This document shows positions 1 through 64,000 of a stretch of DNA of 64,000 nucleotides, in pieces. Where the stretch lies: positions 1-64,000 of the forward strand of contig JAFURC010000016.1 in the NCBI GenBank assembly GCA_017472015.1. Direction: 5' to 3'. The position numbers and the translations under genes were made by a program. Within the stretch, counting starts at the first letter, position 1; every line of letters begins with the position of its first letter. The DNA comes from Bacilli bacterium. GTDB lineage: Bacteria; Bacillota_I; Bacilli_A; RF39; UBA660. The notes under the pieces are model-generated. The model was not told the DNA's origin. It saw only the letters and a list, made by a program, of their open reading frames with translations, and searched no databases.

Positions 1-91
1 AATTGGAATAAATAAATTATTTGTCGACAAACTTCAAATTTTTAAAAATTTAAACTTTTGAAGTCTTTTTGGCGTGGGATAATTTCCAATT
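1..91. repeat. Nested inverted-repeat element downstream of queA
   Basis: Outer arms AATTGGAA (1-8) and TTCCAATT (84-91) are perfect complements, with AATTAT/ATAATT continuing them inward. Inside lie TTTGTCGACAAA (a perfect 12-bp palindrome, about 21-32), ACTTCAAA (31-38) against TTTGAAGT (57-64), and the palindrome AAATTTTTAAAAATTT (36-51). This could fold as a long hairpin and may end the queA transcript, but no clean T tract follows it on the minus strand. It could also be a small non-coding repeat element. The window edge prevents seeing its full extent. Confidence 0.45.
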
Positions 92-136
92 TTTATTTTT
101 TTGTTAAAAAGCACTTGACTTATTATAGTTAGCCTC

Positions 137-1162
137 CTAAATAATTATCATCGAATCTCCAAATGAGAAGAATCGGTATTTTTCTTTTTGAGCTATCATA
201 TAAGCATTTATTATATATTCTTTTTTAGAAAATGCACTTACTAACATGATAAGAGTTGACTTTGGTAAATGAAAATTAGTAATTAATCCATTAATTCCTT
301 TAAATTCATAACCAGGGTAGATGAAGATATTAGTCATACCACTACACTCTTTAAACTCACCATATTTAGTCATGATAGTTTCTAAAGTTCTAGTTGAAGT
401 TGTTCCAACAGCAACAATTTTTTTACCACTTTTCTTTATCTCATTTAATTTATTAGCAACCTCACTTGTCATCGAATAATATTCACTGTGCATTTCGTGA
501 TCATGAATATCTTCTACCATTACTGGTCTAAAGGTTCCAAGTCCAACATGAAGAGTAATAAACAAAATATTTACACCCTTTTCTTTTATTTTATCTAAAA
601 GTTCTTTCGTAAAATGAAGCCCTGCTGTTGGAGCAGCAGCGGAACCAATATTTTTAGCATATACTGTTTGATACCTATCTTTATCATTTAATTTTTCATG
701 AATATATGGTGGAAGTGGCATATTACCTAGTTTATCTAAAATTTCCATTAAAATTCCTTCATATATTAATTTAAAATGTCTAATACCATCATCTTCTACT
801 TTAACACACAAAGCTTTTAAAAGACCGTTACCAAAATTTACAATGGAACCAACTTTAATTCTTTTAGCCGGTTTAGCTAAAGAAGTCCAAGTATCATTCC
901 CTAAATCTTTTAGCATCAATATTTCAATTCCTGCTTTAGTATCTTCCTTTTCTCCTATAAGTCTTGCCGGTATTACTTTAGTATCATTTAATACTAAGGC
1001 ATCACCTGGCTCTAAATAATCAATTACATCACGAAAAGTTTGATGTTTAATCCTTCCATTCTTTCGATTTAAAACCATTAATTTAGACTCATCACGTTTA
1101 AGAATTGGGGTTTGCGCAATTAAAGTTTCATCTAATTCGTAGTCAAAATCACTCACTTTCAT
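137..1162 (-). CDS. queA: S-adenosylmethionine:tRNA ribosyltransferase-isomerase QueA
   Basis: QueA transfers and isomerises the ribosyl moiety of S-adenosylmethionine onto 7-aminomethyl-7-deazaguanine in tRNA, forming epoxyqueuosine at the wobble position of GUN anticodons. The 341-residue length is normal for the family. The N-terminus ([17 protein letters not shown]) and the internal segments [37 protein letters not shown] and GTTSTRTLE are hallmark QueA blocks. It is the last gene of a minus-strand operon ruvA-ruvB-(membrane protein)-queA; ruvAB-queA linkage is common in Bacillota. The stop is TAG and is followed by an AGGAGG with no convincing start codon behind it. Confidence 0.97.
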
Positions 1163-1166
1163 TATA

Positions 1167-1964
1167 TCATCTTCTTCCTTTTTTTAAATATTCTGGAACA
1201 TCATCAATTCTACCATTTGGATATCGTGAAGTTGGTTTTTCTTTTAATAATTCTTCAATCATAGCAACTCTACTATAAAGTTCAGGATAATCAAATTTTG
1301 ATTTTCTTTCTACCACTCGTTTTGTTTCCATTGCGGTATTATAAATACGACGATTTTCTTCCATAATTTTTTGTTCTTTTTCAAGAGTTACATCCTTAGT
1401 ACTAATAGCACTAATATTTTCTTTTTTAGGAGCAACCACTTCTTTAACTTCTACTTTTATCTCTTGTTTATCATCTAATACTTTTTCCATTTCATTTTGT
1501 AAATCTTTACACTCTTTAATTTTTTCTTCAAGTATTTGAATTGCTTTTTCATCCTCTGGTTTAGTATATAATGATCGCATATTAGTAAGGGCAACACTTG
1601 ATATTCCAATCCCAAGTGATGCAAGAAATAACGGTATTCCAATAACTTCAGGAACTCCCATTAAACTAAGAGCAAGAGCTAGAAAAGATGTTATATAAAG
1701 TGGAGATGCTATTAAATTATTTCTAATACGCTTTTTTCCAGTATTTTCTAAAGCTTTTTCTACCATTACATCTTTTCTACTAGTTAAATTTTTTTCAAAT
1801 TTTTTTAAATATCCTTGTAACTTAGGATTACCCAAATCTAAATTAATTTTCCTTTTAATTTGATTATCATCAATTACAAAAACATCACAAATTTTTCTTT
1901 CTAAGTCACCTAATCCCCCTGAATTATTTAAATCTCTTAATTTTATATCAATAATTCTTTCCAT
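1167..1964 (-). CDS. Conserved hypothetical membrane protein in the ruv-queA operon
   Basis: A 265-residue protein that I do not recognise. A soluble, charged N-terminal segment (about 1-85) is followed by a hydrophobic hairpin (about 88-130, containing [12 protein letters not shown] and [10 protein letters not shown]) that reads as two membrane passes. A charged helical region rich in Lys and Glu (about 135-215, likely coiled coil) and a Tyr/Pro-containing tail come after. It lies 9 bp after ruvB and 4 bp before queA, so it is co-transcribed with them. The position in a DNA-repair/tRNA-modification operon gives no clear functional hint. Confidence 0.75.
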
Positions 1965-1973
1965 ATAGACTCC

Positions 1974-2981
1974 TTATAAAAATAAATTTTCTTGATAATT
2001 AATTCCTAGATGTTTATATGATTTCTGTGTCGCAACTCTTCCTCTTTGAGTTCTTTTAATGAATCCATGTTGAAGTAAAAATGGTTCACATACATCAAGT
2101 AAAGTTGTAACTTCTTCTCCGATACTTGACGCAAGTGTTTCAACTCCAACTGGTCCTCCATTAAATTTTTCAATTAAACTTCTTAGATATTGATGATCAA
2201 TTTCATCTAAACCAAATGTATCCACTTTTAAACGATTTAAAGCATTTTCTGATGTTTCTAAATCGATTTTTGAAGCTCCAGAAACAAGAGCAAAGTCTCT
2301 GACTCTTTTAAATAAACGATTAGCAATTCTTGGAGTTCCTCTACTTCTTGTTGCAAGGGACATAGCTGCATCACTTTCAATTGGCATATCTAAAACTCGA
2401 CTGGTTCTTTCAACTATCATTTGTAATTCTTCATTAGTATAATATTTAAGTTTACAAACTATTCCAAAACGATCCCTTAAAGGACTTGTTAAGTCTCCAG
2501 CTCTTGTTGTTGCCCCAACAAGGGTAAATGGAGGAAGATCGATTTTTATACTACGAGCCCCTGAGTCACTACCAATTACAATATCTAAAGTAAAATCTTC
2601 CATCGCCGGATAAAGTATTTCTTCAATATGTCTTGGAATTCTATGAATTTCATCAATAAACAACACGTCCCCTGGTTCAAGAGTTGATAATATTGCTGCT
2701 AAATCACCTGGCTTTTCAATAGCTGGGCCACTAGCGGTTTTTATATTTTTATGAAGTTCATTAGCAATAATCATCGCAAGCGTTGTTTTTCCAAGTCCTG
2801 GAGGACCATATAAAAGAACATGATCAAGGGCTTCATCCCGAATTAAGGCTGCATCTATAAACACTTTAATATTATCTTTAACTTCACTTTGACCAATATA
2901 CTCCTCGATACTAAGCGGTCTTATACTAGATTCTATTAAAGTATCTTCCGTACCACTTTCTGAATCAATTATTCTTTTCAT
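1974..2981 (-). CDS. ruvB: Holliday junction branch-migration ATPase RuvB
   Basis: RuvB is the hexameric AAA+ motor that drives branch migration of Holliday junctions with RuvA. At 335 residues it has normal length. Visible motifs: [11 protein letters not shown] at the N-terminus, Walker [12 protein letters not shown] (about residues 59-69), Walker B DEIHRI, sensor 1 GATTRAG, the arginine-finger region PLRDRFGI, and the C-terminal winged helix ending [19 protein letters not shown]. It begins 12 bp after ruvA on the same transcript, with AGGTATGA upstream of the ATG. Confidence 0.98.
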
Positions 2982-2993
2982 TCATACCTCCAA

Positions 2994-3545
2994 TCATTTA
3001 ATCATTAAACGAAGTGCCTCTTTAATTTGTTCAGAAACATCAAGTTCCTTGTTAACACGACCAATAATACTTTTAATATCTTTATCTTTATAACCAAGAG
3101 CAAGTAATGCTTCATAAACTTCATCTGTACCAGTTAAAGATAGTTCTTCCGTAACTTCAAGTTTACCTTTTAAATCAAGGATCATTTGACGAGCTAACTT
3201 ATCACCAATTTTGGGAAATTTTTTTAAATATAAAATATTTTCTCTATTGATTGCATCAGCAATTCCTGATATACTTCCCATAGCAATAATAGGTAACGCC
3301 ATCTTAGGACCTAATCCTTTAACACTAATTAATTTCAAAAATAATTCTTTTTCACTTAAACTTTTAAAACCAAACAATAAATGTTCATCTTCTTTAATTT
3401 GTTGATACAAGTAAACTTTATACTCTTCTCCTTCATTAAAAGCATAAGGACTAGGTGTATGAATTAAATATCCAATTCCCTGATTATCTAAAGTAACACT
3501 ATCACTTTTAATATCAACTATTTTTCCTATAATATAACTATACAT
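2994..3545 (-). CDS. ruvA: Holliday junction DNA helicase subunit RuvA
   Basis: RuvA binds Holliday junctions as a tetramer and loads RuvB. The protein has the N-terminal OB fold (MYSYIIGKIVDIK, GIGYLIHTP), paired helix-hairpin-helix segments (LISVKGLGPKMAL and KFPKIGDKLARQMILDLKGK), and a C-terminal RuvB-interacting three-helix domain (EVYEALLALGYKDKDI). I start it at the ATG at 3545 (183 residues), not the GTG at 3554. That GTG is part of the Shine-Dalgarno AAGGTG, which sits six bases before the ATG. It is the first gene of the ruvAB-queA operon. Confidence 0.95.
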   Translation of the reverse strand: MYSYIIGKIVDIKSDSVTLDNQGIGYLIHTPSPYAFNEGEEYKVYLYQQIKEDEHLLFGFKSLSEKELFLKLISVKGLGPKMALPIIAMGSISGIADAINRENILYLKKFPKIGDKLARQMILDLKGKLEVTEELSLTGTDEVYEALLALGYKDKDIKSIIGRVNKELDVSEQIKEALRLMIK

Positions 3546-3567
3546 ACATTTCACCTTAACAATGTTT

Positions 3568-3596
3568 ATTATAGTAAAAAAAAAGCATTTTGTCTA
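3568..3596 (-). promoter_or_regulatory. Promoter of the ruvA-ruvB-queA operon
   Basis: On the minus strand the -35 is TAGACA (3591-3596), the spacer is exactly 17 bp and the -10 is TATAAT (3568-3573). The -35 lies in the hairpin of the pflA terminator and the terminator T tract forms the spacer, so the end of one transcription unit and the start of the next are interleaved. Confidence 0.75.
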
Positions 3597-3613
3597 CAAA
3601 TACAAAACACTTT
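3576..3613 (-). terminator. Intrinsic terminator of pflB-pflA
   Basis: Minus-strand stem AAAGTGTTTTGT (3613-3602) pairs over 12 positions (two G-U) with ACAAAATGCTTT (3593-3582), with an 8-base loop, followed by an uninterrupted T run to 3576. Confidence 0.85.
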
Positions 3614-3619
3614 CTTAAA

Positions 3620-4321
3620 TTATAATTCCAAAAAAATTTGATAAAGTTCTTGACATTTATTAAAATCCATTTCAACTATCTTATCCATTGGATAATAAAT
3701 ATCAAGTTCTAAATACTTTCCAATTCCAAGTTTATGATAAGGAATAAAAGTTATATCACGAATATTTTTTATTCTTTTTATATATTCTTTTAAACTTTTT
3801 AAATATTTTAAATTATCATTAAAACCTGGGATTATTACTTGTCTTAAACTAACAGGAATATTAGTTTCATTTAATATTTTAATGAATTCTTCTACTTTTT
3901 TCATTTTTGATTTAGTTAAAAATTCATATTCTTTTTTATTAGTATGTTTTATATCCAAAATTACTAAGTCAACATATTTTAATAATTCTTTTATATTACC
4001 ATTAAAGTCTCCAGCAGTATCAATTGCTATATGAATATTTTCTTTTTTTAACTTTTTACAAACAGATATTAAAAAATCAGTTTGTAGTAGTGGTTCACCT
4101 CCTGAGAAAGTGATTCCTCCTCCTCTTTTAAAATAATTTTTATAACGAACTAATTTATTAACTAAATTTTGATCAGAATAATTAGGTTTTCCCATTTTAA
4201 ACATTTCAGGATTATGACAATATAAACAACGTTTCTTACATCCTGACATGAATACAATTGTTCTTATACCTGGTCCATCAACACTAGTTAATGTTTCAAT
4301 TGATGAAATACTTCCTAACAT
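3620..4321 (-). CDS. pflA: Pyruvate formate-lyase activating enzyme PflA
   Basis: A radical-SAM enzyme that installs the glycyl radical on pyruvate formate-lyase under anaerobic conditions. The 4Fe-4S ligands are in CKKRCLYCHNPEMF (CxxxCxxC, about residues 28-35), followed by RGGGITFSGGEPLLQ and the later DIKHTNKKEY strand typical of PFL activases. At 233 residues it has normal length. The ATG starts 1 bp after the pflB stop, so it is translationally coupled to its substrate gene. Confidence 0.96.
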   Translation of the reverse strand: MLGSISSIETLTSVDGPGIRTIVFMSGCKKRCLYCHNPEMFKMGKPNYSDQNLVNKLVRYKNYFKRGGGITFSGGEPLLQTDFLISVCKKLKKENIHIAIDTAGDFNGNIKELLKYVDLVILDIKHTNKKEYEFLTKSKMKKVEEFIKILNETNIPVSLRQVIIPGFNDNLKYLKSLKEYIKRIKNIRDITFIPYHKLGIGKYLELDIYYPMDKIVEMDFNKCQELYQIFLEL

Positions 4322-4322
4322 C

Positions 4323-6533
4323 TTACATTACCTCATGGAAAGTTCTTTTTATAACTTCATCTTTTTGTTCATCAGTTAAACGATTAAAACGAACAGAATA
4401 ACCAGATACTCTAATAGTTAATAAAGGATATTTTAGGGGATTATTTTTAGCATCAATTAATAATTCTTTGGTTAAGACATTAACATTCAAGTGATGAGCA
4501 CCCTGAAGAAAGTAACCATCTAAAATACCACATAAGTTATTTACTTGTTCATCCAAATTTTTACCAAGAGTGGTTGGAATAATTGTAAATGTATTACTAA
4601 TTCCGTCACGACAACAATTAATATAATCAAGTTTTGAAACACTATTTAAACTGGCAAGCGCTCCGCATTTATCACGTCCATGCATTGGATTAGCTCCTGG
4701 TGCAAATGCTTCTCCCGATTTTCTTCCATCAGGAGTAGTTCCTGTTTTATGACCATAAACAACATTTGAAGTTATAGTTAAAATTGACATTGTCGGAAAA
4801 CTATTTCTATAGGTTTCATGACGAGATAGTTCATGATAAAATTTCTTTAAAATATCTCTTGCAATATTATCAACTTGATCATTGTCATTTCCATATCTTG
4901 GATAATCTCCAATAACGGAAAAATCAACAGCAATTCCTTGTTCATTACGAATTGGTTTAACTTTCGCATATTTAATAGCTGATAAACTATCAACAACTAC
5001 TGATAAACCTGCAACTCCATAAGCCATTAATCTTTTAACATTTGTATCATGTAAAGCCATTTGACTAGCCTCATATGCATATCTATCATGCATATAATGA
5101 ATAATATTCATACTATCAACATAAATTTTAGCAGTTTTTTCTAAAACTTTATAGAAATTCTTTTTAACTTTTTCATAGTTTAATATTTCATCATCTAATA
5201 AAGGAATATTATCAAGTACTCGAACACCTTCAATTTCATCGAATCCTCCGTTTATACTATATAATAATGCTTTAGCCATATTACAACGAGCTCCAAAGAA
5301 TTGCATGTTTTTTCCTAACTCCATTGCAGATACACAACAAGCAATAGCATAATCGACTCCATAAATAGGACGCATTAAGTCATCATTTTCATATTGAATA
5401 GCATCAGTTTGAATACTCATACGAGCACAGTATTTTTTAAAGTTCTCAGATAAATTTTCACTCCATAAAACGGTCATATTAGGCTCTGGTGCCGGATCTA
5501 AATTAGTTAAGGTATGCAAAAGTCTAAAAGAAGTTTTCGTAACCATCGATCTACCTTTTTTATCACACCCACCAATTGATGCTGTAACCCAGGTTGGATC
5601 ACCTGAAAATAATTCATCATATTCAGGAGTCCTTAAATGTCTAACAAGTCTTAACTTAATAACAAATTGATCAATCAATTCTTGAACCTCATCTTCAGTT
5701 ATTAAACCATTTTTTAGATCATGTTCAAAGTAAATATCTAAAAATGCATCAACCCGACCAAGACTCATCGCCGCCCCATTATTTTCTTTAACACTTGCTA
5801 AATATCCAAGATAAAGCCATTCAACTGCCTCAAAACTATTTTTAGCAGGAAGTGAAATATCAAATCCATACGATAAAGCCATTTCTTTAATTTTTTCTAA
5901 GGCTTTAATTTGCATACTTACTTCTTCACGAAGACGAATACTTTCATCAAGTTTAACAGGAATACCTTTTAAATCCTTTTTCTTCTCTTCTATTAAATAA
6001 TCAATTCCATATAAAGCAATTCTTCTGTAGTCCCCAATTATTCTTCCACGTCCATATGCATCAGGAAGTCCCGTGATTAATCCAACATGCTTACAAAGTT
6101 TAATTTCATCTGTATAAGCATCATAAACTCCATCATTATGCGACTTAGTAAACATAGGAAAATATTTTTCAATATCAGGATTCATTTTATAATTATAAGC
6201 CTTCAAAGAATTCTTAACCATCCTTAGTCCTCCAAATGGATTCATCATTCTTTTAAGTGGTTCATCAGTTTGAAGACCAACAATTACTTCATTTTCTTTA
6301 TCTATATAACCAGGCTTAAAATTATTAATTCCAGATACATGATCTGTGTCTATATCTAAAACACCAAGTTCAAGTTCTTTTTTTAATAACTTACAACATT
6401 TACTCCATACTTTCTTAGTTTTATCACTAGTACTAACTAAAAAACTTTCATCTCCATCATATCTTGTAATATTATTCTTTATAAAATCAGATACATTTAT
6501 TTCTTTATTCCATTTACCTTCTTTAAAATTCAT
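4323..6533 (-). CDS. pflB: Formate C-acetyltransferase (pyruvate formate-lyase) PflB
   Basis: Converts pyruvate and CoA to acetyl-CoA and formate, a key step of anaerobic mixed-acid fermentation. The 736-residue length is typical. The catalytic Cys-Cys pair is visible in [13 protein letters not shown] and the glycyl-radical loop near the C-terminus in [12 protein letters not shown]. Substrate-domain motifs [13 protein letters not shown] and [12 protein letters not shown] are present. The start is preceded by TAGGAGATAAT, a good ribosome binding site. Upstream is a possible TATACT -10 without a convincing -35. Confidence 0.98.
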
Positions 6534-6598
6534 ATTATCTCCTAATCTATCTTACTTTATAAGTATATCATGAATTTTAACTTTTTAAAGAAATATTT

Positions 6599-6626
6599 AA
6601 AAAAAGAAAAAGAAGATTTCTCTTCT
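6599..6626 (-). terminator. Terminator of the first LRR surface protein gene
   Basis: Minus-strand hairpin AGAAGA-GAAA-TCTTCT (6626-6611; a GAAA tetraloop) just after the stop codon, followed by TTTTCTTTTTTT. Confidence 0.8.
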
Positions 6627-6631
6627 AATTC

Positions 6632-8113
6632 TTACTGTGGACCAGCTTCAGTACAAGTTAAACTATCTTTTTTAATAACATTTACACTATCATGAAAAGC
6701 ACTACAAGATAGATAAGTAACTGAATCCGGAATCGTTACTTCCTGAAGAAGATCATAATAATTTTTAAATGCAATATCTCCGATATAATCTAATTTAGAG
6801 TTTTCTTCAAAGATTACATTTGATAAAGGATTATCACCAAATGCATCTTCTTTAATTGTTATTACACTATTCGGTATTTCAATACTAGTTATTTGATTGC
6901 TATCAAATGCTTCTGAATCAATATAATTTAATTTAGAATTCTCTTCGAATGTTACATTTGTAATACTATTTCCCCAAAATGCTGATTCTTCTATTCTAGT
7001 TACCGTATTAGGAATTACAACACTTGTTAATTTAATTTCATAAGAATAATTATAAAAACTTGATAAACCTATAGTAGTTACCTCATAACCATTTATTGTT
7101 TTAGGTATAACAACATCACTTCCACACCTTCTATCAAATCTATCATAATCTGTAATTGCAACCCCTATATCACCATCATAATCTACAGTCTCTACTGTAA
7201 AACAAGATTCATCAGTTACATTATATTTATGTTCATATTCCAATTGTAACTCTTTTTCGTTAAAGTCACCAGTTACATTTACCTTAATACTTGCAAATAC
7301 ATCTTTCCATTCTTCCATTGTATAATCTTCATTCATATTACCAATTACAACACTATCATCAATCCACATATATAAACGATAAGTTTTATTAATCTCTTCA
7401 GTTGTATTTTTAGGTATTATTTCAACATGAACTCTTTTGTTTTCTAAACTTGAATAACTTCTATTGTAAAAAATATTTTTTTGATTTTCACCATTTACTT
7501 CTAATAAAGCAAATCTTAAAGATTCATCATTTATGCGATTTTCTTCTAATTTTCCTTCTGGTACATCTCCATGATTTAATACAACATCATACCATATATC
7601 TTTTTGTTTATATGTATTCTTTCCACTTATAGTAAATTCAAAATATTCTAAATTTTCTAATTTTTGAACTATTATATTTAATGAGACCAGTTCTTGAATT
7701 TGGTTTTCATTATAAATACCATCATCTAAATCGTCTTGGAAAGTATAACCTCCATCATAAGTTCCTGTTCCTCGGCAAAAAGTTTCAGCAGTTGATCCTT
7801 CATCAAATTGATAATTCCATCCTGTATAAGTTGCTACACAACTACTTAATTCATTATCTCCAACTTCTTGAGTTGCCATTACGGGATTTACTTTATAAGT
7901 TGTATAATCATTGATATTAATTGGCATCATGTTATCGATATCGATACCTGAATTAGTTTCCGTGTAATGCATATAGATATCACCAAGGACTAATTGATGA
8001 TTATCCTCACCTGTTTGCCTATATACAAATGCGGCATATGTTACTGTAAATGTTAATAAAAGTATTAAAGTAACTACAATACTAAGTATTAATGTTTTTG
8101 TTTTTTTATTCAT
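6632..8113 (-). CDS. BspA-like leucine-rich-repeat surface protein (copy A)
   Basis: A 493-residue exported protein. The N-terminus has a Lys-rich start and one hydrophobic helix (about 8-29, ending TYAAF) that could be an uncleaved anchor or a TasA/camelysin-like signal. A beta-rich region follows (GDIYMHY about 45, FEFTISGKNTY about 160, KTYRLYMWIDD about 245), shared with the paralogue at 20948. The C-terminal third holds LRR_5/BspA repeats of the type SVVIPNTVTRIEESAFWGN, often used for adhesion or host interaction. No LPXTG or other C-terminal anchor is visible. It has its own promoter (8153-8181) and terminator and is therefore monocistronic, with a separate tiny ORF upstream. Confidence 0.85.
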   Translation of the reverse strand: MNKKTKTLILSIVVTLILLLTFTVTYAAFVYRQTGEDNHQLVLGDIYMHYTETNSGIDIDNMMPININDYTTYKVNPVMATQEVGDNELSSCVATYTGWNYQFDEGSTAETFCRGTGTYDGGYTFQDDLDDGIYNENQIQELVSLNIIVQKLENLEYFEFTISGKNTYKQKDIWYDVVLNHGDVPEGKLEENRINDESLRFALLEVNGENQKNIFYNRSYSSLENKRVHVEIIPKNTTEEINKTYRLYMWIDDSVVIGNMNEDYTMEEWKDVFASIKVNVTGDFNEKELQLEYEHKYNVTDESCFTVETVDYDGDIGVAITDYDRFDRRCGSDVVIPKTINGYEVTTIGLSSFYNYSYEIKLTSVVIPNTVTRIEESAFWGNSITNVTFEENSKLNYIDSEAFDSNQITSIEIPNSVITIKEDAFGDNPLSNVIFEENSKLDYIGDIAFKNYYDLLQEVTIPDSVTYLSCSAFHDSVNVIKKDSLTCTEAGPQ

Positions 8114-8152
8114 TTTTTCCTCCCATTATAACCTAGCCCCACTACTGTAATA

Positions 8153-8181
8153 ATTATAGTATATCTTTTACTTTTTTGCAA
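8153..8181 (-). promoter_or_regulatory. Promoter of LRR surface gene A
   Basis: TTGCAA (8176-8181), 17-bp spacer, TATAAT (8153-8158) on the minus strand. It is conserved in sequence and position upstream of the second LRR gene (22869-22897). The predicted leader is about 33 nt and carries the ribosome binding site GGGAGG. Confidence 0.8.
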
Positions 8182-8208
8182 TTATTTAATTCTAAATTAA
8201 AAAAGCAC

Positions 8209-8234
8209 AAAAAAGTATGAAAAGACTTACTTTT
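8209..8234 (-). terminator. Possible terminator of tiny ORF A
   Basis: AAAAGTA (8234-8228) pairs with TACTTTT (8217-8211) around a 10-base loop and is followed by more T. It separates the tiny ORF from the LRR gene, but the stem is AT-rich and weak. The second locus has no equally clear counterpart. Confidence 0.4.
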
Positions 8235-8239
8235 AATCT

Positions 8240-8268
8240 ATCATATTCTTTGTACTTTATTTTGTCAA
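8240..8268 (-). promoter_or_regulatory. Additional promoter-like sequence upstream of LRR gene A
   Basis: TTGACA (8263-8268), 17-bp spacer, TATGAT (8240-8245) on the minus strand, between tiny ORF A and the LRR promoter. A good consensus match, but it is not obviously conserved at the second locus. Transcripts from it would begin at the hairpin at 8209-8234. Confidence 0.5.
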
Positions 8269-8297
8269 TTTTTATTATTTTATTTATAAATTGGCGG

Positions 8298-8334
8298 TTT
8301 ATACCCCCCCCATAGTTGACTCTGAGTTAACTTT
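8298..8334. repeat. 37-bp identical repeat, copy A (G8 tract plus 19-bp dyad)
   Basis: Identical base for base to 23017-23053. On the minus strand it encodes the last residues and stop of tiny ORF A. It contains the dyad AGTTAACTC-A-GAGTCAACT (8314-8332, one mismatched pair) directly followed by ATG and eight G (8304-8311). Between the two loci the flanking sequence is only partly conserved, so this core is under stronger constraint or was copied recently. The 333-bp gap from 8114 to 8446 is otherwise filled by the tiny ORF and the promoters listed separately. Confidence 0.85.
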
Positions 8335-8379
8335 AAAATTCGTATTTTTTTGAAAATTTTTATTATTTTTTTTAATCAT
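8299..8379 (-). CDS. Tiny ORF A: 26-residue peptide ending KVNSESTMGGV
   Basis: An unrecognised small ORF with an ATG at 8379 and TAA at 8301-8299. The upstream sequence AAAGTAGTTGAT matches the ideal AAAGGAGGTGAT ribosome-binding sequence at 10 of 12 positions. The peptide has a Lys/Asn-rich N-terminal half (MIKKNNKNFQ...) and the C-terminus KVNSESTMGGV, which is identical in tiny ORF B at 23018. No Cys, no hydrophobic helix and no double-glycine leader are present. That the reading frame is kept at both loci while the N-terminal halves diverge in length and sequence supports translation. Role unknown; candidates are a signalling or modified peptide, a leader peptide, or a by-product of a DNA/RNA element. 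Confidence 0.65.
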   Translation of the reverse strand: MIKKNNKNFQKNTNFKVNSESTMGGV

Positions 8380-8411
8380 ATTATCAACTACTTTCTATCT
8401 TTTATGGATTA

Positions 8412-8440
8412 ATAATAACCTATTTTTCATATTTAATCAA
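8412..8440 (-). promoter_or_regulatory. Putative promoter of tiny ORF A
   Basis: TTGATT (8435-8440), 17-bp spacer, TATTAT (8412-8417) on the minus strand, about 33 bp before the tiny ORF start. The string CTTGATTAAAT is identical upstream of tiny ORF B (near 23169). Confidence 0.5.
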
Positions 8441-8446
8441 GATATT

Positions 8447-10606
8447 TTAAAAACTTTTTGGATTAAAATCAATATCAATAGTTATTTTAGAATTAGTTTT
8501 GTAGTGCTCTAGTAAATTATTTAATACTGAATATAAATTATCAAGTTGTTTGTATTTAATAATAATATTAAATCTATAAACATTATTTATTTTAAAAGGA
8601 TTGCTAAGACTAGGTCCTAGTATTTCTAGTTTTAAATTACTTCTTAAAAATTCATTTATTCTTTTGGTTTCTAAACTTAAATAGTTATAATCACTTCCTT
8701 TTAAACGAATTAAAACTAAATAATAATATGGAGGATAATTAAGAAGTTTTCTATTTTTCATCTCTTCCTTGAAAAACCCTAAATAATTATTATTTTTAGC
8801 ATATAAAATAGCATAATGTTCGGGATTATAAGTTTGAATTATTACCTTACCTACTTTTTCTCCTCTTCCACTTCTACCACTTACTTGATTTAAAAGAGAA
8901 AATGTTGTTTCACTACTTCTAAAATCTGGGATATTTAAACTATTATCAGCATTAATTACGCCAACTAATGTTACATCAGGAAAATCTAGTCCTTTAGCAA
9001 TCATTTGGGTACCAATTAGAATTTGATATTTTTTGTCTTTAAAATCATTTATAATTCTTTCATGACTTCCTTTTTTGCTAGTTGTATCAAAGTCCATTCT
9101 GATAGTTTTAAAATCAGGAAACAAATCTTTTAACTCTTCTTCTACTTGTTCAGTTCCAGACCCAGAATTGGTTAAAGTATCCGTATTACAATTAGGACAA
9201 TTATTAGGACGAGACTCGGCATAGCCACAGTAGTGACACCTTAACATTCCACTTGTTTTATGATAAGTTAAAGTTATATCACAATTAGGACAAACAAAGG
9301 TTTTACCACATTCACTACAAGAAACGGTTGATGAGTAACCTCGTTTATTTAAAAATAATATTATTTGTTCATTTTTATTTAAAACATTATTCATTTCTTG
9401 AATTAATTTTTCAGAAAAGAATTTGGTTCGTTTCTTTTCTTTAAACATATCAAGTATTTCTACACTTGGTAAACTTCTATTGTTTACACGTTTATCGAGT
9501 TTTAAAAGTTTATAAACTCCTTTCAAAGTTCTAGCATATGATTCTAAACTAGGGGTAGCTGAACCCAGTATTACTGGGGCATTATGATATTTTCCCCTCC
9601 ATTTAGCAATTTCTATAGCATCATATCTTGGCATATTATCTTGTTTATATGATGATGAATGCTCTTCATCAACAACAATTATTCCAATATTATTAAGGGG
9701 TGCAAATATAGCACTACGAGCACCAATTACGATTTTAATATTTTCTTTTTTAATTTTTCTATATTCATCATACTTTTCACTATCAGATAAACCTGAATGA
9801 AAAATAGCAATTAAATTTCCAAATCTTTCTTTAAATCTTCTTACAGTTTGTGGTGTTAAACTAATCTCTGGTATTAAAACAATAGCTGTTTTATTATTAT
9901 TTAAAACTTTCTCAATTAATTCCATATAAACTTCGGTTTTACCACTTCCTGTTACACCATGAAGTAAATAAGTATTAAAACTATTTAATAAAACACTAGC
10001 AACAACACTTTGTTGTAAACTTGTTAAAGGATATTTTTCTTTTAAAGAAACTTCTTCATTTAATCTATAAACTTCAACACGCTCCTTATATAAAATATTT
10101 TTCTTAATTAAAGTATCAACACTGGTATTAATTTTTTTTAAATAATTATAAGTTATATTCTTTTTAGTATTTAAAATATTAATTATTTCTAATTGTTTAT
10201 TAGTTAACTTACTATTTTTTAAATTATCATAATTTATATAAACATAAGTTTCATATTTAATATTTACTTTCTTATTCTTATTTGCTTTATAACCACTTGG
10301 AAGCATTACTTGATAAGAAGATATTAAAGTTGATAAAGTTGTTTCACTTATATATTTACCAAGTTCTAGTAATTCTTTAGTTAATACAATATCTTGATCA
10401 ATTACATCAATTATTTCTTTTAATTCATAAGTATTATCATAAGTATTTAATATATCTAAAACAAATCCTTCTAATTTTTGTTTAGAAAAAGGAACTATTA
10501 CTCTTACTCCTGTTTTTACTTTATTTATTAAATTATCTGGTACTTTATAAGTAAAAGTTTTATCAATATTCCGACTTGTTAATTCTACTAAAACATTAAT
10601 TATCAA
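8447..10606 (-). CDS. priA: Primosomal protein N' (replication restart helicase PriA)
   Basis: A superfamily 2 helicase that reloads the replisome at stalled forks. Walker A GVTGSGKTEVYMEL, the DEEH box (VVDEEHSSSYKQ), GSATPSLESY, and the zinc-binding cysteines (CSECGKTFVCPNC, CHYCGYAE, CPNCNTD) are all present. The C-terminal helicase motifs ILIGTQMIAKGLDFP and NQVSGRSGRGEKVG follow. 719 residues is slightly short but complete. The start codon is TTG at 10606, supported by AAGGTGAT five bases upstream. It lies 33 bp after the 194-residue gene and probably shares its promoter. Confidence 0.97.
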   Translation of the reverse strand: MIINVLVELTSRNIDKTFTYKVPDNLINKVKTGVRVIVPFSKQKLEGFVLDILNTYDNTYELKEIIDVIDQDIVLTKELLELGKYISETTLSTLISSYQVMLPSGYKANKNKKVNIKYETYVYINYDNLKNSKLTNKQLEIINILNTKKNITYNYLKKINTSVDTLIKKNILYKERVEVYRLNEEVSLKEKYPLTSLQQSVVASVLLNSFNTYLLHGVTGSGKTEVYMELIEKVLNNNKTAIVLIPEISLTPQTVRRFKERFGNLIAIFHSGLSDSEKYDEYRKIKKENIKIVIGARSAIFAPLNNIGIIVVDEEHSSSYKQDNMPRYDAIEIAKWRGKYHNAPVILGSATPSLESYARTLKGVYKLLKLDKRVNNRSLPSVEILDMFKEKKRTKFFSEKLIQEMNNVLNKNEQIILFLNKRGYSSTVSCSECGKTFVCPNCDITLTYHKTSGMLRCHYCGYAESRPNNCPNCNTDTLTNSGSGTEQVEEELKDLFPDFKTIRMDFDTTSKKGSHERIINDFKDKKYQILIGTQMIAKGLDFPDVTLVGVINADNSLNIPDFRSSETTFSLLNQVSGRSGRGEKVGKVIIQTYNPEHYAILYAKNNNYLGFFKEEMKNRKLLNYPPYYYLVLIRLKGSDYNYLSLETKRINEFLRSNLKLEILGPSLSNPFKINNVYRFNIIIKYKQLDNLYSVLNNLLEHYKTNSKITIDIDFNPKSF

Positions 10607-10639
10607 GTTATCACCTTCTTTTTATTTAAAATAATTTAT

Positions 10640-11224
10640 TCAATCTTTTAATAATACTTTTCTTTTTATATCCCTTATTTCCAAACTAATTTCCTTATCT
10701 AAAGAAGTATTATTATTTAATTCTTTAAATGTATTAGTATCTTGATCATATTCTAATTTATTTTTAAATTCAATTACATAATCCATTAAAGAATAATTAT
10801 AATATTTTACATATGGATTTTCATTAGTCGTAATTATTATTTTTTTATTAGTTTCTTTATTATTAATAATTAAATCAAAACCCAATATAGATATTAAAAA
10901 ATCAAAATCATTAAAACTTGAAAAATTACTAGAATTTTTAAATAATTGCCAGGAACTATATTCATTTCCTAAAGTTTCTATAACTTTTTTAAAATCATTA
11001 TTTTCTATATCAAATGAATTATGCATGTAATTTAATATTTCATTATTATAATTAAAAGGTAAATTCAATAATCTTTTATGAAATTCTAAAAAAAGATTAT
11101 TTGTATAAAAATAAGCAAATGATTCAAAAGTTAATAAAGGATTAGTAAGAGTTAATCCAGATGGTTTTATAAAAGTATAATTATTGTTTTCTAATTCTTG
11201 ATTGTATGGTAATATATTTGTCAT
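10640..11224 (-). CDS. Hypothetical protein upstream of priA
   Basis: A 194-residue soluble protein that I do not recognise, rich in Asn, Phe and Leu with no signal peptide or membrane segment. The start is preceded by AAAGGAATTAAA and by a consensus promoter (11251-11279). It is transcribed divergently from the RNHCP gene and lies directly upstream of priA. The high Asn/Lys content follows the AT-rich base composition. Confidence 0.65.
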   Translation of the reverse strand: MTNILPYNQELENNNYTFIKPSGLTLTNPLLTFESFAYFYTNNLFLEFHKRLLNLPFNYNNEILNYMHNSFDIENNDFKKVIETLGNEYSSWQLFKNSSNFSSFNDFDFLISILGFDLIINNKETNKKIIITTNENPYVKYYNYSLMDYVIEFKNKLEYDQDTNTFKELNNNTSLDKEISLEIRDIKRKVLLKD

Positions 11225-11250
11225 TTTAATTCCTTTCTTTATTAAGAAAT

Positions 11251-11279
11251 ATTATAATCTATTTTTTTTATTAGTACAA
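11251..11279 (-). promoter_or_regulatory. Promoter of the 194-residue gene and priA
   Basis: TTGTAC (11274-11279), 17-bp spacer, TATAAT (11251-11256) on the minus strand. Its -35 is back to back with the plus-strand promoter starting at 11281, so the two promoters are likely to influence each other. Confidence 0.7.
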
Positions 11280-11280
11280 G

Positions 11281-11309
11281 TAGACAATTTATTTTTATTT
11301 TGATACAAT
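11281..11309 (+). promoter_or_regulatory. Promoter of the RNHCP gene
   Basis: TAGACA (11281-11286), 17-bp spacer, TACAAT (11304-11309). The predicted transcript starts about 8 bp before the ATG at 11324, leaving a very short leader. Confidence 0.7.
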
Positions 11310-11323
11310 TTACTTGTGATGTT

Positions 11324-11626
11324 ATGAAAAGATTTAATATGATTGATGAAGATTTTATATGTGAAAATTGTGGGTATGAAGTTAAAAAATTAAATTATAC
11401 GGCAAGAGATCATTGTCCAAATTGTTTATATTCTAAACATTTAGATATTAATCCCGGAGATAGATTAAATACTTGTAAAGGGCTTTTGGAACCTATTAAA
11501 TTAGAAAAATTTAAAGATACTTATAAGATTATTTATAAATGTAAGAATTGTGGAGAATTTCATAAAAATAAAATTGCTCGTGATGATAATATGGATTTAA
11601 TTATTAAGTTAACTAGTAATTTATAG
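11324..11626 (+). CDS. RNHCP domain zinc-ribbon protein
   Basis: A 100-residue protein with the RNHCP signature: CENCG near the N-terminus, RDHCPNCLYSKHLD in the middle, then a second CKNCG ribbon. The four Cys pairs are expected to bind two zinc ions. Family function is not firmly established; nucleic-acid binding is the usual suggestion. An upstream in-frame TTG at 11300 overlaps the promoter region, so I use the ATG at 11324, which has GTGAT close upstream as a 16S-complementary site. Confidence 0.85.
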   Translation: MKRFNMIDEDFICENCGYEVKKLNYTARDHCPNCLYSKHLDINPGDRLNTCKGLLEPIKLEKFKDTYKIIYKCKNCGEFHKNKIARDDNMDLIIKLTSNL

Positions 11627-11692
11627 TTATTTATAATAACCAATTTTATTATTTTACGTATTATATTAGTAGATAATAAAGGAGGTAATATT

Positions 11693-11866
11693 ATGTATTA
11701 TGGTTATCCAAACTATGGATATGGTGGTAATTCATGTGGCTGCCAAGGTGGTAACGTAGGTTATATTTATCCAAACTACGGATATTGCAATAATTCAAAT
11801 TATGCTATTATCATTGTATTATTTATTTTACTAGTTATAATTATTGGTTCTAGATGGGCAAGATAG
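11693..11866 (+). CDS. YjcZ-like small sporulation/membrane protein
   Basis: A 57-residue ORF with an excellent ribosome binding site (AAAGGAGGTAATATT). The N-terminal half is a Gly/Tyr/Asn/Cys-rich stretch with two PNYGY units (YPNYGYGG, YPNYGYC). A single hydrophobic helix follows (AIIIVLFILLVIIIGS) and the tail is short and basic. This matches the architecture of the YjcZ family of small spore proteins in Bacilli (Gly/Tyr-rich head plus the LIVVLFILLIIVG-like helix). A sporulation role is inferred from the family and from sigG elsewhere in the window. Confidence 0.75.
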   Translation: MYYGYPNYGYGGNSCGCQGGNVGYIYPNYGYCNNSNYAIIIVLFILLVIIIGSRWAR

Positions 11867-11922
11867 AAATATCTTCCCTTTTTTTTAAAATTATGTTATA
11901 ATACCATGCAGTGGTGATTAGT

Positions 11923-12471
11923 ATGTTATTAATGAAAGATATATTAGATGAAAAAGATAAAAGATTACGAGAAAAAAGTTTAGAAGTTAAATTTCCTTTA
12001 AGTAAAAAAGATAAAGATACAGTTCATGATATGATTGAATTTTTAACTAATAGTCAAATTCCAAGGTTAGCCGAAGAATATGATTTAAGACCAGGTATGG
12101 GACTTGCAGCAATCCAACTTGGTATTAAAAAAAGATATTTTGTTGTCGTTCATGAATATGATGAAGGATTATTTGATAATTATGTTATTTTTAATCCTAA
12201 ACTAGTTAGTAACTCCGAAGAAATTATTTATGTTGCTGAAGGTGAAGGTTGTTTATCAGTTAATCGAGAAGTTGAAGGAATTGTTCCAAGATACGCAAGA
12301 GTTACTGTTGAAGGATATGATGAAGATGGTAATAAAATAAGAATTCGGGCACGAGAAGAATTAGCCATTGCTTTTCAACATGAACTAGATCACTTAGATG
12401 GTATTTTATTCACTGATAAAATTGACAAAAAAAATCCTTATAAAAATCAAGATAAATATCGAGAAATATAA
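11923..12471 (+). CDS. def: Peptide deformylase
   Basis: Removes the N-formyl group from nascent proteins. The three metal/active-site motifs are intact: GMGLAAIQLG (motif I), EGEGCLSV with the Cys ligand (motif II) and QHELDHLDG (motif III, HExxH). The protein has the Gram-positive class II insertions. I choose ATG at 11923 (182 residues), with GGTGAT five bases upstream, over the GTG at 11911, which would sit almost on the transcription start set by the TATAAT at 11897-11902. Confidence 0.95.
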   Translation: MLLMKDILDEKDKRLREKSLEVKFPLSKKDKDTVHDMIEFLTNSQIPRLAEEYDLRPGMGLAAIQLGIKKRYFVVVHEYDEGLFDNYVIFNPKLVSNSEEIIYVAEGEGCLSVNREVEGIVPRYARVTVEGYDEDGNKIRIRAREELAIAFQHELDHLDGILFTDKIDKKNPYKNQDKYREI

Positions 12472-12503
12472 AATAGCAGTTCATATCATACTTGCTATTT
12501 TTT
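12470..12503 (+). terminator. Terminator of def
   Basis: AAAATAGCA (12470-12478) and TGCTATTTT (12493-12501) form a perfect 9-bp stem with a 14-base loop, ending in a T run. From 12504 to 12679 I see only very AT-rich sequence with no gene. Confidence 0.8.
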
Positions 12504-12679
12504 AATATTAAATAACTTTATACATTTATTACTATAAAAATTTTTAAAATTTTTTTTAGGTTTAAAATTAAAAAATTGATTAAATTTTAAAAAACAATTT
12601 ATAAAATTCTCTTAGAAGAAATTTATATTTTTAAATAAAAATGTTTCTAATTCCTTATTTTATAAGCATTTAAGTGAAG

Positions 12680-12708
12680 TTGACATATTTAAAATACTTT
12701 GTTATAGT
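12680..12708 (+). promoter_or_regulatory. Promoter of the Rpn-family nuclease gene
   Basis: TTGACA (12680-12685), 17-bp spacer, TATAGT (12703-12708), a near-perfect vegetative promoter. Confidence 0.8.
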
Positions 12709-12714
12709 CTACTC

Positions 12715-12726
12715 ATCAGATCTGAT
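12715..12726. promoter_or_regulatory. Palindrome at the transcription start, candidate operator
   Basis: ATCAGATCTGAT is a perfect 12-bp palindrome starting 7 bp after the -10 box, centred about where RNA polymerase would initiate. It could be a repressor site controlling the nuclease gene. No regulator is identified. Confidence 0.4.
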
Positions 12727-12750
12727 TAATATAAATTTGAAAGGAGAAAA

Positions 12751-13680
12751 ATGACAAAAACTAAAAAAGGATTAAAAGAAAATGAGGTATTACAAATACG
12801 CTCTGACACCGTCTTTCATGACTTGATAAATGAGAAAGAAATGGATACGATTGAATGGTTGGTTATGCAAATCTTGGATTGTAGTTACTCTGATATCCAC
12901 GGAAATGTCACGGTTAACAATATTCGCTTACCTAGAGTAAATCGCAAAGAAAGAAATAAATATGTTGATTTAGTAGTTACTTATAAAAATGAAAAAGTGA
13001 TCGTCGAATTAAATAATCATTTTGATGGTGTGTATGTTAGAAACTTTTTATTTGGGATGAATCAACTTCAGAATAATTATAGTCTTGGAAGTGGTAATTA
13101 TTATAAAGAAATTACAAGAGTTGTTTTAGTTAACTTAAATTGGTATCAAGGAAAAATAGGAAATAAAATTGATGCTAAAAAAATATATGAAATCCCTTAT
13201 TCAGATGATGATACGGATGGTTATTTATTTAAAATGATCTCTGTAAATCTTGATTATTATAGTAAAGTTTGCTATGATAAACTTGATATTAAGGACAAAT
13301 TGTATAAGTTATTAACAATTAAAGATAAAGATGAATTGTTAAGATTAACTAAAGAGGAAAAAATGCTTAATAGATATAGTAAAAAACTTATTGATTTGTC
13401 TTCTGATGATAATTATGTGGAGGATATTATGAGTGAAGAAATGGAAGAATTCATTGAACAACATACAATGTATCGTGATGGCTTGAAAGCAGGCATTAGT
13501 CAAGGTATCGAGCAAGGTATCGAACAAGGTATCGAACAAGGTATCGAACAAGGTATTCAAGAAACCCAAAAAGAAGTAGTTCTTAATATGAGGAACGATA
13601 ATTTGTCTCTTGAAACAATTGCTAAATATACTAATTTAACAATTGAAGAAGTTGAAGAAATTATTAATAGTAATAAATAA
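12751..13680 (+). CDS. Rpn-family recombination-promoting nuclease/putative transposase
   Basis: A 309-residue protein of the PD-(D/E)XK nuclease-transposase family (Rpn/PF12784 type). The N-terminal part has SDTVFHDLINEKE and the nuclease core YVDLVVTYKNEKVIVELNN, giving the D...E-x-N catalytic arrangement. The C-terminal end has an in-frame run of Gly-Ile-Glu-Gln units followed by a helical tail (YTNLTIEEVEEII) typical of the family. The family promotes RecA-independent recombination in E. coli or acts as a mobile or defence element; I infer only DNA cleavage. It is an isolated plus-strand gene with its own promoter and terminator. AAAGGAG lies close to the ATG. Confidence 0.85.
   Translation: MTKTKKGLKENEVLQIRSDTVFHDLINEKEMDTIEWLVMQILDCSYSDIHGNVTVNNIRLPRVNRKERNKYVDLVVTYKNEKVIVELNNHFDGVYVRNFLFGMNQLQNNYSLGSGNYYKEITRVVLVNLNWYQGKIGNKIDAKKIYEIPYSDDDTDGYLFKMISVNLDYYSKVCYDKLDIKDKLYKLLTIKDKDELLRLTKEEKMLNRYSKKLIDLSSDDNYVEDIMSEEMEEFIEQHTMYRDGLKAGISQGIEQGIEQGIEQGIEQGIQETQKEVVLNMRNDNLSLETIAKYTNLTIEEVEEIINSNK
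13501..13560 (+). repeat. 12-bp tandem repeat (five units) inside the nuclease gene
   Basis: Units CAAGGTATCGAG, then three identical CAAGGTATCGAA, then CAAGGTATTCAA. Each encodes Gln-Gly-Ile-Glu (or Gln), so copy-number change would keep the frame and alter the linker length only. Confidence 0.9.
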
Positions 13681-13693
13681 TAATAAGTATAAT

Positions 13694-13721
13694 AAAAGTA
13701 AGTTTTTGATGACTTACTTTT
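13694..13721. terminator. Bidirectional terminator between the nuclease gene and prs
   Basis: AAAAGTAAGT (13694-13703) and ACTTACTTTT (13712-13721) form a perfect 10-bp stem with an 8-base loop. T runs lie on both strands, serving the convergent genes. Confidence 0.85.
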
Positions 13722-13734
13722 ATTTTATTCTTAA

Positions 13735-14811
13735 TTAATTTTTAGCAAAATCTTCTAGTACTTTACTAGTTGCCATTAAAATTGGAGAAACAGATCCACC
13801 GATGTGAAATGTATAAATAATTTTTGCTAAATACTCAGAACAATCGGCAACACTTAACCAATCTCTTTCTTTAGCTTCATCACTTATATATGATAAGTTA
13901 GTTGAAAATAATTTCGTGAATAATCCTTCTTCATATGCCTTATCAAATACTTCTAAACCTTTTGTAAACATAGCATAAGCTGAAAACATATAAATTCTTT
14001 TTGCCCCACGTTTTTTAAGTTCACGAGCAACATCTAACATTGATTCTCCACTAGCGATCATATCATCAACGATAATAATATCTTTATTCATAACATCTTT
14101 TCCAATATATTCATGTTCTAAAATAGGATTCTTGCCATCAACTACTTTATAAACATCACGATGTTTCTCAAAATGTCCACCTAACTCGCAACCTAACATA
14201 TTAGCATAAAATCTCGTTCTTTTTAAAGCCCCATTATCAGGTGAAACAGCTAGTAAATTATCATTAGATACATCTTCACTAGTTACAAATTTTTCAAGTA
14301 AAATATTTGTTGGATAAAAATTATCAAATGATGATCTTGGAATAGCATTTTGCACATTTGAATCATGTACATCAAATGTAATAATATTTGATACTCCTTG
14401 ATGAATAAATTCTTGTAAAGCAATTGCACAGTCAAGGGATTCACGTCCATCTCTTTTATGTTGGCGTGATGCATATAAAAGTGGCATAACTAGTGATACT
14501 GAGTTTGCTTGATTACGAATCGCACAAAGTGTTCTTATAACATCTACATAATGATCATCTGGACTTTTATGATTATAATAATTATACATCTTATAAGTAA
14601 TCGAATGATTCATAGGATCAGTTAGAATAAAAATATCTTTTTTTCTAACACTTTCCTTTAAGACAACCTTCCCTTCTCCATTGTTGAATCTAACCTCATC
14701 AATTGGAATAATTAAATCATGAGTAGAACCCATCATCTCTTTTAAGTGAATATTAACCTTTTCACCTAAATCCTTAATATTCTCCATAACAACAAGTCTT
14801 AAATTATCCAT
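13735..14811 (-). CDS. prs: Ribose-phosphate pyrophosphokinase, divergent long form
   Basis: Makes phosphoribosyl pyrophosphate from ribose 5-phosphate and ATP. The PRPP-binding loop reads IIIVDDMIASGESM instead of the classical VVDDMIDTGGT, and the ATP-site RQ-D-R segment is ASRQHKRDGRES. FDVHDSNVQNAIP is the HDxH-type metal segment, and GGHFEKHRD retains the Lys/Arg of the catalytic loop. At 358 residues it is about 40 longer than classical Prs, matching a long subfamily seen in some anaerobic Bacillota. GGAGGTAATG precedes the ATG. It follows the adenosine-deaminase-like gene on the same transcript. Confidence 0.88.
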   Translation of the reverse strand: MDNLRLVVMENIKDLGEKVNIHLKEMMGSTHDLIIPIDEVRFNNGEGKVVLKESVRKKDIFILTDPMNHSITYKMYNYYNHKSPDDHYVDVIRTLCAIRNQANSVSLVMPLLYASRQHKRDGRESLDCAIALQEFIHQGVSNIITFDVHDSNVQNAIPRSSFDNFYPTNILLEKFVTSEDVSNDNLLAVSPDNGALKRTRFYANMLGCELGGHFEKHRDVYKVVDGKNPILEHEYIGKDVMNKDIIIVDDMIASGESMLDVARELKKRGAKRIYMFSAYAMFTKGLEVFDKAYEEGLFTKLFSTNLSYISDEAKERDWLSVADCSEYLAKIIYTFHIGGSVSPILMATSKVLEDFAKN

Positions 14812-14837
14812 ATTACATTACCTCCATCTATTTAAAG

Positions 14838-15800
14838 TTAAAACAATTCATTTGCTTTTTCTTTAAACTCATCAATTAAATTATTTTTTTTATCATCTTT
14901 AATATTTAATCTATTTAAAATATTTAAATTAAGTGTAACTAAATCATGTAAATTAAATGGAAAAACATTAAATAACTTGCAATATTCATTCAACATATCA
15001 GTATCTAATATCGTCATATCAATAGTTGTAAAACAAAGTTTTATATTTTCTTTAAATAAATCATAAACAAAATGATTACTTAAGTCATCATATAAATTAA
15101 AATAATTTTGATGTGTCACCGGAAACTCTAAAATAATCTCTTCTTCTCTTATAATATTTAAGAAATTATCACTAGGAATTTCAAATAAATTATAAATAAT
15201 TCTTTTAGCATTATAATAAATTTCTTTATTTTGATTAGTTAATTTAGAATCAAGTAAAACAATATAATCAATATCATCTTTTATAAATTTATCAAATAAA
15301 GCTTTATACGAATCTAAATTTTCTTGTTTATTCTTAATAAAGTAAACCCCATTTATTCCTTTTTTATAATATTCATATAAAATATCTAAATCATTATATA
15401 AACTTTCTTTAGATACATTTGATTCAATCATTAAAACAATATTTAATTCTAAATCACTTTTCTTAATAACATTTAAAATTGTTTTAATAATATCTCTTTT
15501 ATTTAGATTCCTATGAAATAAATCTAAATTAATGAATATTTCTCCATATATTAAATTATCACTTTTAAGTTTAGTAATTAATTCTTTGGTTGCAAAGCAA
15601 ATATTATCTAAACTATTTAATAAATGGGAAACTAATTTCTTTTGATTATCATAATCTTTTAAACTTTCAAATTCTAAAATATCATCTACTTTTTCTACTT
15701 CGTTTGTAAGTTCGTATATACAAGATTTTGGTATTGATCCAAAATAATCAATATGTAAATCTACTTTGGGAAATAACTTTAAGCTTTCGAATAAAGTCAT
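14838..15800 (-). CDS. Adenosine-deaminase-like protein lacking catalytic residues
   Basis: 320 residues, full length for an adenosine deaminase and similar to it at both ends. The N-terminus LFPKVDLHIDYFGSI aligns with the family motif KVELHVHLDGSI. The C-terminal block LCFTTIDMTIL followed by NLNILNRLNI and LIDEFKEKANELF aligns with the SLNTDDP...NAAKSSF...L region. The second zinc-binding His is Asp (position 18), the HAGE motif with the catalytic Glu is not found, and the terminal Asp-Asp is Ile-Asp. It probably cannot deaminate adenosine. It forms an operon with prs under its own promoter, suggesting a regulatory or nucleoside-binding role. Confidence 0.65.
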   Translation of the reverse strand: MTLFESLKLFPKVDLHIDYFGSIPKSCIYELTNEVEKVDDILEFESLKDYDNQKKLVSHLLNSLDNICFATKELITKLKSDNLIYGEIFINLDLFHRNLNKRDIIKTILNVIKKSDLELNIVLMIESNVSKESLYNDLDILYEYYKKGINGVYFIKNKQENLDSYKALFDKFIKDDIDYIVLLDSKLTNQNKEIYYNAKRIIYNLFEIPSDNFLNIIREEEIILEFPVTHQNYFNLYDDLSNHFVYDLFKENIKLCFTTIDMTILDTDMLNEYCKLFNVFPFNLHDLVTLNLNILNRLNIKDDKKNNLIDEFKEKANELF

Positions 15801-15823
15801 GTAATCACTTCCTTTGGTTATGT

Positions 15824-15852
15824 ATTATATAATAAATTTTATTTTTTTTCAA
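15824..15852 (-). promoter_or_regulatory. Promoter of the ADA-like-prs operon
   Basis: TTGAAA (15847-15852), 17-bp spacer, TATAAT (15824-15829) on the minus strand. The -35 overlaps the stop codon of rpe. AAAGGAAGTGAT lies before the start codon. Confidence 0.75.
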
Positions 15853-16481
15853 GAGTTCCTTAATTTGGTAATTGTATCTTGGTAATTACTAGAATTAATT
15901 ATAGTTGATCCAGATACTAAAATATCAATATCTTTTAAGTATTTTGCATTTTCTAAGTTAATTCCTCCGTCAACACTTATTAAAGTATTTACTTTTCGTT
16001 TTTTTATTTCTTCTTTTAAAGTATTTATTTTACTTAAAGTAGTTTTAATAAATTCTTGTCCTGGAAGACCTGGTTCAACACTCATAAGAAGAACTAAATC
16101 TATTTTTTCTAAATATGGATAAACGATACTAACATCATCTTTTGGATTAACTGCAAGACCAATTTTAATTCCATAATCATTACATCTTGTGAATATTTTT
16201 TCTAAGTCATCACGAATATCAACATGAAAAGTTAAATATTCAACATTTAAAGTAGCATAGGAATCAATTAGTTTTAAAGGACTTTCTACCATTAAATGGA
16301 TATCTAATCGTTTTCTTGAATAATAATTTATATTAGATAACTCGGAAAAAGGCATAGTTTTATTTTTAACATACTTACCATCCATTACATCAACATGGAT
16401 ATAATCAACATCAGTTACATTTAAATCTGTTATCGTTTTTGAAATATGTTTAGCTCCTAAAAAAGATGCTGACACTTTCAT
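15849..16481 (-). CDS. rpe: Ribulose-phosphate 3-epimerase
   Basis: Interconverts ribulose 5-phosphate and xylulose 5-phosphate in the pentose phosphate pathway. It is a TIM barrel with the metal/catalytic motifs VDVMDGKYVKN, LDIHLMVESP, LMSVEPGLPGQEFI and SVDGGINLEN. The 210-residue length is normal. It lies 1 bp after rsgA, and the conserved prpC-prkC-rsgA-rpe order is typical of Bacilli. AAAGAGGTGGT precedes the ATG. Confidence 0.96.
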   Translation of the reverse strand: MKVSASFLGAKHISKTITDLNVTDVDYIHVDVMDGKYVKNKTMPFSELSNINYYSRKRLDIHLMVESPLKLIDSYATLNVEYLTFHVDIRDDLEKIFTRCNDYGIKIGLAVNPKDDVSIVYPYLEKIDLVLLMSVEPGLPGQEFIKTTLSKINTLKEEIKKRKVNTLISVDGGINLENAKYLKDIDILVSGSTIINSSNYQDTITKLRNS

Positions 16482-16482
16482 T

Positions 16483-17328
16483 TTACCACCTCTTTTTATT
16501 TTTAAATTCTTCGATAAAATTTTGATAATTCATATATCTTGATAACAAAATTTGTTTTTTATTAACGGCTTCTTTAACTTTACATTCATCTTCTTTTAGA
16601 TGCATACAATCATGATACATACAAGGATATTTTTTAAATTCAATGAAAGCATCCCGAACATCATTTTCTTCATAATTTAAAAATGATAAAGCTGAAAATC
16701 CTGGTGTATCTAAAACATTTATATTACCTATTTTTATTATTTCAACATGTCTTGTTGTATGTCGTCCACGTCCAAGTGCAAGAGATACTTCTCCAGTTTT
16801 TAAGTTTAAATCACTAAATAGTTTGTTTAATAAAGTACTTTTCCCCGATCCGGTTTGACCAATAAAAACCGTAGTATTATTTTCTAAAATATTTTTAATT
16901 TTATTAATCTCATGATTATAAACCACTATATAACCAAGTTCTTGGTAATAATCAAGAGTTTCTTTATACTGAAGAAAATCCAGATCACTAATCAAATCTC
17001 TTTTAGTTAAACAAATAACTGGTTTTATCTTATTAATTTCCAGTTGAACTAATAATTTATCAAGTAAATTCGTACTAAAATCAGGATTTTTAAAACTTGT
17101 TATAACAAATGCCATAGTAATATTACTAACATTTGGTCTTATAATCATATTATCTCTTGGAAGAATTTCTTCAATTACTCCTTTTTCTTTAGAAACTAAG
17201 ACAAAGTCCCCAACAAGGGGAAGTGTTTTTAAATTTTTAAGTTTCCCGCGTTGTTTACAAATAATTGTTTCATTTCCTAAATCAACATAGAAATTTTCAC
17301 TGATAACTTTAACAACTTGTCCTTTCAT
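16483..17328 (-). CDS. rsgA: Ribosome small-subunit GTPase RsgA
   Basis: A circularly permuted GTPase that assists late 30S maturation. An N-terminal OB fold (KGQVVKVISENFYVDLG) is followed by the G4 motif CLTKRDL, the P-loop GQTGSGKSTLLNKL, the G3 motif DTPGFSAL, and the C-terminal zinc knuckle (CMYHDCMHLKEDECKV). The ATG at 17328 is preferred (281 residues): AGGAG lies 4 bases before it and 8 bp separate it from the prkC stop. A longer reading frame to 17385 would overlap the kinase gene. Confidence 0.95.
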   Translation of the reverse strand: MKGQVVKVISENFYVDLGNETIICKQRGKLKNLKTLPLVGDFVLVSKEKGVIEEILPRDNMIIRPNVSNITMAFVITSFKNPDFSTNLLDKLLVQLEINKIKPVICLTKRDLISDLDFLQYKETLDYYQELGYIVVYNHEINKIKNILENNTTVFIGQTGSGKSTLLNKLFSDLNLKTGEVSLALGRGRHTTRHVEIIKIGNINVLDTPGFSALSFLNYEENDVRDAFIEFKKYPCMYHDCMHLKEDECKVKEAVNKKQILLSRYMNYQNFIEEFKNKKRW

Positions 17329-17335
17329 ATAACTC

Positions 17336-19090
17336 CTATTCATTATCTTGATTTGTATCTTCTTCAAATTCTTCAGTATTTTCATTTTCTGGATCGACTA
17401 TTTCAGTTTCATTATATTTAACAGCATAAACGATTTTTAAATTAGCACCCTTAACAATCGTCGTTCCGGCTGCTCTACTTTGACTGATAATAACATTTTC
17501 TTCAAATTCTTCGGTTTCTTTTGGGACAAATTCAACTACTACTCCATATTCATCACAAAAATTTTGAATTTCTTCAATAGTCCATTCTTCGTCAACAAAG
17601 TTTGGATACTCATCAACTACATTTGGAATATAAAGAATAATTTTCGATCCTTTAGATACTTTCTCTCCAACTTCAAGAGATTGTTTAATTATTTCTTGTT
17701 TATCATATTCTTTATCATCCTCAGGTTCCATTTTTTCTATCACAACATTTAAATTATATTGACTTGTTAAAATAGTTTTAACTTCAATATAATTTCTGCC
17801 AACATAATTTTCTATTTCATAAATTGTATCTCCAAGTGATTCATAAAGAGTAATTGGAGTTCCTTTTTTAACTTTTCTTCCAATCGCCGGAGAGGTTTTA
17901 ACAACAAGTCCAGCATCAATATCTTCATCACTTATTTGTTCTATTTCAATCTTAACTTCAAACCCTTTCTCTTTTAAGGTTTCTTCAGCTTTTTGAATCG
18001 TCATTCCACTAACATTTGGAATCACAACATCAGGAACTTCCGTTAATTTGGGATAAACAACAAAAATACCAACTAATACTAAGACTATAAACAAAAATAT
18101 TAATGATAAAATCCAAATCCAAGTATTATTTCCTTCATCTTCTAAAATATTTTCTTCTTCAATTTTCTCTTCTTCTTTAGGTGGATCTAGAATAACTGGT
18201 TTTTTATTTTCACTTTCAGTATCATGTTCAGGATACAAGAATTCATATTTTTTTTCATTTAATCTTTCTTCATTTAAACAAGAAAGTAAATCATCATGCA
18301 TCATTGTTGCTGTTTCATAACGATTTTTAGGATTTTTAGCTGTCGCTTTTAAAATAATATTTTCAACACTTTGAGGAATTGATTCATTAATACTTCTTAC
18401 ACTTGGAATATCATTTTTCATATGTTTAAGTGCTATTTCAACAGCATTATCACCTTTAAAAGGAAGTTTACTAGTCAAAAGTTCATAGAATAAAATCCCC
18501 ATTGAATAAATATCACTTTTAATTGTTGCTCCTTTACCACTTGCTTGTTCAGGAGGTAAATAATGGACACTTCCCATAATGGCATTTGTTTGGGTTAATT
18601 GGGTACTATTAAGAGCCATTGCAATACCAAAATCAGTTATTTTAATTTCTCCATTTTCTTTAATTAATATATTTTGAGGTTTTAAATCACGATGAATTAT
18701 ATAAGAATCATGGGCTTCTTTAATACCATCTGTAATTTGTAACATGATATCAATAGCTTCTGATAAAGATAAATTTCCACGTTTTTTAATTAATTGTTTC
18801 AAAGTCATCCCTTCAACATACTCCATGACAATATAATAAGTTCCATGATCTTCTCCAACATCATACATTTCAACTATATTTGGATGAGATAAACTAGATG
18901 CTGACAACGCTTCTCTTTGAAAACGACGAACAAATTTCTCATCACCGGCTAAGTCACCTCTTAAAACTTTTATAGCCACATTTCTATCTAAAATAATATC
19001 TTTAGCAAGATAAACATTTGCCATCCCACCTTCACCGATACTACGAATTATTTCATAACGATCATTTATTTTTTGACCTTTAGTTATCAT
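17336..19090 (-). CDS. prkC: PASTA-domain Ser/Thr protein kinase (PrkC/PknB type)
   Basis: A membrane kinase that senses cell-wall fragments. The kinase domain (about 1-270) has GEGGMANVYLA, the catalytic loop IIHRDLKPQNIL, ITDFGIAMA and GSVHYLPPEQASG. It is followed by an acidic linker, one transmembrane helix (about 325-347) and three extracellular PASTA repeats (the first includes VPNVSGMTIQKAEETLKE-like residues), then an acidic tail. 584 residues is somewhat shorter than B. subtilis PrkC. The start overlaps the prpC stop by 4 bp, so kinase and phosphatase are translationally coupled. Confidence 0.95.
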   Translation of the reverse strand: MITKGQKINDRYEIIRSIGEGGMANVYLAKDIILDRNVAIKVLRGDLAGDEKFVRRFQREALSASSLSHPNIVEMYDVGEDHGTYYIVMEYVEGMTLKQLIKKRGNLSLSEAIDIMLQITDGIKEAHDSYIIHRDLKPQNILIKENGEIKITDFGIAMALNSTQLTQTNAIMGSVHYLPPEQASGKGATIKSDIYSMGILFYELLTSKLPFKGDNAVEIALKHMKNDIPSVRSINESIPQSVENIILKATAKNPKNRYETATMMHDDLLSCLNEERLNEKKYEFLYPEHDTESENKKPVILDPPKEEEKIEEENILEDEGNNTWIWILSLIFLFIVLVLVGIFVVYPKLTEVPDVVIPNVSGMTIQKAEETLKEKGFEVKIEIEQISDEDIDAGLVVKTSPAIGRKVKKGTPITLYESLGDTIYEIENYVGRNYIEVKTILTSQYNLNVVIEKMEPEDDKEYDKQEIIKQSLEVGEKVSKGSKIILYIPNVVDEYPNFVDEEWTIEEIQNFCDEYGVVVEFVPKETEEFEENVIISQSRAAGTTIVKGANLKIVYAVKYNETEIVDPENENTEEFEEDTNQDNE

Positions 19091-19830
19091 TTTCCACCTT
19101 CTTCTTCTTTTTCTAAATAGGCAACTGAAATATTATCAATTCCCCCTAAATTATTAGCCTTTTGAATTAATCCAACTATTTTTTCTTCTATTTCATCTTG
19201 ACTATTTATTACATCTTCTATTTTACAGTCTTCAAGCATATTAGTCAAGCCATCACTGGCTAAAAGTACCCCTGAAATATTTGTATCGCAGTCAAAAACA
19301 TCTGCATCAACTGAAGGACTCGCACCAAGTGCTTTCATAAGCACATTCTTTCTTGGATGATCCCTGGCTTCATCTTCTGTGATCTCCCCTGCTTCAACTA
19401 ATAAATTAACAAGTGAATGATCAACTGTTACCTTATGAAGTTTATTATTCTTTACAACATAACCACTGGAATCTCCAATATTACCAAATAATAAATAATC
19501 TTTAGTATATAAAGCCAGAACTAAAGTCGTTCCCATACCAACACTTTCAGGATTAGTTTTTTCATATTCAAATATTTGATTATTAATACTTGTTACACTT
19601 TCATTTATCCAAATAATCGCACTTTCCTTATCTAAATTATAAAATGTTTCTTGAAAATGTTTACCAAGATAAGAAATCGCAATACTAGATGCAATTTCTC
19701 CAGCTCTATGTCCTCCCATCCCATCAGCAACAGCAAGCAAATATTCATCATTCACATTTTTTAAAATAATAACACTATCTTCATTATGAGATCTCACTTT
19801 TCCAACATCAGTTAAATAAAAACTTTTCAT
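19087..19830 (-). CDS. prpC: PP2C-family protein phosphatase PrpC/Stp
   Basis: Dephosphorylates PrkC and its targets. PPM metal-binding motifs are present: VRSHNEDS, AVADGMGGHRAGEIAS, GNIGDSSGYV and ASDGLTNML. HPRKNVLMKALG is typical of the bacterial Stp group. At 247 residues it is a complete catalytic domain without extras. It overlaps rlmN by 4 bp upstream and prkC by 4 bp downstream. Confidence 0.95.
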   Translation of the reverse strand: MKSFYLTDVGKVRSHNEDSVIILKNVNDEYLLAVADGMGGHRAGEIASSIAISYLGKHFQETFYNLDKESAIIWINESVTSINNQIFEYEKTNPESVGMGTTLVLALYTKDYLLFGNIGDSSGYVVKNNKLHKVTVDHSLVNLLVEAGEITEDEARDHPRKNVLMKALGASPSVDADVFDCDTNISGVLLASDGLTNMLEDCKIEDVINSQDEIEEKIVGLIQKANNLGGIDNISVAYLEKEEEGGK

Positions 19831-20852
19831 GCTAAATTCTCCTTAATTGTTTTTAACTGTCCACATGCAGCACTAATTTTTCCCCCAAATTCCCGTCTAA
19901 TCGTACAACTTATATTATTTTTCTTTAATATATCATAGAAAGTCATTATTCTTTCTTTACTACTTCTTTTATATTCTAAAGTATTTGTTTCATTGTATGG
20001 AATTAAATTAACATAACAGTTAATTCCCTTTAATAATCTACTAAGTTCTAAAGCTAATTCTTGGGTATCATTAACCCCACTTAACATGATATATTCAAAA
20101 GTTACCCGACGATTTGTTTTTTCTAAATAAAATTTAATTGATTCCATTAATTTTTCAATATTATAAACCTTATTAATTGGCATTAATTTACTTCTAAGCT
20201 CATTATTTGGAGCATGCAAGCTAATTGCCAAATTTACTTGATACGGAAATTCACTAAACTCATATATCTTAGGCACAATTCCACAAGTTGAAACCGTTAT
20301 ATGCCGACTTCCTAAATTAATTCCCATATTACTATTTACTATTTCAATAAAATCACAAATATTTTGATAATTATCAAAAGGTTCCCCTATTCCCATAATA
20401 ACTACATGACTAATACGAATATCAAGATCACTTTCAATTTTTAATATTTGTAACACCATCTCACCACTTTTAACATCCCGAATTTTTTTAATTTTTCCAG
20501 ACTCACAAAAAGAACAAGCCATATTACAACCAACTTCTGAAGAAATACACAAACTCTTCCCATAATCATGTTCCATTAAAACCGCTTCAATTGTATTCCC
20601 ATCAGATAACTTTAACAAATATTTATAAACTAACTCATCACTTTGTTTATTAACAATTTCTATATTATCAAAATAAAAATCTTTCTTTAACAACTCAATT
20701 ACTTCTTTTTTCATATTAGTAATCATATCAAAACTTTTTATTCTTTTTACATAAATCCAATCAAATAATTGTTTAGTTCGGTACTTCTTCTCACCAATAC
20801 TAATAAAATAATCATCAAGCCTTGAACTTGTCATACTATATATACTTTCCAT
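19827..20852 (-). CDS. rlmN: Dual-specificity 23S rRNA/tRNA adenine-C2 methyltransferase RlmN
   Basis: A radical-SAM enzyme that methylates A2503 of 23S rRNA and A37 of some tRNAs. The cluster motif is CNMACSFCESG, and the resolving Cys is in SAACGQLK at the C-terminus. GIGEPFDNY and SLHAPNNELR are family blocks. The start at 20852 (MESIYSM, 341 residues) has GGGTG a few bases upstream; an in-frame codon at 20864 is probably too close to the transcription start. First gene of the rlmN-prpC-prkC-rsgA-rpe run. Confidence 0.94.
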   Translation of the reverse strand: MESIYSMTSSRLDDYFISIGEKKYRTKQLFDWIYVKRIKSFDMITNMKKEVIELLKKDFYFDNIEIVNKQSDELVYKYLLKLSDGNTIEAVLMEHDYGKSLCISSEVGCNMACSFCESGKIKKIRDVKSGEMVLQILKIESDLDIRISHVVIMGIGEPFDNYQNICDFIEIVNSNMGINLGSRHITVSTCGIVPKIYEFSEFPYQVNLAISLHAPNNELRSKLMPINKVYNIEKLMESIKFYLEKTNRRVTFEYIMLSGVNDTQELALELSRLLKGINCYVNLIPYNETNTLEYKRSSKERIMTFYDILKKNNISCTIRREFGGKISAACGQLKTIKENLA

Positions 20853-20884
20853 ACAAACACCCATAGTAATTTTACCATAACGAT

Positions 20885-20937
20885 AAAAAAAAATATAGTT
20901 AAAATAGTTCTACTTAACAATTTTTGACTATATTTTT
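20885..20937 (-). terminator. Terminator of LRR surface gene B
   Basis: AAAAATATAGT (20937-20927) pairs perfectly with ACTATATTTTT (20899-20889), with a further AAAAT/ATTTT inside, then a long T run toward 20885. Confidence 0.85.
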
Positions 20938-20947
20938 ACTTTATTAA

Positions 20948-22819
20948 TTAATATTCACATTCTCCATCTGTTCCTATTATAGTTGTTTTATATCCTTCTT
21001 GATAATAAGGACTACTACCATATAACCAAGGAAAATATTTAATAGTTTTGATTTCTTCACATGTTTTACTTGTAAATGTTATACTTTCTAAATTAGGATT
21101 AGTATTTGATGATTTGTTAAAAACATTTAGCCCTATATTTTGAATGCCGCTTCCTATTGTTACTGTTTTTAATTGATTATTAGCAAAAGCACTCTGACCT
21201 ATCGTTGTTACACTATCTGGTATCACTACACTTGTTAATTTATTTCCATAGAAAGCATAATCTTCTATTACTGTTACACTATTTGGTATCACTACACTTG
21301 TTAATTGATTATTAAAAAAAGCACTCTGACCTATTGTTGTTACACTATTTGGTATCTCTACACTTGTTAATTTATTTCCATAGAAAGCATAATCTTCTAT
21401 TACTGTTACACTATTTGGTATCTCTACACTTGTTAATTGATTATCAGAAAAAGCACTCTGACCTATTGTTGTTACACTATCTGGTATCACTACACTTGTT
21501 AATTGATTATAAGAAAAAGCACTCTGACCTATTATTGTTACACTATTTGGTATCACTACACTTGTTAAGTTATTATCAGAAAAAGCATTAGAACCTATTG
21601 TTGTTATAGTGTTAGGGATAACTATATTTTCTACATCACTAAAAATCGGTTCATGTGTTTCATATTTTAACTTACCTTGCAAAACAGTGACATTAATATC
21701 ATTTATTTTTTCAGGAATTATTACATCCACACCACCTGTAGTTAAATTATATGAAGTTAAAGTTATGCTAGCATTATTTTTATCAATTGCATTAATATCT
21801 AATTCTTCACTTGTATCTGAGTTTATATATTTATCTACTATACCTTGATAATTTGATATTATCCCTTCATCTTGTAAATAATTATAATCGATTGATAAAC
21901 CTTGCGTGCTTAATTGATCAATAACAACATTAAAAGTCAGTCCCTGTAATGTTTCTCCATTGCACAAAGATTTAAATGATAAATATATTTCTTCATTTTC
22001 ATTTTTTACTTCATCCGGATCAGAACCTGCACTTTGTATTATATATGAAGCACAAATATCTAATTGTTCTTCTGTTAAATTACTGTTTAAATCATAGACT
22101 ACTTTATTAGTTTTTGTATAACTAACTCCTTCATATTCTATATCATATCCAAAACAACTTTCATCTGTTTCAATTGATTTTTCTTCCAAATCACCTTTAA
22201 CATTTACTTTAATACTTGCATATAATTTATTCCAATCTAAATTTGCATATTCTTCACTTGGATTGATATAGTAATCACATCCATCAGTTACTTCTCCACC
22301 ACAAATATTTAAATATTCAGCAATTCTTACATATAACCTATATGTTTTAGAATAATTACCATCATCTGATCCTATTGTATCTACCCAAATTCTTTTATTA
22401 GTTATATCACTATAAGTACGATCACTAAAGATTTCTGTTTCTAAATCTCCATTTACTTCCACTAATTTAAATTTTAATAATTGAGAATCTATTGGAATAG
22501 TTCTATTTAAATCGCTTCCCTCGTATTCTCCATTATCAAGAACTATTTCATAATAAATATTTTTTTTATTATAAGTATTTTTACCACTTACTTGAAATTC
22601 AAAATAATCAGTTTCCGGATATTCTTCGCTTGGCATTAAATTATTGATATTTATTGTTTTACTTGTTTCATTATAATACATATAAATATCTCCGGTTATT
22701 ACTTCTTGATTTTCAAATCCAGTTTGCTGATACACAAATACTGCATAGGAAACTCCAACGATTATCAACAAAATTGCTAATATTCCAATTACTAAAACTT
22801 TTACTTTTTCTTTTTTCAT
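20948..22819 (-). CDS. BspA-like leucine-rich-repeat surface protein (copy B)
   Basis: A 623-residue paralogue of the protein at 6632-8113. It has a Lys-rich N-terminus, a hydrophobic helix (about 8-27) and VFVYQQTGFENQEVITGDIYMYY-type beta segments (about 28-50). A conserved domain contains FEFQVSGKNTYNKKN and KTYRLYVRIAE, then a spacer domain (about 215-385). At least six 22-residue LRR_5 units follow (about 405-560; e.g. NQLTSVVIPNSVTTIGQSAF). A short tail with Cys residues ends CEY. No sorting signal is seen. Promoter 22869-22897 and terminator 20885-20937 make it monocistronic. The ribosome binding site is GTGAGG. Confidence 0.85.
   Translation of the reverse strand: MKKEKVKVLVIGILAILLIIVGVSYAVFVYQQTGFENQEVITGDIYMYYNETSKTININNLMPSEEYPETDYFEFQVSGKNTYNKKNIYYEIVLDNGEYEGSDLNRTIPIDSQLLKFKLVEVNGDLETEIFSDRTYSDITNKRIWVDTIGSDDGNYSKTYRLYVRIAEYLNICGGEVTDGCDYYINPSEEYANLDWNKLYASIKVNVKGDLEEKSIETDESCFGYDIEYEGVSYTKTNKVVYDLNSNLTEEQLDICASYIIQSAGSDPDEVKNENEEIYLSFKSLCNGETLQGLTFNVVIDQLSTQGLSIDYNYLQDEGIISNYQGIVDKYINSDTSEELDINAIDKNNASITLTSYNLTTGGVDVIIPEKINDINVTVLQGKLKYETHEPIFSDVENIVIPNTITTIGSNAFSDNNLTSVVIPNSVTIIGQSAFSYNQLTSVVIPDSVTTIGQSAFSDNQLTSVEIPNSVTVIEDYAFYGNKLTSVEIPNSVTTIGQSAFFNNQLTSVVIPNSVTVIEDYAFYGNKLTSVVIPDSVTTIGQSAFANNQLKTVTIGSGIQNIGLNVFNKSSNTNPNLESITFTSKTCEEIKTIKYFPWLYGSSPYYQEGYKTTIIGTDGECEY
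21190..21590. repeat. 66-bp tandem repeats with a 132-bp higher-order unit in LRR gene B
   Basis: The marker string ACTCTGACCTAT-like recurs at 21191, 21323, 21455 and 21521, giving 132-, 132- and 66-bp spacings. Units differ at few positions, indicating recent intragenic duplication. Each 66-bp unit encodes one 22-residue LRR. Confidence 0.85.
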
Positions 22820-22868
22820 TTTTTCCTCACTTTCTAAATTTTCAACATCGCCCCTTGATTATGATTTA

Positions 22869-22897
22869 ATTATATAATAGATTTTTACTATTTGCAA
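22869..22897 (-). promoter_or_regulatory. Promoter of LRR surface gene B
   Basis: TTGCAA (22892-22897), 17-bp spacer, TATAAT (22869-22874) on the minus strand; the same -35, spacing and -10 as LRR gene A. Confidence 0.8.
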
Positions 22898-23016
22898 CTC
22901 TTTCATTTTAAATTAAAAAGATGCAAAAAAGTATAGTAAAACTAATATTAAGATTGCTACATTTTTTGTATCTAAATTTATTTAATAATATTATTAATTT
23001 AGTTAGAAATTGGAAA

Positions 23017-23053
23017 TTTATACCCCCCCCATAGTTGACTCTGAGTTAACTTT
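23017..23053. repeat. 37-bp identical repeat, copy B (G8 tract plus 19-bp dyad)
   Basis: Identical to 8298-8334. The dyad lies at 23033-23051 and eight G (as C on the plus strand) at 23023-23030. The rest of the 359-bp gap 22820-23178 holds the LRR promoter, tiny ORF B and its putative promoter. Confidence 0.85.
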
Positions 23054-23107
23054 TTGATTTGAAAAATTTGAAAAAAATTTAGTTTTTTTAGAAATTATTT
23101 TTACCAT
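23018..23107 (-). CDS. Tiny ORF B: 29-residue peptide ending KVNSESTMGGV
   Basis: ATG at 23107, TAA at 23020-23018, with AAAGGTTGTGA as ribosome binding site. The N-terminal half (MVKIISKKTKFF...) is basic and differs from that of tiny ORF A, including in length by three codons. The 11 C-terminal residues are identical. It lies about 200 bp upstream of LRR gene B, in the same position and orientation as tiny ORF A relative to LRR gene A. No match to a known peptide family comes to mind. Confidence 0.65.
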   Translation of the reverse strand: MVKIISKKTKFFSNFSNQKVNSESTMGGV

Positions 23108-23139
23108 ATTTTCACAACCTTTCTAGTTTTACTAAAATA

Positions 23140-23168
23140 ATTTAATCATATTTTGTTAATTTAATCAA
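23140..23168 (-). promoter_or_regulatory. Putative promoter of tiny ORF B
   Basis: TTGATT (23163-23168), 17-bp spacer, TTAAAT (23140-23145) on the minus strand. The -10 is poor, but the -35 string CTTGATTAAAT is identical to that at tiny ORF A. It overlaps the region just after the smc stop codon. Confidence 0.4.
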
Positions 23169-23178
23169 GTAGAATTTA

Positions 23179-26106
23179 TTAATTATCTTCTAACTTTACA
23201 CTTACAAGCTTGGATACACCTGATTCTTGCATAGTAATTCCATATAAAGTTTTAGCATATTCCATGGTTCTTTTTTTATGAGTGATAAGCAAGAACTGCG
23301 TTTTATCTTGATAATTATTTAAATACTCTCCAAAGTTATCAACATTTGCTTCATCAAGTGCTGCTTCCACCTCATCAAACACGCAAAATGGAACACTTCT
23401 AATATTTAAAATAGCAAATAATAAACTAATAGCTGTAAGAGTCTTTTCCCCTCCTGACATTAAAGAAATAGTTTTTAATTTCTTACCAGGAGGTGATGCA
23501 ATTATTTCAACTCCTGTTTCTAGTAAATTATTTGGATCTGTTAGTTTTAAACTAGCATCTCCTCCTTTAAACATTTCTTTAAATACTTTTTTAAACTCAA
23601 TTTGAAGTTTTTCAAAAGTAGTTTTAAAATCATCTTGCATTACATCATCCATCTCTTCTATTATTGAGTAAAGCATCTCTTTAGCATGTAATAAATCATC
23701 TCTTTCACTTGTTAAATAAGTATATCTTTCATTTACATTTTCATATTCTTTGATACTATCAATATTAACCATACCAATACTCTTTAATTTAACTTTTAAA
23801 TCACTTACTAAACTTCTTGCTTCATCTTTATCTATTTCAAGAACATATTCATTTTTAGCTCTTTCATAGGTTAAACTATAATCATTATTTAATATATTTA
23901 AATTATTATCTAAAGATGTATCTAGTTTACTTAATAATATATTTAAATTATTAAGTTCTTTTTCTTCTTTTTGTAAAGCACTTTGATTAACTTTATTAAT
24001 ACCTTCTTTTTCTAAAATATTTGTTTGTAATAGATCTTTTTCTTTAATTAAATTATTTAAATCTTTTTCTAACATACTAACTTCTAAAGATTTATCATAG
24101 TATAATTTATCTAATTTACTAATTTCATCAGTTGTATCACTATTATCGAGAGTTTTTAATTCTAAAACTATGTCTTCTAATTTTTTATTAATATCTAAAA
24201 CTTTATTATTTAAAACTTTTAAATTATCAATTAAACTAATTAAATTAGTTCTTTCATGATAGATATTATTATCTATTGAAGTAATTTCACTTTCTAAATT
24301 ATTTATTTCTTTTAAACTATTTTCTAAGATATTTTTATTTAAATTTAATTTAAGTTCTAATTCATTTAATTCATTTTTAACACCTGATAAATTCTTAGTA
24401 AATTCAGCCGATCCTCCAGTTATACTACCACCTACATGAATAATATCCCCGTCTAGTGTCATGACACGATATTTGTTTTTAATTAATTTACTAAGTCTGT
24501 TGGCATTATCTAAATTATTAGTTACAATAATATTACCAAATTGATTTAAAATGATATCTTTATATATATCACGATAAGTAATAAAATCACTTAAAACTCC
24601 TAAATAACTAGATTCATTTTCTAATATTTTTTTAGTTTCAAAATCTATATATTTTCCTTTAATAACATCAAGTGGTAAGAAAGTTACTCTACCTAAATGA
24701 TTACTTTTTAAAAACTCAATTGCTAAGTTAGCACTTGCTCCAGTATCAACTATTAAGAAATTCTTATTAGATAATGTAGCTACATCCAAACACTTTTGAT
24801 ATTTATTATCGGTTTTAACTAAATTAATTAAAGCATCATGAATACCAGATAATCTTGGATTATCAATTACTTTTTTGACATTACTATTTAAATAAACATT
24901 ATCACTTATATTACTTTTTAATATTTCTATTTTATTTAGTAAATTCAAGTTTTCTTTATCTTTATAATTATATTCTTTTAAAGTATTTTCTTTTTTGGTT
25001 TTTAAAGTATTTAAACTATCAATTAAATTATTTAAATTATTTTCTATTTTTTCTTTAGTTAAAGTTAATTCATGAAGTTCTTTTTTACTAAGTTCTAAAG
25101 TACTTTCAAGTTTTAATTTCTCTTCTTTTAAATAACTAATATTTTCATGGATTTTAATATCATTTGCTTCATATTTACTACGTTCTTTTAAAAGAATACG
25201 CCTACTATTTAATTCTTCTTTTTCCCGTGATTTAATAATTAAATCATTGTTTAACTTTTGAATTTCTTTTTCAATATTAATTTGACTCAATTTAAGTTCA
25301 TCTATTTCTGGATCATTTAATTTAGTATTTAACTTAAGAATAGTTTCATTTAAAGTTTTAATCTTTTCTTTCGTATCTTGATAAGTTAAATTCATATCAC
25401 TTATTTCACGAGCTAATAAAGCAACTTCAATTTTTTCTAATTGACTCTTATATTCTAAATAACTCTTAGCTTTTTCACTTTGTTTTTTTAAAGGAATAAC
25501 TCTTTCTTCAACTTCCGTTATAATATCATTTACGCGTTCTAAATTTAAATTCGTTTTATCAAGTTTCTTAAACGCTTCTTCTCTTCTTTTTTTATATTTT
25601 AAAATACCGGCGGCTTCTTCAATTACAAGTCGTCTTTCATATGGAGATGTTGATAAAATCTTCGATATTTCTCCTTGACCTATTATATTAAAAGAGTCCC
25701 TCCCTATACTACTATCTAAAAATAAATCAACAATATCTTTTAAACGACATTTATCTCCATTTAAAAAGTATTCATTTTCACCCGTTTTATATAACCTTCT
25801 TTTAACAGATACATTTTGATAAGGAATATTTAAATAGTTGTCCGTATTATCAAATGTTAAAGAGACACTCGCAACATGCATAGGACTTCTATTTTTTGAT
25901 CCTCCAAATATAACATCACTCATTAAGTTATCGCCCCGAAGTGATTTAACTGATTGTTCACCAAGAACAAACCGAATAGCATCAACTACATTACTTTTAC
26001 CACTTCCATTAGGCCCAACAATACAAGTTATTTTATTATCTAAATTTATATTTAATTTATCAGCAAATGATTTAAATCCTGATACTTCTATTTCTTTTAA
26101 ATACAT
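23179..26106 (-). CDS. smc: Chromosome segregation ATPase SMC with short coiled-coil arms
   Basis: The condensin core that organises and segregates the chromosome. The N-terminal head has Walker [15 protein letters not shown] and [11 protein letters not shown]. The hinge (about 400-590) includes [12 protein letters not shown] and GGSITGG. The C-terminal head has the signature [18 protein letters not shown] and Walker [18 protein letters not shown]. All catalytic motifs are intact. Total length is 975 residues against about 1,180 in B. subtilis; the loss falls about equally in the two coiled-coil arms. No rnc or ftsY is adjacent. Confidence 0.95.
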
Positions 26107-26126
26107 ATATTACCACTCTCTATTTA

Positions 26127-26154
26127 AGTATAACAAAAGAAAAAGAATTTGCAA
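26127..26154 (-). promoter_or_regulatory. Promoter of smc
   Basis: TTGCAA (26149-26154), 16-bp spacer, TATACT (26127-26132) on the minus strand; GAGAGTGGT precedes the start codon. Confidence 0.65.
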
Positions 26155-26200
26155 AGTGAATTTGAAATTCTTTTAATTATTTTATATTTAAGATATAAGC

Positions 26201-26221
26201 TTCTTAGAATAATTCTAAGAA
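26201..26221. terminator. Palindromic hairpin between the 324-residue surface gene and smc
   Basis: TTCTTAGAAT-A-ATTCTAAGAA is a perfect 10-bp stem. A T run follows it only on the plus strand, so as a minus-strand terminator for the surface gene it is atypical. Confidence 0.45.
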
Positions 26222-26239
26222 AATTTTTTTTTACTCTTT

Positions 26240-27214
26240 CTATGAATGCCAACAAGTATTATAATTAGTATTTCTAACACAAGAACCGCTTTGATAAGTA
26301 TAGGAATTACCATCATTTGCTTGATAAGACTGACACCAATTACTACAACTTCCATGAGCATAAATATTGGCATTACATTGTTCTCCCATGGTATCTCCAG
26401 ATGACGTTTTACATGAACAAGAACCACTATAACTATAGCTAGATACTCCGCAATCTGAATGCGAAGAGTATTGATAAATTTTGTAAATTCTATAATCAGA
26501 ATTTGTTAAATTACTATTAGAAGTACAAGAAACACTTATTGTTCTTCCATCGCTATATCCATTTAAAGTAATTGTTGCCTGTTTAGAATAGTTATCTCCT
26601 GTAATACTAAACGTTCTACCAAAACTATCAATTGGAGAAAAATTAGAAATACCATCTTTAGATTCACAAGTAACCGTTACTATTGCACCGGATTTATACC
26701 CAGAACTATAAGTATCACCATTAATATAAATATCAACAGTTGGCATTACTTCTAGTATTGAATTCAAATACGAAATATATCCATTATTTTGAAGTAATAA
26801 AATATTACCACTTGGATTAATATAATCTAAATATTTTTTGACATCATCAGAAATAACTGTATCATTTTTTAGCTCTTCAGTATAATCAGTATTTAGAAAA
26901 ATAAGTTCATCCACCGTATTATCAAATTCTAAAACTCTTAATAATTCATTGCATTTATTTCTATTATCTAAAGATATATCACTACAAGCAATTTTTTTAT
27001 AATGATTATTTTTTATAGTAATATAATTAGAATCATTTTTAATTAATTTATTTATGTAATACAAATCATATGTAGTATCCAAGTCATCATAATAAGATAA
27101 TTCTTTATATTTACCAAGTAATGGAACAGCACTATTATATAAAATTGTAAATGTAACTAACGTAAAAATTGTTACTACTAATGTTTCTACTAAAACAAAT
27201 CCCTTTTTATTCAT
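26240..27214 (-). CDS. Prepilin-like surface protein with Ig-like domain and Cys-rich tail
   Basis: 324 residues. The N-terminus NKKGFVLVETLVV is a class III (type IV prepilin) signal, Gly-Phe with Glu at +5, followed by a hydrophobic helix. A middle domain (about 40-165) is unrecognised. An Ig-like domain (about 167-245, containing VDIYINGDTYSSGYKSG and VTCESKDGISNFS) resembles one in the neighbouring 1,231-residue protein. The last 75 residues hold many Cys (SGSCSCKTSSG, GSCSNWCQSY), suggesting disulphides outside the cell. It has its own weak promoter (27232-27260). No prepilin peptidase or pilus ATPase is in the window. Confidence 0.75.
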   Translation of the reverse strand: MNKKGFVLVETLVVTIFTLVTFTILYNSAVPLLGKYKELSYYDDLDTTYDLYYINKLIKNDSNYITIKNNHYKKIACSDISLDNRNKCNELLRVLEFDNTVDELIFLNTDYTEELKNDTVISDDVKKYLDYINPSGNILLLQNNGYISYLNSILEVMPTVDIYINGDTYSSGYKSGAIVTVTCESKDGISNFSPIDSFGRTFSITGDNYSKQATITLNGYSDGRTISVSCTSNSNLTNSDYRIYKIYQYSSHSDCGVSSYSYSGSCSCKTSSGDTMGEQCNANIYAHGSCSNWCQSYQANDGNSYTYQSGSCVRNTNYNTCWHS

Positions 27215-27231
27215 ATTATCACCATAAACTC

Positions 27232-27260
27232 ATTATACACTATAATTTATTTTTTTTAAA
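27232..27260 (-). promoter_or_regulatory. Promoter of the 324-residue surface gene
   Basis: TTTAAA (27255-27260), 17-bp spacer, TATAAT (27232-27237) on the minus strand. The -35 is weak. GGTGATAAT is the ribosome binding site. Confidence 0.5.
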
Positions 27261-27264
27261 GATT

Positions 27265-27297
27265 AAAAAAATAATTATCTTTTAAATAATTATTTTT
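27265..27297 (-). terminator. Terminator overlapping the end of the 211-residue gene
   Basis: AAAAATAATTAT (27297-27286) and ATAATTATTTTT (27278-27267) form a perfect 12-bp stem with a 7-base loop, continuing into T. The stem begins inside the stop-codon region of the gene. Confidence 0.75.
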
Positions 27298-27925
27298 CTA
27301 CAAAAGCTTCACAATATAAATAAGTTGTATAATTATAATTATTATTTATAAACTTAACCTCAACAAAAGAATTTTCAAGTGAACATTTATATTCTTTCTT
27401 TTCTAATTCCGATAAATCTTTTTGAAAATCATTTTTTAAACTTAAAGCTGTTAAAGTTATATCTAAATTTTTATCATTATTATAATTTTCATTTACAACT
27501 TGTTTAGCAAATTCAAGTAATATATTACCAAGTTTTGCTTCAATGGAAATATTTTCTTTTAAAACAACATTTTCTGTATATTTTTTTACCTTAAAATCAA
27601 CTGGTAATTCATTAAAAATATTAACTTGGGAATATTCAATTGTTTTAGTTTCGAAACTATTTAATTTTGGAACTTCTATTATTGCATTCATAATTAGTTT
27701 TTCTTTATCATTAAATAAATCAAGTATTACTTTGGTTGATTCTTTTTTAGAATTAGAAGGATTATAAACATCAATAGTAAAACTATTATCCGATGTTATT
27801 TGTAAATTTTTAAATTCTAAATCAGTAACTGTTGTACTTGCATTATTATTTATAAATAATGCAAGTACTATTAATATTAAACCAATTATTAAAATTATTA
27901 AAGCAAAAATCTTTTTCTTTTTCAT
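27290..27925 (-). CDS. Single-pass membrane protein of unknown function
   Basis: 211 residues: a Lys-rich N-terminus, one transmembrane helix (about 6-26), then an extracellular beta-type domain (VTDLEFKNLQITSDNSFTI...) with two Cys near the C-terminus. The NPSNSKKESTKVILDLF segment resembles generic cell-surface Ig-fold/DUF domains, without a firm assignment. It starts 9 bp after the giant prepilin-like gene with TAGGAG upstream, so it belongs to that operon and may be an accessory subunit. Confidence 0.7.
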   Translation of the reverse strand: MKKKKIFALIILIIGLILIVLALFINNNASTTVTDLEFKNLQITSDNSFTIDVYNPSNSKKESTKVILDLFNDKEKLIMNAIIEVPKLNSFETKTIEYSQVNIFNELPVDFKVKKYTENVVLKENISIEAKLGNILLEFAKQVVNENYNNDKNLDITLTALSLKNDFQKDLSELEKKEYKCSLENSFVEVKFINNNYNYTTYLYCEAFVEK

Positions 27926-27934
27926 ATTAATCTC

Positions 27935-30900
27935 CTATGTATGACAACAACTATTGTATTCTTTACAGGCATAAGCTGTACACTTTGATTGGGTTAATCC
28001 ACAGTTGTAAGTACCATCATCTTGGAGTGAACAGTTAAAATAATATGCTTTAAGCATCATACCAGAAGAAGTAACTCGACATCCTGTCGTTGGTTTAGAA
28101 GTATGTTTTGAACCACTAGAAACCGAAGTTAATGTTGTCCAACTATTACAAACACTACAAGTAGAACTAGCTGAATAACGAGTTTTACAAGTACAACTAG
28201 AAGAGACTGATTTAACTTTTACAGTAACTGTTTTTGAAGCAGTTGTTGTACCTTCAGAGTTACTACAAGAGGCAGTTATAGTTTTAGAACCAGTAGAATC
28301 TAAATATATAGTAGATGTTATTTTATTACCATTTTGGGTATAAGCATTACTTGTTGAACCTACTTTAGCTGAAAAATTAGTAATTGCTATTTCTGAATCA
28401 CAAGTAACAGTTGCCGTTGCACCTTTTATATAGGCACCTGAACAAGTTGAAGAATCGCCTGATACAGAAATATTTACTGTTGGTGGAGGTGCATCAGTAT
28501 TTTTAACGGTAACATTAATAGTTTCTGAACAACCATATCTAGTCGAAAATGTAACTGTAGCTGTTTTTGTTTCATTTTCAGGAACACTTCCACTAACTGC
28601 AGTTATAACTCCCCCAGTTGTTGCATTTACTAAATTAGTATTACTACTAGTTGCTGATGTCATAACCCCACATTGATTAGAAATTTTAAGTGTTTCAGAC
28701 AATTTTTGTTTTGAAGTATTATCAGTAATATTTAAAACTACATCAGTTGGAGTTATACTCAATAATTTATTGTTACTTGAACAAGTATAACCATAATCAC
28801 TACTATTTGCATATGGCCATGACGTTATACTAAAGTTGTTAAGACTAGAAGTACAACTTGCGGCTCCAGATGAATAACCAACACTATTCCCATATTTTAT
28901 TGGATACCATGGGTGACTATTAGCACAAGAATATCCTCCCATAATATAAACTACATCACCATAAGCAATCGTTGCTATTTTACCGCAACTTGTAGATCCA
29001 CAACTTCTAACATTAAGTCCCCCACCAACTTTTGACGTTCCACTAGCATAAATATCTTGCCAAACAGCATGTAAAGTTTGATCATTCTCTAAATATATTT
29101 GATCTCCAAAACAATATTTAACACTACTAGCAGTATTGGTTTCCGCAAGTCCTAAAAGCCTATAACCATGATAAGAATTACTTTGAGCCCGATATAAACT
29201 AGCATCTGTATAATTTGGAATATTAAAAACTACACCGTCAGTATTATAAGCTGTTTTAGTTTGGGTTGTTAACTTATTAGAAGTTGTTCCATTTGAACTA
29301 TTAGCATTATAAGATAAATTTATATCTCTTGATGTAATAGCAAATAATTCAGTGTCTTCGTATAATGTATAAATTTCTTCTTGACTAAATTCTGGTTCCC
29401 CTTGATTATATAAATCATAATTCCAACCATAAACAGTACCACCTGTTCTAGTAATTTTTGGTAAAGTTATAGAACAACTATCTGGAAGTAAAGCACCATT
29501 ATAAGCAAATCCAGCATTACAAACAAAAGTTTTTGTTTCGGTATAACTAATTCCATCAATTATATATGAAGTAGCACCATTTATATCATATGTTACATTA
29601 TATGAATTTCTTGTATTACTTCTAGTAATTGCATAAAAGTTTTTTACTGTATCACTAAATTCTTCCGGTTCTCCACTATTTTCTATCGGTTTATTCAATG
29701 TAACACTTGTATTAACTGCATATTGTCCTTCTACACCACTACTTTCATTCCATTCCTCTAATTTTTCTCCATCATCAGTCCATCCCATAGCTGTAAACCC
29801 AGAAATTGGCGTAATAGTTGGAGTTTGTATAGAACAACTTGAAGAACCATTACTTGGTTGACAACAAAGTTTTAAATCGGTTGTCGAATTTCCTATTTTT
29901 GCTGCCCCATTTATGTAGAAATTAGCACAAATATTAGTTTCACTTATTAATCTTCCTGAATTATATGTTATATCATAATTACTAGTTACTATTGTATCAC
30001 CTGATTTAATAACTGCATTACTTGGAATAATTGTTCCATCTACAATTGATTCTGTTAAAGTTATATTCGAAATGCTATGACCAGGTAAAAGTCCATTTGA
30101 TATTATATCATTAGTTGTTTTACTAATTGTTTCTTCAAAAGTAATTGTTTGATCTTTAGCACTAATCGTTACTATTTTTTGAGTAATTGTACAATCTATC
30201 GTTTTACTTGTTGTTCCATCACTAAAAGAATGATTACTATCACCAGGAATTGCCTCAACCGTATAAACTCCAGCATTTATTCCTTCAGCTGTATTATTAA
30301 TATATTTGACATTATTTCCATCTAAATTCATTAAATATTGACTACTACCATTATATATTAAATCTTTACAACTTCCTATTTTAGATGTTTTTGACTTAGC
30401 TATTTCACAGTTAATAATAACATCATTATCTGTTCCATCACTCCATCGATAATTTTCAGAAAGTCTTACTATTACATCATATACTTTAGCATCAAGTCCA
30501 TAATTATCTATAAATGTAAATCCCACTCCTGGATCTTTAGTTAAAATTTGACTAACTCCTGAATAAACTAAATCATTTTTACAATAACCTGAATTTGGTT
30601 TTTCTAATTCACTATAAATAGTATAAACTATTTCTCTCTTAGTTATATTACCAACATTATCAACTACTTCAATAAGTAAAACATATTTACCAAAATCAAC
30701 TTCTTTATTAAAATCAAAACTTAAAACATCCTTACTTATTTCTTTATAATTAGTACTATTTCCTTCTTTTTCAAATGAATATCTAATTCTTTTAATTCCA
30801 CTTTCAGTATCCAAAATATCAGAAACTTTTCCAGAAATAGTATCATCTTCTTTTTTATAAGTTATTGCATTATCTGTAATTAAACTATTATCTTGATCAT

Positions 30901-31630
30901 AAACTTTAAATGTTGGTGCAGTATTATCAATTTTAATTTCTATCTTCTCTTTATTAGTAATGTTACCATTTTCCCCTTCACCATATACTTCATATGAACC
31001 AGTTTCATCTATTTCAATTTTACAAGTTTTATAATTGTTTTGTTCAATTAAATTACAAGAAGTAAATGGAATGGTATTGTCTTCTTTTTTTACATTCACC
31101 TTTTGAATATCGTTTAAAGTTTCAAATTTTAAAGTTACATAACCAGGTGCCCAAGTATCTTGAACATAAATTTCACTAGTATCTTTCACAGTTAATTTCG
31201 TTCTTAGACTATAACCAATTTCCATATTACAAGAATCACTTGTATAATCATCACACTTTAAACAAACATAATAATTAGTTTTATCATAACTATCTTTATA
31301 TGCTCCTACATAACTTTCATTTAAATTACAAGTATTACTTCCTCTTCCTACTACTTCACTTATATATTTGGAATCAACTAACTCTGAAACTGAGACTTTA
31401 GAAACATTTCCAAATACTTTTGGTTGACTACCTTTATTATAAGTAAAATACTCACCACCTGCTGTGAATAAATTCTCTTCGACTCCCTTATAATAAGTTT
31501 TTTTAATATTATCATTTACATATATAAAAGCAACACTTACAATTCCTAATACAATTGCTAATATAACAATTACCCCTAAAGTTTCTATTAATGTAAATGC
31601 TTTTTTACTTTGATTATTAATTAGTCTCAT
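27935..31630 (-). CDS. Giant prepilin-like multidomain surface protein
   Basis: About 1,231 residues. The N-terminus SKKAFTLIETLGVIVILAIV is a textbook class III prepilin signal and helix. Next come Cys-containing pilin-like segments, Ig-like repeats (TYEVYGEGENG; NTAPTFKV), three MBG-like repeats around GYCKNDLVYSG and GSCKDLIYNGSSQYL, and Listeria/Bacteroides-type repeats (YDINGATSYII, LSYNANSSNG). An SH3b-like domain (GGLNVRSCGSTSCGKIATIAYGD-type, about 875-930), a further Ig domain and a Cys-rich tail ending CCHT complete it. I prefer the ATG at 31630; a TTG at 31636, six bases after GAGGAG, is possible. It overlaps the upstream membrane-protein gene by about 14 bp. Confidence 0.8.
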   Translation of the reverse strand: MRLINNQSKKAFTLIETLGVIVILAIVLGIVSVAFIYVNDNIKKTYYKGVEENLFTAGGEYFTYNKGSQPKVFGNVSKVSVSELVDSKYISEVVGRGSNTCNLNESYVGAYKDSYDKTNYYVCLKCDDYTSDSCNMEIGYSLRTKLTVKDTSEIYVQDTWAPGYVTLKFETLNDIQKVNVKKEDNTIPFTSCNLIEQNNYKTCKIEIDETGSYEVYGEGENGNITNKEKIEIKIDNTAPTFKVYDQDNSLITDNAITYKKEDDTISGKVSDILDTESGIKRIRYSFEKEGNSTNYKEISKDVLSFDFNKEVDFGKYVLLIEVVDNVGNITKREIVYTIYSELEKPNSGYCKNDLVYSGVSQILTKDPGVGFTFIDNYGLDAKVYDVIVRLSENYRWSDGTDNDVIINCEIAKSKTSKIGSCKDLIYNGSSQYLMNLDGNNVKYINNTAEGINAGVYTVEAIPGDSNHSFSDGTTSKTIDCTITQKIVTISAKDQTITFEETISKTTNDIISNGLLPGHSISNITLTESIVDGTIIPSNAVIKSGDTIVTSNYDITYNSGRLISETNICANFYINGAAKIGNSTTDLKLCCQPSNGSSSCSIQTPTITPISGFTAMGWTDDGEKLEEWNESSGVEGQYAVNTSVTLNKPIENSGEPEEFSDTVKNFYAITRSNTRNSYNVTYDINGATSYIIDGISYTETKTFVCNAGFAYNGALLPDSCSITLPKITRTGGTVYGWNYDLYNQGEPEFSQEEIYTLYEDTELFAITSRDINLSYNANSSNGTTSNKLTTQTKTAYNTDGVVFNIPNYTDASLYRAQSNSYHGYRLLGLAETNTASSVKYCFGDQIYLENDQTLHAVWQDIYASGTSKVGGGLNVRSCGSTSCGKIATIAYGDVVYIMGGYSCANSHPWYPIKYGNSVGYSSGAASCTSSLNNFSITSWPYANSSDYGYTCSSNNKLLSITPTDVVLNITDNTSKQKLSETLKISNQCGVMTSATSSNTNLVNATTGGVITAVSGSVPENETKTATVTFSTRYGCSETINVTVKNTDAPPPTVNISVSGDSSTCSGAYIKGATATVTCDSEIAITNFSAKVGSTSNAYTQNGNKITSTIYLDSTGSKTITASCSNSEGTTTASKTVTVKVKSVSSSCTCKTRYSASSTCSVCNSWTTLTSVSSGSKHTSKPTTGCRVTSSGMMLKAYYFNCSLQDDGTYNCGLTQSKCTAYACKEYNSCCHT

Positions 31631-33191
31631 ATTCAAACACCACTCCTCGTATATCAAAGACAAAATTTATATCAGTTGCTAAACTTAAATTACTACTAAC
31701 TTCTAACAAAATATTATTTTCTAAATAATTATCTGGGGTTACATCTTTTATTAAATCATTTTTTAATACAATTTCTTTATCATCTTTTTTATACTTAATA
31801 CTTAAATAATTAAAAATATTTAACCGTTCTAAATTAGTACCATATTCTATTTTTAATATTTTCTTATTTAAATCAGCAACTACACTAGCCTGATAATCCA
31901 TACATTTTCCATCTAATATTTTATCATCACATTTAGTATAACTATAATTAACTACATCTAATAATTCATAACTATTTAAATTGAAACTTCCTTCTTCATA
32001 ATAAGTATTTGATAAATCTACAACATCCATTAGTTTATAATTTCCAAGTTCTTTATCAGGAAAAGTATTAGGTTTTAAAACAATTTCTTTATAATAATAA
32101 ATAGTTTCTTGATTTATTACTTTAGCATAATTATATACTTGAAAAGTAATTTTACTTGGACTAATATTTCCTATTTCAAATACCAAAATATAATCTTTTC
32201 TATTATTAGTAGTTAAACTTTGATTTTTATATATAGTACCAAGATCTGAAAATTTTGTTGAAACATTATTCTTTGGATAATAATATTTATTATCTATTAC
32301 TAATCTTGAATTATCAATATCAATTTTTAAACTTTCTTCATTCTTATTTAAAATACTAAAATCAATTATTAAATAATTAGTATTTTTATCTTTTATATAA
32401 TTTTGATTTTGATCCTTATTAGTTATATAAGAATTATTAATTACATATTCAACATTATCTATAACAATAACATCTTTTTCATAATAAGTTTTATTAATTA
32501 GTAAGTTATCAATTGTTATATAGGCAGTAGTTGATAATAAGATAATAACAAAAAAAACTATTAAAATAAAGGAATTTTCTTTTAAGTAATATTTAAAATA
32601 TCTTATTCTTTTTCTTAGAAAATTGAATATATTATCATAATCTACATTTAAACCTACTTCTATTTCTTCCCTGTCTTCATCAGTTATATCAAGTTCTTTC
32701 ACATCTTTTTCAAAATTAAATTTCTTGATATTAAATCCAAATCCCCGAACAAAGGCTACTATAAAGAAATAGAAATTAAGATAATATAAAATCATTGATA
32801 TATCACGAAATATTACTATAGCTTGATTTGAGTAATCAACATACTCTAAATTAGTAAAAACTGTTGAAAAGAACAATAAAGAAATAAATGTTAGAAAGTA
32901 AAAAATAGTTGCTGTTAAATAATAAATAATTGGCTTTTTCTTTTCTTTCATTAAAAGCATAATTAATAAAAACATGGAAACTAATAAAATTGTTATTATA
33001 ATCATTGATATATTAATATATTCAAGTGCCATATCAGGAACATGAACATAAGTTCCTGTTAGTAAGTATTCTTTAAAAAATGTATATATATTTCGCGTAT
33101 TAAAAAGCATAAATGTTATAAATATCCAAAGAATTATATGGATTATTTTAAAGTATTTAATTAAAAATGCATATGGTTTTCTAATTATCAT
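31617..33191 (-). CDS. Polytopic membrane protein with extracellular domain
   Basis: 524 residues, unrecognised. The N-terminal half has four hydrophobic helices (about 15-35, 60-85, 90-120, 130-150), a cytoplasmic charged loop (VKELDITDEDREEIE) and a fifth helix near 210-230. The rest (about 240-524) is a predicted extracellular beta domain rich in Tyr and Asn, reminiscent of DUF4352-type folds. The start is ATG at 33191 because AGAGAGG sits five bases upstream; an in-frame codon at 33215 overlaps a TATAAT. It is first in the operon with the giant prepilin-like protein, so an export or assembly role for it is plausible but unproven. Confidence 0.7.
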   Translation of the reverse strand: MIIRKPYAFLIKYFKIIHIILWIFITFMLFNTRNIYTFFKEYLLTGTYVHVPDMALEYINISMIIITILLVSMFLLIMLLMKEKKKPIIYYLTATIFYFLTFISLLFFSTVFTNLEYVDYSNQAIVIFRDISMILYYLNFYFFIVAFVRGFGFNIKKFNFEKDVKELDITDEDREEIEVGLNVDYDNIFNFLRKRIRYFKYYLKENSFILIVFFVIILLSTTAYITIDNLLINKTYYEKDVIVIDNVEYVINNSYITNKDQNQNYIKDKNTNYLIIDFSILNKNEESLKIDIDNSRLVIDNKYYYPKNNVSTKFSDLGTIYKNQSLTTNNRKDYILVFEIGNISPSKITFQVYNYAKVINQETIYYYKEIVLKPNTFPDKELGNYKLMDVVDLSNTYYEEGSFNLNSYELLDVVNYSYTKCDDKILDGKCMDYQASVVADLNKKILKIEYGTNLERLNIFNYLSIKYKKDDKEIVLKNDLIKDVTPDNYLENNILLEVSSNLSLATDINFVFDIRGVVFEYETN

Positions 33192-33230
33192 AATAACCTC
33201 TCTATTCTTTTTCATTATACTATAAATAGA

Positions 33231-33262
33231 TAAGAAAAAAAAGTCTTTTTAAAACTTTTTTT
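33231..33262 (-). terminator. Terminator of murE
   Basis: AAAAAAAGT and ACTTTTTTT arms around 33233-33262 on the minus strand, ending in T8. Confidence 0.7.
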
Positions 33263-33263
33263 G

Positions 33264-34643
33264 TTAAATGGTTTTATTCAAAATTTTCATTATAGTATCA
33301 TAATCACTATATTTAATTTTTTTATCATTAATTAACATATAATTATCACGCCCTTTTCCAAGAACTAGAATTAAATCATTTTGTTTATGAATATCAATGG
33401 CATATTTAATAGCATCACTTCTATTTAATATTTTTAGATAATTCCTCTTCTTTGTAATACTTAACATTTCATTTATAATACTATTTACATCTTCATATCT
33501 AGGATCATCACTTGTGAATATTCCGAGTTTAGAATATTTTAATACAATAGAACCTATTTCTTTTCGTTTTTCTTTGTAACGATCCCCTGCACATCCAACT
33601 ATTGTAATAATATTTTTGTTGTATTTGTGAAAATATTTTAAAACATTTAAAGTAGCATTCGTTGTATGAGCATAGTCAATTACAATAGAATATTCTTTAT
33701 TATATAAAAATTCCATTCTTCCCTCTACTTGTTTTATATTTTTAAATCTATTTAATATATAATCTATATTATATCCAAGACTTAACATTGTTAAAATACA
33801 TGATGTAACATTATAAATATTAAATTTACCTAGTAAAGGATAAACTAATTTATATTTTTTATTATTATATTTAAATATTATTAAAGTTTTATCAAAATAT
33901 AATTTATAATACAAAATTCTTAAATCTGATCCTTTTTTGAAACCATATGAATAAGATAATCGAGAAATATCTTTAAACTTATAATAATATTTACTATCTC
34001 GATTTAATATAGCAATTTTTGTATGTTTAAATAATTCTAATTTACATTGTAAATAGTTTTCAAATGTTTTATGTTTATCTAAATGATCTTTAGTTATATC
34101 AGTTAGAATTCCTATATCAAAGTTTAAGTTAGCAATTCTTTTAGTTAAATACGCTTCACTTGATACTTCCATGACGATATTTTTATAATTATTATTTCTT
34201 GATTTATTAAAGCAATCATATAAAACTTCAAGAGATGGAGTAGTATTTTCTAAAGAATAAGTTTTATTATTTAAAGTAAAACCATTTGTACCTATTTTTG
34301 GAGAATTTAGTAAATCACTTAGAATACTTGAAGTTGTTGTTTTTCCATCAGTTCCGGTTATCCCAATTAGTTTTATATCTTTTAAAGGATAATTATAATA
34401 TTTATTAAAAATAGAGATTATTTCTTGACTTAAATTATTTACTTTAAAAACATTTTTATGTTTATAATTTATATCTGTAATAACTATACAGTTTTTATTA
34501 ATTGCATCTTCTATAAATTTATTTCTATTTTCAACTCCTGAAAAAGGTATGAATAAATCTTTAGAATTTAAGTCTTTAGAATTTAGTTTTATTTTATTAA
34601 ATTTAATATTTCTTTTGGTATCAATTATTTCTTTTAAATACAT
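33264..34643 (-). CDS. murE: UDP-N-acetylmuramyl-tripeptide synthetase MurE
   Basis: Adds the third amino acid to the peptidoglycan stem peptide. Motifs: P-loop GITGTDGKTTTSSIL, EVSSEAYLTKRI, TDITKDHLDKH with the carbamylated-Lys region following (CKLELFK), DYAHTTNATLNVL and TSDDPRYEDV. The substrate-selecting motif is DDPR where meso-diaminopimelate enzymes have DNPR; the Arg is kept. 459 residues is slightly short. It is away from any dcw cluster. GGTGATTTC precedes the ATG. Confidence 0.93.
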   Translation of the reverse strand: MYLKEIIDTKRNIKFNKIKLNSKDLNSKDLFIPFSGVENRNKFIEDAINKNCIVITDINYKHKNVFKVNNLSQEIISIFNKYYNYPLKDIKLIGITGTDGKTTTSSILSDLLNSPKIGTNGFTLNNKTYSLENTTPSLEVLYDCFNKSRNNNYKNIVMEVSSEAYLTKRIANLNFDIGILTDITKDHLDKHKTFENYLQCKLELFKHTKIAILNRDSKYYYKFKDISRLSYSYGFKKGSDLRILYYKLYFDKTLIIFKYNNKKYKLVYPLLGKFNIYNVTSCILTMLSLGYNIDYILNRFKNIKQVEGRMEFLYNKEYSIVIDYAHTTNATLNVLKYFHKYNKNIITIVGCAGDRYKEKRKEIGSIVLKYSKLGIFTSDDPRYEDVNSIINEMLSITKKRNYLKILNRSDAIKYAIDIHKQNDLILVLGKGRDNYMLINDKKIKYSDYDTIMKILNKTI

Positions 34644-34663
34644 GAAATCACCATAATATTTTA

Positions 34664-34692
34664 TGTAAAAAGAAAAAGAGCAAATGGGCTCT
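34664..34692 (-). terminator. Terminator after the rsmD transcription unit
   Basis: AGAGC (34692-34688) and GCTCT (34681-34677) with a 6-base loop, then TTTTCTTTTT. Confidence 0.7.
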
Positions 34693-34707
34693 AATTATTT
34701 AACTTTA

Positions 34708-34869
34708 TTATAAATCATTTAACTCTTGTCTAACATCATTTACAAAATCAGTGTTAACTTGATTTCTATCGGAGACAACTGCAATTATCAAGTAAAAAAT
34801 AGCAATTGTTGTAAAAATAAGTCCATATAACATTGTGGAAACAGCAAATCCTTTTTTATTTAATTTCAT
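34708..34869 (-). CDS. Small prepilin-like membrane protein, 53 residues
   Basis: The N-terminus MKLNKKGFAVSTMLYGL is Lys-rich followed by Gly-Phe and a hydrophobic helix (GLIFTTIAIFYLIIAVV), then a charged tail ending in RQELNDL. The head resembles a class III signal but lacks Glu at +5, so it may be a non-pilin relative. It starts inside the end of rsmD (14-bp overlap) with AAAGGA before the ATG and ends at a terminator. The KKGFA.STMLYG head is familiar from small uncharacterised proteins of gut Bacillota. Confidence 0.7.
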   Translation of the reverse strand: MKLNKKGFAVSTMLYGLIFTTIAIFYLIIAVVSDRNQVNTDFVNDVRQELNDL

Positions 34870-35413
34870 AAAATCCTTTCAGTTTATAAATATAAACATA
34901 CTTTTCACCATATTTTTTTTCTTTTATTTTTACTAAATTTAAATAATTATCATTTAATTTATCATCTTGAAATTCACAGATAACTAAAGCATCTTGATTT
35001 AATAAATTATTTGTTTGAAGTTTATTTAAGATGTCACTTATAACATGTAATTTATATGGGGGATCAAGAAAAACTAAGTCAAATCTTTGATTAATTGTAT
35101 TTAGACATTTTAAATAATCTAAATTAGTTATTATACTTTTATCTCGAATATTAAATTTTTCTAAATTACTTTTTATTACTTTTATTGATTCTTTGTTATG
35201 ATCGTTAAAGTATACTAATTTAGCATAGTTACTTATACATTCTATTCCATAAGTACCACTTCCTGCGAATAAATCAAGAACAATACTATCTTTTATTTTA
35301 TCTTGAATCATCGAGAATATACTTTCTTTGACTCTATCCATCGTAGGACGGGTTCCAACTATATTGTATCCTTTAATTTTTCTTCCTTTTAAAATACCAC
35401 TGATAACTTTCAA
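34856..35413 (-). CDS. rsmD: 16S rRNA (guanine966-N2)-methyltransferase RsmD
   Basis: Methylates G966 in the 30S subunit. The Rossmann SAM-binding motif LDLFAGSGTYGIECIS and the catalytic LVFLDPPY motif are present; the N-terminus KVISGILKGRKIKG and RPTMDRVKESIFSM are family hallmarks. 185 residues is normal. It lies 1 bp after the YlbF-like gene; ylbF-rsmD linkage is conserved in Bacilli, where coaD usually follows but is absent here. Confidence 0.96.
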   Translation of the reverse strand: MKVISGILKGRKIKGYNIVGTRPTMDRVKESIFSMIQDKIKDSIVLDLFAGSGTYGIECISNYAKLVYFNDHNKESIKVIKSNLEKFNIRDKSIITNLDYLKCLNTINQRFDLVFLDPPYKLHVISDILNKLQTNNLLNQDALVICEFQDDKLNDNYLNLVKIKEKKYGEKYVYIYKLKGFYEIK

Positions 35414-35414
35414 A

Positions 35415-35684
35415 TTAACACTTCCTTTTAGTAAAATTAAAAGAAGACTTAATATCCTGAATTAAAAAATTAATATTACTCTCACATTTTAAGTATTCTA
35501 AATAATCTGGATTACTTAATAATTTCTTTTTATTATTACTAGTTTTATATAACCTATAATTATCTAAATTATCTTTTAAAATATTATCTTCTAATAATTT
35601 TTTCTTTAGTTTTTTTATTTTTTTAATATCTTCATTTTGATCAAGTAAATCAAATAATTCATTTAATAAATCATTGTATTTCAT
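35415..35684 (-). CDS. ylbF: YlbF/YmcA-family protein
   Basis: 89 residues, all-helical. The pattern (LFDLLDQNEDIKKIKKLKKK, then YRLYKTSNNKKKLLSN, then YLEYLKCESNINFLI) matches YlbF-type proteins, which in B. subtilis form a complex with YmcA and YaaT that modulates RNase Y and affects biofilm, competence and sporulation. I use the ATG at 35684, with GTGAT five bases upstream, rather than the longer frame to 35708. Location next to ylbD, ylbE and rsmD supports the call. Confidence 0.75.
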   Translation of the reverse strand: MKYNDLLNELFDLLDQNEDIKKIKKLKKKLLEDNILKDNLDNYRLYKTSNNKKKLLSNPDYLEYLKCESNINFLIQDIKSSFNFTKRKC

Positions 35685-35710
35685 AATATCACAAGAATAT
35701 TTTAACAAAT

Positions 35711-35932
35711 TTAATTTAAAATATCAATAAAAGTATTTAACATATCTAATTTATCTTTAAATTTATCTATTTTATCAGGAATTGTTAATTTATATTTTTC
35801 TTTCATTAATTTTTCCAGTTGAAATATAAAATTAGGATCACGATTTAAGTATTTATAATATTTAGGATTTTCATGTAAAAATTTTATTAAATTAGGATTT
35901 CTTTGTAAATAAAATTGGGTTTCAATACTCAT
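35711..35932 (-). CDS. ylbE: YlbE-like protein
   Basis: 73 residues from the ATG at 35932, with TGAGGATTAAT upstream. The repeated pattern QFYLQRNPNLIKFLHENPKYY and YLNRDPNFIFQLE is the YlbE-like (PF14003-type) signature. Function unknown. The start overlaps the ylbD stop region, indicating coupling. Confidence 0.75.
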   Translation of the reverse strand: MSIETQFYLQRNPNLIKFLHENPKYYKYLNRDPNFIFQLEKLMKEKYKLTIPDKIDKFKDKLDMLNTFIDILN

Positions 35933-35933
35933 A

Positions 35934-36317
35934 TTAATCCTCAAAGTATTTATAAGTTGGACGTGGTTCATATGTATCTGTTAAATTAGAAGTTTTATCG
36001 GGAATAATTCCTTTAAAGGCTTCAATTGCTTTATCTAAACTATTTAATCCTTTTTGAACTGTGTTTAAATCTATTCCTTTGACCATATTTAAAATATCTT
36101 TAATATTGTTTCCAAAATTTAGGGGATTAGTTTGTTGATTTGATGTATTATTACTATTTCTTGTATCATTAGTTTGATATTTATTCCAAACTTCATTTGA
36201 TTCACCATATAAATCATATAATTCATATAATTTTTGCCAATTAGTATTTCCAGATTCTACTTGCTTAATTAAATGAGGATTCTTTTTTACAAACTCTTTA
36301 AATTCTATTTTAGACAT
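35934..36317 (-). CDS. ylbD: YlbD-like putative spore coat protein
   Basis: 127 residues. The N-terminus (FKEFVKKNPHLIKQV, then NWQKLYELYDLYGE) matches the YlbD family, annotated as a coat protein in B. subtilis. A polar Asn/Gln linker follows, then a helix with INDPN-like FGNNIKDILNMVKGID. It has TAGGTGG as ribosome binding site and a possible TATAAT upstream. Head of the ylbD-ylbE-ylbF-rsmD cluster. Confidence 0.75.
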   Translation of the reverse strand: MSKIEFKEFVKKNPHLIKQVESGNTNWQKLYELYDLYGESNEVWNKYQTNDTRNSNNTSNQQTNPLNFGNNIKDILNMVKGIDLNTVQKGLNSLDKAIEAFKGIIPDKTSNLTDTYEPRPTYKYFED

Positions 36318-36349
36318 AATACCACCTAATAAATTATATGATTAAATAA

Positions 36350-36375
36350 TAGAAAAAGACACTAAAGAGTGCCTT
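36350..36375 (-). terminator. Terminator of the HAM1-NUDIX gene
   Basis: AAGGCACT-CTTT-AGTGTCTT (36375-36356) on the minus strand, 8 bp with one G-U, followed by TTTTC. Confidence 0.8.
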
Positions 36376-36390
36376 AACATGTTTTTTAAA

Positions 36391-37332
36391 TTACTTTATT
36401 TTGGAGTATGCCATTTTAATCATTTTAATTCCTTCACCATACATATTAATTGAATCAATGTCATTAATATCAATTAATTTGATTTCATAGAAGTTATCAG
36501 GATTATTTTTTTCTTTTTCTTCTCCTCCTAAAATAGGAGTTCCACCTAGATAATTAGTTAAGAAATAATAACAGACACCTGACTCGTATTCTTCAAATCC
36601 AAGATATGTGTTAATCTCTACATTTAAAGACGTTTCTTCAAGTAGTTCTCTTATACAAGCATTTTCTAAAGTTTCATCTTCAACTCCTCCACCTGGAATT
36701 GCATAGTAATCAAGATAAGTATCGTTTTCTTTTCGAATTCTATGAAGTAGTAAAACTTTATTATCAATGAATGTAATTCCTCTTGCAGTTTTTCTTTTTT
36801 TTAGAAATTTAAGTAACTCATGATAAGTATTGTTTTCATATATTTTATCAATTTTCTCATAGCCATAGTAAGCAATTGGATGGGTATCTCCTTCTCTTAT
36901 AAAGATTTTATCATATGGATAAAAGTCTCCGGGATATGAAGTATTACTAATTGTTCCCATTGTTTTACTTTGAAATACTTGATAACCGTATTTATCTATG
37001 TAGACTAAGATATCTAAATAATAGGCTATTCGATTATTTTCATTTTCTAAAAGTTTTAAGATTCCTTTATCACCAAGGATCTTTTCAACATAACTAGCAT
37101 ATGATCCTGGAAAATCATTTAAAGCAGGAATTATTAAAGATGAATCGTTGATTATTAAAGGTTTTTCTATGCTTTTGTAAGCATCAATTGCTTTTTGAAT
37201 AGCAACTTCTAAGGGATTTCCTTGAATTTCTTGAAGTTCAATTTCTTGATTTTTAATTAGAATTTCGTTTTCTAATATTTTTTTGGCTGCATTTATTTTT
37301 TTTTGATTTTTAGTTATGAATAAAAGTTCCAT
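36391..37332 (-). CDS. HAM1-type NTP pyrophosphatase fused to a NUDIX hydrolase
   Basis: 313 residues in two domains. The N-terminal half (about 1-180) resembles RdgB/HAM1 (ITKNQKKINAAKKIL, IINDSSLIIPAL, PGSYASYVEKILG), which hydrolyses non-canonical purine NTPs. The C-terminal half (about 183-313) is a NUDIX domain with box GGGVEDETLENACIRELLEETS; the last Gly is Ser. Both suggest nucleotide-pool sanitation. The domains are in one uninterrupted frame with a short linker (FLKKRKTARGITF). The stop is followed by its own terminator. The ATG overlaps the proS stop, so the fusion is read from the T-box-controlled transcript. Confidence 0.85.
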   Translation of the reverse strand: MELLFITKNQKKINAAKKILENEILIKNQEIELQEIQGNPLEVAIQKAIDAYKSIEKPLIINDSSLIIPALNDFPGSYASYVEKILGDKGILKLLENENNRIAYYLDILVYIDKYGYQVFQSKTMGTISNTSYPGDFYPYDKIFIREGDTHPIAYYGYEKIDKIYENNTYHELLKFLKKRKTARGITFIDNKVLLLHRIRKENDTYLDYYAIPGGGVEDETLENACIRELLEETSLNVEINTYLGFEEYESGVCYYFLTNYLGGTPILGGEEKEKNNPDNFYEIKLIDINDIDSINMYGEGIKMIKMAYSKIK

Positions 37333-38756
37333 TAGTATTGAATACCCCAGACTACATGATCAGTTGCTTCTTTTTCACATACAACACATTTACCAGTTAT
37401 TAGTTTTTCGTCTTTTAAAATACAACGGGATTTAATACCATTTATTTCTTTCATTTTCATTTCACATTCCGAAGAACCACACCAATCGGCATGAATAAAT
37501 CCTGGTTGATTTGCCATAATTTCTTTTACTTCATCTAAATTTTTAGCAGTAAATGTTAAATTATTTCTTCTTTCAAGGGCTTTGTTATACATATCTTTTT
37601 GAATAGTATCTAAAAGTTCTTTAGTATAACTTACAACTTGAATATCTTTAGAAACACTTATTTTAAGACCTGTATCACGTCTTGCAAAAGTTATTACTCC
37701 GTTATTTAAATCTCTTTCACCAATTTCTATTCGAACAGGAATTCCATTTACTTCAGCTTCAGCAAACTTAAATCCTGGAGATTTATCAGTATTATCTATG
37801 TAACTTGTAATATTATTTTCTTGTAATTCTTTGTTGATTTTTTCACTTAAAGTTTTAACTTCTTCTGATTCACCAATTGGAATAATCACAACTTGACGTG
37901 GAGCAATTTTTGGAGGTAATACAAGTCCATTATCATCACTATGAACCATAATTAAAGCCCCAATCATTCTAGTTGTTGTCCCCCAAGAAGTTTGATAAAC
38001 ATATTCTTCTTTATTTTCTTTATTTTGAAATTTTATATCATAAGCCTTGGAAAATTTTTGTCCAAAATAATGACTAGTCCCGGCTTGTAAACTTACTCCG
38101 TTATACATTAAGGCTTCATTTGTTAAAGTATACTCAGCTCCGGCAAATTTTTCTTTTTCAGTTTTTAGCCCGGTTATACTTGGAATTGCTAAAATTTCAT
38201 GATGAAACCATTTATATACATCCATCATTTGCTTTGTTTCAAGTTCAGCTTCTTCTTTGGTTGCATGAATAGTATGTCCTTCTTGCCATAAGAACTCTCT
38301 GCTTCTTAAAAATGGACGTGTTTCTTTTTCCCATCTTAGGACATTACACCATTGATTATATAACATTGGTAAATCTTTATATGACTTAACATGCGTTGCA
38401 TAGTAATCACTAAACATAGTTTCACTTGTTGGTCGAATACATAATCTTTCTTCTAATTCTTTTTTACCACCCATCGTAACCCAAGCAACTTCTGGGGCAA
38501 ATCCTTCAACTAACTCTCCTTCTTTTTTCATTAAGTTTTCTGGAATTAGTAAAGGCATTTGAACATTAACATGTCCAAGTTCTTTAAATTTTTTATCAAG
38601 TATTTCTTGCATTTTTTCCCAAATAGCATATCCATTGGGTTCTATTGCAATGCACCCTTTTACATTAGTGTAACTTGCTAATTTAGCAGCCATAACAACA
38701 TCGGTATACCATTTAGCAAAATCTAAATCTCTACTTGTAATTTTTTTATTAGCCAT
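37332..38756 (-). CDS. proS: Prolyl-tRNA synthetase, archaeal/eukaryal-type short form
   Basis: Charges tRNA-Pro. Class II motif 2 (CNVLRWEKETRPFLRSREFLWQEGHT), the motif 3 region (TSWGTTTRMIGALIMVHSD) and the anticodon-binding domain (VVIIPIGES) are present. The C-terminal zinc-like domain has CGSSECEMKM and CVVCEKEATDHVVWG. At 474 residues it lacks the bacterial editing insertion. A T-box leader precedes it. Confidence 0.97.
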   Translation of the reverse strand: MANKKITSRDLDFAKWYTDVVMAAKLASYTNVKGCIAIEPNGYAIWEKMQEILDKKFKELGHVNVQMPLLIPENLMKKEGELVEGFAPEVAWVTMGGKKELEERLCIRPTSETMFSDYYATHVKSYKDLPMLYNQWCNVLRWEKETRPFLRSREFLWQEGHTIHATKEEAELETKQMMDVYKWFHHEILAIPSITGLKTEKEKFAGAEYTLTNEALMYNGVSLQAGTSHYFGQKFSKAYDIKFQNKENKEEYVYQTSWGTTTRMIGALIMVHSDDNGLVLPPKIAPRQVVIIPIGESEEVKTLSEKINKELQENNITSYIDNTDKSPGFKFAEAEVNGIPVRIEIGERDLNNGVITFARRDTGLKISVSKDIQVVSYTKELLDTIQKDMYNKALERRNNLTFTAKNLDEVKEIMANQPGFIHADWCGSSECEMKMKEINGIKSRCILKDEKLITGKCVVCEKEATDHVVWGIQY

Positions 38757-38785
38757 AATAAACCTCTTTTCTTTATTTTTTTATA

Positions 38786-38980
38786 TAAAAAAGAATGATA
38801 CCTAAGGAGTCTAAGTGACGGTACCATCCTTTCTTTTTCTTAATTTGATAACGAGTTTCCCCGAAATATATTTCTATATTCTCTTTAAGGGCAGGAATTA
38901 TAAAGAGTTAACACTTGTTTTCACTATACCAAGCTCACTTTGATAACCAATTTTATAATATTCCCCATCACAAGATTTAT
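38786..38980 (-). promoter_or_regulatory. T-box riboswitch leader of proS
   Basis: On the minus strand the leader contains a stem-I-like segment (GTGAGCTTGGTATAGTGAAA, similar to the AGAGAG...GGTGAAA core). A candidate proline specifier lies in AATTCCTGCCC (CCT or CCC; I cannot decide which). The T-box GGATGGTACCGTC (38829-38817) follows. The terminator pairs AAAGGATGGTACC (38832-38820) with GGTATCATTCTTT (38802-38790) over 13 positions, then T. Uncharged tRNA-Pro would favour the antiterminator and proS expression. It fills the gap 38757-39090 together with the promoter. Confidence 0.85.
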
Positions 38981-38986
38981 AGTTAA

Positions 38987-39015
38987 ATACTATCAAACTT
39001 TTCTTATTTTTTCAA
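38987..39015 (-). promoter_or_regulatory. Promoter of the proS T-box transcript
   Basis: TTGAAA (39010-39015), 17-bp spacer, TAGTAT (38987-38992) on the minus strand, giving a leader of about 224 nt. Confidence 0.7.
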
Positions 39016-39090
39016 GATTTTTTTGAATTTTCTTAAGAATTTCTATTTTTTTCTATTTATTATATGCAATTTAATTTTATTAGAAATACT

Positions 39091-40497
39091 TTAATCAACT
39101 TTAATATCATATTTACTTGGTCCTGTTATTACATTTCCTGATAAATCAAATCGTGAACCATGACACGGACAATCCCAAGTTTTTTCTATTTCATTAAAAA
39201 GTAAATTACATTTTAAATGGGGACATTTTCTTTTAACTAGATAACAAGAGCCATCCTTGTCGACATACATGGCATGATCTTTACTATAAAAAATTAACTT
39301 ATTTTTTGTAATTATTCCTTTAATAAAACCATTGATATTTTCATATATATTATAAGTTGAATTACCAATTTTTTTCAAATTAATTCTTTTTCTTGGTCTA
39401 AATAACTCCGCATATTTTATATATTTTTTTTGTTTTAATATCATTGAAGCAATCATTTTTGATGCAACATGACTTGATAATATTCCCCAAGTATTGTAAC
39501 CAGTTAAGATATACATATTTTTAAATACTTCTCCAACAATTGGTAAATAATCATTGGTAATTAAATCTAAATTACTCCAGATATTTTCATATTTATTTAT
39601 TAATTTATTGGATGTCATTTTTTCAAAACATTTAGTATCATTTACATGATTAGCAATCATTCTACTAGGATTTAAATAAAGTAATTTGTCTTTATAGAAT
39701 CTAAGTGAATAAATTTCTTTATCTATATTGATAGCATTGAAACTTTTATCTTCTAAATTAGTTTTACCATAACCCATGTAGGATTTTTCAAGTCTTACTT
39801 TAATTGGAAAAAATAAGGGTTTTAAAAAATAAGGATAATTAGTTGCAAATACCAGTTTTTTCGCTTTAATTATATATTTATCGGTTTTAACTATATAAAT
39901 TTTATCTTTTATAACTTCTAAAACATTAGTGTGCTCATAAAAATCAATATTAGTTGACAAATCAATTATTTTATTTAAATATTTAATAGGATTTATTGTA
40001 TAAAAATCACTTTTTATAGCTAATTTAGAATCAATTCCTGGTATTTCTAAAATACTTTCTTCGTATTTTATTTTATTTTGATCTAAATATTCTTCAATTT
40101 TTTTTAGTTTTTTAATATTACTTTGTTTAGTTGTAAATAAATAACTTGGACTATTTAAAAAATCACATTCAATATTACTATTTTTAATATTATTTTTTAA
40201 TATTTTTAATCCATCTATTTGACTTTTTAAATATAAATCTAGTTCATTTTCTTTTATTTTCGTTAAAATATCTTGAAGAGGTGTTACTTTAGCTGTCATT
40301 TTGGAAGTTATTCCACTTAAAAGAGTATTTCTCTCAACTAAAGCTACCTTTAAATTAGTATTATTTAAATTATAAGCTGTTAATACCCCGGATATTCCTC
40401 CTCCTATTATTAAGACATCATATTCAAGATCTTTATCTAACACTTTTTGTTTTTCTTTTAAATATTTATTCCATATACTTTTATTTTCCATATTCAT
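39091..40497 (-). CDS. FAD-dependent oxidoreductase with C-terminal Rieske domain
   Basis: 468 residues. The N-terminal DAO-type FAD fold has YDVLIIGGGISGVLTAYNL and LVERNTLLSGITSKMTAKVT. The C-terminal 100 residues are a Rieske 2Fe-2S domain with CPHLKCNL and CPCHGSRFDLSG (C-x-H ... C-x2-H). The layout matches B. subtilis YhfW-type proteins, whose substrate is not established to my knowledge. It follows the kinase gene 72 bp downstream. Confidence 0.9.
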   Translation of the reverse strand: MNMENKSIWNKYLKEKQKVLDKDLEYDVLIIGGGISGVLTAYNLNNTNLKVALVERNTLLSGITSKMTAKVTPLQDILTKIKENELDLYLKSQIDGLKILKNNIKNSNIECDFLNSPSYLFTTKQSNIKKLKKIEEYLDQNKIKYEESILEIPGIDSKLAIKSDFYTINPIKYLNKIIDLSTNIDFYEHTNVLEVIKDKIYIVKTDKYIIKAKKLVFATNYPYFLKPLFFPIKVRLEKSYMGYGKTNLEDKSFNAINIDKEIYSLRFYKDKLLYLNPSRMIANHVNDTKCFEKMTSNKLINKYENIWSNLDLITNDYLPIVGEVFKNMYILTGYNTWGILSSHVASKMIASMILKQKKYIKYAELFRPRKRINLKKIGNSTYNIYENINGFIKGIITKNKLIFYSKDHAMYVDKDGSCYLVKRKCPHLKCNLLFNEIEKTWDCPCHGSRFDLSGNVITGPSKYDIKVD

Positions 40498-40569
40498 CTC
40501 TATTATTATGAAAAATTTAAAATATATTATACCTAAATAAAAGATTAAAAAAACGATATTTAAATAGAA

Positions 40570-41541
40570 CTATATATCAATTTTATTTTTTGAATTTAAA
40601 TTTACTCTTAAGATTACTATGAAATACTCATCATCTACTTCATAATTAGATTTTAAAAATAAATTTGCTTTAACGTTTTTTTCAACATCATATAATCCAA
40701 ATCCATGACCATTTCCTTTAGTAGTATAACCATTTTTTGTAATTGAGGATAAATTTATTTTATTTTGATATGTATTAGCAATTGTAAATACTAAATTTTC
40801 ATTTTCTTCATATAATATAAAATTTAATTCTTTTTCTTTGGATTCAGAACTGGCATAATTGGCATTATCAAAATATTCTCCTAATATTTCTAATAAAATT
40901 CCTATTTCCTGCGTATTAAGAATATCATTTTTAATGTTTTTTACATTTTTACTAACGTTTACAGAGATTTTTAAATTTAATTCTTCAGCTTTTGATAATT
41001 TATAATAAATTAAATACCTAATACTATCTATTTTTATATAATTAATTTTGGAAAACCAACTATATTTTTTGGTTTTAAAATTATCTAGTAAATCATCTAT
41101 ATAATTATTAGCATCACCGAGATTAGAATTCATACAACCTTTTATAGTTATTAAATTATTTTTATATTTATGAATTGTTGATGAATATTTTTCAATTAAA
41201 TCTGCTGATGTTTTTAAATATTCTTCTAATAATTTATATTTATTTATTATTTCTCTATTTTTTAAATATTGTCTTATTAAAACAAAAATTAAAAAGAAAG
41301 AACCAACTACGATTATTGTATTTAAAATAAGTGTTTGGGTTATTTTTAAATTATTTTTATATAAATTATAAATTGCTACAATTATTACAAATAATATATA
41401 TATAATTAGAAATATTATGTTAAATTTTTTTAAATTAATTTTAGTTTTTTTTAGTATTATTTTTCCTAATATTAAATTACTTAACCAACATATAAACGCC
41501 CCTAGAAAAATTATTAATATTATTTTCTTATCAACATTCAT
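40570..41541 (-). CDS. GHKL-type sensor histidine kinase (orphan)
   Basis: 323 residues. Two to three N-terminal membrane helices (about 5-30, 40-62, 70-92), then a dimerisation helix with the likely phospho-acceptor in STIHKYKNNLITIKG (about His124), comparable to HDYKNNL of AgrC-type kinases. The ATPase has an N box (LGEYFDNANYAS) and G box (KGNGHGFGLYDVEKNV). No response regulator is encoded nearby. AAGGAGAAAG precedes the ATG. It is the last gene of the rluB-membrane protein-74-residue protein-kinase operon. Confidence 0.85.
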   Translation of the reverse strand: MNVDKKIILIIFLGAFICWLSNLILGKIILKKTKINLKKFNIIFLIIYILFVIIVAIYNLYKNNLKITQTLILNTIIVVGSFFLIFVLIRQYLKNREIINKYKLLEEYLKTSADLIEKYSSTIHKYKNNLITIKGCMNSNLGDANNYIDDLLDNFKTKKYSWFSKINYIKIDSIRYLIYYKLSKAEELNLKISVNVSKNVKNIKNDILNTQEIGILLEILGEYFDNANYASSESKEKELNFILYEENENLVFTIANTYQNKINLSSITKNGYTTKGNGHGFGLYDVEKNVKANLFLKSNYEVDDEYFIVILRVNLNSKNKIDI

Positions 41542-41571
41542 ACTTTCTCCTTGTGAATAATATTATAATAA

Positions 41572-41796
41572 TTATTTATTAGTATTAAAATAATAGTTAT
41601 ATTCTGATAATTTAATTAATAAATCTTCTAAATCTGAATCAACATAATTATTATTAATAATATCTTCAATTATAAATAATAATTCACGAATATTACTATA
41701 ACTTAAATAATCTATTTCGTATTTATCTAAAATTTTAATATCATTTTTCGATAAATATATTCCATTTTCCTGTTTTTCTAAAAAATCATTTGTCAT
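41572..41796 (-). CDS. Small hypothetical protein, 74 residues
   Basis: A small acidic helical protein (NDIKILDKYEIDYLSYSNI, then ELLFIIEDIINN, then DLEDLLIKLSEYNYYFN) that I do not recognise. It overlaps the upstream membrane-protein gene by 11 bp and precedes the kinase by 30 bp, indicating co-expression and perhaps partnership with one of them. Confidence 0.7.
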   Translation of the reverse strand: MTNDFLEKQENGIYLSKNDIKILDKYEIDYLSYSNIRELLFIIEDIINNNYVDSDLEDLLIKLSEYNYYFNTNK

Positions 41797-42661
41797 TATT
41801 ACTCCTATTGATAATTTTATTAATTATTATGTTTAAAACGATAAAAATACTTAAAAAAAGACCAATGTTATTAAATAAATTACCGATAATTAAACCGATT
41901 ATTATACTAATTAAACTACTAATGATAAAACTATTTTCTTGTTTTTCATCTTTTTTATATTTAATAAATTCTTCAGTTTTCTTTAAGAAATTATTTTTAT
42001 AAACTTTTAAATTAGAAAATGATTTTGATAAGTGTTTATGAATAAGCGATTTTTCTTTTAGAATATTTCTTATTTTTTGACTTATCTCTTCTGTATTATC
42101 AGTATTTGGTTTAAATAAATTTGTAAATGTTTTTTCTTTAAAATCAATAACAGTCTTTCGAATATCAAACATAATTGAATTGGTTATTAAAATGTCTGTT
42201 GTTGTAATTATAAAAATCATAAATGTAATAATGTGAATGGTTAAATGATTAATACTTGTTATAATATTTAAAAAGAAAGGATTTAAATAACAAACGATAA
42301 ACATTCCAAGAAAACCAAAACAAACCGAATTAAATAGACAAATTCTTCCCTTTAGATTAAAGAAACGATTTGAATAATCCCACCATCTTACTTTATAAAT
42401 TTGTTCCATTAAATAACTTGTTATGTATTCGACTAAACTGCATATTAAAATTGCAAGAATAAAAACTACCAAAGGATCGTTTTGATAATTTTTAAGCAAA
42501 AGAAGAAGAAGGGCTCCGGTTCCATAAATTGGACAATAAGGACCTAAATAGAAACCTCGATTGATAAATTTTTGACTTTGGATAGAAACTAGAGAGGTTT
42601 CCATTACCCATCCTAAACATGAATATAACCAAAATAGTATATATATTACTTCTAAATTCAT
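41786..42661 (-). CDS. PF06541-type polytopic membrane protein (putative ABC-transporter permease)
   Basis: 291 residues. The conserved N-terminal block (YILFWLYSCLGWVMETS, FINRGFYLGPYCPIYG, VRWWDYSNRFFNLKGRICL) is diagnostic for the CmpB-like family; the transporter label is a database convention, and function is unproven. About five membrane helices, a charged cytoplasmic region (about 180-240) and two C-terminal helices follow. It starts 1 bp after rluB. Confidence 0.85.
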   Translation of the reverse strand: MNLEVIYILFWLYSCLGWVMETSLVSIQSQKFINRGFYLGPYCPIYGTGALLLLLLKNYQNDPLVVFILAILICSLVEYITSYLMEQIYKVRWWDYSNRFFNLKGRICLFNSVCFGFLGMFIVCYLNPFFLNIITSINHLTIHIITFMIFIITTTDILITNSIMFDIRKTVIDFKEKTFTNLFKPNTDNTEEISQKIRNILKEKSLIHKHLSKSFSNLKVYKNNFLKKTEEFIKYKKDEKQENSFIISSLISIIIGLIIGNLFNNIGLFLSIFIVLNIIINKIINRSNNDK

Positions 42662-42662
42662 A

Positions 42663-43385
42663 TTAATTACTTCCTAAATTATATAGTTTTTTGACTTCTT
42701 TTGGAGTAAGCATTCGATATTCTCCTGATTTTAAAGTTTTAACATCAAGGAAGGCGAAGCGAATACGAGTTAGCTTGATAACATCATAACCAATTGCTTC
42801 AAACATTTTTTTAACCTGATGATTACGACCTTCATGAATAACTAATTCAACTAAACTAGTATTGTTTTTTTTATCATAACTTTTTAGTTTAACTCTTGCT
42901 TTACTAGTTTTTTTATTATCAACAACGACTCCATTTTTAAGTTTAAAAATATCACTTCCGGTAATTATTCCTTTAATTTTTGCAAGATAAACTTTTTCTA
43001 CTTCCCTACTTGGATGAATTAATAAATTAGTCAAATCTCCATCATTTGTAAGTAATATTGCTCCCGTTGTATCATAATCAAGACGACCTACTGGATATAT
43101 TCTTTTATCAGTTTCAATTAAAGACACAACTGTTTTTCTTCCAAGTTCATCACTGGTTGTTGAAACTACTCCTCGAGGTTTATTTAGTAAATAATAAACT
43201 TTATCATTACTCTTAGTCTTATCGAGAACTATTCCATTTATTTTTATAATATCACTTGGTTTAACTTTATCACCAAGATTTGCTTTTTGATTATTAATTA
43301 AGACTTTACCATCAAGAATTAATTTTTCAGCTTCTCTTCTCGATGCATATCCTAAATTACTTATAACTTTTTGAACTCTTTCCAT
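42663..43385 (-). CDS. rluB: rRNA pseudouridine synthase (RsuA/RluB family)
   Basis: 240 residues. The N-terminal S4 domain (ERVQKVISNLGYASRREAEKL) and the catalytic Asp in VGRLDYDTTGAILLTNDG mark it as an RluB/RsuA-type enzyme, probably acting on U2605 of 23S rRNA. LVIHEGRNHQVKKMFEAIG is the family motif III. Promoter 43403-43431 sits just downstream of the sigG terminator. Confidence 0.93.
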   Translation of the reverse strand: MERVQKVISNLGYASRREAEKLILDGKVLINNQKANLGDKVKPSDIIKINGIVLDKTKSNDKVYYLLNKPRGVVSTTSDELGRKTVVSLIETDKRIYPVGRLDYDTTGAILLTNDGDLTNLLIHPSREVEKVYLAKIKGIITGSDIFKLKNGVVVDNKKTSKARVKLKSYDKKNNTSLVELVIHEGRNHQVKKMFEAIGYDVIKLTRIRFAFLDVKTLKSGEYRMLTPKEVKKLYNLGSN

Positions 43386-43402
43386 AAAAAACCACCAAGA
43401 TA

Positions 43403-43431
43403 ATTATATAAAATTTTTCGAAGGTTGTCTA
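43403..43431 (-). promoter_or_regulatory. Promoter of the rluB operon
   Basis: TAGACA (43426-43431), 17-bp spacer, TATAAT (43403-43408) on the minus strand. The -35 abuts the T tract of the sigG terminator. Confidence 0.75.
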
Positions 43432-43433
43432 TA

Positions 43434-43466
43434 ATAAAAAAATAAAAGAGATTCGTATTCCCTTTT
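43434..43466 (-). terminator. Terminator of sigG
   Basis: AAAAGGGA-ATACGAA-TCTCTTTT (43466-43444, one G-U) on the minus strand followed by ATTTTTTTAT. Confidence 0.8.
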
Positions 43467-43481
43467 AAATTACAGTAAATT

Positions 43482-44255
43482 TTATTTTAAAGTTTTTTTC
43501 AAAGTCTTAATAGCATTTTTTTCAAGACGAGAAACTTGGGCTTGACTAATACCTAGTTCACTAGCAATTTCCATTTGGGTTTTCCCAATTATATAACGTT
43601 TATCTAAAATATTTTTCTCCCGACTTGTTAAATCATTTATGGCTTTTTTTAAAGCCAGTTTGGTTTCAAGATCACTTGAATCACTTTTATCTTCAAGTTG
43701 TTCATATAAATAGATGGTATCACCTCCATCATTGTAGATCGGTTCAAATATACTAATAGGATCAGTCATTGCTTCAAGGCTTGTTAAAACATCTATTTCC
43801 GAAACTCCTAGTTCCTTGGCAATTACTTCATAACTGGGAACATATCCTAGGGTATTAGTTAATTCATCTCGTTTTTGAATTACTTTATAAGCTAAATCTT
43901 TAACACTTCTTGATACTCTTAGTAAATTACTATCACGTAAATATCTTCTAATTTCCCCACTTATCATAGGTATTGCATAGGTTGATAATTTAAGTCCTAA
44001 ACTAGTATCAAAATTATCAATGGCTTTTATTAGACCAATTACTCCTATTTGAAATAAATCATCTAAATTTTCACATCTCCCAACATATTTTTTTAAAATT
44101 GATAAAACTAACTTTAAATTACCATTTACAAGTCTTTCTTTAGCAAGATTATCTCCCTGCCTATATTTATTAAATAATTCATTTATTTCTTCACTTGTTA
44201 AAACAACTATTTCATTTGTATTAACTCCTGTTATTTCTACTTTATGTCGAGCCAA
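43482..44255 (-). CDS. sigG: RNA polymerase sporulation sigma factor SigG
   Basis: The late forespore sigma factor. The N-terminus ARHKVEITGVNT is the SigG signature (B. subtilis SRNKVEICGVDT), followed by region 2 (VNGNLKLVLSILKKYVGR, DDLFQIGVIGLIKAIDNFD), region 3 (SRSVKDLAYK) and region 4 (TQMEIASELGISQAQVSRLE). The start is TTG at 44255 (257 residues). AAAGGAG sits eight bases before it, whereas the upstream in-frame ATG at 44273 lies before this ribosome binding site and is not used. Confidence 0.95.
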   Translation of the reverse strand: MARHKVEITGVNTNEIVVLTSEEINELFNKYRQGDNLAKERLVNGNLKLVLSILKKYVGRCENLDDLFQIGVIGLIKAIDNFDTSLGLKLSTYAIPMISGEIRRYLRDSNLLRVSRSVKDLAYKVIQKRDELTNTLGYVPSYEVIAKELGVSEIDVLTSLEAMTDPISIFEPIYNDGGDTIYLYEQLEDKSDSSDLETKLALKKAINDLTSREKNILDKRYIIGKTQMEIASELGISQAQVSRLEKNAIKTLKKTLK

Positions 44256-44276
44256 ATTAAAATCTCCTTTCATATC

Positions 44277-44306
44277 TATATTGATAGAAAGAAGATTTTT
44301 TATTCA
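44277..44306 (-). promoter_or_regulatory. Possible SigG-dependent promoter of sigG
   Basis: TGAATA (44301-44306), 17-bp spacer, CAATATA (44277-44283) on the minus strand. This resembles the SigF/SigG -35 (TGAATA type) and partly the -10 (CATACTA). The assignment rests on the motif and on the known autoregulation of sigG. Confidence 0.45.
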
Positions 44307-44316
44307 TTTAAATTAT

Positions 44317-45009
44317 TTATTTTAAATATTTAGTAAACAAAACTTTATAAATTTTAATTGAATCAATTATTTTATTAAATTTTGATTCTTTTTTAGAATA
44401 ATATATAGTTTTAATAGGTATTTCTAAAATATTAATATTTTCTTTTGTTAAATTAATTAACATATTCATTTCATATTCAAAGCAGTCACCTTCTGTTTTA
44501 AGACATAAAGGTAAATGTTGGTTGGGTATTCCTCGTAAACCTGTTTGGGTATCAACTATTTTTGTTTTATAAAGAAGTTTAAATAAAAATGATGTGAATT
44601 TGTTACCAAATCTATTTAATATAGGAACTTGTTGTTCATTAAAATCTCGACTTCCAAGAATAACATTATCTAAATTATTTAAAAGTTTTAAAGAAATATT
44701 TTTTATATCATTTGGTAAATGTTGATAATCAGCATCTGTTGTTATTATTCCTTTAAATTGATTACTAAAATTTTCTAAAGAATACTTAATACCATATTTT
44801 AAGGCATAGCCTTTTCCCTTATTGGTTTTATATTCTAAAATGGTGCATTCATTTATGTTTTTTAGTTTATCAAATATTTCTAAATTATTTGTACTACCAT
44901 CATTTACAATAATTATTTTTAAAAAATTATTCTTAATTAATTCAGATACCAATTTTAATAATTTTTCATTTGGATTATATGTTGGTATTAAAATTACTAC
45001 ATCTTGCAT
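44317..45009 (-). CDS. Family 2 glycosyltransferase
   Basis: 230 residues. A GT-A fold with VILIPTYNPNEKLL, IIVNDGSTNN, a DAD metal motif in TTDADYQHLP, and DTQTGLRGIP, typical of dolichol-phosphate-mannose/polyprenyl-glycosyltransferase-like enzymes. No C-terminal membrane helices. It is 1 bp after the DUF3048 gene and probably adds sugar to a lipid carrier or polysaccharide. Confidence 0.9.
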   Translation of the reverse strand: MQDVVILIPTYNPNEKLLKLVSELIKNNFLKIIIVNDGSTNNLEIFDKLKNINECTILEYKTNKGKGYALKYGIKYSLENFSNQFKGIITTDADYQHLPNDIKNISLKLLNNLDNVILGSRDFNEQQVPILNRFGNKFTSFLFKLLYKTKIVDTQTGLRGIPNQHLPLCLKTEGDCFEYEMNMLINLTKENINILEIPIKTIYYSKKESKFNKIIDSIKIYKVLFTKYLK

Positions 45010-45010
45010 A

Positions 45011-46192
45011 TTAATTAATTGTTAAATTACCACTAGTTGGATATATTTGAATATATGTGTTTCCATCATTTAGAACTAGTTCTTTTCCTGTTTCTTTAAC
45101 TTTATAAATAGTTCTTGTATTTTTACTTGTTTTTTCCCAAGTAATTGGAATAGCTTTACCGTTTGTTATGTAGTAGCCATCTCCTTTACCAACATTATCA
45201 AGTTTTTGATATTTGCTATTGCCACCATATTTATAAGTTGTATGCTTAACCCCATAAACAATGATATTTTTAACTTCATATTGATTTCCTGTTACTAAAT
45301 CAATATTTTTAGTATTATTCATGGAACGAAGATATACTTGTTTTTTTGAATCATATATATAATTTGAAGTTCTATAATCAGAATATTTAATACTAACATT
45401 GTTAGCAGTTTTAGTATTTTTATAAGTAGTTAAATCAAGAGGATTACCTTGATATGTTAAAACGTTTTTAGTTTCTGTTTCTGTTTTAAATCCCTTATCT
45501 TTACTTCCTTTGTTTAAAAGATTAGTTGTTGTAAATAAAGTATGTTCCCAACTTCTATTTAAAGTTTTGTCCCTAACCCCATATGCACCATCGACATCTA
45601 TATCACTTATTTTTTCATTTTTAATTCTTTCTGTTGCATCTGGTGCTCCTCCAGCATGAACATAAATAGCATCATGTTCATAAACATAGTCTAAATACTG
45701 GGTTCTAGCACTTCTAATTGATCCAATTTTTGATACATCTTTATCTTTAAATAAAGCCATCATTCTAGTGATTCCACCTTCAACCATTAGTTCATAAACA
45801 ATATAAGCATTTTGTAGTCCTGCTTGAGGAAGGGCTCCGTTGTGGCAATTTATCATAACGGCATATGGTCTTGTTTTACTATTAACATTAATGATGCTAA
45901 CTTCTTTTTCGGTTTCTTCTTCCTCTTCTTCTTTTAAAGAAGTATCAGGTTCTTTATTAACTTCACCTTCTTCTTTTTCTTTATCATTCATTTTAAAGAC
46001 AATAAAACCAATTATTAAACCAATAACTACAACTATTAAACATATAGATATTATTAAGTTCTTTTTACTTGAGTTATCAGGATTATTAAAAAAATTATTA
46101 TTATTTTCTTTCTTAATTAAATTATCATCATATAAAACTTTTTTATCATTTTCACTTGTTTGATAATCACTATAATCAAAATTATTATCCAT
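45011..46192 (-). CDS. DUF3048 (YerB-like) membrane-anchored protein
   Basis: 393 residues. A polar Asn-rich cytoplasmic segment (about 1-45), one membrane helix (about 46-68), an acidic linker (EEEEEETEKE), then the DUF3048 domain (RPYAVMINCHNGALPQAGL, YELMVEGGITRMMALF, GSIRSARTQYLDYV, DAIYVHAGGAPDA). YerB-type proteins are exported, function undefined. An upstream TTTAAA-17-TATAAT promoter-like pair lies at 46213-46241. Confidence 0.9.
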   Translation of the reverse strand: MDNNFDYSDYQTSENDKKVLYDDNLIKKENNNNFFNNPDNSSKKNLIISICLIVVVIGLIIGFIVFKMNDKEKEEGEVNKEPDTSLKEEEEEETEKEVSIINVNSKTRPYAVMINCHNGALPQAGLQNAYIVYELMVEGGITRMMALFKDKDVSKIGSIRSARTQYLDYVYEHDAIYVHAGGAPDATERIKNEKISDIDVDGAYGVRDKTLNRSWEHTLFTTTNLLNKGSKDKGFKTETETKNVLTYQGNPLDLTTYKNTKTANNVSIKYSDYRTSNYIYDSKKQVYLRSMNNTKNIDLVTGNQYEVKNIIVYGVKHTTYKYGGNSKYQKLDNVGKGDGYYITNGKAIPITWEKTSKNTRTIYKVKETGKELVLNDGNTYIQIYPTSGNLTIN

Positions 46193-46238
46193 AAGACACC
46201 TACCTTGATTTAATTATATACTATATTTTCATTTTTTT

Positions 46239-46275
46239 AAAGAAAAAATGAAAAAGTTATTCATTCTTTCTCATT
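46239..46275 (-). terminator. Terminator of ugd
   Basis: AATGAGAAAG (46275-46266) and CTTTTTCATT (46256-46247) form a 10-bp stem (one G-U) with a 9-base loop, followed by TTTTC. An overlapping alternative hairpin uses the next A/T runs. Confidence 0.7.
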
Positions 46276-46285
46276 TAATAATATT

Positions 46286-47644
46286 TTATAAAGATATTTT
46301 AATATTTTCAATTACTTTTCTTCCCATAGAATTATAGTAGATATCATGTTTTTTAACATCATCTAAATTATAACAATTTCTTCCATCAAATATATATGGT
46401 GTTTTCATTAAACTAGAATACTTACTTAAATCAAATTCTTTAATCTCAGGCCATTCAGTCATGATTAATACGACATCTGAGTCTTTAATTGTTTCTTCAA
46501 TAGAATTAAAATAAGTTAAATTATCACGATATTTTTCTAGTTTTTTGTCTTGGAATAACGCGCGATCAAAATTATTAATTCCAATTGGATCATAAGCATT
46601 TACATTAGCACCAGTTTCTAGTAATAATTTAATATTATCTAGTGATGGTGCTTCACGAACATCATCAGTTCCAACTTTAAAAGTTAAACCAAGTACGGCT
46701 ACATTTAAGTTTTCTAAATCATCAAATTTTTCTCTTAGTTTATCAAATATAATTGTTTTTTGACGCTTATTTACTTCAATAGATGCTTTAATTGTTTTAA
46801 TTTCAGAATCATATTCTTGACTTAAAAAGTGAAGAGCTTTAGTATCTTTTGGAAAACATGATCCTCCATAACCAATTCCTGGATTTAAAAATTTATTACC
46901 AATTCTTGGATCATAACTCATTCCGTTTGTAACTTTTTCAATATCGGCTCCGATTTTTTCACAGAAATTAGAAATTTCATTGATATAGGAAATTTTTAAG
47001 GCTAAAAAGTCATTTGATGCATATTTAACCATTTCGGCACTTCTTCTATCCATTGTTAAAAATGGGACATTGAATGGTTCTTTAGTAAGGGGTTCATAAA
47101 CTTTAGTCATTATGTCTTTAGCATAATCATCTTCTACTCCAACAACTATTCTTGTCGCATATAAAGTATCATGAACGGCTGTTCCTTGAGCTAAAAACTC
47201 AGGATTACTTGCAACACTAATTTTAATACCATTATTTACTCTTTCATTTAAATAATTTTCAACTTCATCATTAGTCCCAATTGGAACAGTTGATTTTACA
47301 ACTACTACAACATCTTTTTTAACAGATTCAATTATTTGATCACAGACTGCATATAAATATGTTAAATTGGCTGACCCATCTTCTTTTTCAGGAGTTCCAA
47401 CACCAATAAAGATTACATCAGCATTACTATATGCTTCTTTATAATTTGTTGTATAATTTAGTCTTTCCTTGTTTACTTCCATTAATTCTTCTAAATCTTT
47501 TTCATAAATTGGACTGATTCCTTGTTGCATTAAGTTTATTTTTCTCACGTCAATATCAACACAAGTAACGTTGTGTCCAATATGAGCAAGAGCAACACCT
47601 GTAACTAATCCAACATAACCAGTTCCTGCTACTGCAATTTTCAT
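46286..47644 (-). CDS. ugd: UDP-glucose 6-dehydrogenase
   Basis: Oxidises UDP-glucose to UDP-glucuronate, or a related nucleotide sugar. It has the NAD site MKIAVAGTGYVGLVTGVAL, the catalytic Cys in GYGGSCFPKDTKAL and the C-terminal UDP-binding domain (LGLTFKVGTDDVREAPS). I use the ATG at 47644 (452 residues); an in-frame codon at 47677 adds an unlikely MIYYIRKRDVY. GAGAG lies upstream. It pairs with the epimerase gene to supply a uronic acid. Confidence 0.95.
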   Translation of the reverse strand: MKIAVAGTGYVGLVTGVALAHIGHNVTCVDIDVRKINLMQQGISPIYEKDLEELMEVNKERLNYTTNYKEAYSNADVIFIGVGTPEKEDGSANLTYLYAVCDQIIESVKKDVVVVVKSTVPIGTNDEVENYLNERVNNGIKISVASNPEFLAQGTAVHDTLYATRIVVGVEDDYAKDIMTKVYEPLTKEPFNVPFLTMDRRSAEMVKYASNDFLALKISYINEISNFCEKIGADIEKVTNGMSYDPRIGNKFLNPGIGYGGSCFPKDTKALHFLSQEYDSEIKTIKASIEVNKRQKTIIFDKLREKFDDLENLNVAVLGLTFKVGTDDVREAPSLDNIKLLLETGANVNAYDPIGINNFDRALFQDKKLEKYRDNLTYFNSIEETIKDSDVVLIMTEWPEIKEFDLSKYSSLMKTPYIFDGRNCYNLDDVKKHDIYYNSMGRKVIENIKISL

Positions 47645-47766
47645 ATACACATCTCTCTTTCGTATATAGTATATCAAATTAAACTTAAAAATTCAATACA
47701 TTTTATCTTTTTAACATCTATAACTTAAAATGATACATTATAATATCAAAATTATGTTAACGCTAT

Positions 47767-48732
47767 TTAAATATTTTTTTGGTTTTTATACCATTCAATA
47801 AATTTTCGTATTCCCTCTTTAAATGAAGTTTTAGGATTATATCCAAGTAAATTTTTAGCTTTAGTTATATCGGCATAAGTTTTATCAACGTCACCTAGTT
47901 GCATATCAAGTTGCTCAATGTCTGGAGTTATTTCTAATACTTCGCCTATTGTATTAATCATTTCTTTTAAAGTAATTGGACTTGAATTCCCTAAATTAAT
48001 AATTTCATAAACATTTTTATTATTTTCGACATAATTAATACTTTTTTTAATTCCAGATACTATATCATCAATATAGGTATAATCACGACTAGTGGAACCA
48101 TCTCCAAACATAGGTATTTTTTCTCCCTCTAACATTAATCGGGTAAATTTATTAATTGCAAGATCTGGACGTTGACGAGGACCAAATACTGTAAAAAATC
48201 TAAGCATTATAACATTAAAATTAAATAATTTATGATAAACATGTGTCATTACTTCATTGGCTTTTTTAGTAGCTGCATATGGACTAATAGCATAATCGAC
48301 AATATCAGTTTCTTTAAATGGAACAATTTTATTATTTCCATAAACACTACTACTAGAAGCCATAACTAATTTATCTACTTGATATTTTTTCATAGTTTCT
48401 AATATATTTTGGGTCCCCATACAATTTACATCTTGATATAAAACAGGATTTTCAATACTAGGTCGAACTCCTGCCATAGCCGCTAAATGAATGACAACAT
48501 CAATTTTATTTTCTAAAAATATTTTTTCAAGTAATTCCCTATCACGAATATCTCCGCGATATAATTTATAATTGGTATCATTTAAGATGTTTTTAACATT
48601 AGTTTCTTTTATATTAGGATCATAGAAATTGCAAAAGTTATCAATTACAATAACTTTATTTTCTTTTACTAAATTATCTGCTAGGCTTGATCCAATAAAG
48701 CCTGCTCCGCCTGTTATTAAATATGTTTTCAT
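47767..48732 (-). CDS. NAD-dependent sugar epimerase (UDP-glucuronate 4-epimerase type)
   Basis: 321 residues, extended short-chain dehydrogenase fold. TGGAGFIGSSLADNL, HLAAMAGVRPSIENP, SSSSVYG and the YxxxK of SPYAATKKANE are present. The GVRPSIENP and RFFTVFGPRQRPD blocks favour the UDP-glucuronate 4-epimerase subgroup. With ugd this predicts UDP-galacturonate for the polysaccharide; the exact product is inference. Confidence 0.88.
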   Translation of the reverse strand: MKTYLITGGAGFIGSSLADNLVKENKVIVIDNFCNFYDPNIKETNVKNILNDTNYKLYRGDIRDRELLEKIFLENKIDVVIHLAAMAGVRPSIENPVLYQDVNCMGTQNILETMKKYQVDKLVMASSSSVYGNNKIVPFKETDIVDYAISPYAATKKANEVMTHVYHKLFNFNVIMLRFFTVFGPRQRPDLAINKFTRLMLEGEKIPMFGDGSTSRDYTYIDDIVSGIKKSINYVENNKNVYEIINLGNSSPITLKEMINTIGEVLEITPDIEQLDMQLGDVDKTYADITKAKNLLGYNPKTSFKEGIRKFIEWYKNQKNI

Positions 48733-48750
48733 TTTTTTCTCCTTATTTTT

Positions 48751-49818
48751 CTAATTAATATTATTTTCATCTAATATATATAGTACTAACCGCCATTTTC
48801 TTCTAATAAAATTTTTAAATTTAAATAATAAGATTCTATCATAACGAAATGGAATATATAAATAAATTTTATTTTCAAAATGTATAAATGTAGATTTATA
48901 TTTTAAACTATTTGAATAATATTCATTAATATCATAAGTATAATCAAGTTTTTTTATTAATTTAATTTTAAAATTTTTATCAAAAATACTATAATACAAA
49001 TTATACTTTTTATCAATAAATAAATATTCATAACTATTATTTATAAATCTAATTTCAGCATGCCACATAGGATATTCAGAAATATTTAAATCAATAATTT
49101 TAGGTTTTTTCCATATTTTTAAATTTTCACTTTCTCTATAGCATAACTTATTTTCATAATCAAAATAAAATATTTTATATTTATTATTTTCTTTTATTAT
49201 ACTTAAACTCATGTATGATAAATTATCGTCAAGCATAAGTTCGGGTTCTTGCCAATTAACTCCATCATAAGAAATTATTCTATATACGTAATTAAAAATA
49301 GTTTCTTTATTCTCTTCTGTATATCTATACCATATTTCTAAGTGATTATCATTAAAAAATAAAAATGGATCATTATAATATTTTTTTTCTATTTGATTAG
49401 AATGGATTATTGGTAACAACGGAGTTTTACCTATATTTTTAAAATTTATTCCATCATTGGAAACACAAATGCATGGATTTTCTAATTCAATATCACAATT
49501 ATTATAGGGAGTATATACCATCCAAAAAATATATCCATTAAATTTATTAGGAAAATATTGAATTGAAGGATGTGTTAAAGAACCACTTCCATCAAAAGTT
49601 TCAATTATAATTTCTTGTCTATTTCCTTTAAAATTTCGGCTTTTTATCATGTTTTTTAACTTAGTAAGACTTAAAATATTTATTTTGTATTTTTTAAAAA
49701 GGTAGATAATATACATTAATATATATATAAATAATAAAAATAAAGATAGTTTATATGATATAAACATTGAAATTAAGAAAATTACAGAAATTAAAAGCAA
49801 AATTATTCTTTTTTTCAT
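48751..49818 (-). CDS. Membrane-anchored beta-propeller protein (glycoside-hydrolase-like)
   Basis: 355 residues. Two N-terminal membrane helices (about 4-45), then a predicted five-bladed propeller with repeated ...YNDPFLFF..., ...YGVNW..., ...WHAEIRF... blocks, the pattern seen in GH43/GH32-like folds. A catalytic triad cannot be confirmed. It lies in the polysaccharide locus and overlaps the acyltransferase gene by 4 bp, so it may trim, modify or bind the polymer. I am unsure of activity. Confidence 0.65.
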   Translation of the reverse strand: MKKRIILLLISVIFLISMFISYKLSLFLLFIYILMYIIYLFKKYKINILSLTKLKNMIKSRNFKGNRQEIIIETFDGSGSLTHPSIQYFPNKFNGYIFWMVYTPYNNCDIELENPCICVSNDGINFKNIGKTPLLPIIHSNQIEKKYYNDPFLFFNDNHLEIWYRYTEENKETIFNYVYRIISYDGVNWQEPELMLDDNLSYMSLSIIKENNKYKIFYFDYENKLCYRESENLKIWKKPKIIDLNISEYPMWHAEIRFINNSYEYLFIDKKYNLYYSIFDKNFKIKLIKKLDYTYDINEYYSNSLKYKSTFIHFENKIYLYIPFRYDRILLFKFKNFIRRKWRLVLYILDENNIN

Positions 49819-50354
49819 TTTTTCATCTCTTCTTTAAATTTAAAAGTTTTAGATATTCGTTTTAATTCAGAAATTTTATCCTGGGAAAATTTTTGGCAAT
49901 CATACTTTGGATTATTAGAAATACATTTTTTTATATAATCATCTAATGAACAAATGTATTTTGCAGGATTTCCTCCAACAACTGAATTAGCTGGAACACT
50001 TTTGGTTACAACACTGCCTGCTGCTATAACCGAATTGTCACCAATTTTAATATTTGGCATAACAATCGCTCTATGTCCAATAAAACAATTGTTTCCTATT
50101 TTTATTTTACCAAATTTAATAATATCAGAATATTCTTCATTATTTCGAAAAACCCATGTACCACCATCATGATTAATAAAAGTAACATTTGATGATATGG
50201 TAACATTTTTACCAATTTCAATCAAATATGGTTCACTGCCAAAATTAATATTTTTTCCAATAAATCTACAATTATTGCCATAATTTAAACCTATTTTTTT
50301 TAAATATAATGTATAATTTGTATATTTTAAAATTTTTAATATAATATTTTTCAT
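49815..50354 (-). CDS. Hexapeptide-repeat acyltransferase
   Basis: 179 residues. A left-handed beta-helix with the repeats FIGKNINFGSEPYLIEIG, IKIGNNCFIGHRAIVMP and IKIGDNSVIAAGSVVTKSVP, and the C-terminal GNPAKYIC of the WcaF/Maa group. Probably O-acetylates a sugar. It overlaps both neighbours by 1-4 bp. Confidence 0.88.
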   Translation of the reverse strand: MKNIILKILKYTNYTLYLKKIGLNYGNNCRFIGKNINFGSEPYLIEIGKNVTISSNVTFINHDGGTWVFRNNEEYSDIIKFGKIKIGNNCFIGHRAIVMPNIKIGDNSVIAAGSVVTKSVPANSVVGGNPAKYICSLDDYIKKCISNNPKYDCQKFSQDKISELKRISKTFKFKEEMKK

Positions 50355-51115
50355 TATTTATTTCCTTTCAATTTATATAAAAATACAAGAATTTTTCCTA
50401 AGAAAGAATTTCCATAAATAACATTATAATATTTTCTTTGTTCCCCACCAAAAGCTAATTTAAATTTGTCGATTCCATTTGGATCGGTAAATGAATTAAT
50501 ACCACCAAAATCATATTCTATTTTGTTTTCTTGTTTAAATTTTAATATATCTTTCCAGTGTAAATATTTATTAGCTCTTCCGATTAATGATTTTTTAGAA
50601 CTATCACTTCTAAAATTAGAACATGAATATAGAAGTCTGACTTTCTCATCAGTTACAACATACACATGATAAGCCAATTCTTCATTTTCGTTATCTACTG
50701 CAATTGTTAATACTAATAAATTACTATCAATATATTTATTAAAATCATTAATATTCAAAAATGTATCCAAACCTTTAGCTTTATACATATTATCATAACA
50801 ATCTTTAAATTTGGAAACAATCTCTGAATTATTTTTTAGCATTGATGAATCGTAAAATTCAAATTTTATATTTTCTTTTTCGCAACGATTGATTTCGTAT
50901 CTTACAGTTTTGTTAATATTATTATATATTACATCTTCATTATCTTTTAAATTAATTATTAAAGTATTTTGTTCTTTCTTTATTCCATTTTTCAAATTAC
51001 TAGATACACCAAATGCTTTAATAATATCAGCATTTTCTCCTTCATTTAAAGTATTTTTAAACCAGATATGAGCTGATTTTAATCCAAATTTATTCTTATA
51101 AATTACTGATTTCAT
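50354..51115 (-). CDS. FemAB/GNAT-like transferase in the polysaccharide locus
   Basis: 253 residues. The segment VRYEINRCEKENIKFEF and the C-terminal KYLHWKDILKFKQENKIEYDFGG, then PNGIDKFKLAFGGE, match FemAB-like/GNAT_6 acyltransferases, which move acyl or aminoacyl groups. In a polysaccharide context it may decorate a sugar amine. No membrane helix. Confidence 0.75.
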   Translation of the reverse strand: MKSVIYKNKFGLKSAHIWFKNTLNEGENADIIKAFGVSSNLKNGIKKEQNTLIINLKDNEDVIYNNINKTVRYEINRCEKENIKFEFYDSSMLKNNSEIVSKFKDCYDNMYKAKGLDTFLNINDFNKYIDSNLLVLTIAVDNENEELAYHVYVVTDEKVRLLYSCSNFRSDSSKKSLIGRANKYLHWKDILKFKQENKIEYDFGGINSFTDPNGIDKFKLAFGGEQRKYYNVIYGNSFLGKILVFLYKLKGNK

Positions 51116-52293
51116 ATTTTTCCTCCATTTATTACTTTAATCCAATCATTTTTAATTTTTTCAATTTTAAACTTTTTGGCTTGCTCAATTGCAAGTTCTC
51201 CCATTTTTTTTCTTAATTTATAATCATTTGCTAACTTAAAGAAAGCTTTAGCCATTTGTTCGGTATTTAAATATTCAACTACAATCCCTTCGTTTTTAGA
51301 AAAAATTTCATGTACGCAATCTAAATCAAATGACACAATCGGAAGTCCACATTCCATCGCTTCAACAACGACAAGACCCCATCCTTCTATTCTAGATGAT
51401 AAAACAAATATTGAAGCATTTAAATATTCATTTAATACTGAATTAGTAGGATAAACTAAATTAACTGATTTATCTAAATTTAACTGTTTAATTTGTTTTT
51501 TTAAGTTTTCTCTTTCAATTCCGTCACCAACAATTCGTAATTTCCAATCTGGATTTTCTTGATGAAAAATCGAAAAAGCTTCAAGTAGCAAATCAAAACC
51601 TTTTACATTATGATAACGTCCAACTGCAAGTATTGTTTTATTAGTTAAATCAGATTTTTTAGTACTAACTAACATATTCGGATTATAAATAACTGAAGCG
51701 ACTTTATGAAATTTTTTTCTAATTAATTTCGTATCTGCTTTAGTTAATACAATGTACTCATCAAGTTTTTTCATAACATGTGAAACTAAAGCATCTTGAT
51801 GCCATAAAAATTCTCCTGGCATATCAAAATATCGTTTACTAGTGCTATGTTGCCATCCGATTAATTTAGCATTATTTCTATTATCAATCAATCCTAGAAC
51901 CATACTATAATAAGCAGATACTCCAATTATACAATCAAATTTATTTTTATTAAAGTACGTTTGTATTTTTTTTAAACCAAGTATATTTTTTTTATAATAT
52001 ATAAATGACAAAATTTTAAAATTATTTTTTAATAAATTGGTTTTATTATTTAATAATATTAATATTTTTGTCCATATCATTATAATTTTAAAAAAATTAT
52101 TTCCCCATCTTATATTTTTAATTTTTATTTCATCATTTAAACCATAATTAATTCTTTTTTCTAATTTTATATCTCTAGTACAAACAATTGTAATATCATA
52201 GCCTTCGCTTTTTAGCATATTAGCTATATTAACAGTACACCTTTGATAACCACCTAAGGAGTATATACTATCTACAAGAAAACATATTTTCAT
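51112..52293 (-). CDS. Family 4 glycosyltransferase
   Basis: 393 residues, GT-B fold. The acceptor-site start KICFLVDSIYSLGGYQR and the GT4 donor motif AVGRYHNVKGFDLLLEAF, then SSRIEGWGLVVVEAMECGLPIVSFD, are clear. It overlaps the upstream flippase gene by 4 bp. Confidence 0.92.
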   Translation of the reverse strand: MKICFLVDSIYSLGGYQRCTVNIANMLKSEGYDITIVCTRDIKLEKRINYGLNDEIKIKNIRWGNNFFKIIMIWTKILILLNNKTNLLKNNFKILSFIYYKKNILGLKKIQTYFNKNKFDCIIGVSAYYSMVLGLIDNRNNAKLIGWQHSTSKRYFDMPGEFLWHQDALVSHVMKKLDEYIVLTKADTKLIRKKFHKVASVIYNPNMLVSTKKSDLTNKTILAVGRYHNVKGFDLLLEAFSIFHQENPDWKLRIVGDGIERENLKKQIKQLNLDKSVNLVYPTNSVLNEYLNASIFVLSSRIEGWGLVVVEAMECGLPIVSFDLDCVHEIFSKNEGIVVEYLNTEQMAKAFFKLANDYKLRKKMGELAIEQAKKFKIEKIKNDWIKVINGGKI

Positions 52294-53789
52294 TTAAACC
52301 TCCTTTTAAGCAGTTTAATAATTTTTTTAAATTCCTTTTTGTAAAATGGAAAAGATGTTAAAAAAACAAATAAACAAACTACTATAAAAATTATTATGGC
52401 TGCTATTATCCATTGAATATAATTAGTAATTAATGAAAAATCAAAAAGTTTGCTTATAAAAAATAAGAATAGAGTTTGAAACATTGCTAAAAATATTTTT
52501 TTTAAACTTTGAAATACATTCCGTTTTAATATATGATTTGATATAAAGATTACAAAATCCAAACATCTATAAATAACTGAACATAGTGTTCCAATTATAA
52601 CACCAACTAAACCAAATTTAAAAACCAAAATTAATGATACAACAACATTTATAATTGCTTCTAACCACGCCCCTTTTTTGGTTTCTTTAAATTTTCCAAC
52701 ATCATATGCTAATGAATTATAAGGATTTTTTATTGAATGAACATAGTTAGCTAAAACAATTGTAAAAGCAAAAGCAGTATTCACGTAATTAACATCAGTT
52801 ATTCCTTTAGTATAAACTGCTATAAAAGGTATTATTAAAATAAATGTACAACTATATATTATGGTAATAATAATTAAATAAAAACTTTCATATAAATTAA
52901 AAACTTCACTTAATTTTTTTTCTTCTTTATTGGCATAAAGTAAACCAAAAGCAGCATCAGTTCCTACTATAAAACTATTAATAAATGATTTTAGATTTGA
53001 AATTATCATATTATATATAGAATAAATTGCTACATTAGAAATATTTGTAAATAAACTCAATAAAATTACATCCGAATTACTATTAATAAGACCAGCAACA
53101 TGTTGAGATAATCCGTCATATCTATTCGGAATTTTATAATTTTTATCATATTTTGTATAGTTAAATTTGTATTTCCATCTAACATAAATATTTTGAAAAA
53201 TTGGTCTAAAAATAAAAATAATTGAACTAGACAATTTCACAATTCTAATATCCACTTTTAATTTAACTAGCAAAATTATGACAAATGTATTTATTATATA
53301 TGTAATTATTTGAATATAAGAAATAATATAAGATTTTTGATCTGATTGTAAAAATAATTTATAAGTCATTCCAAAAAAATATTCAAAAAAAGTACTTATA
53401 GAAATAATTAAAATTAATGAAATAGTGAATACTTTATCAAATGTATTAGCTGCTGATGTATATGGATAAAATATACAAAGCATAATAATATAAAAAACAA
53501 AAATAATTAAAATTTTATTGAAAAAGCCTTGACAACTTTTAAATATAGATACAATCTCTTTTTCATCCTTTTTTGTAATAGCCTTATAAAAAAGTGATTT
53601 TACTACTACTCCAATTCCAGATTCTAAAAGGATAATATAAGATAAAAATTGCGTAATAGAAGTAATTAAAGCATATGTATTTGAACCATATCCATCTATT
53701 AAAATTCTTGGTATCAATAGACCACATAATAAATATATTAATTGATAAAAAATTGAACCGAACACGTTTTTTATAGTCTTTTTCTTCAT
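52290..53789 (-). CDS. Polysaccharide flippase (Wzx/MATE-like)
   Basis: 499 residues and about 12-14 predicted membrane helices. The N-terminus (IKNVFGSIFYQLIYLLCGLLIPRILIDGYGS) is typical of Wzx/polysaccharide exporter family proteins that flip lipid-linked repeat units. I place the start at the ATG at 53789, three to five bases after AGAGGTG; the GTG at 53795 is within the ribosome binding site region. Confidence 0.9.
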   Translation of the reverse strand: MKKKTIKNVFGSIFYQLIYLLCGLLIPRILIDGYGSNTYALITSITQFLSYIILLESGIGVVVKSLFYKAITKKDEKEIVSIFKSCQGFFNKILIIFVFYIIMLCIFYPYTSAANTFDKVFTISLILIISISTFFEYFFGMTYKLFLQSDQKSYIISYIQIITYIINTFVIILLVKLKVDIRIVKLSSSIIFIFRPIFQNIYVRWKYKFNYTKYDKNYKIPNRYDGLSQHVAGLINSNSDVILLSLFTNISNVAIYSIYNMIISNLKSFINSFIVGTDAAFGLLYANKEEKKLSEVFNLYESFYLIIITIIYSCTFILIIPFIAVYTKGITDVNYVNTAFAFTIVLANYVHSIKNPYNSLAYDVGKFKETKKGAWLEAIINVVVSLILVFKFGLVGVIIGTLCSVIYRCLDFVIFISNHILKRNVFQSLKKIFLAMFQTLFLFFISKLFDFSLITNYIQWIIAAIIIFIVVCLFVFLTSFPFYKKEFKKIIKLLKRRFK

Positions 53790-53797
53790 ACACACCT

Positions 53798-54853
53798 CTA
53801 CTCAAATACAAAATGATATTCAACATAATTAACTAATTTAGTTGTCATCAAATAAAAATATAATATTAGTACTAGATACATTAAAATAGTCAAAATAATT
53901 CGTAATTTTTTATTTTCTATCAATTTTAAAATATTAGGAATTACTATTATTATTGCAAAAGAATAATATAAAGTTACTCGATATGCCGTTGAAAATATAG
54001 TTGCTAAAACTTGTATTATTGTTGCTATAAATGTCATATTTATAAATAATTGATTATTTTTATCTTGTTTTAATAACTTATCTTGATAAAAATAACTTGC
54101 AATAGACACAGCAAACAATAATATCAACATTTTATAACCATCACCACTTAAAGCTTCAAGGGATTCTGGTTTATAAATATATTCAAAAATAAAATTTAAA
54201 ATTACATTCTTAAATATTAAAAATACCCCAATAAATACCGCCCAAGTAATAATTATTTTTTTATTAATTTTTAAATTATAAACAAAGTATATTGGCAAAA
54301 ATACTAATGCTGTTTTATGAAACAACGAGGCTAAAAAAACTGCTAACAAAAACTTTAACAATTTTCTATTTTTAACAAATTTCAAACTATATAAAAGAAT
54401 TGAAATAGCTAAAGATTGCCTTAAAATTCCGAAAAAATATCCATAAAAATTAAATGTAATAAATATAAGTAGTGAATTAAGATAGTTTTTTGAATTATCT
54501 TTTATAAAGTAATATACTCCTATCATCGATAAAACTGAAGTCACCATCAAAAAGAAAGAATAATTGTTGTAGATAGTTGATATAAATTTACAATAATATT
54601 TATAAGCAACTTCATGACGACCATGTGTGAATAGTTTTAAAAAATCAACTTCATGACAATATTCAAAGATTTTTTTATAGTTATCGGTATCAACCCCAAC
54701 TGATGGACTACGCAAAACTAAAAATAAAACTAAAAATATAAAAATAATAGTAAAATACTTTTTATTTTCATCTAACTTAGGAACTTTTTTCGTTAAAAAT
54801 ATTAATAGTGTTATTTCAATTAAAATTAATAATAATATAAAATAATAATTCAC
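53798..54853 (-). CDS. EpsG-family polysaccharide polymerase (Wzy-type)
   Basis: 351 residues with about ten hydrophobic helices. RSPSVGVDTDNYKKIFEY, NFYGYFFGILRQSLAISILLYSLKFV and ASLFHKTALVFLPIYF are hallmarks of the EpsG family that polymerises lipid-linked repeat units. Next to Wzx, as in other Wzx/Wzy loci. Confidence 0.9.
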   Translation of the reverse strand: MNYYFILLLILIEITLLIFLTKKVPKLDENKKYFTIIFIFLVLFLVLRSPSVGVDTDNYKKIFEYCHEVDFLKLFTHGRHEVAYKYYCKFISTIYNNYSFFLMVTSVLSMIGVYYFIKDNSKNYLNSLLIFITFNFYGYFFGILRQSLAISILLYSLKFVKNRKLLKFLLAVFLASLFHKTALVFLPIYFVYNLKINKKIIITWAVFIGVFLIFKNVILNFIFEYIYKPESLEALSGDGYKMLILLFAVSIASYFYQDKLLKQDKNNQLFINMTFIATIIQVLATIFSTAYRVTLYYSFAIIIVIPNILKLIENKKLRIILTILMYLVLILYFYLMTTKLVNYVEYHFVFE

Positions 54854-54862
54854 ATAACCAAC

Positions 54863-55951
54863 TCATTTCTTCATAATTTTTTTTATATAATTCAACCATT
54901 TTTTATTTATTACATCAGGATTTGTTAAATTAATGACTTTTCTTGCTTCTTTTGCTAAATTTGTTGCTAATTTAGGATTACTTAAAATTTCTTCCATTTT
55001 TTTTGTCAATTCTTCACAATTTCCAACGGGAACTAATATTCCATTTTGATTGTTTTTAATCAATGTTCTTGGTCCTCCACAAGGACAATCAGTTGAAATG
55101 ACTGGTAATCCAAGTGTCATTGCTTCGATTAAGGAGTTAGGAAGTCCTTCGTAATCGCTAGATAAAACAAATAAATTAGCATCGACTATTTCGTTTTGTA
55201 CATTATCAATTTCCCCCATTAATTTTACTCTATCACTTAAATTTAATTTTTTAATATACTCCTCTAATTCATCGTGTAAAGGTCCTATTCCATATATTAA
55301 AAGTTTATATTCTAAAAACTTATCTGATAAATTATTAAAAGCATCAATTAATAATTTTTGATTTTTTTGAGGAGCTAATCGTCCAACATTAACAATCTTT
55401 TTTTCTCTTTTACCGGTATATTCCTGAGTGATAAAATCTTTACTGAGAGGATTTAATATAATAACCGACTTATCTTGAATATATTTAGGAAAATAACTTT
55501 TAGCCTCCTCCGTTTGAAAAACAAATCCATCGGCTTTTTTATATAGTTTTTTCATAATAAATTTATTAATTTTAGATTTATATTCAATTTTTGGATCATT
55601 ACGAACTGATACAATTACAGGAATTTTATGGATAGGTTTTAAAAATAAAACACGATAACTAGGCTCTGGTAGAAAAGAAATAATAATATCAGGATTGATT
55701 TCTTTTATAAACTTATTTAATTTTTTAATTCTTTTTATATTTTTTAAAAGAAAATTATTTGATTGTTTCAAGTCATCCAAAACATCTACTTTGACATTTA
55801 AAGGTAGTGAATATGATAGATTATTTTTTTTTGTTAAAATAATATTTATTGAATATTCTTTATTTAAAGAATTAGTTAAATTAGATATTACTCTTTCCGC
55901 ACCACCGTGTCCAAAAGAACCAAGACAAAATAAAATTTTCTTTTTAGACAT
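54863..55951 (-). CDS. Family 4 glycosyltransferase
   Basis: 362 residues, GT-B fold. KKILFCLGSFGHGGAERVI, VNVGRLAPQKNQKLLIDAF and SSDYEGLPNSLIEAMTLGLP are GT4 motifs. The start at 55951 follows GGGTGAT by four bases; an in-frame GTG at 55960 lies inside that sequence. The start overlaps the upstream glycosyltransferase stop by 8 bp. Confidence 0.93.
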   Translation of the reverse strand: MSKKKILFCLGSFGHGGAERVISNLTNSLNKEYSINIILTKKNNLSYSLPLNVKVDVLDDLKQSNNFLLKNIKRIKKLNKFIKEINPDIIISFLPEPSYRVLFLKPIHKIPVIVSVRNDPKIEYKSKINKFIMKKLYKKADGFVFQTEEAKSYFPKYIQDKSVIILNPLSKDFITQEYTGKREKKIVNVGRLAPQKNQKLLIDAFNNLSDKFLEYKLLIYGIGPLHDELEEYIKKLNLSDRVKLMGEIDNVQNEIVDANLFVLSSDYEGLPNSLIEAMTLGLPVISTDCPCGGPRTLIKNNQNGILVPVGNCEELTKKMEEILSNPKLATNLAKEARKVINLTNPDVINKKWLNYIKKIMKK

Positions 55952-57059
55952 TTTTATCACCCAATTTCATATAAAATTCTGTTAACCAATTAACATTTTT
56001 AGAAATATCATAGCCAGATGCTTGAATTTCTTTTTTAGTATTATATCTTTTAAAATTCTTATATTTTAAAATGTTCTGAACCCAAATTTTAATATCGTCT
56101 TCTAAGGATAATTTAGTTATTAAATTGGTTATAATCACCTCATCAGTTATAGTATCAGACATAACAATTGGTAAACTTGCTGCTTGAGCTTCTATTAAGG
56201 TTACAGGTAACCCTTCATAAATTGATGGCATAACAAATACATCCATAACTTGTAAAAATTCATTAACATCACTTCGATTAGTAAGTATTAAAACTTTATC
56301 TTCCAAATTTAAATCTTTTATTTTATTTTGAATTTCACATTTTAATGAAGATTCATCGCCTATTAAAAGTAAAAAAGCCTCTTTATTATTTTTTTGAATT
56401 TCATTAAAGATCTCTAAAATAAATTTATGATTTTTAGATTCAACAAATCTTCCAACGGTACCTATTATAAATTTATCTTCTAAATGATATTTTTTTCTTA
56501 TAGTATTTCTTATATTTGAATTATATAGAAATTTTTCTGTATTAATGGAATTATTTAAAACAAAACATTTATTAGAATCTGCGACTTTTTTACCAAATAA
56601 CCAGATACAAGATTCTTTCGAACAACCAATGAAGTAATTGGCAATATATCTTATTTTATATTGATATATTTTCTTAATAACCGATGATATCCCCTTACCG
56701 TTTGATGTACTGTGACTATGAGATATTGTAATTAATCCATATTTTTTAGCAATTTTTAATACAATTGCAGCTGTACTTCTTACATGAGAGTGGATTATTT
56801 TATATTCTTTATGATTTTCAAAAAAATCATCCCATGCTCTTGTATACAAAAAATGGTTTTTTCCATTATAATTTGGTAATACATATACCTTGCCACCTAA
56901 AGATTCAATTTCTTTTTGAAAATATTTTTCTTCTTTATCAATAATAAAGTCAAATTGAATTTTCTTTTTATCAATATTGCGATATAATTCCATGATCATC
57001 GTTTGTGATCCACCAATATTTAAACTACCTATATATTGTAAAATTCGAATTTGTTTCAT
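55944..57059 (-). CDS. Family 4 glycosyltransferase
   Basis: 371 residues. YIGSLNIGGSQTMIMELYRN and GTVGRFVESKNHKFILEIF, with MPSIYEGLPVTLIEAQAASLPIV, mark a GT4 enzyme of the EpsF type. In the middle of the polysaccharide operon. Confidence 0.93.
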   Translation of the reverse strand: MKQIRILQYIGSLNIGGSQTMIMELYRNIDKKKIQFDFIIDKEEKYFQKEIESLGGKVYVLPNYNGKNHFLYTRAWDDFFENHKEYKIIHSHVRSTAAIVLKIAKKYGLITISHSHSTSNGKGISSVIKKIYQYKIRYIANYFIGCSKESCIWLFGKKVADSNKCFVLNNSINTEKFLYNSNIRNTIRKKYHLEDKFIIGTVGRFVESKNHKFILEIFNEIQKNNKEAFLLLIGDESSLKCEIQNKIKDLNLEDKVLILTNRSDVNEFLQVMDVFVMPSIYEGLPVTLIEAQAASLPIVMSDTITDEVIITNLITKLSLEDDIKIWVQNILKYKNFKRYNTKKEIQASGYDISKNVNWLTEFYMKLGDKNV

Positions 57060-57061
57060 AT

Positions 57062-57565
57062 TTACCTTCTTTCAATTTTTATAATTTCTAGATTATCATT
57101 GCTTTTAACAATATAATCATTATCAATTTTACTATTTAAAACAACATTGGCACCAATTACATTACCGGAACCAATATTAGTTTTATAAAGAAGAATAGCA
57201 TTTGAACAAATCCAATTATAATTTCCTATTTTTATTTCTTTTTCTATATAATTTTTCTTGATATTATAATTTTTAGTATTAAAAACGTGAGAATGATCAT
57301 ACATTTTTACATTTTCCCCAAATAAATTATCATCACCAATTACTATTTCATTATGGCAATTAATTGAACAATCATTATTAAAATAATTATTATTTCCAAT
57401 TACTAATTTACCATTTTTACTCATATTAATATTAAATCTTTTTTCAAAAATCAAATGAGAACCAATTTTTAATCTTTTACCATATTTTAATTTGAAATAA
57501 AATATTTTAATTTTTATTCTTAGAAATTTTTTAATATTTTCTAAAAATTTTATAACTATATACAT
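57062..57565 (-). CDS. Hexapeptide-repeat acyltransferase, second copy
   Basis: 167 residues. A left-handed beta-helix with LVIGNNNYFNNDCSINCHNE, IVIGDDNLFGENVKMYDHSH and IKIGNYNWICSNAILLY. The catalytic His is probably in YDHSHVF. Likely O-acetyltransferase for the polymer. Three bp from the neighbouring glycosyltransferase. Confidence 0.85.
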   Translation of the reverse strand: MYIVIKFLENIKKFLRIKIKIFYFKLKYGKRLKIGSHLIFEKRFNINMSKNGKLVIGNNNYFNNDCSINCHNEIVIGDDNLFGENVKMYDHSHVFNTKNYNIKKNYIEKEIKIGNYNWICSNAILLYKTNIGSGNVIGANVVLNSKIDNDYIVKSNDNLEIIKIERR

Positions 57566-57576
57566 ACAAACCTCGA

Positions 57577-58695
57577 TTATTTTATATTTAGTATTTCTAA
57601 CATTTTTTTATTAATTATTTCAATTGCAAAGCGATCTTTACAATATTTATAACTTTCTTCACTCATTTTTTCTACTTCTTCTTTATGTTCAATCATATAA
57701 ATCATTTTTTTATATAAATCATTTATATCTTTAGGTTTCACTAAAAAACCATTTTTTCCATTTATTACTTCACGACATCCAATCGAATCAGTTGTAATAA
57801 TTGGTTTTGCAGTTGCTAAAGCTTCAAGAGAAGCTCTAGGTATGCCTTCTCTATAATATGATGGAAGGACATAAACACGAGCATTTTTTAAATATTCAAA
57901 GACATTATTAGTTTCCGGAATATATTCTATGATATTGTCATCAATATAAGGTTTTAAAGAAGAATAATCAATTGAATATGATGTTTTATCAATTCTTCCG
58001 ATATAGATAAATCTAGCATAAGGATACTTTTCTTTAACCATTTTCGCGGCTTCAAAATACTCAATAACCCCTTTACTTTTTAAAACCCTTGAAACCATAA
58101 TAAAAATATCTTCATCAGGTAAATTAGATTTTTTGAATTTTTTCATATTAACACCTGATCCTGATACTAATTCACATTTATCTCTTTTAAGATATTTTCT
58201 TTTTACAACCTCATCTATATCATCTTGATTTTGGAATATTACTTTTTTATTATATCTAAATGAAATTTTATACAAAATACCACATACAAAACGAATTATC
58301 TTAGTTTTAAAACTAACTTCTTTTTCATACAAATGCCCAAGTCCTGTTACCATTGAATAAATATTTTTGATTTTATTCATTCTAGCTGCTAAACTACCTA
58401 AAACGATAGGTTTAATTGTATAAGAAAAAACAATATCTGGTTTTTCTTTTTTTATTATTTTCTTTAAAGTAAAAATATAAGTAAGATTCTTAGTTATTGA
58501 AGTAGTATTTTTATTCATTTCTATAACTATTTCTTTAGCACCTAAGTTTTTAAATTGTTCAGAAAAGCCTGATTCTGGAACTACAACCGATACATCATAA
58601 TTTTTCTTTATAATATCTTTTACTAAATCTTCTCGAAAGTTAAAAAACATGCTAGTATTTGAAGTGATAATTAAAACTTTTTTCTTTTTTTTCAT
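57577..58695 (-). CDS. Family 4 glycosyltransferase
   Basis: 372 residues. TSNTSMFFNFREDLVKDI, YSMVTGLGHLYEKE and FIMVSRVLKSKGVIEYFEAAK, with PSYYREGIPRASLEALATAKP, are typical of EpsD/CapL-like GT4 enzymes that often act just after the initiating sugar-phosphate transferase. No initiating transferase follows here. Confidence 0.92.
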   Translation of the reverse strand: MKKKKKVLIITSNTSMFFNFREDLVKDIIKKNYDVSVVVPESGFSEQFKNLGAKEIVIEMNKNTTSITKNLTYIFTLKKIIKKEKPDIVFSYTIKPIVLGSLAARMNKIKNIYSMVTGLGHLYEKEVSFKTKIIRFVCGILYKISFRYNKKVIFQNQDDIDEVVKRKYLKRDKCELVSGSGVNMKKFKKSNLPDEDIFIMVSRVLKSKGVIEYFEAAKMVKEKYPYARFIYIGRIDKTSYSIDYSSLKPYIDDNIIEYIPETNNVFEYLKNARVYVLPSYYREGIPRASLEALATAKPIITTDSIGCREVINGKNGFLVKPKDINDLYKKMIYMIEHKEEVEKMSEESYKYCKDRFAIEIINKKMLEILNIK

Positions 58696-58754
58696 AAATG
58701 AATACTCCTATCTAATATTATTTATTTTACATTTTATAAATATAATTTTTTTAA

Positions 58755-60671
58755 TCAATCATTTTCCAATCTTTCTTCTTTTTCTTCTGTTGTACTTAGA
58801 TTATCATCACTTACTATTTCATCTTTTTTTGAATCTGAAATATTAATTTCAATATCAGCGTTATCGACAATAACTTCATTATTGACATCTTCTTTTTCTT
58901 CTGTTGTACTTAGATTATCATCACTTATTATTTCTTCATTTTTTGAATCTAAAATATTAATTTCAATATCAGTATTATCGACAATAACTTCATTATTGAT
59001 GTCTTCTTTTTCTATAATAGAACTTTTAGTTTCTAATGATTCTTTTGAACTATTATCTTCTTTTAAAATAATCCCATTTGATAAATTTTTATTTTCTTCG
59101 TAAGAATTTTCTAATTTTTTACCATCACTAACTTTATTTAAGCTTTCTTTTGCATTGCTAATTGTATTTTCATCTGGTACCATGACATATAATTTTTGAT
59201 AAGGATATGTATAAGTAAAATCACTTCCATCACTTCCACTTAAACTAATTGAAGTGATATTCCAATTTGGCATATCATTAAGTTGTAATTTAACTAAATC
59301 TGTTATTTTATCAGTTCCAAGATTAGTAGCAAAACTACCACTTAAAGAATTCAAAATATTACTATAATTCGTTAAAATGCTAGGGTTCATAGCTTTTTTG
59401 ATAATAGCTTGTATCATTGCTTGTTGATTTTCTCCACGAACTCTATCTCCTTCTTTGAATGCTTTCCTTGTTCTTACAAAATCAAGAGCTTCTAGACCAC
59501 TTACGTGATTATAACCTTTTTTAAAATAATAACCTCGACCTGCACTTTTAAATGTATATTTTGAATAAACATCCACACCACCTAGAGCATCTACTAGATT
59601 AACAAGTGCTGCATAATTAACTTTAAAGTAATAATTAATCTCAGTATCTAGTAAATTTTCTATAGTTTTAACGCTCATATCAATTCCATAAATTCCTGCA
59701 TGAGTTAATTTATCTTTAGAATCTGTCCCAGGAAACTCAACATAATAATCTCTTGGTATATTAATCATTAATATTTGATTAGTCTTAGGATTAATACTAA
59801 CAACAATATTCACGTCACTTCTTGTTAAACTATTAACACTACCATATGAATCAATTCCTGATATATAAAAATTAAATGTATCTTTAGTAACATCTGCTTC
59901 TTTTTTAATTTCTACAACTTTTTCTTTTAAAGAAAATTCATATATTACTTTATATTTTAAGTCAAATTCTTCTGAATCTTCACTTAACATTTGATAATAA
60001 GAATCACCTAGTACTATAGCTTTTATCTCTTTATTATCTAAATCATTTAAAGCAATGCTATATTCTTTATATTCTTCCTCAGCAAAACTTATTTCATCTT
60101 CTAAATTTTTAAATATTTTATCTAAGTCTTCATTAGAATGCTTAACATAACCAATTTTTTCTTCATCTAAATCATCTATTTCTTGATAATCGCTATTCTT
60201 TAAAACCATAACAACATAGTTTTTAGTTTCATAATTATAACCACTAGTAAAATCATCTAAAAAACTAAATGTTTTATTTAAATAAAAAAATGAAAAACTT
60301 AAAATCAAAATATTAATTATAGCCACAACAGAAACAAAAATTTTAAAACCTTTATTAATTTTTTTCCTAGTTAATAAAAACAATAATACAACAGGTAAAA
60401 GAACTACTAAAACTAAATAAACTATTAAATATTTTAAAGGTAAAACATCATATCTAAATACTAAAAAAGTATTTAAAAAAATCATAAACAACCAAATAAT
60501 ACTAATAATTAATAAGTAAATATTTAATTTCTTTACTTTTTTATTTTTCTTTTTTTTCTTCTTCACTTTATCACCTTTATTATTTTTTATGTTTTTTTTA
60601 TTGGTTTTATCTTCTTTTTGATTTTCTTTTTTATAAAGTTCTTCATCTATATCTTCGATTATAACATCCAT
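58755..60671 (-). CDS. LytR-CpsA-Psr (LCP) family glycopolymer ligase
   Basis: 638 residues from the ATG at 60671, with AGGCGGTG upstream. A basic Lys-rich cytoplasmic tail (about 1-48) and three to four membrane helices precede the LCP domain (VNIVVSINPKTNQILMINIPRDYYVE, DKLTHAGIYG, FVRTRKAFKEGDRVRGENQQAM). LCP proteins attach polysaccharides or teichoic acids to peptidoglycan. An acidic tail with two 38-residue repeats ends the protein. The likely final step for the upstream polysaccharide. Confidence 0.92.
   Translation of the reverse strand: MDVIIEDIDEELYKKENQKEDKTNKKNIKNNKGDKVKKKKKKNKKVKKLNIYLLIISIIWLFMIFLNTFLVFRYDVLPLKYLIVYLVLVVLLPVVLLFLLTRKKINKGFKIFVSVVAIINILILSFSFFYLNKTFSFLDDFTSGYNYETKNYVVMVLKNSDYQEIDDLDEEKIGYVKHSNEDLDKIFKNLEDEISFAEEEYKEYSIALNDLDNKEIKAIVLGDSYYQMLSEDSEEFDLKYKVIYEFSLKEKVVEIKKEADVTKDTFNFYISGIDSYGSVNSLTRSDVNIVVSINPKTNQILMINIPRDYYVEFPGTDSKDKLTHAGIYGIDMSVKTIENLLDTEINYYFKVNYAALVNLVDALGGVDVYSKYTFKSAGRGYYFKKGYNHVSGLEALDFVRTRKAFKEGDRVRGENQQAMIQAIIKKAMNPSILTNYSNILNSLSGSFATNLGTDKITDLVKLQLNDMPNWNITSISLSGSDGSDFTYTYPYQKLYVMVPDENTISNAKESLNKVSDGKKLENSYEENKNLSNGIILKEDNSSKESLETKSSIIEKEDINNEVIVDNTDIEINILDSKNEEIISDDNLSTTEEKEDVNNEVIVDNADIEINISDSKKDEIVSDDNLSTTEEKEERLEND
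58776..59005. repeat. 114-bp tandem duplication in the LCP gene tail
   Basis: Two copies about 114 bp apart (compare gttgtacttag at 58789 and 58903). Each encodes an acidic 38-residue unit containing NNEVIVDN and SDDNLSTTEEKE. Confidence 0.85.
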
Positions 60672-60822
60672 ATTACACCGCCTACTAACTATGTGCATTT
60701 TATTTCTTTAATCAACATAAGTTCTCTTAAAGTATATCATATTTAAAAAAAAAATGATCAAAAAAAAGAAAAATTGTCGAAAATTTTCTTCAATTTCTCT
60801 TTTTTATTAGTTTTTTTTATAA

Positions 60823-61296
60823 TTAACTTACAATTACTCGACCATTATAATTTAAATTACCTAAATAAGTTTCACTCAACCATATTTTTAAATTAATAGT
60901 TTTAGTCTCGTTTGTATCAATATCATCAATATAAATAATACCATCTGTATTTAATGAATGAATACTTCTATTATTAATCATATACTTTACATAATTATTA
61001 CTTACATTATCAGTTAACATATCACTAACAATAGAAATTTTTATATCTTGTTTTGTATCTGATATATTTTGAATATCAAAGTTATAACTTTCTATTTTAT
61101 TAATATCTTTATCACTTACTTGACTCAATGAATTAAATTCTATGTTCTCTGAAACAATAATATTTTTATCTTGAATATCCTTATAAATATTAAAGTCTTT
61201 AACATAAAACCAAAGATAAGTTGAAACTATTAAGAAAATACTAGTATAAATAATTGATGATATATGATATATCATTTCTTTTTTATATTTATTCAC
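60823..61296 (-). CDS. Small TasA-like exported protein
   Basis: 157 residues from the GTG at 61296, with AAGGGGTG seven bases upstream. The N-terminal hydrophobic helix (about 12-32) is followed by a beta-type domain whose C-terminal motif pattern (NYVKYMINNRSI, IYIDDIDTNETKTINLKIWLSE) resembles the secreted domain of TasA/camelysin-like proteins and the KTYRLYMWIDD region of the LRR proteins. An in-frame frame up to 61335 overlaps the promoter -10 and is not used. Confidence 0.65.
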   Translation of the reverse strand: MNKYKKEMIYHISSIIYTSIFLIVSTYLWFYVKDFNIYKDIQDKNIIVSENIEFNSLSQVSDKDINKIESYNFDIQNISDTKQDIKISIVSDMLTDNVSNNYVKYMINNRSIHSLNTDGIIYIDDIDTNETKTINLKIWLSETYLGNLNYNGRVIVS

Positions 61297-61323
61297 AAAA
61301 AAACACCCCTTAAATTTAGGGAT

Positions 61324-61352
61324 ATTATACCACAAAATTAGTTTTTTTGCAA
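61324..61352 (-). promoter_or_regulatory. Promoter of the TasA-like gene
   Basis: TTGCAA (61347-61352), 17-bp spacer, TATAAT (61324-61329) on the minus strand, identical in boxes and spacing to the two LRR gene promoters. The -35 lies inside the end of the dCMP deaminase gene. Confidence 0.7.
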
Positions 61353-61871
61353 GTCTATTACTATTTTATCGGTATTTAAGGCAATTGAATGATAAGATAC
61401 ACCACATTCATCAAACATCATTTTACTTGCTTTAACACTATCTGAGTCTTCTACTTTTTCTCCATTTGGATTTTTAAATTTATCAGATAAATATATTACT
61501 TCTTTTATTCCTGATTGAACAATTAATTTAGCACATTCATTACAAGGGAATAAATCAACATATATTTTTGCATTTTCTAAGTCTTTTCTACTTCCTCGGT
61601 AGTTTAATATAGCATTCATCTCGGCATGACAAACAAAAGCATATTTAGTTTCTAACATACCACCATTTCTTTCCCACGGAAAAACGACATCGTTAAATCC
61701 ATTAGGAGCTCCATTATATCCAATTGATAAAATTCTATTTTGTTTATCAACAATACATGCCCCAACTCTTGTGGATGGGTCTTTACTTCTATATGAAGAA
61801 AGTTTAGCGATTGCCATAAAATATTCATCCCATGATAAGTAATCTTTTCGTTGTTTATCTATTTTTTTCAT
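61338..61871 (-). CDS. comEB: dCMP deaminase (ComEB family)
   Basis: Deaminates dCMP to dUMP for thymidylate synthesis. Zinc motifs FVCHAEMNAIL and DLFPCNECAKL, plus STRVGACIVDKQNRI and YNGAPNGFND, match the family. 177 residues. The ATG follows the mtaB stop directly. Confidence 0.93.
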   Translation of the reverse strand: MKKIDKQRKDYLSWDEYFMAIAKLSSYRSKDPSTRVGACIVDKQNRILSIGYNGAPNGFNDVVFPWERNGGMLETKYAFVCHAEMNAILNYRGSRKDLENAKIYVDLFPCNECAKLIVQSGIKEVIYLSDKFKNPNGEKVEDSDSVKASKMMFDECGVSYHSIALNTDKIVIDLQKN

Positions 61872-63143
61872 TTATTCACCTATAATACCTTCCAATGTTA
61901 AATCATTTCTTTTATTAATTTTTACTTTTATTATTTTATTACTTTCTACTCTTTTATTTACTAAAACCTTTAAATAATTACCAGTATGACCAATTGATTT
62001 ATTATTGTCATTTGTCTCAATTAAAACTTCAACAGTTTTACCTATAAAAGAATCTAAATAATCGCTTTCTAAGTTATTACTTAAAGCAATTAATTCTTTT
62101 ACTCTTTCTTTTTTTATATTATCAGGAATTTGATTAGGCATTAAGTCAGCTTTTGTTCCTTGTCTTCTTGAATACGGGAATACATGGATTTTCGAAAAAT
62201 TAATTTTCTTTGCAAATTCAAGAGTTTCCTTGAAATTTTCTTCACTTTCTCCTGGAAAACCAACGATAATATCCGTTGTTATATTAATGTCTGATCTAAT
62301 ACGCCTAATAGTTTTAATTTTATCATAAAAATAATCGGTTAAATATTTTCGGTTCATATTTTTTAAGACGCTATCAGATCCTGCTTGAAGTGGTATATGT
62401 AAATGGGAAACAATTTTCTTGTTTTCTTTTAAAACATTTAAAAACTCATCATTTAATTCTGTTATTTCAATTGATGATATTCTTAGTCTTTTTAAACCAT
62501 CTATTTTGCAAATTTCTCTTAATAACTCAGGAAAAGATGTTTTTATATCACTTCCATAGTGACCTGTATGAATACCAGTTAAAACTACTTCTTGATAACC
62601 ATTTTGCACTAATGTATTAATTTCTTTTAAAACTGTTTCTTTCTTTTTACTTCTTTGTCTTCCTCTTGTGTAAGGAATTATACAATAAGAACAAAAGTTC
62701 TCACAACCATCTTGAATTTTAACATAAGCTCTTGTATGAGAAGACATTTCTTCTATAAACATATCTTCAAAATTAGAATCAAAATCATCATATAAAATTT
62801 TTTTATTTTCTTTAGTTTGTAAATATTCTTCAACAAGTTCTACAACTTTAGATTTATCTTTATTTCCAATTATTATATTAACTCTATCGTTTTCATAATC
62901 TTTATGGGCTTCAATCATACACCCCATAACAACAATTATACTACTATTGTTTTCTCTTATTATTTTATTTATTATTTTTCTACTTTTTGAATCACTCATA
63001 TTGGTAACACTACAAGTATTTATAATATAAATATCACTTATACCATCAGTTATTTCATAACCTTTTTTCTTAAATTCACTTAAAACATATTCAGATTCAT
63101 AAGTATTAACTTTACAACCGAGTGTAACTGCACGTACTTTCAT
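61872..63143 (-). CDS. mtaB: tRNA threonylcarbamoyladenosine methylthiotransferase MtaB
   Basis: Adds the methylthio group to t6A37 of tRNA. The N-terminal MTTase domain has three Cys (VTLGCKVNTYES, INTCSVTN, VMGCMIEAH). The radical-SAM cluster is CENFCSYCIIPYTRGRQRS, then the TRAM-like C-terminus. 423 residues, normal length. Confidence 0.95.
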   Translation of the reverse strand: MKVRAVTLGCKVNTYESEYVLSEFKKKGYEITDGISDIYIINTCSVTNMSDSKSRKIINKIIRENNSSIIVVMGCMIEAHKDYENDRVNIIIGNKDKSKVVELVEEYLQTKENKKILYDDFDSNFEDMFIEEMSSHTRAYVKIQDGCENFCSYCIIPYTRGRQRSKKKETVLKEINTLVQNGYQEVVLTGIHTGHYGSDIKTSFPELLREICKIDGLKRLRISSIEITELNDEFLNVLKENKKIVSHLHIPLQAGSDSVLKNMNRKYLTDYFYDKIKTIRRIRSDINITTDIIVGFPGESEENFKETLEFAKKINFSKIHVFPYSRRQGTKADLMPNQIPDNIKKERVKELIALSNNLESDYLDSFIGKTVEVLIETNDNNKSIGHTGNYLKVLVNKRVESNKIIKVKINKRNDLTLEGIIGE

Positions 63144-63145
63144 AA

Positions 63146-63460
63146 CTATTTTTTTATATACTGCTTACTTGCTGTTTGTTCTTGGAACTCTTCTTTTGCT
63201 TGTTGAACCATTTTAAAAATCATAATTACTTCAGGATTCATATAAGGATAAAGTTCTTCTTCAGATTTATTTTCTTTTAAAACATATTTTAAATTTTTAA
63301 AATCAATAATATCATGAAGTTTATCCATTTTCATTGTTGTTCTATCAAAATTTCTTCCTAAGGCATGAAGAACTCTATAAAAATCTTGAATAATTAAACT
63401 TGATAACTCAGATCCAAAAACTAAATAACCACTTGCTATAACTTCGTCGTATGTATACAT
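63146..63460 (-). CDS. Hypothetical protein, 104 residues
   Basis: An unrecognised soluble helical protein (YDEVIASGYLVFGSELSSLI, VLHALGRNFDRTTM, YPYMNPEVIMIFKMVQQAKE). It has GGGAGG before the ATG and a consensus promoter (63481-63509), and is the first gene of the operon with mtaB and comEB. Confidence 0.75.
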   Translation of the reverse strand: MYTYDEVIASGYLVFGSELSSLIIQDFYRVLHALGRNFDRTTMKMDKLHDIIDFKNLKYVLKENKSEEELYPYMNPEVIMIFKMVQQAKEEFQEQTASKQYIKK

Positions 63461-63480
63461 AAAAACCTCCCATAATTAAT

Positions 63481-63509
63481 ATTATAAAACAAAAAGAAAA
63501 ATCATTCAA
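63481..63509 (-). promoter_or_regulatory. Promoter of the 104-residue gene-mtaB-comEB operon
   Basis: TTGAAT (63504-63509), 17-bp spacer, TATAAT (63481-63486) on the minus strand, overlapping the end of the upstream gene. Confidence 0.7.
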
Positions 63510-64000
63510 GATTCTTCTTTAATTCGTTCAAAATGTTTAAAAATTCATTTGTTTTCCTGATTTCTCTATCTAATTTTTCTAAATTAGCCGTATTTTCAAG
63601 TTGAATTTCACTTAAACTTTCTACTTCAAGTCCAGTAATTGGTGAAAGATATGGAGTTTCCTTAAAATTTCCTTGATATGCTTCACTTAAAGGAACACTA
63701 CTTAACTCTTCGGTTATTTTTAACCCTTCATCGGTCTCATCATTTAACATTTTAAATACTTCAGAAATTGTAATTGGTTCATCACCGGAATCACAAGTTA
63801 CAACTTCAAGTTCACTTGTATTACTCAAAAGTTCTTGATAACTAATGATAGCATTTTCTTCTTCAATTGCTTCTAAATTGGTAATTGTATCTTCTAAACT
63901 TAAAGCTTGTTCTAATTCTTGTTCAATTTTTAAAAGTTCAATTTGCGCTTTTTCTTTTGCATTCAAATCTTTCATGTCTTCAGTTTCTACTTTAACAACA
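63502..64000 (-). CDS. Acidic hypothetical protein, partial at window edge
   Basis: The reading frame stays open to the window edge (the codons before the internal ATG at 63975 read VVKVETED) and no ribosome binding site precedes that ATG, so this is probably the C-terminal part of a larger protein. The visible 165 residues are acidic and helical (LLKIEQELEQALSLED, SLSEIQLENTANLEKLDREIRKTNEFL), compatible with coiled coil. No family recognised. Confidence 0.6.
   Translation of the reverse strand, partial: VVKVETEDMKDLNAKEKAQIELLKIEQELEQALSLEDTITNLEAIEEENAIISYQELLSNTSELEVVTCDSGDEPITISEVFKMLNDETDEGLKITEELSSVPLSEAYQGNFKETPYLSPITGLEVESLSEIQLENTANLEKLDREIRKTNEFLNILNELKKNLE

Follow-up and report, generated by a model that had tools for sequence, protein, structure and literature searches.

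Both tiny ORFs that precede LRR surface genes in the window (the whole 64,000-nucleotide stretch analysed here, part of contig G000:C47 in a 1.33 Mb, AT-rich assembly of 49 contigs) belong to a recurrent upstream unit that, judging by its sequence, is probably a phase-variable, translation-coupled transcription attenuator. The anatomy of the unit, its terminator, its frame geometry, tract-length differences between near-identical paralogues and the surface or polysaccharide genes lying downstream can be read directly from the DNA.

The original prediction described a tiny ORF, here copy B, sharing a C-terminal core with a second ORF, copy A. We confirmed the ORF at 23018-23107(-) (MVKIISKKTKFFSNFSNQKVNSESTMGGV, with the Shine–Dalgarno (SD) site AGAAAGG), and its 30-bp C-terminal core (AAGTTAACTCAGAGTCAACTATGGGGGGGG) recurs exactly at 8304-8333(-), ahead of a second LRR gene (LRR_5). 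Chance had rightly been discounted: 0.06 and 0.00 matches are expected for the two core patterns. The repetition of the promoter string (CTTGATTAAAT), the ribosome binding site (RBS) and the spacing was also borne out, the distance from G run to surface-gene start codon being 190–203 nt in both copies. The conserved G run itself, a terminator between ORF and gene, promoter-like sequence after that terminator and 11 further copies in the genome had gone unremarked. The parts of the two copies are as follows.

23163–23168, minus strand: copy B, −35-like TTGATT of promoter P1 (the CTTGATTAAAT string), with the −10 about 17 nt on; called from sequence and from P1-like enrichment over shuffles
23118–23124, minus strand: copy B, SD AGAAAGG of the leader ORF; called from sequence
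23018–23107, minus strand: copy B, leader ORF of 29 codons in the short (G8) frame, its stop codon ending 5 nt past the G run
23034–23050, minus strand: copy B, conserved 11-nt direct repeat GTTAAC-N5-GTCAAC
23023–23030, minus strand: copy B, G8 tract
22919–22973, minus strand: copy B, intrinsic-terminator-like hairpin, then T run; called from family-wide detection against shuffles and from covariation
22869–22897, minus strand: copy B, P2-like promoter TTGCAA-17-TATAAT in the gap between terminator and gene; called from sequence and from P2-like enrichment over shuffles
20948–22819, minus strand: copy B, exported BspA-type LRR protein with a TasA-like N terminus
8299–8379, minus strand: copy A, leader ORF MIKKNNKNFQKNTNFKVNSESTMGGV
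8315–8331, minus strand: copy A, 11-nt direct repeat
8304–8311, minus strand: copy A, G8 tract
8202–8258, minus strand: copy A, terminator hairpin (−18 kcal/mol) and T run
8153–8181, minus strand: copy A, P2-like promoter TTGCAA-17-TATAAT
6632–8113, minus strand: copy A, exported BspA-type LRR protein with a TasA-like N terminus

With a G9 tract, the leader ORF of copy B is predicted to run 115 nt beyond the tract, through the terminator. Rfam gave no matches at gathering score in the window. In copy B (window 22940-23140), TAGTAAAACTA, which precedes the SD, and TAGTTTTACTA, in the terminator region, are complementary; we did not see this complementarity in copy A. Pairing of the SD region with the motif was considered and rejected, being present in the fold of copy A and absent in that of copy B.

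Across the family, the coding strand carries a P1-like promoter, an SD, the leader ORF, the 11-nt direct repeat, 2–3 nt, the G tract, a stop codon, an AT-rich spacer and a hairpin with a T run, in that order; after the hairpin comes either an RBS and the gene directly, or a P2-like promoter first. In most copies the leader ORF has 14–35 codons and ends at or just past the G run, with the intrinsic terminator about 45 nt further, and nearly all have an SD and a start codon (start codons were picked by SD energy). P1-like scores of at least 9 were found in 63% of 92 units, compared with 7% of shuffles. A terminator lies 15–59 nt past the G run in 99 copies, versus 5 of 99 shuffled downstream sequences. 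The hairpins have diverged in sequence yet kept their pairing, with compensatory changes at 6 of 9 consensus pairs among 12 diverse hairpins. Past the terminator, 53 of 82 units have a gap of 45 nt or more, room enough for P2, and a P2-like promoter is present in 66% of those 53 (compared with 9% of shuffles); 24 units have at most 30 nt there, too little for P2.

AT-rich DNA leaves a frame open in about two thirds of shuffles, so we judged frame geometry against spacers shuffled with dinucleotides kept (n = 99 units with a terminator). At least one frame reaches the terminator in 99/99 units (64.1, s.d. 4.1, in shuffles), and exactly one does so in 92/99 (49.9, s.d. 4.7), counts that are not independent, as the units share descent. 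A non-redundant set of 46 units less than 70% alike, which lessens that dependence and does not remove it, gave 46 against 29.8 for some frame and 42 against 23.1 for exactly one. The one-frame effect was alike in units with a short gap (25/27) and a long gap (49/53), that is, without and with room for P2. The stop of short-frame units lies a median of 36 nt before the hairpin, and at least 28 nt before it in 56 of 75. One additional G moves 62 of the 63 short G8 copies into the long frame.

We infer slippage in cells, antitermination and an effect on expression. RNA polymerase would start at P1 and ribosomes would translate the leader ORF; at G8, with the ORF stopping at or just past the tract and thus at that median distance from the hairpin, the hairpin would form and transcription would end. 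An extra G, gained by replication slippage, would carry the frame into or across the hairpin, and ribosomes in the long frame would hold it open, letting transcription proceed into the surface gene. With dozens of units flipping independently, a clone would turn into a mixture of surface types. The promoter after the terminator in many copies may make the effect graded, and units with room for P2 may be independent of read-through; where P2 is present, which includes both copies in the window, the choice is probably between high and basal expression.

Tracts range from G7 to G13, mostly G8–G10, and lie where the short frame ends or a little upstream of that point. Short and long frames number 63 and 4 among G8 units, 9 and 14 among G9 units, and 2 and 3 among G10 units. 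Paralogues with identical 40-nt flanks differ in the tract only, L077 and L102 having G8 (short) and L129 having G9 (long); between L097 (G8) and L089 (G9), one flanking base differs. Some relatives have the tract inside the surface-gene coding sequence (CDS), in frame at G9 in L220 and out of frame at G10 in L221 and G11 in L218, and L188 and an acyltransferase gene of L196 have an in-frame G8 tract inside the CDS. Because all these comparisons are between different loci, and not of one locus across cells, we infer switching from them. The position that marks homopolymeric contingency genes, a tract in the surface CDS, was seen only in L188, L196 and L220; both window copies have a separate leader. 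L218, L220, L221 and L222 (genome G428) have motif-free G8 to G11 tracts at the start of exported-protein genes (MKxQESRIGGG...), a family that, from this arrangement, is one of classical contingency genes. Several contigs break inside or soon after a G tract; tract mixtures may be the cause, or just assembly breaks induced by repeats.

A rather unlikely alternative is programmed slippage with the DNA unchanged, in which, during a constant or regulated share of rounds, the polymerase adds a G or the ribosome shifts −1 on G8, so that antitermination has a defined level. This would account for the exact +1 nt or −1 frame change that lengthens those 62 of 63 short copies, for the strong preference for G8 and for a conserved motif just upstream of the tract, where a stimulator would sit, and stem-loop-mediated transcriptional slippage has a precedent in literature cited by PMC9187656. 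That almost every short G8 copy needs +1, and not −1, is equally compatible with programmed slippage or frameshifting and with shared ancestry. However, near-identical paralogues do vary in tract length, tracts in surface-gene CDSs occur at both in-frame and out-of-frame lengths, and the motif is a direct repeat with no conserved hairpin.

The 11-nt period was the sole one to stand out (z = 8.3) among 30 different upstream sequences collected without bias. As 11 is not a multiple of three, the half-sites never share a frame and could not specify a repeated peptide. Elsewhere in the genus, species carry the half-sites CTTGAC/TTTGAC (G016) and GTTAAG/CTCAAC, a variation that favours a direct repeat over a palindrome; we therefore rejected a palindrome, operator or hairpin reading of GTTRAC-N5-GTYAAC, although it looks palindromic in this genome. 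Relative to the leader, the motif is in frame 0 in most copies, in frame 2 in many G005 copies (TCQHTVNHGGGY) and in frame 1 in L085, L100, L134 and one L196 copy. Because copies differ in which of the three frames reads the motif, there is no conserved peptide, which makes a pheromone unlikely.

That the peptide itself acts, as a pheromone, a matured peptide or an arrest peptide ending in VNxxSTxGGV, is extremely improbable and largely refuted. The C-terminal residues are alike in the open leaders of this genome and the SD sites are strong, but related copies use all three frames, the period does not preserve frame, the peptide ends differently in other species of the genus, and G9 replaces the C terminus. 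With three frames and an 11-nt period, we found no amino-acid conservation beyond the nucleotide constraint. The modular unit had been proposed to accompany or control surface-protein expression, as a peptide pheromone, a leader peptide or an enzyme-matured peptide. Accompaniment stands, control is probable and the leader peptide is the option supported; the pheromone and the matured peptide are not supported, as conservation is at the nucleotide level, with three frames, 11-nt half-site spacing and a freely variable peptide body. The leader peptide is best seen as a by-product.

The attenuator model does not explain the conservation of the direct repeat. Its TTRAC-like half-sites might, tentatively, be a dedicated nucleic-acid signal, with a bound factor setting the slippage rate or coupling it to conditions, a proposal we consider possible but doubtful. 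If true, these bacteria would have a portable mutation switch under regulation, deployed at dozens of surface loci. A conserved motif flanking a slippage tract is unusual.

Allowing two mismatches, we counted 12 occurrences of the core in the genome, and a covariance model built from 11 copies found 13; the reversed motif does not occur in the genome. Because an exact-motif search is circular with respect to motif conservation, we added an unbiased scan of all runs of at least eight G, and 10 of 10 such runs in the 1.33 Mb belong to the unit. The core count suggested with the original prediction came out in its favour in this genome: all 13 copies are intergenic, each downstream of an unrelated gene's stop, and nearly all precede an exported protein of one family with the same type of N terminus, with no random scatter inside genes. 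None has the long frame. L006 and L008 are degenerate, having lost the G run, and L007 has an early stop in the leader; in that leader (G000:C48) an A9 tract comes before the in-frame stop, marking either a decayed leader or another slippage site.

The unit lies upstream in 11 of the 16 strongest genome matches covering the N-terminal part of the exported family; C11:217 and C14:25893, among those 16, lie close to the ends of contigs and may have lost an upstream unit there. It is absent upstream of the remaining family matches, for example on C31, C37, C5 and C8. One TasA-like gene lacking the unit, at L227 (G000:C31), is preceded at a distance of about 180 nt by an AT dinucleotide repeat (TATATATATATATATAT) that follows an SD-like site in the leader region; this repeat may be another type of slippage switch in this genome. 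An inverted repeat, TATAATCAATC...GATTGATTATA, precedes a further TasA-like gene that lacks the unit, at L228 (G000:C11).

Copies are found between unrelated housekeeping genes, which is in line with a dispersed repeat or movable promoter cassette, whose terminator merely insulates the surface gene from upstream transcription; the P2-like promoter in many copies and the lack of an insert at the smc–rlmN spot of relative G012 agree with this. We regard it as very unlikely, as it accounts neither for the frame geometry nor for the G run, nor for selection that keeps one frame open as far as the terminator. The smc–rlmN spot (window 19827-26106; L251-L266) is variable in the genus: it holds the leader and LRR gene here, two lipoprotein-like genes in G014 and G003 (L253, L258), and a remnant terminator and a gene without the G tract in G002 (L255), while in G012 (L260) smc and an rlmN-like gene are directly adjacent.

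The exact pattern occurs in 67 stretches among 84,980 species genomes (GTDB), all from uncultured Bacilli, Tenericutes or Clostridia MAGs. GTDB-wide, the unit is confined to related uncultured gut Bacilli, at about 10 to 30 copies per genome; G8 runs are found in 15 of 17 genomes of the genus, and the pattern also in two genomes of a second genus of the same family. A check for viral origin gave 0 matches in 2.9 million viral contigs.

Most of the approximately 90 downstream genes that we read encode exported proteins whose N terminus is TasA-like, and some of these also have BspA-type LRRs. Others encode acyltransferase-3 (PF01757), Wzz (PF02706), FkbH-like, hexapeptide-like and short-chain dehydrogenase proteins. 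Profile comparison with PDB and Pfam gave no TasA/camelysin match for the N terminus, so 'TasA-like' is purely descriptive, from N-terminal appearance.

In classical trp-type leader-peptide attenuators, ribosome position decides terminator formation, as we propose here. Unlike that type, the unit has no run of regulatory codons except Gly GGG, and frame length, not stalling, would be the switch. In Bifidobacterium breve, replication slippage at a G tract within a pilus gene controls pili (Penno et al. 2022, PMC9187656). G-tract length switches a surface structure in a gut commensal there and is predicted to do so here, whereas the tract here is mostly in an upstream leader and only in a minority of cases in CDSs (L188, L196, L220).

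By analogy, the proposed mechanism matches the model for pil1/pil3 of Streptococcus gallolyticus, a phase-variable leader attenuator shown by variants and by start-codon and terminator mutants and established experimentally for pil1 (Danne et al. 2014, PMC3894217). There, leaders stopping at least 28 nt before the terminator give a mostly low profile, and those stopping beside it or crossing it give a high share of highly expressing cells (PMC3894217). Both systems have a promoter and leader ORF upstream (here called by sequence), a slippage-prone repeat inside the leader ORF and a terminator reached by only some frames (exactly one in 92/99 units here), such that a frame change extends the ORF into or through the terminator ahead of surface genes; the short leader stops 39 bp before the hairpin in S. 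gallolyticus UCN34 (PMC3894217) and a median of 36 nt before it here. In contrast to GCAGA pentamers at two pilus loci, the unit has a G8–G10 tract after a conserved 11-nt direct repeat at about 10 to 30 loci per genome, precedes TasA-like and polysaccharide genes, and often has a second promoter. In the open-access literature, which leaves most subscription papers outside, we found no report of the module or of phase variation in RF39-type Bacilli. The G-run length at each locus offers a simple metagenome readout. The unit differs from pil1/pil3 in its G tract, conserved flanking repeat and genome-wide multiplicity; it points to genome-wide combinatorial surface variation in uncultured gut Bacilli from one reusable leader module, and suggests that phase-variable attenuation, so far described at two pilus loci, can serve as a strategy of general use.
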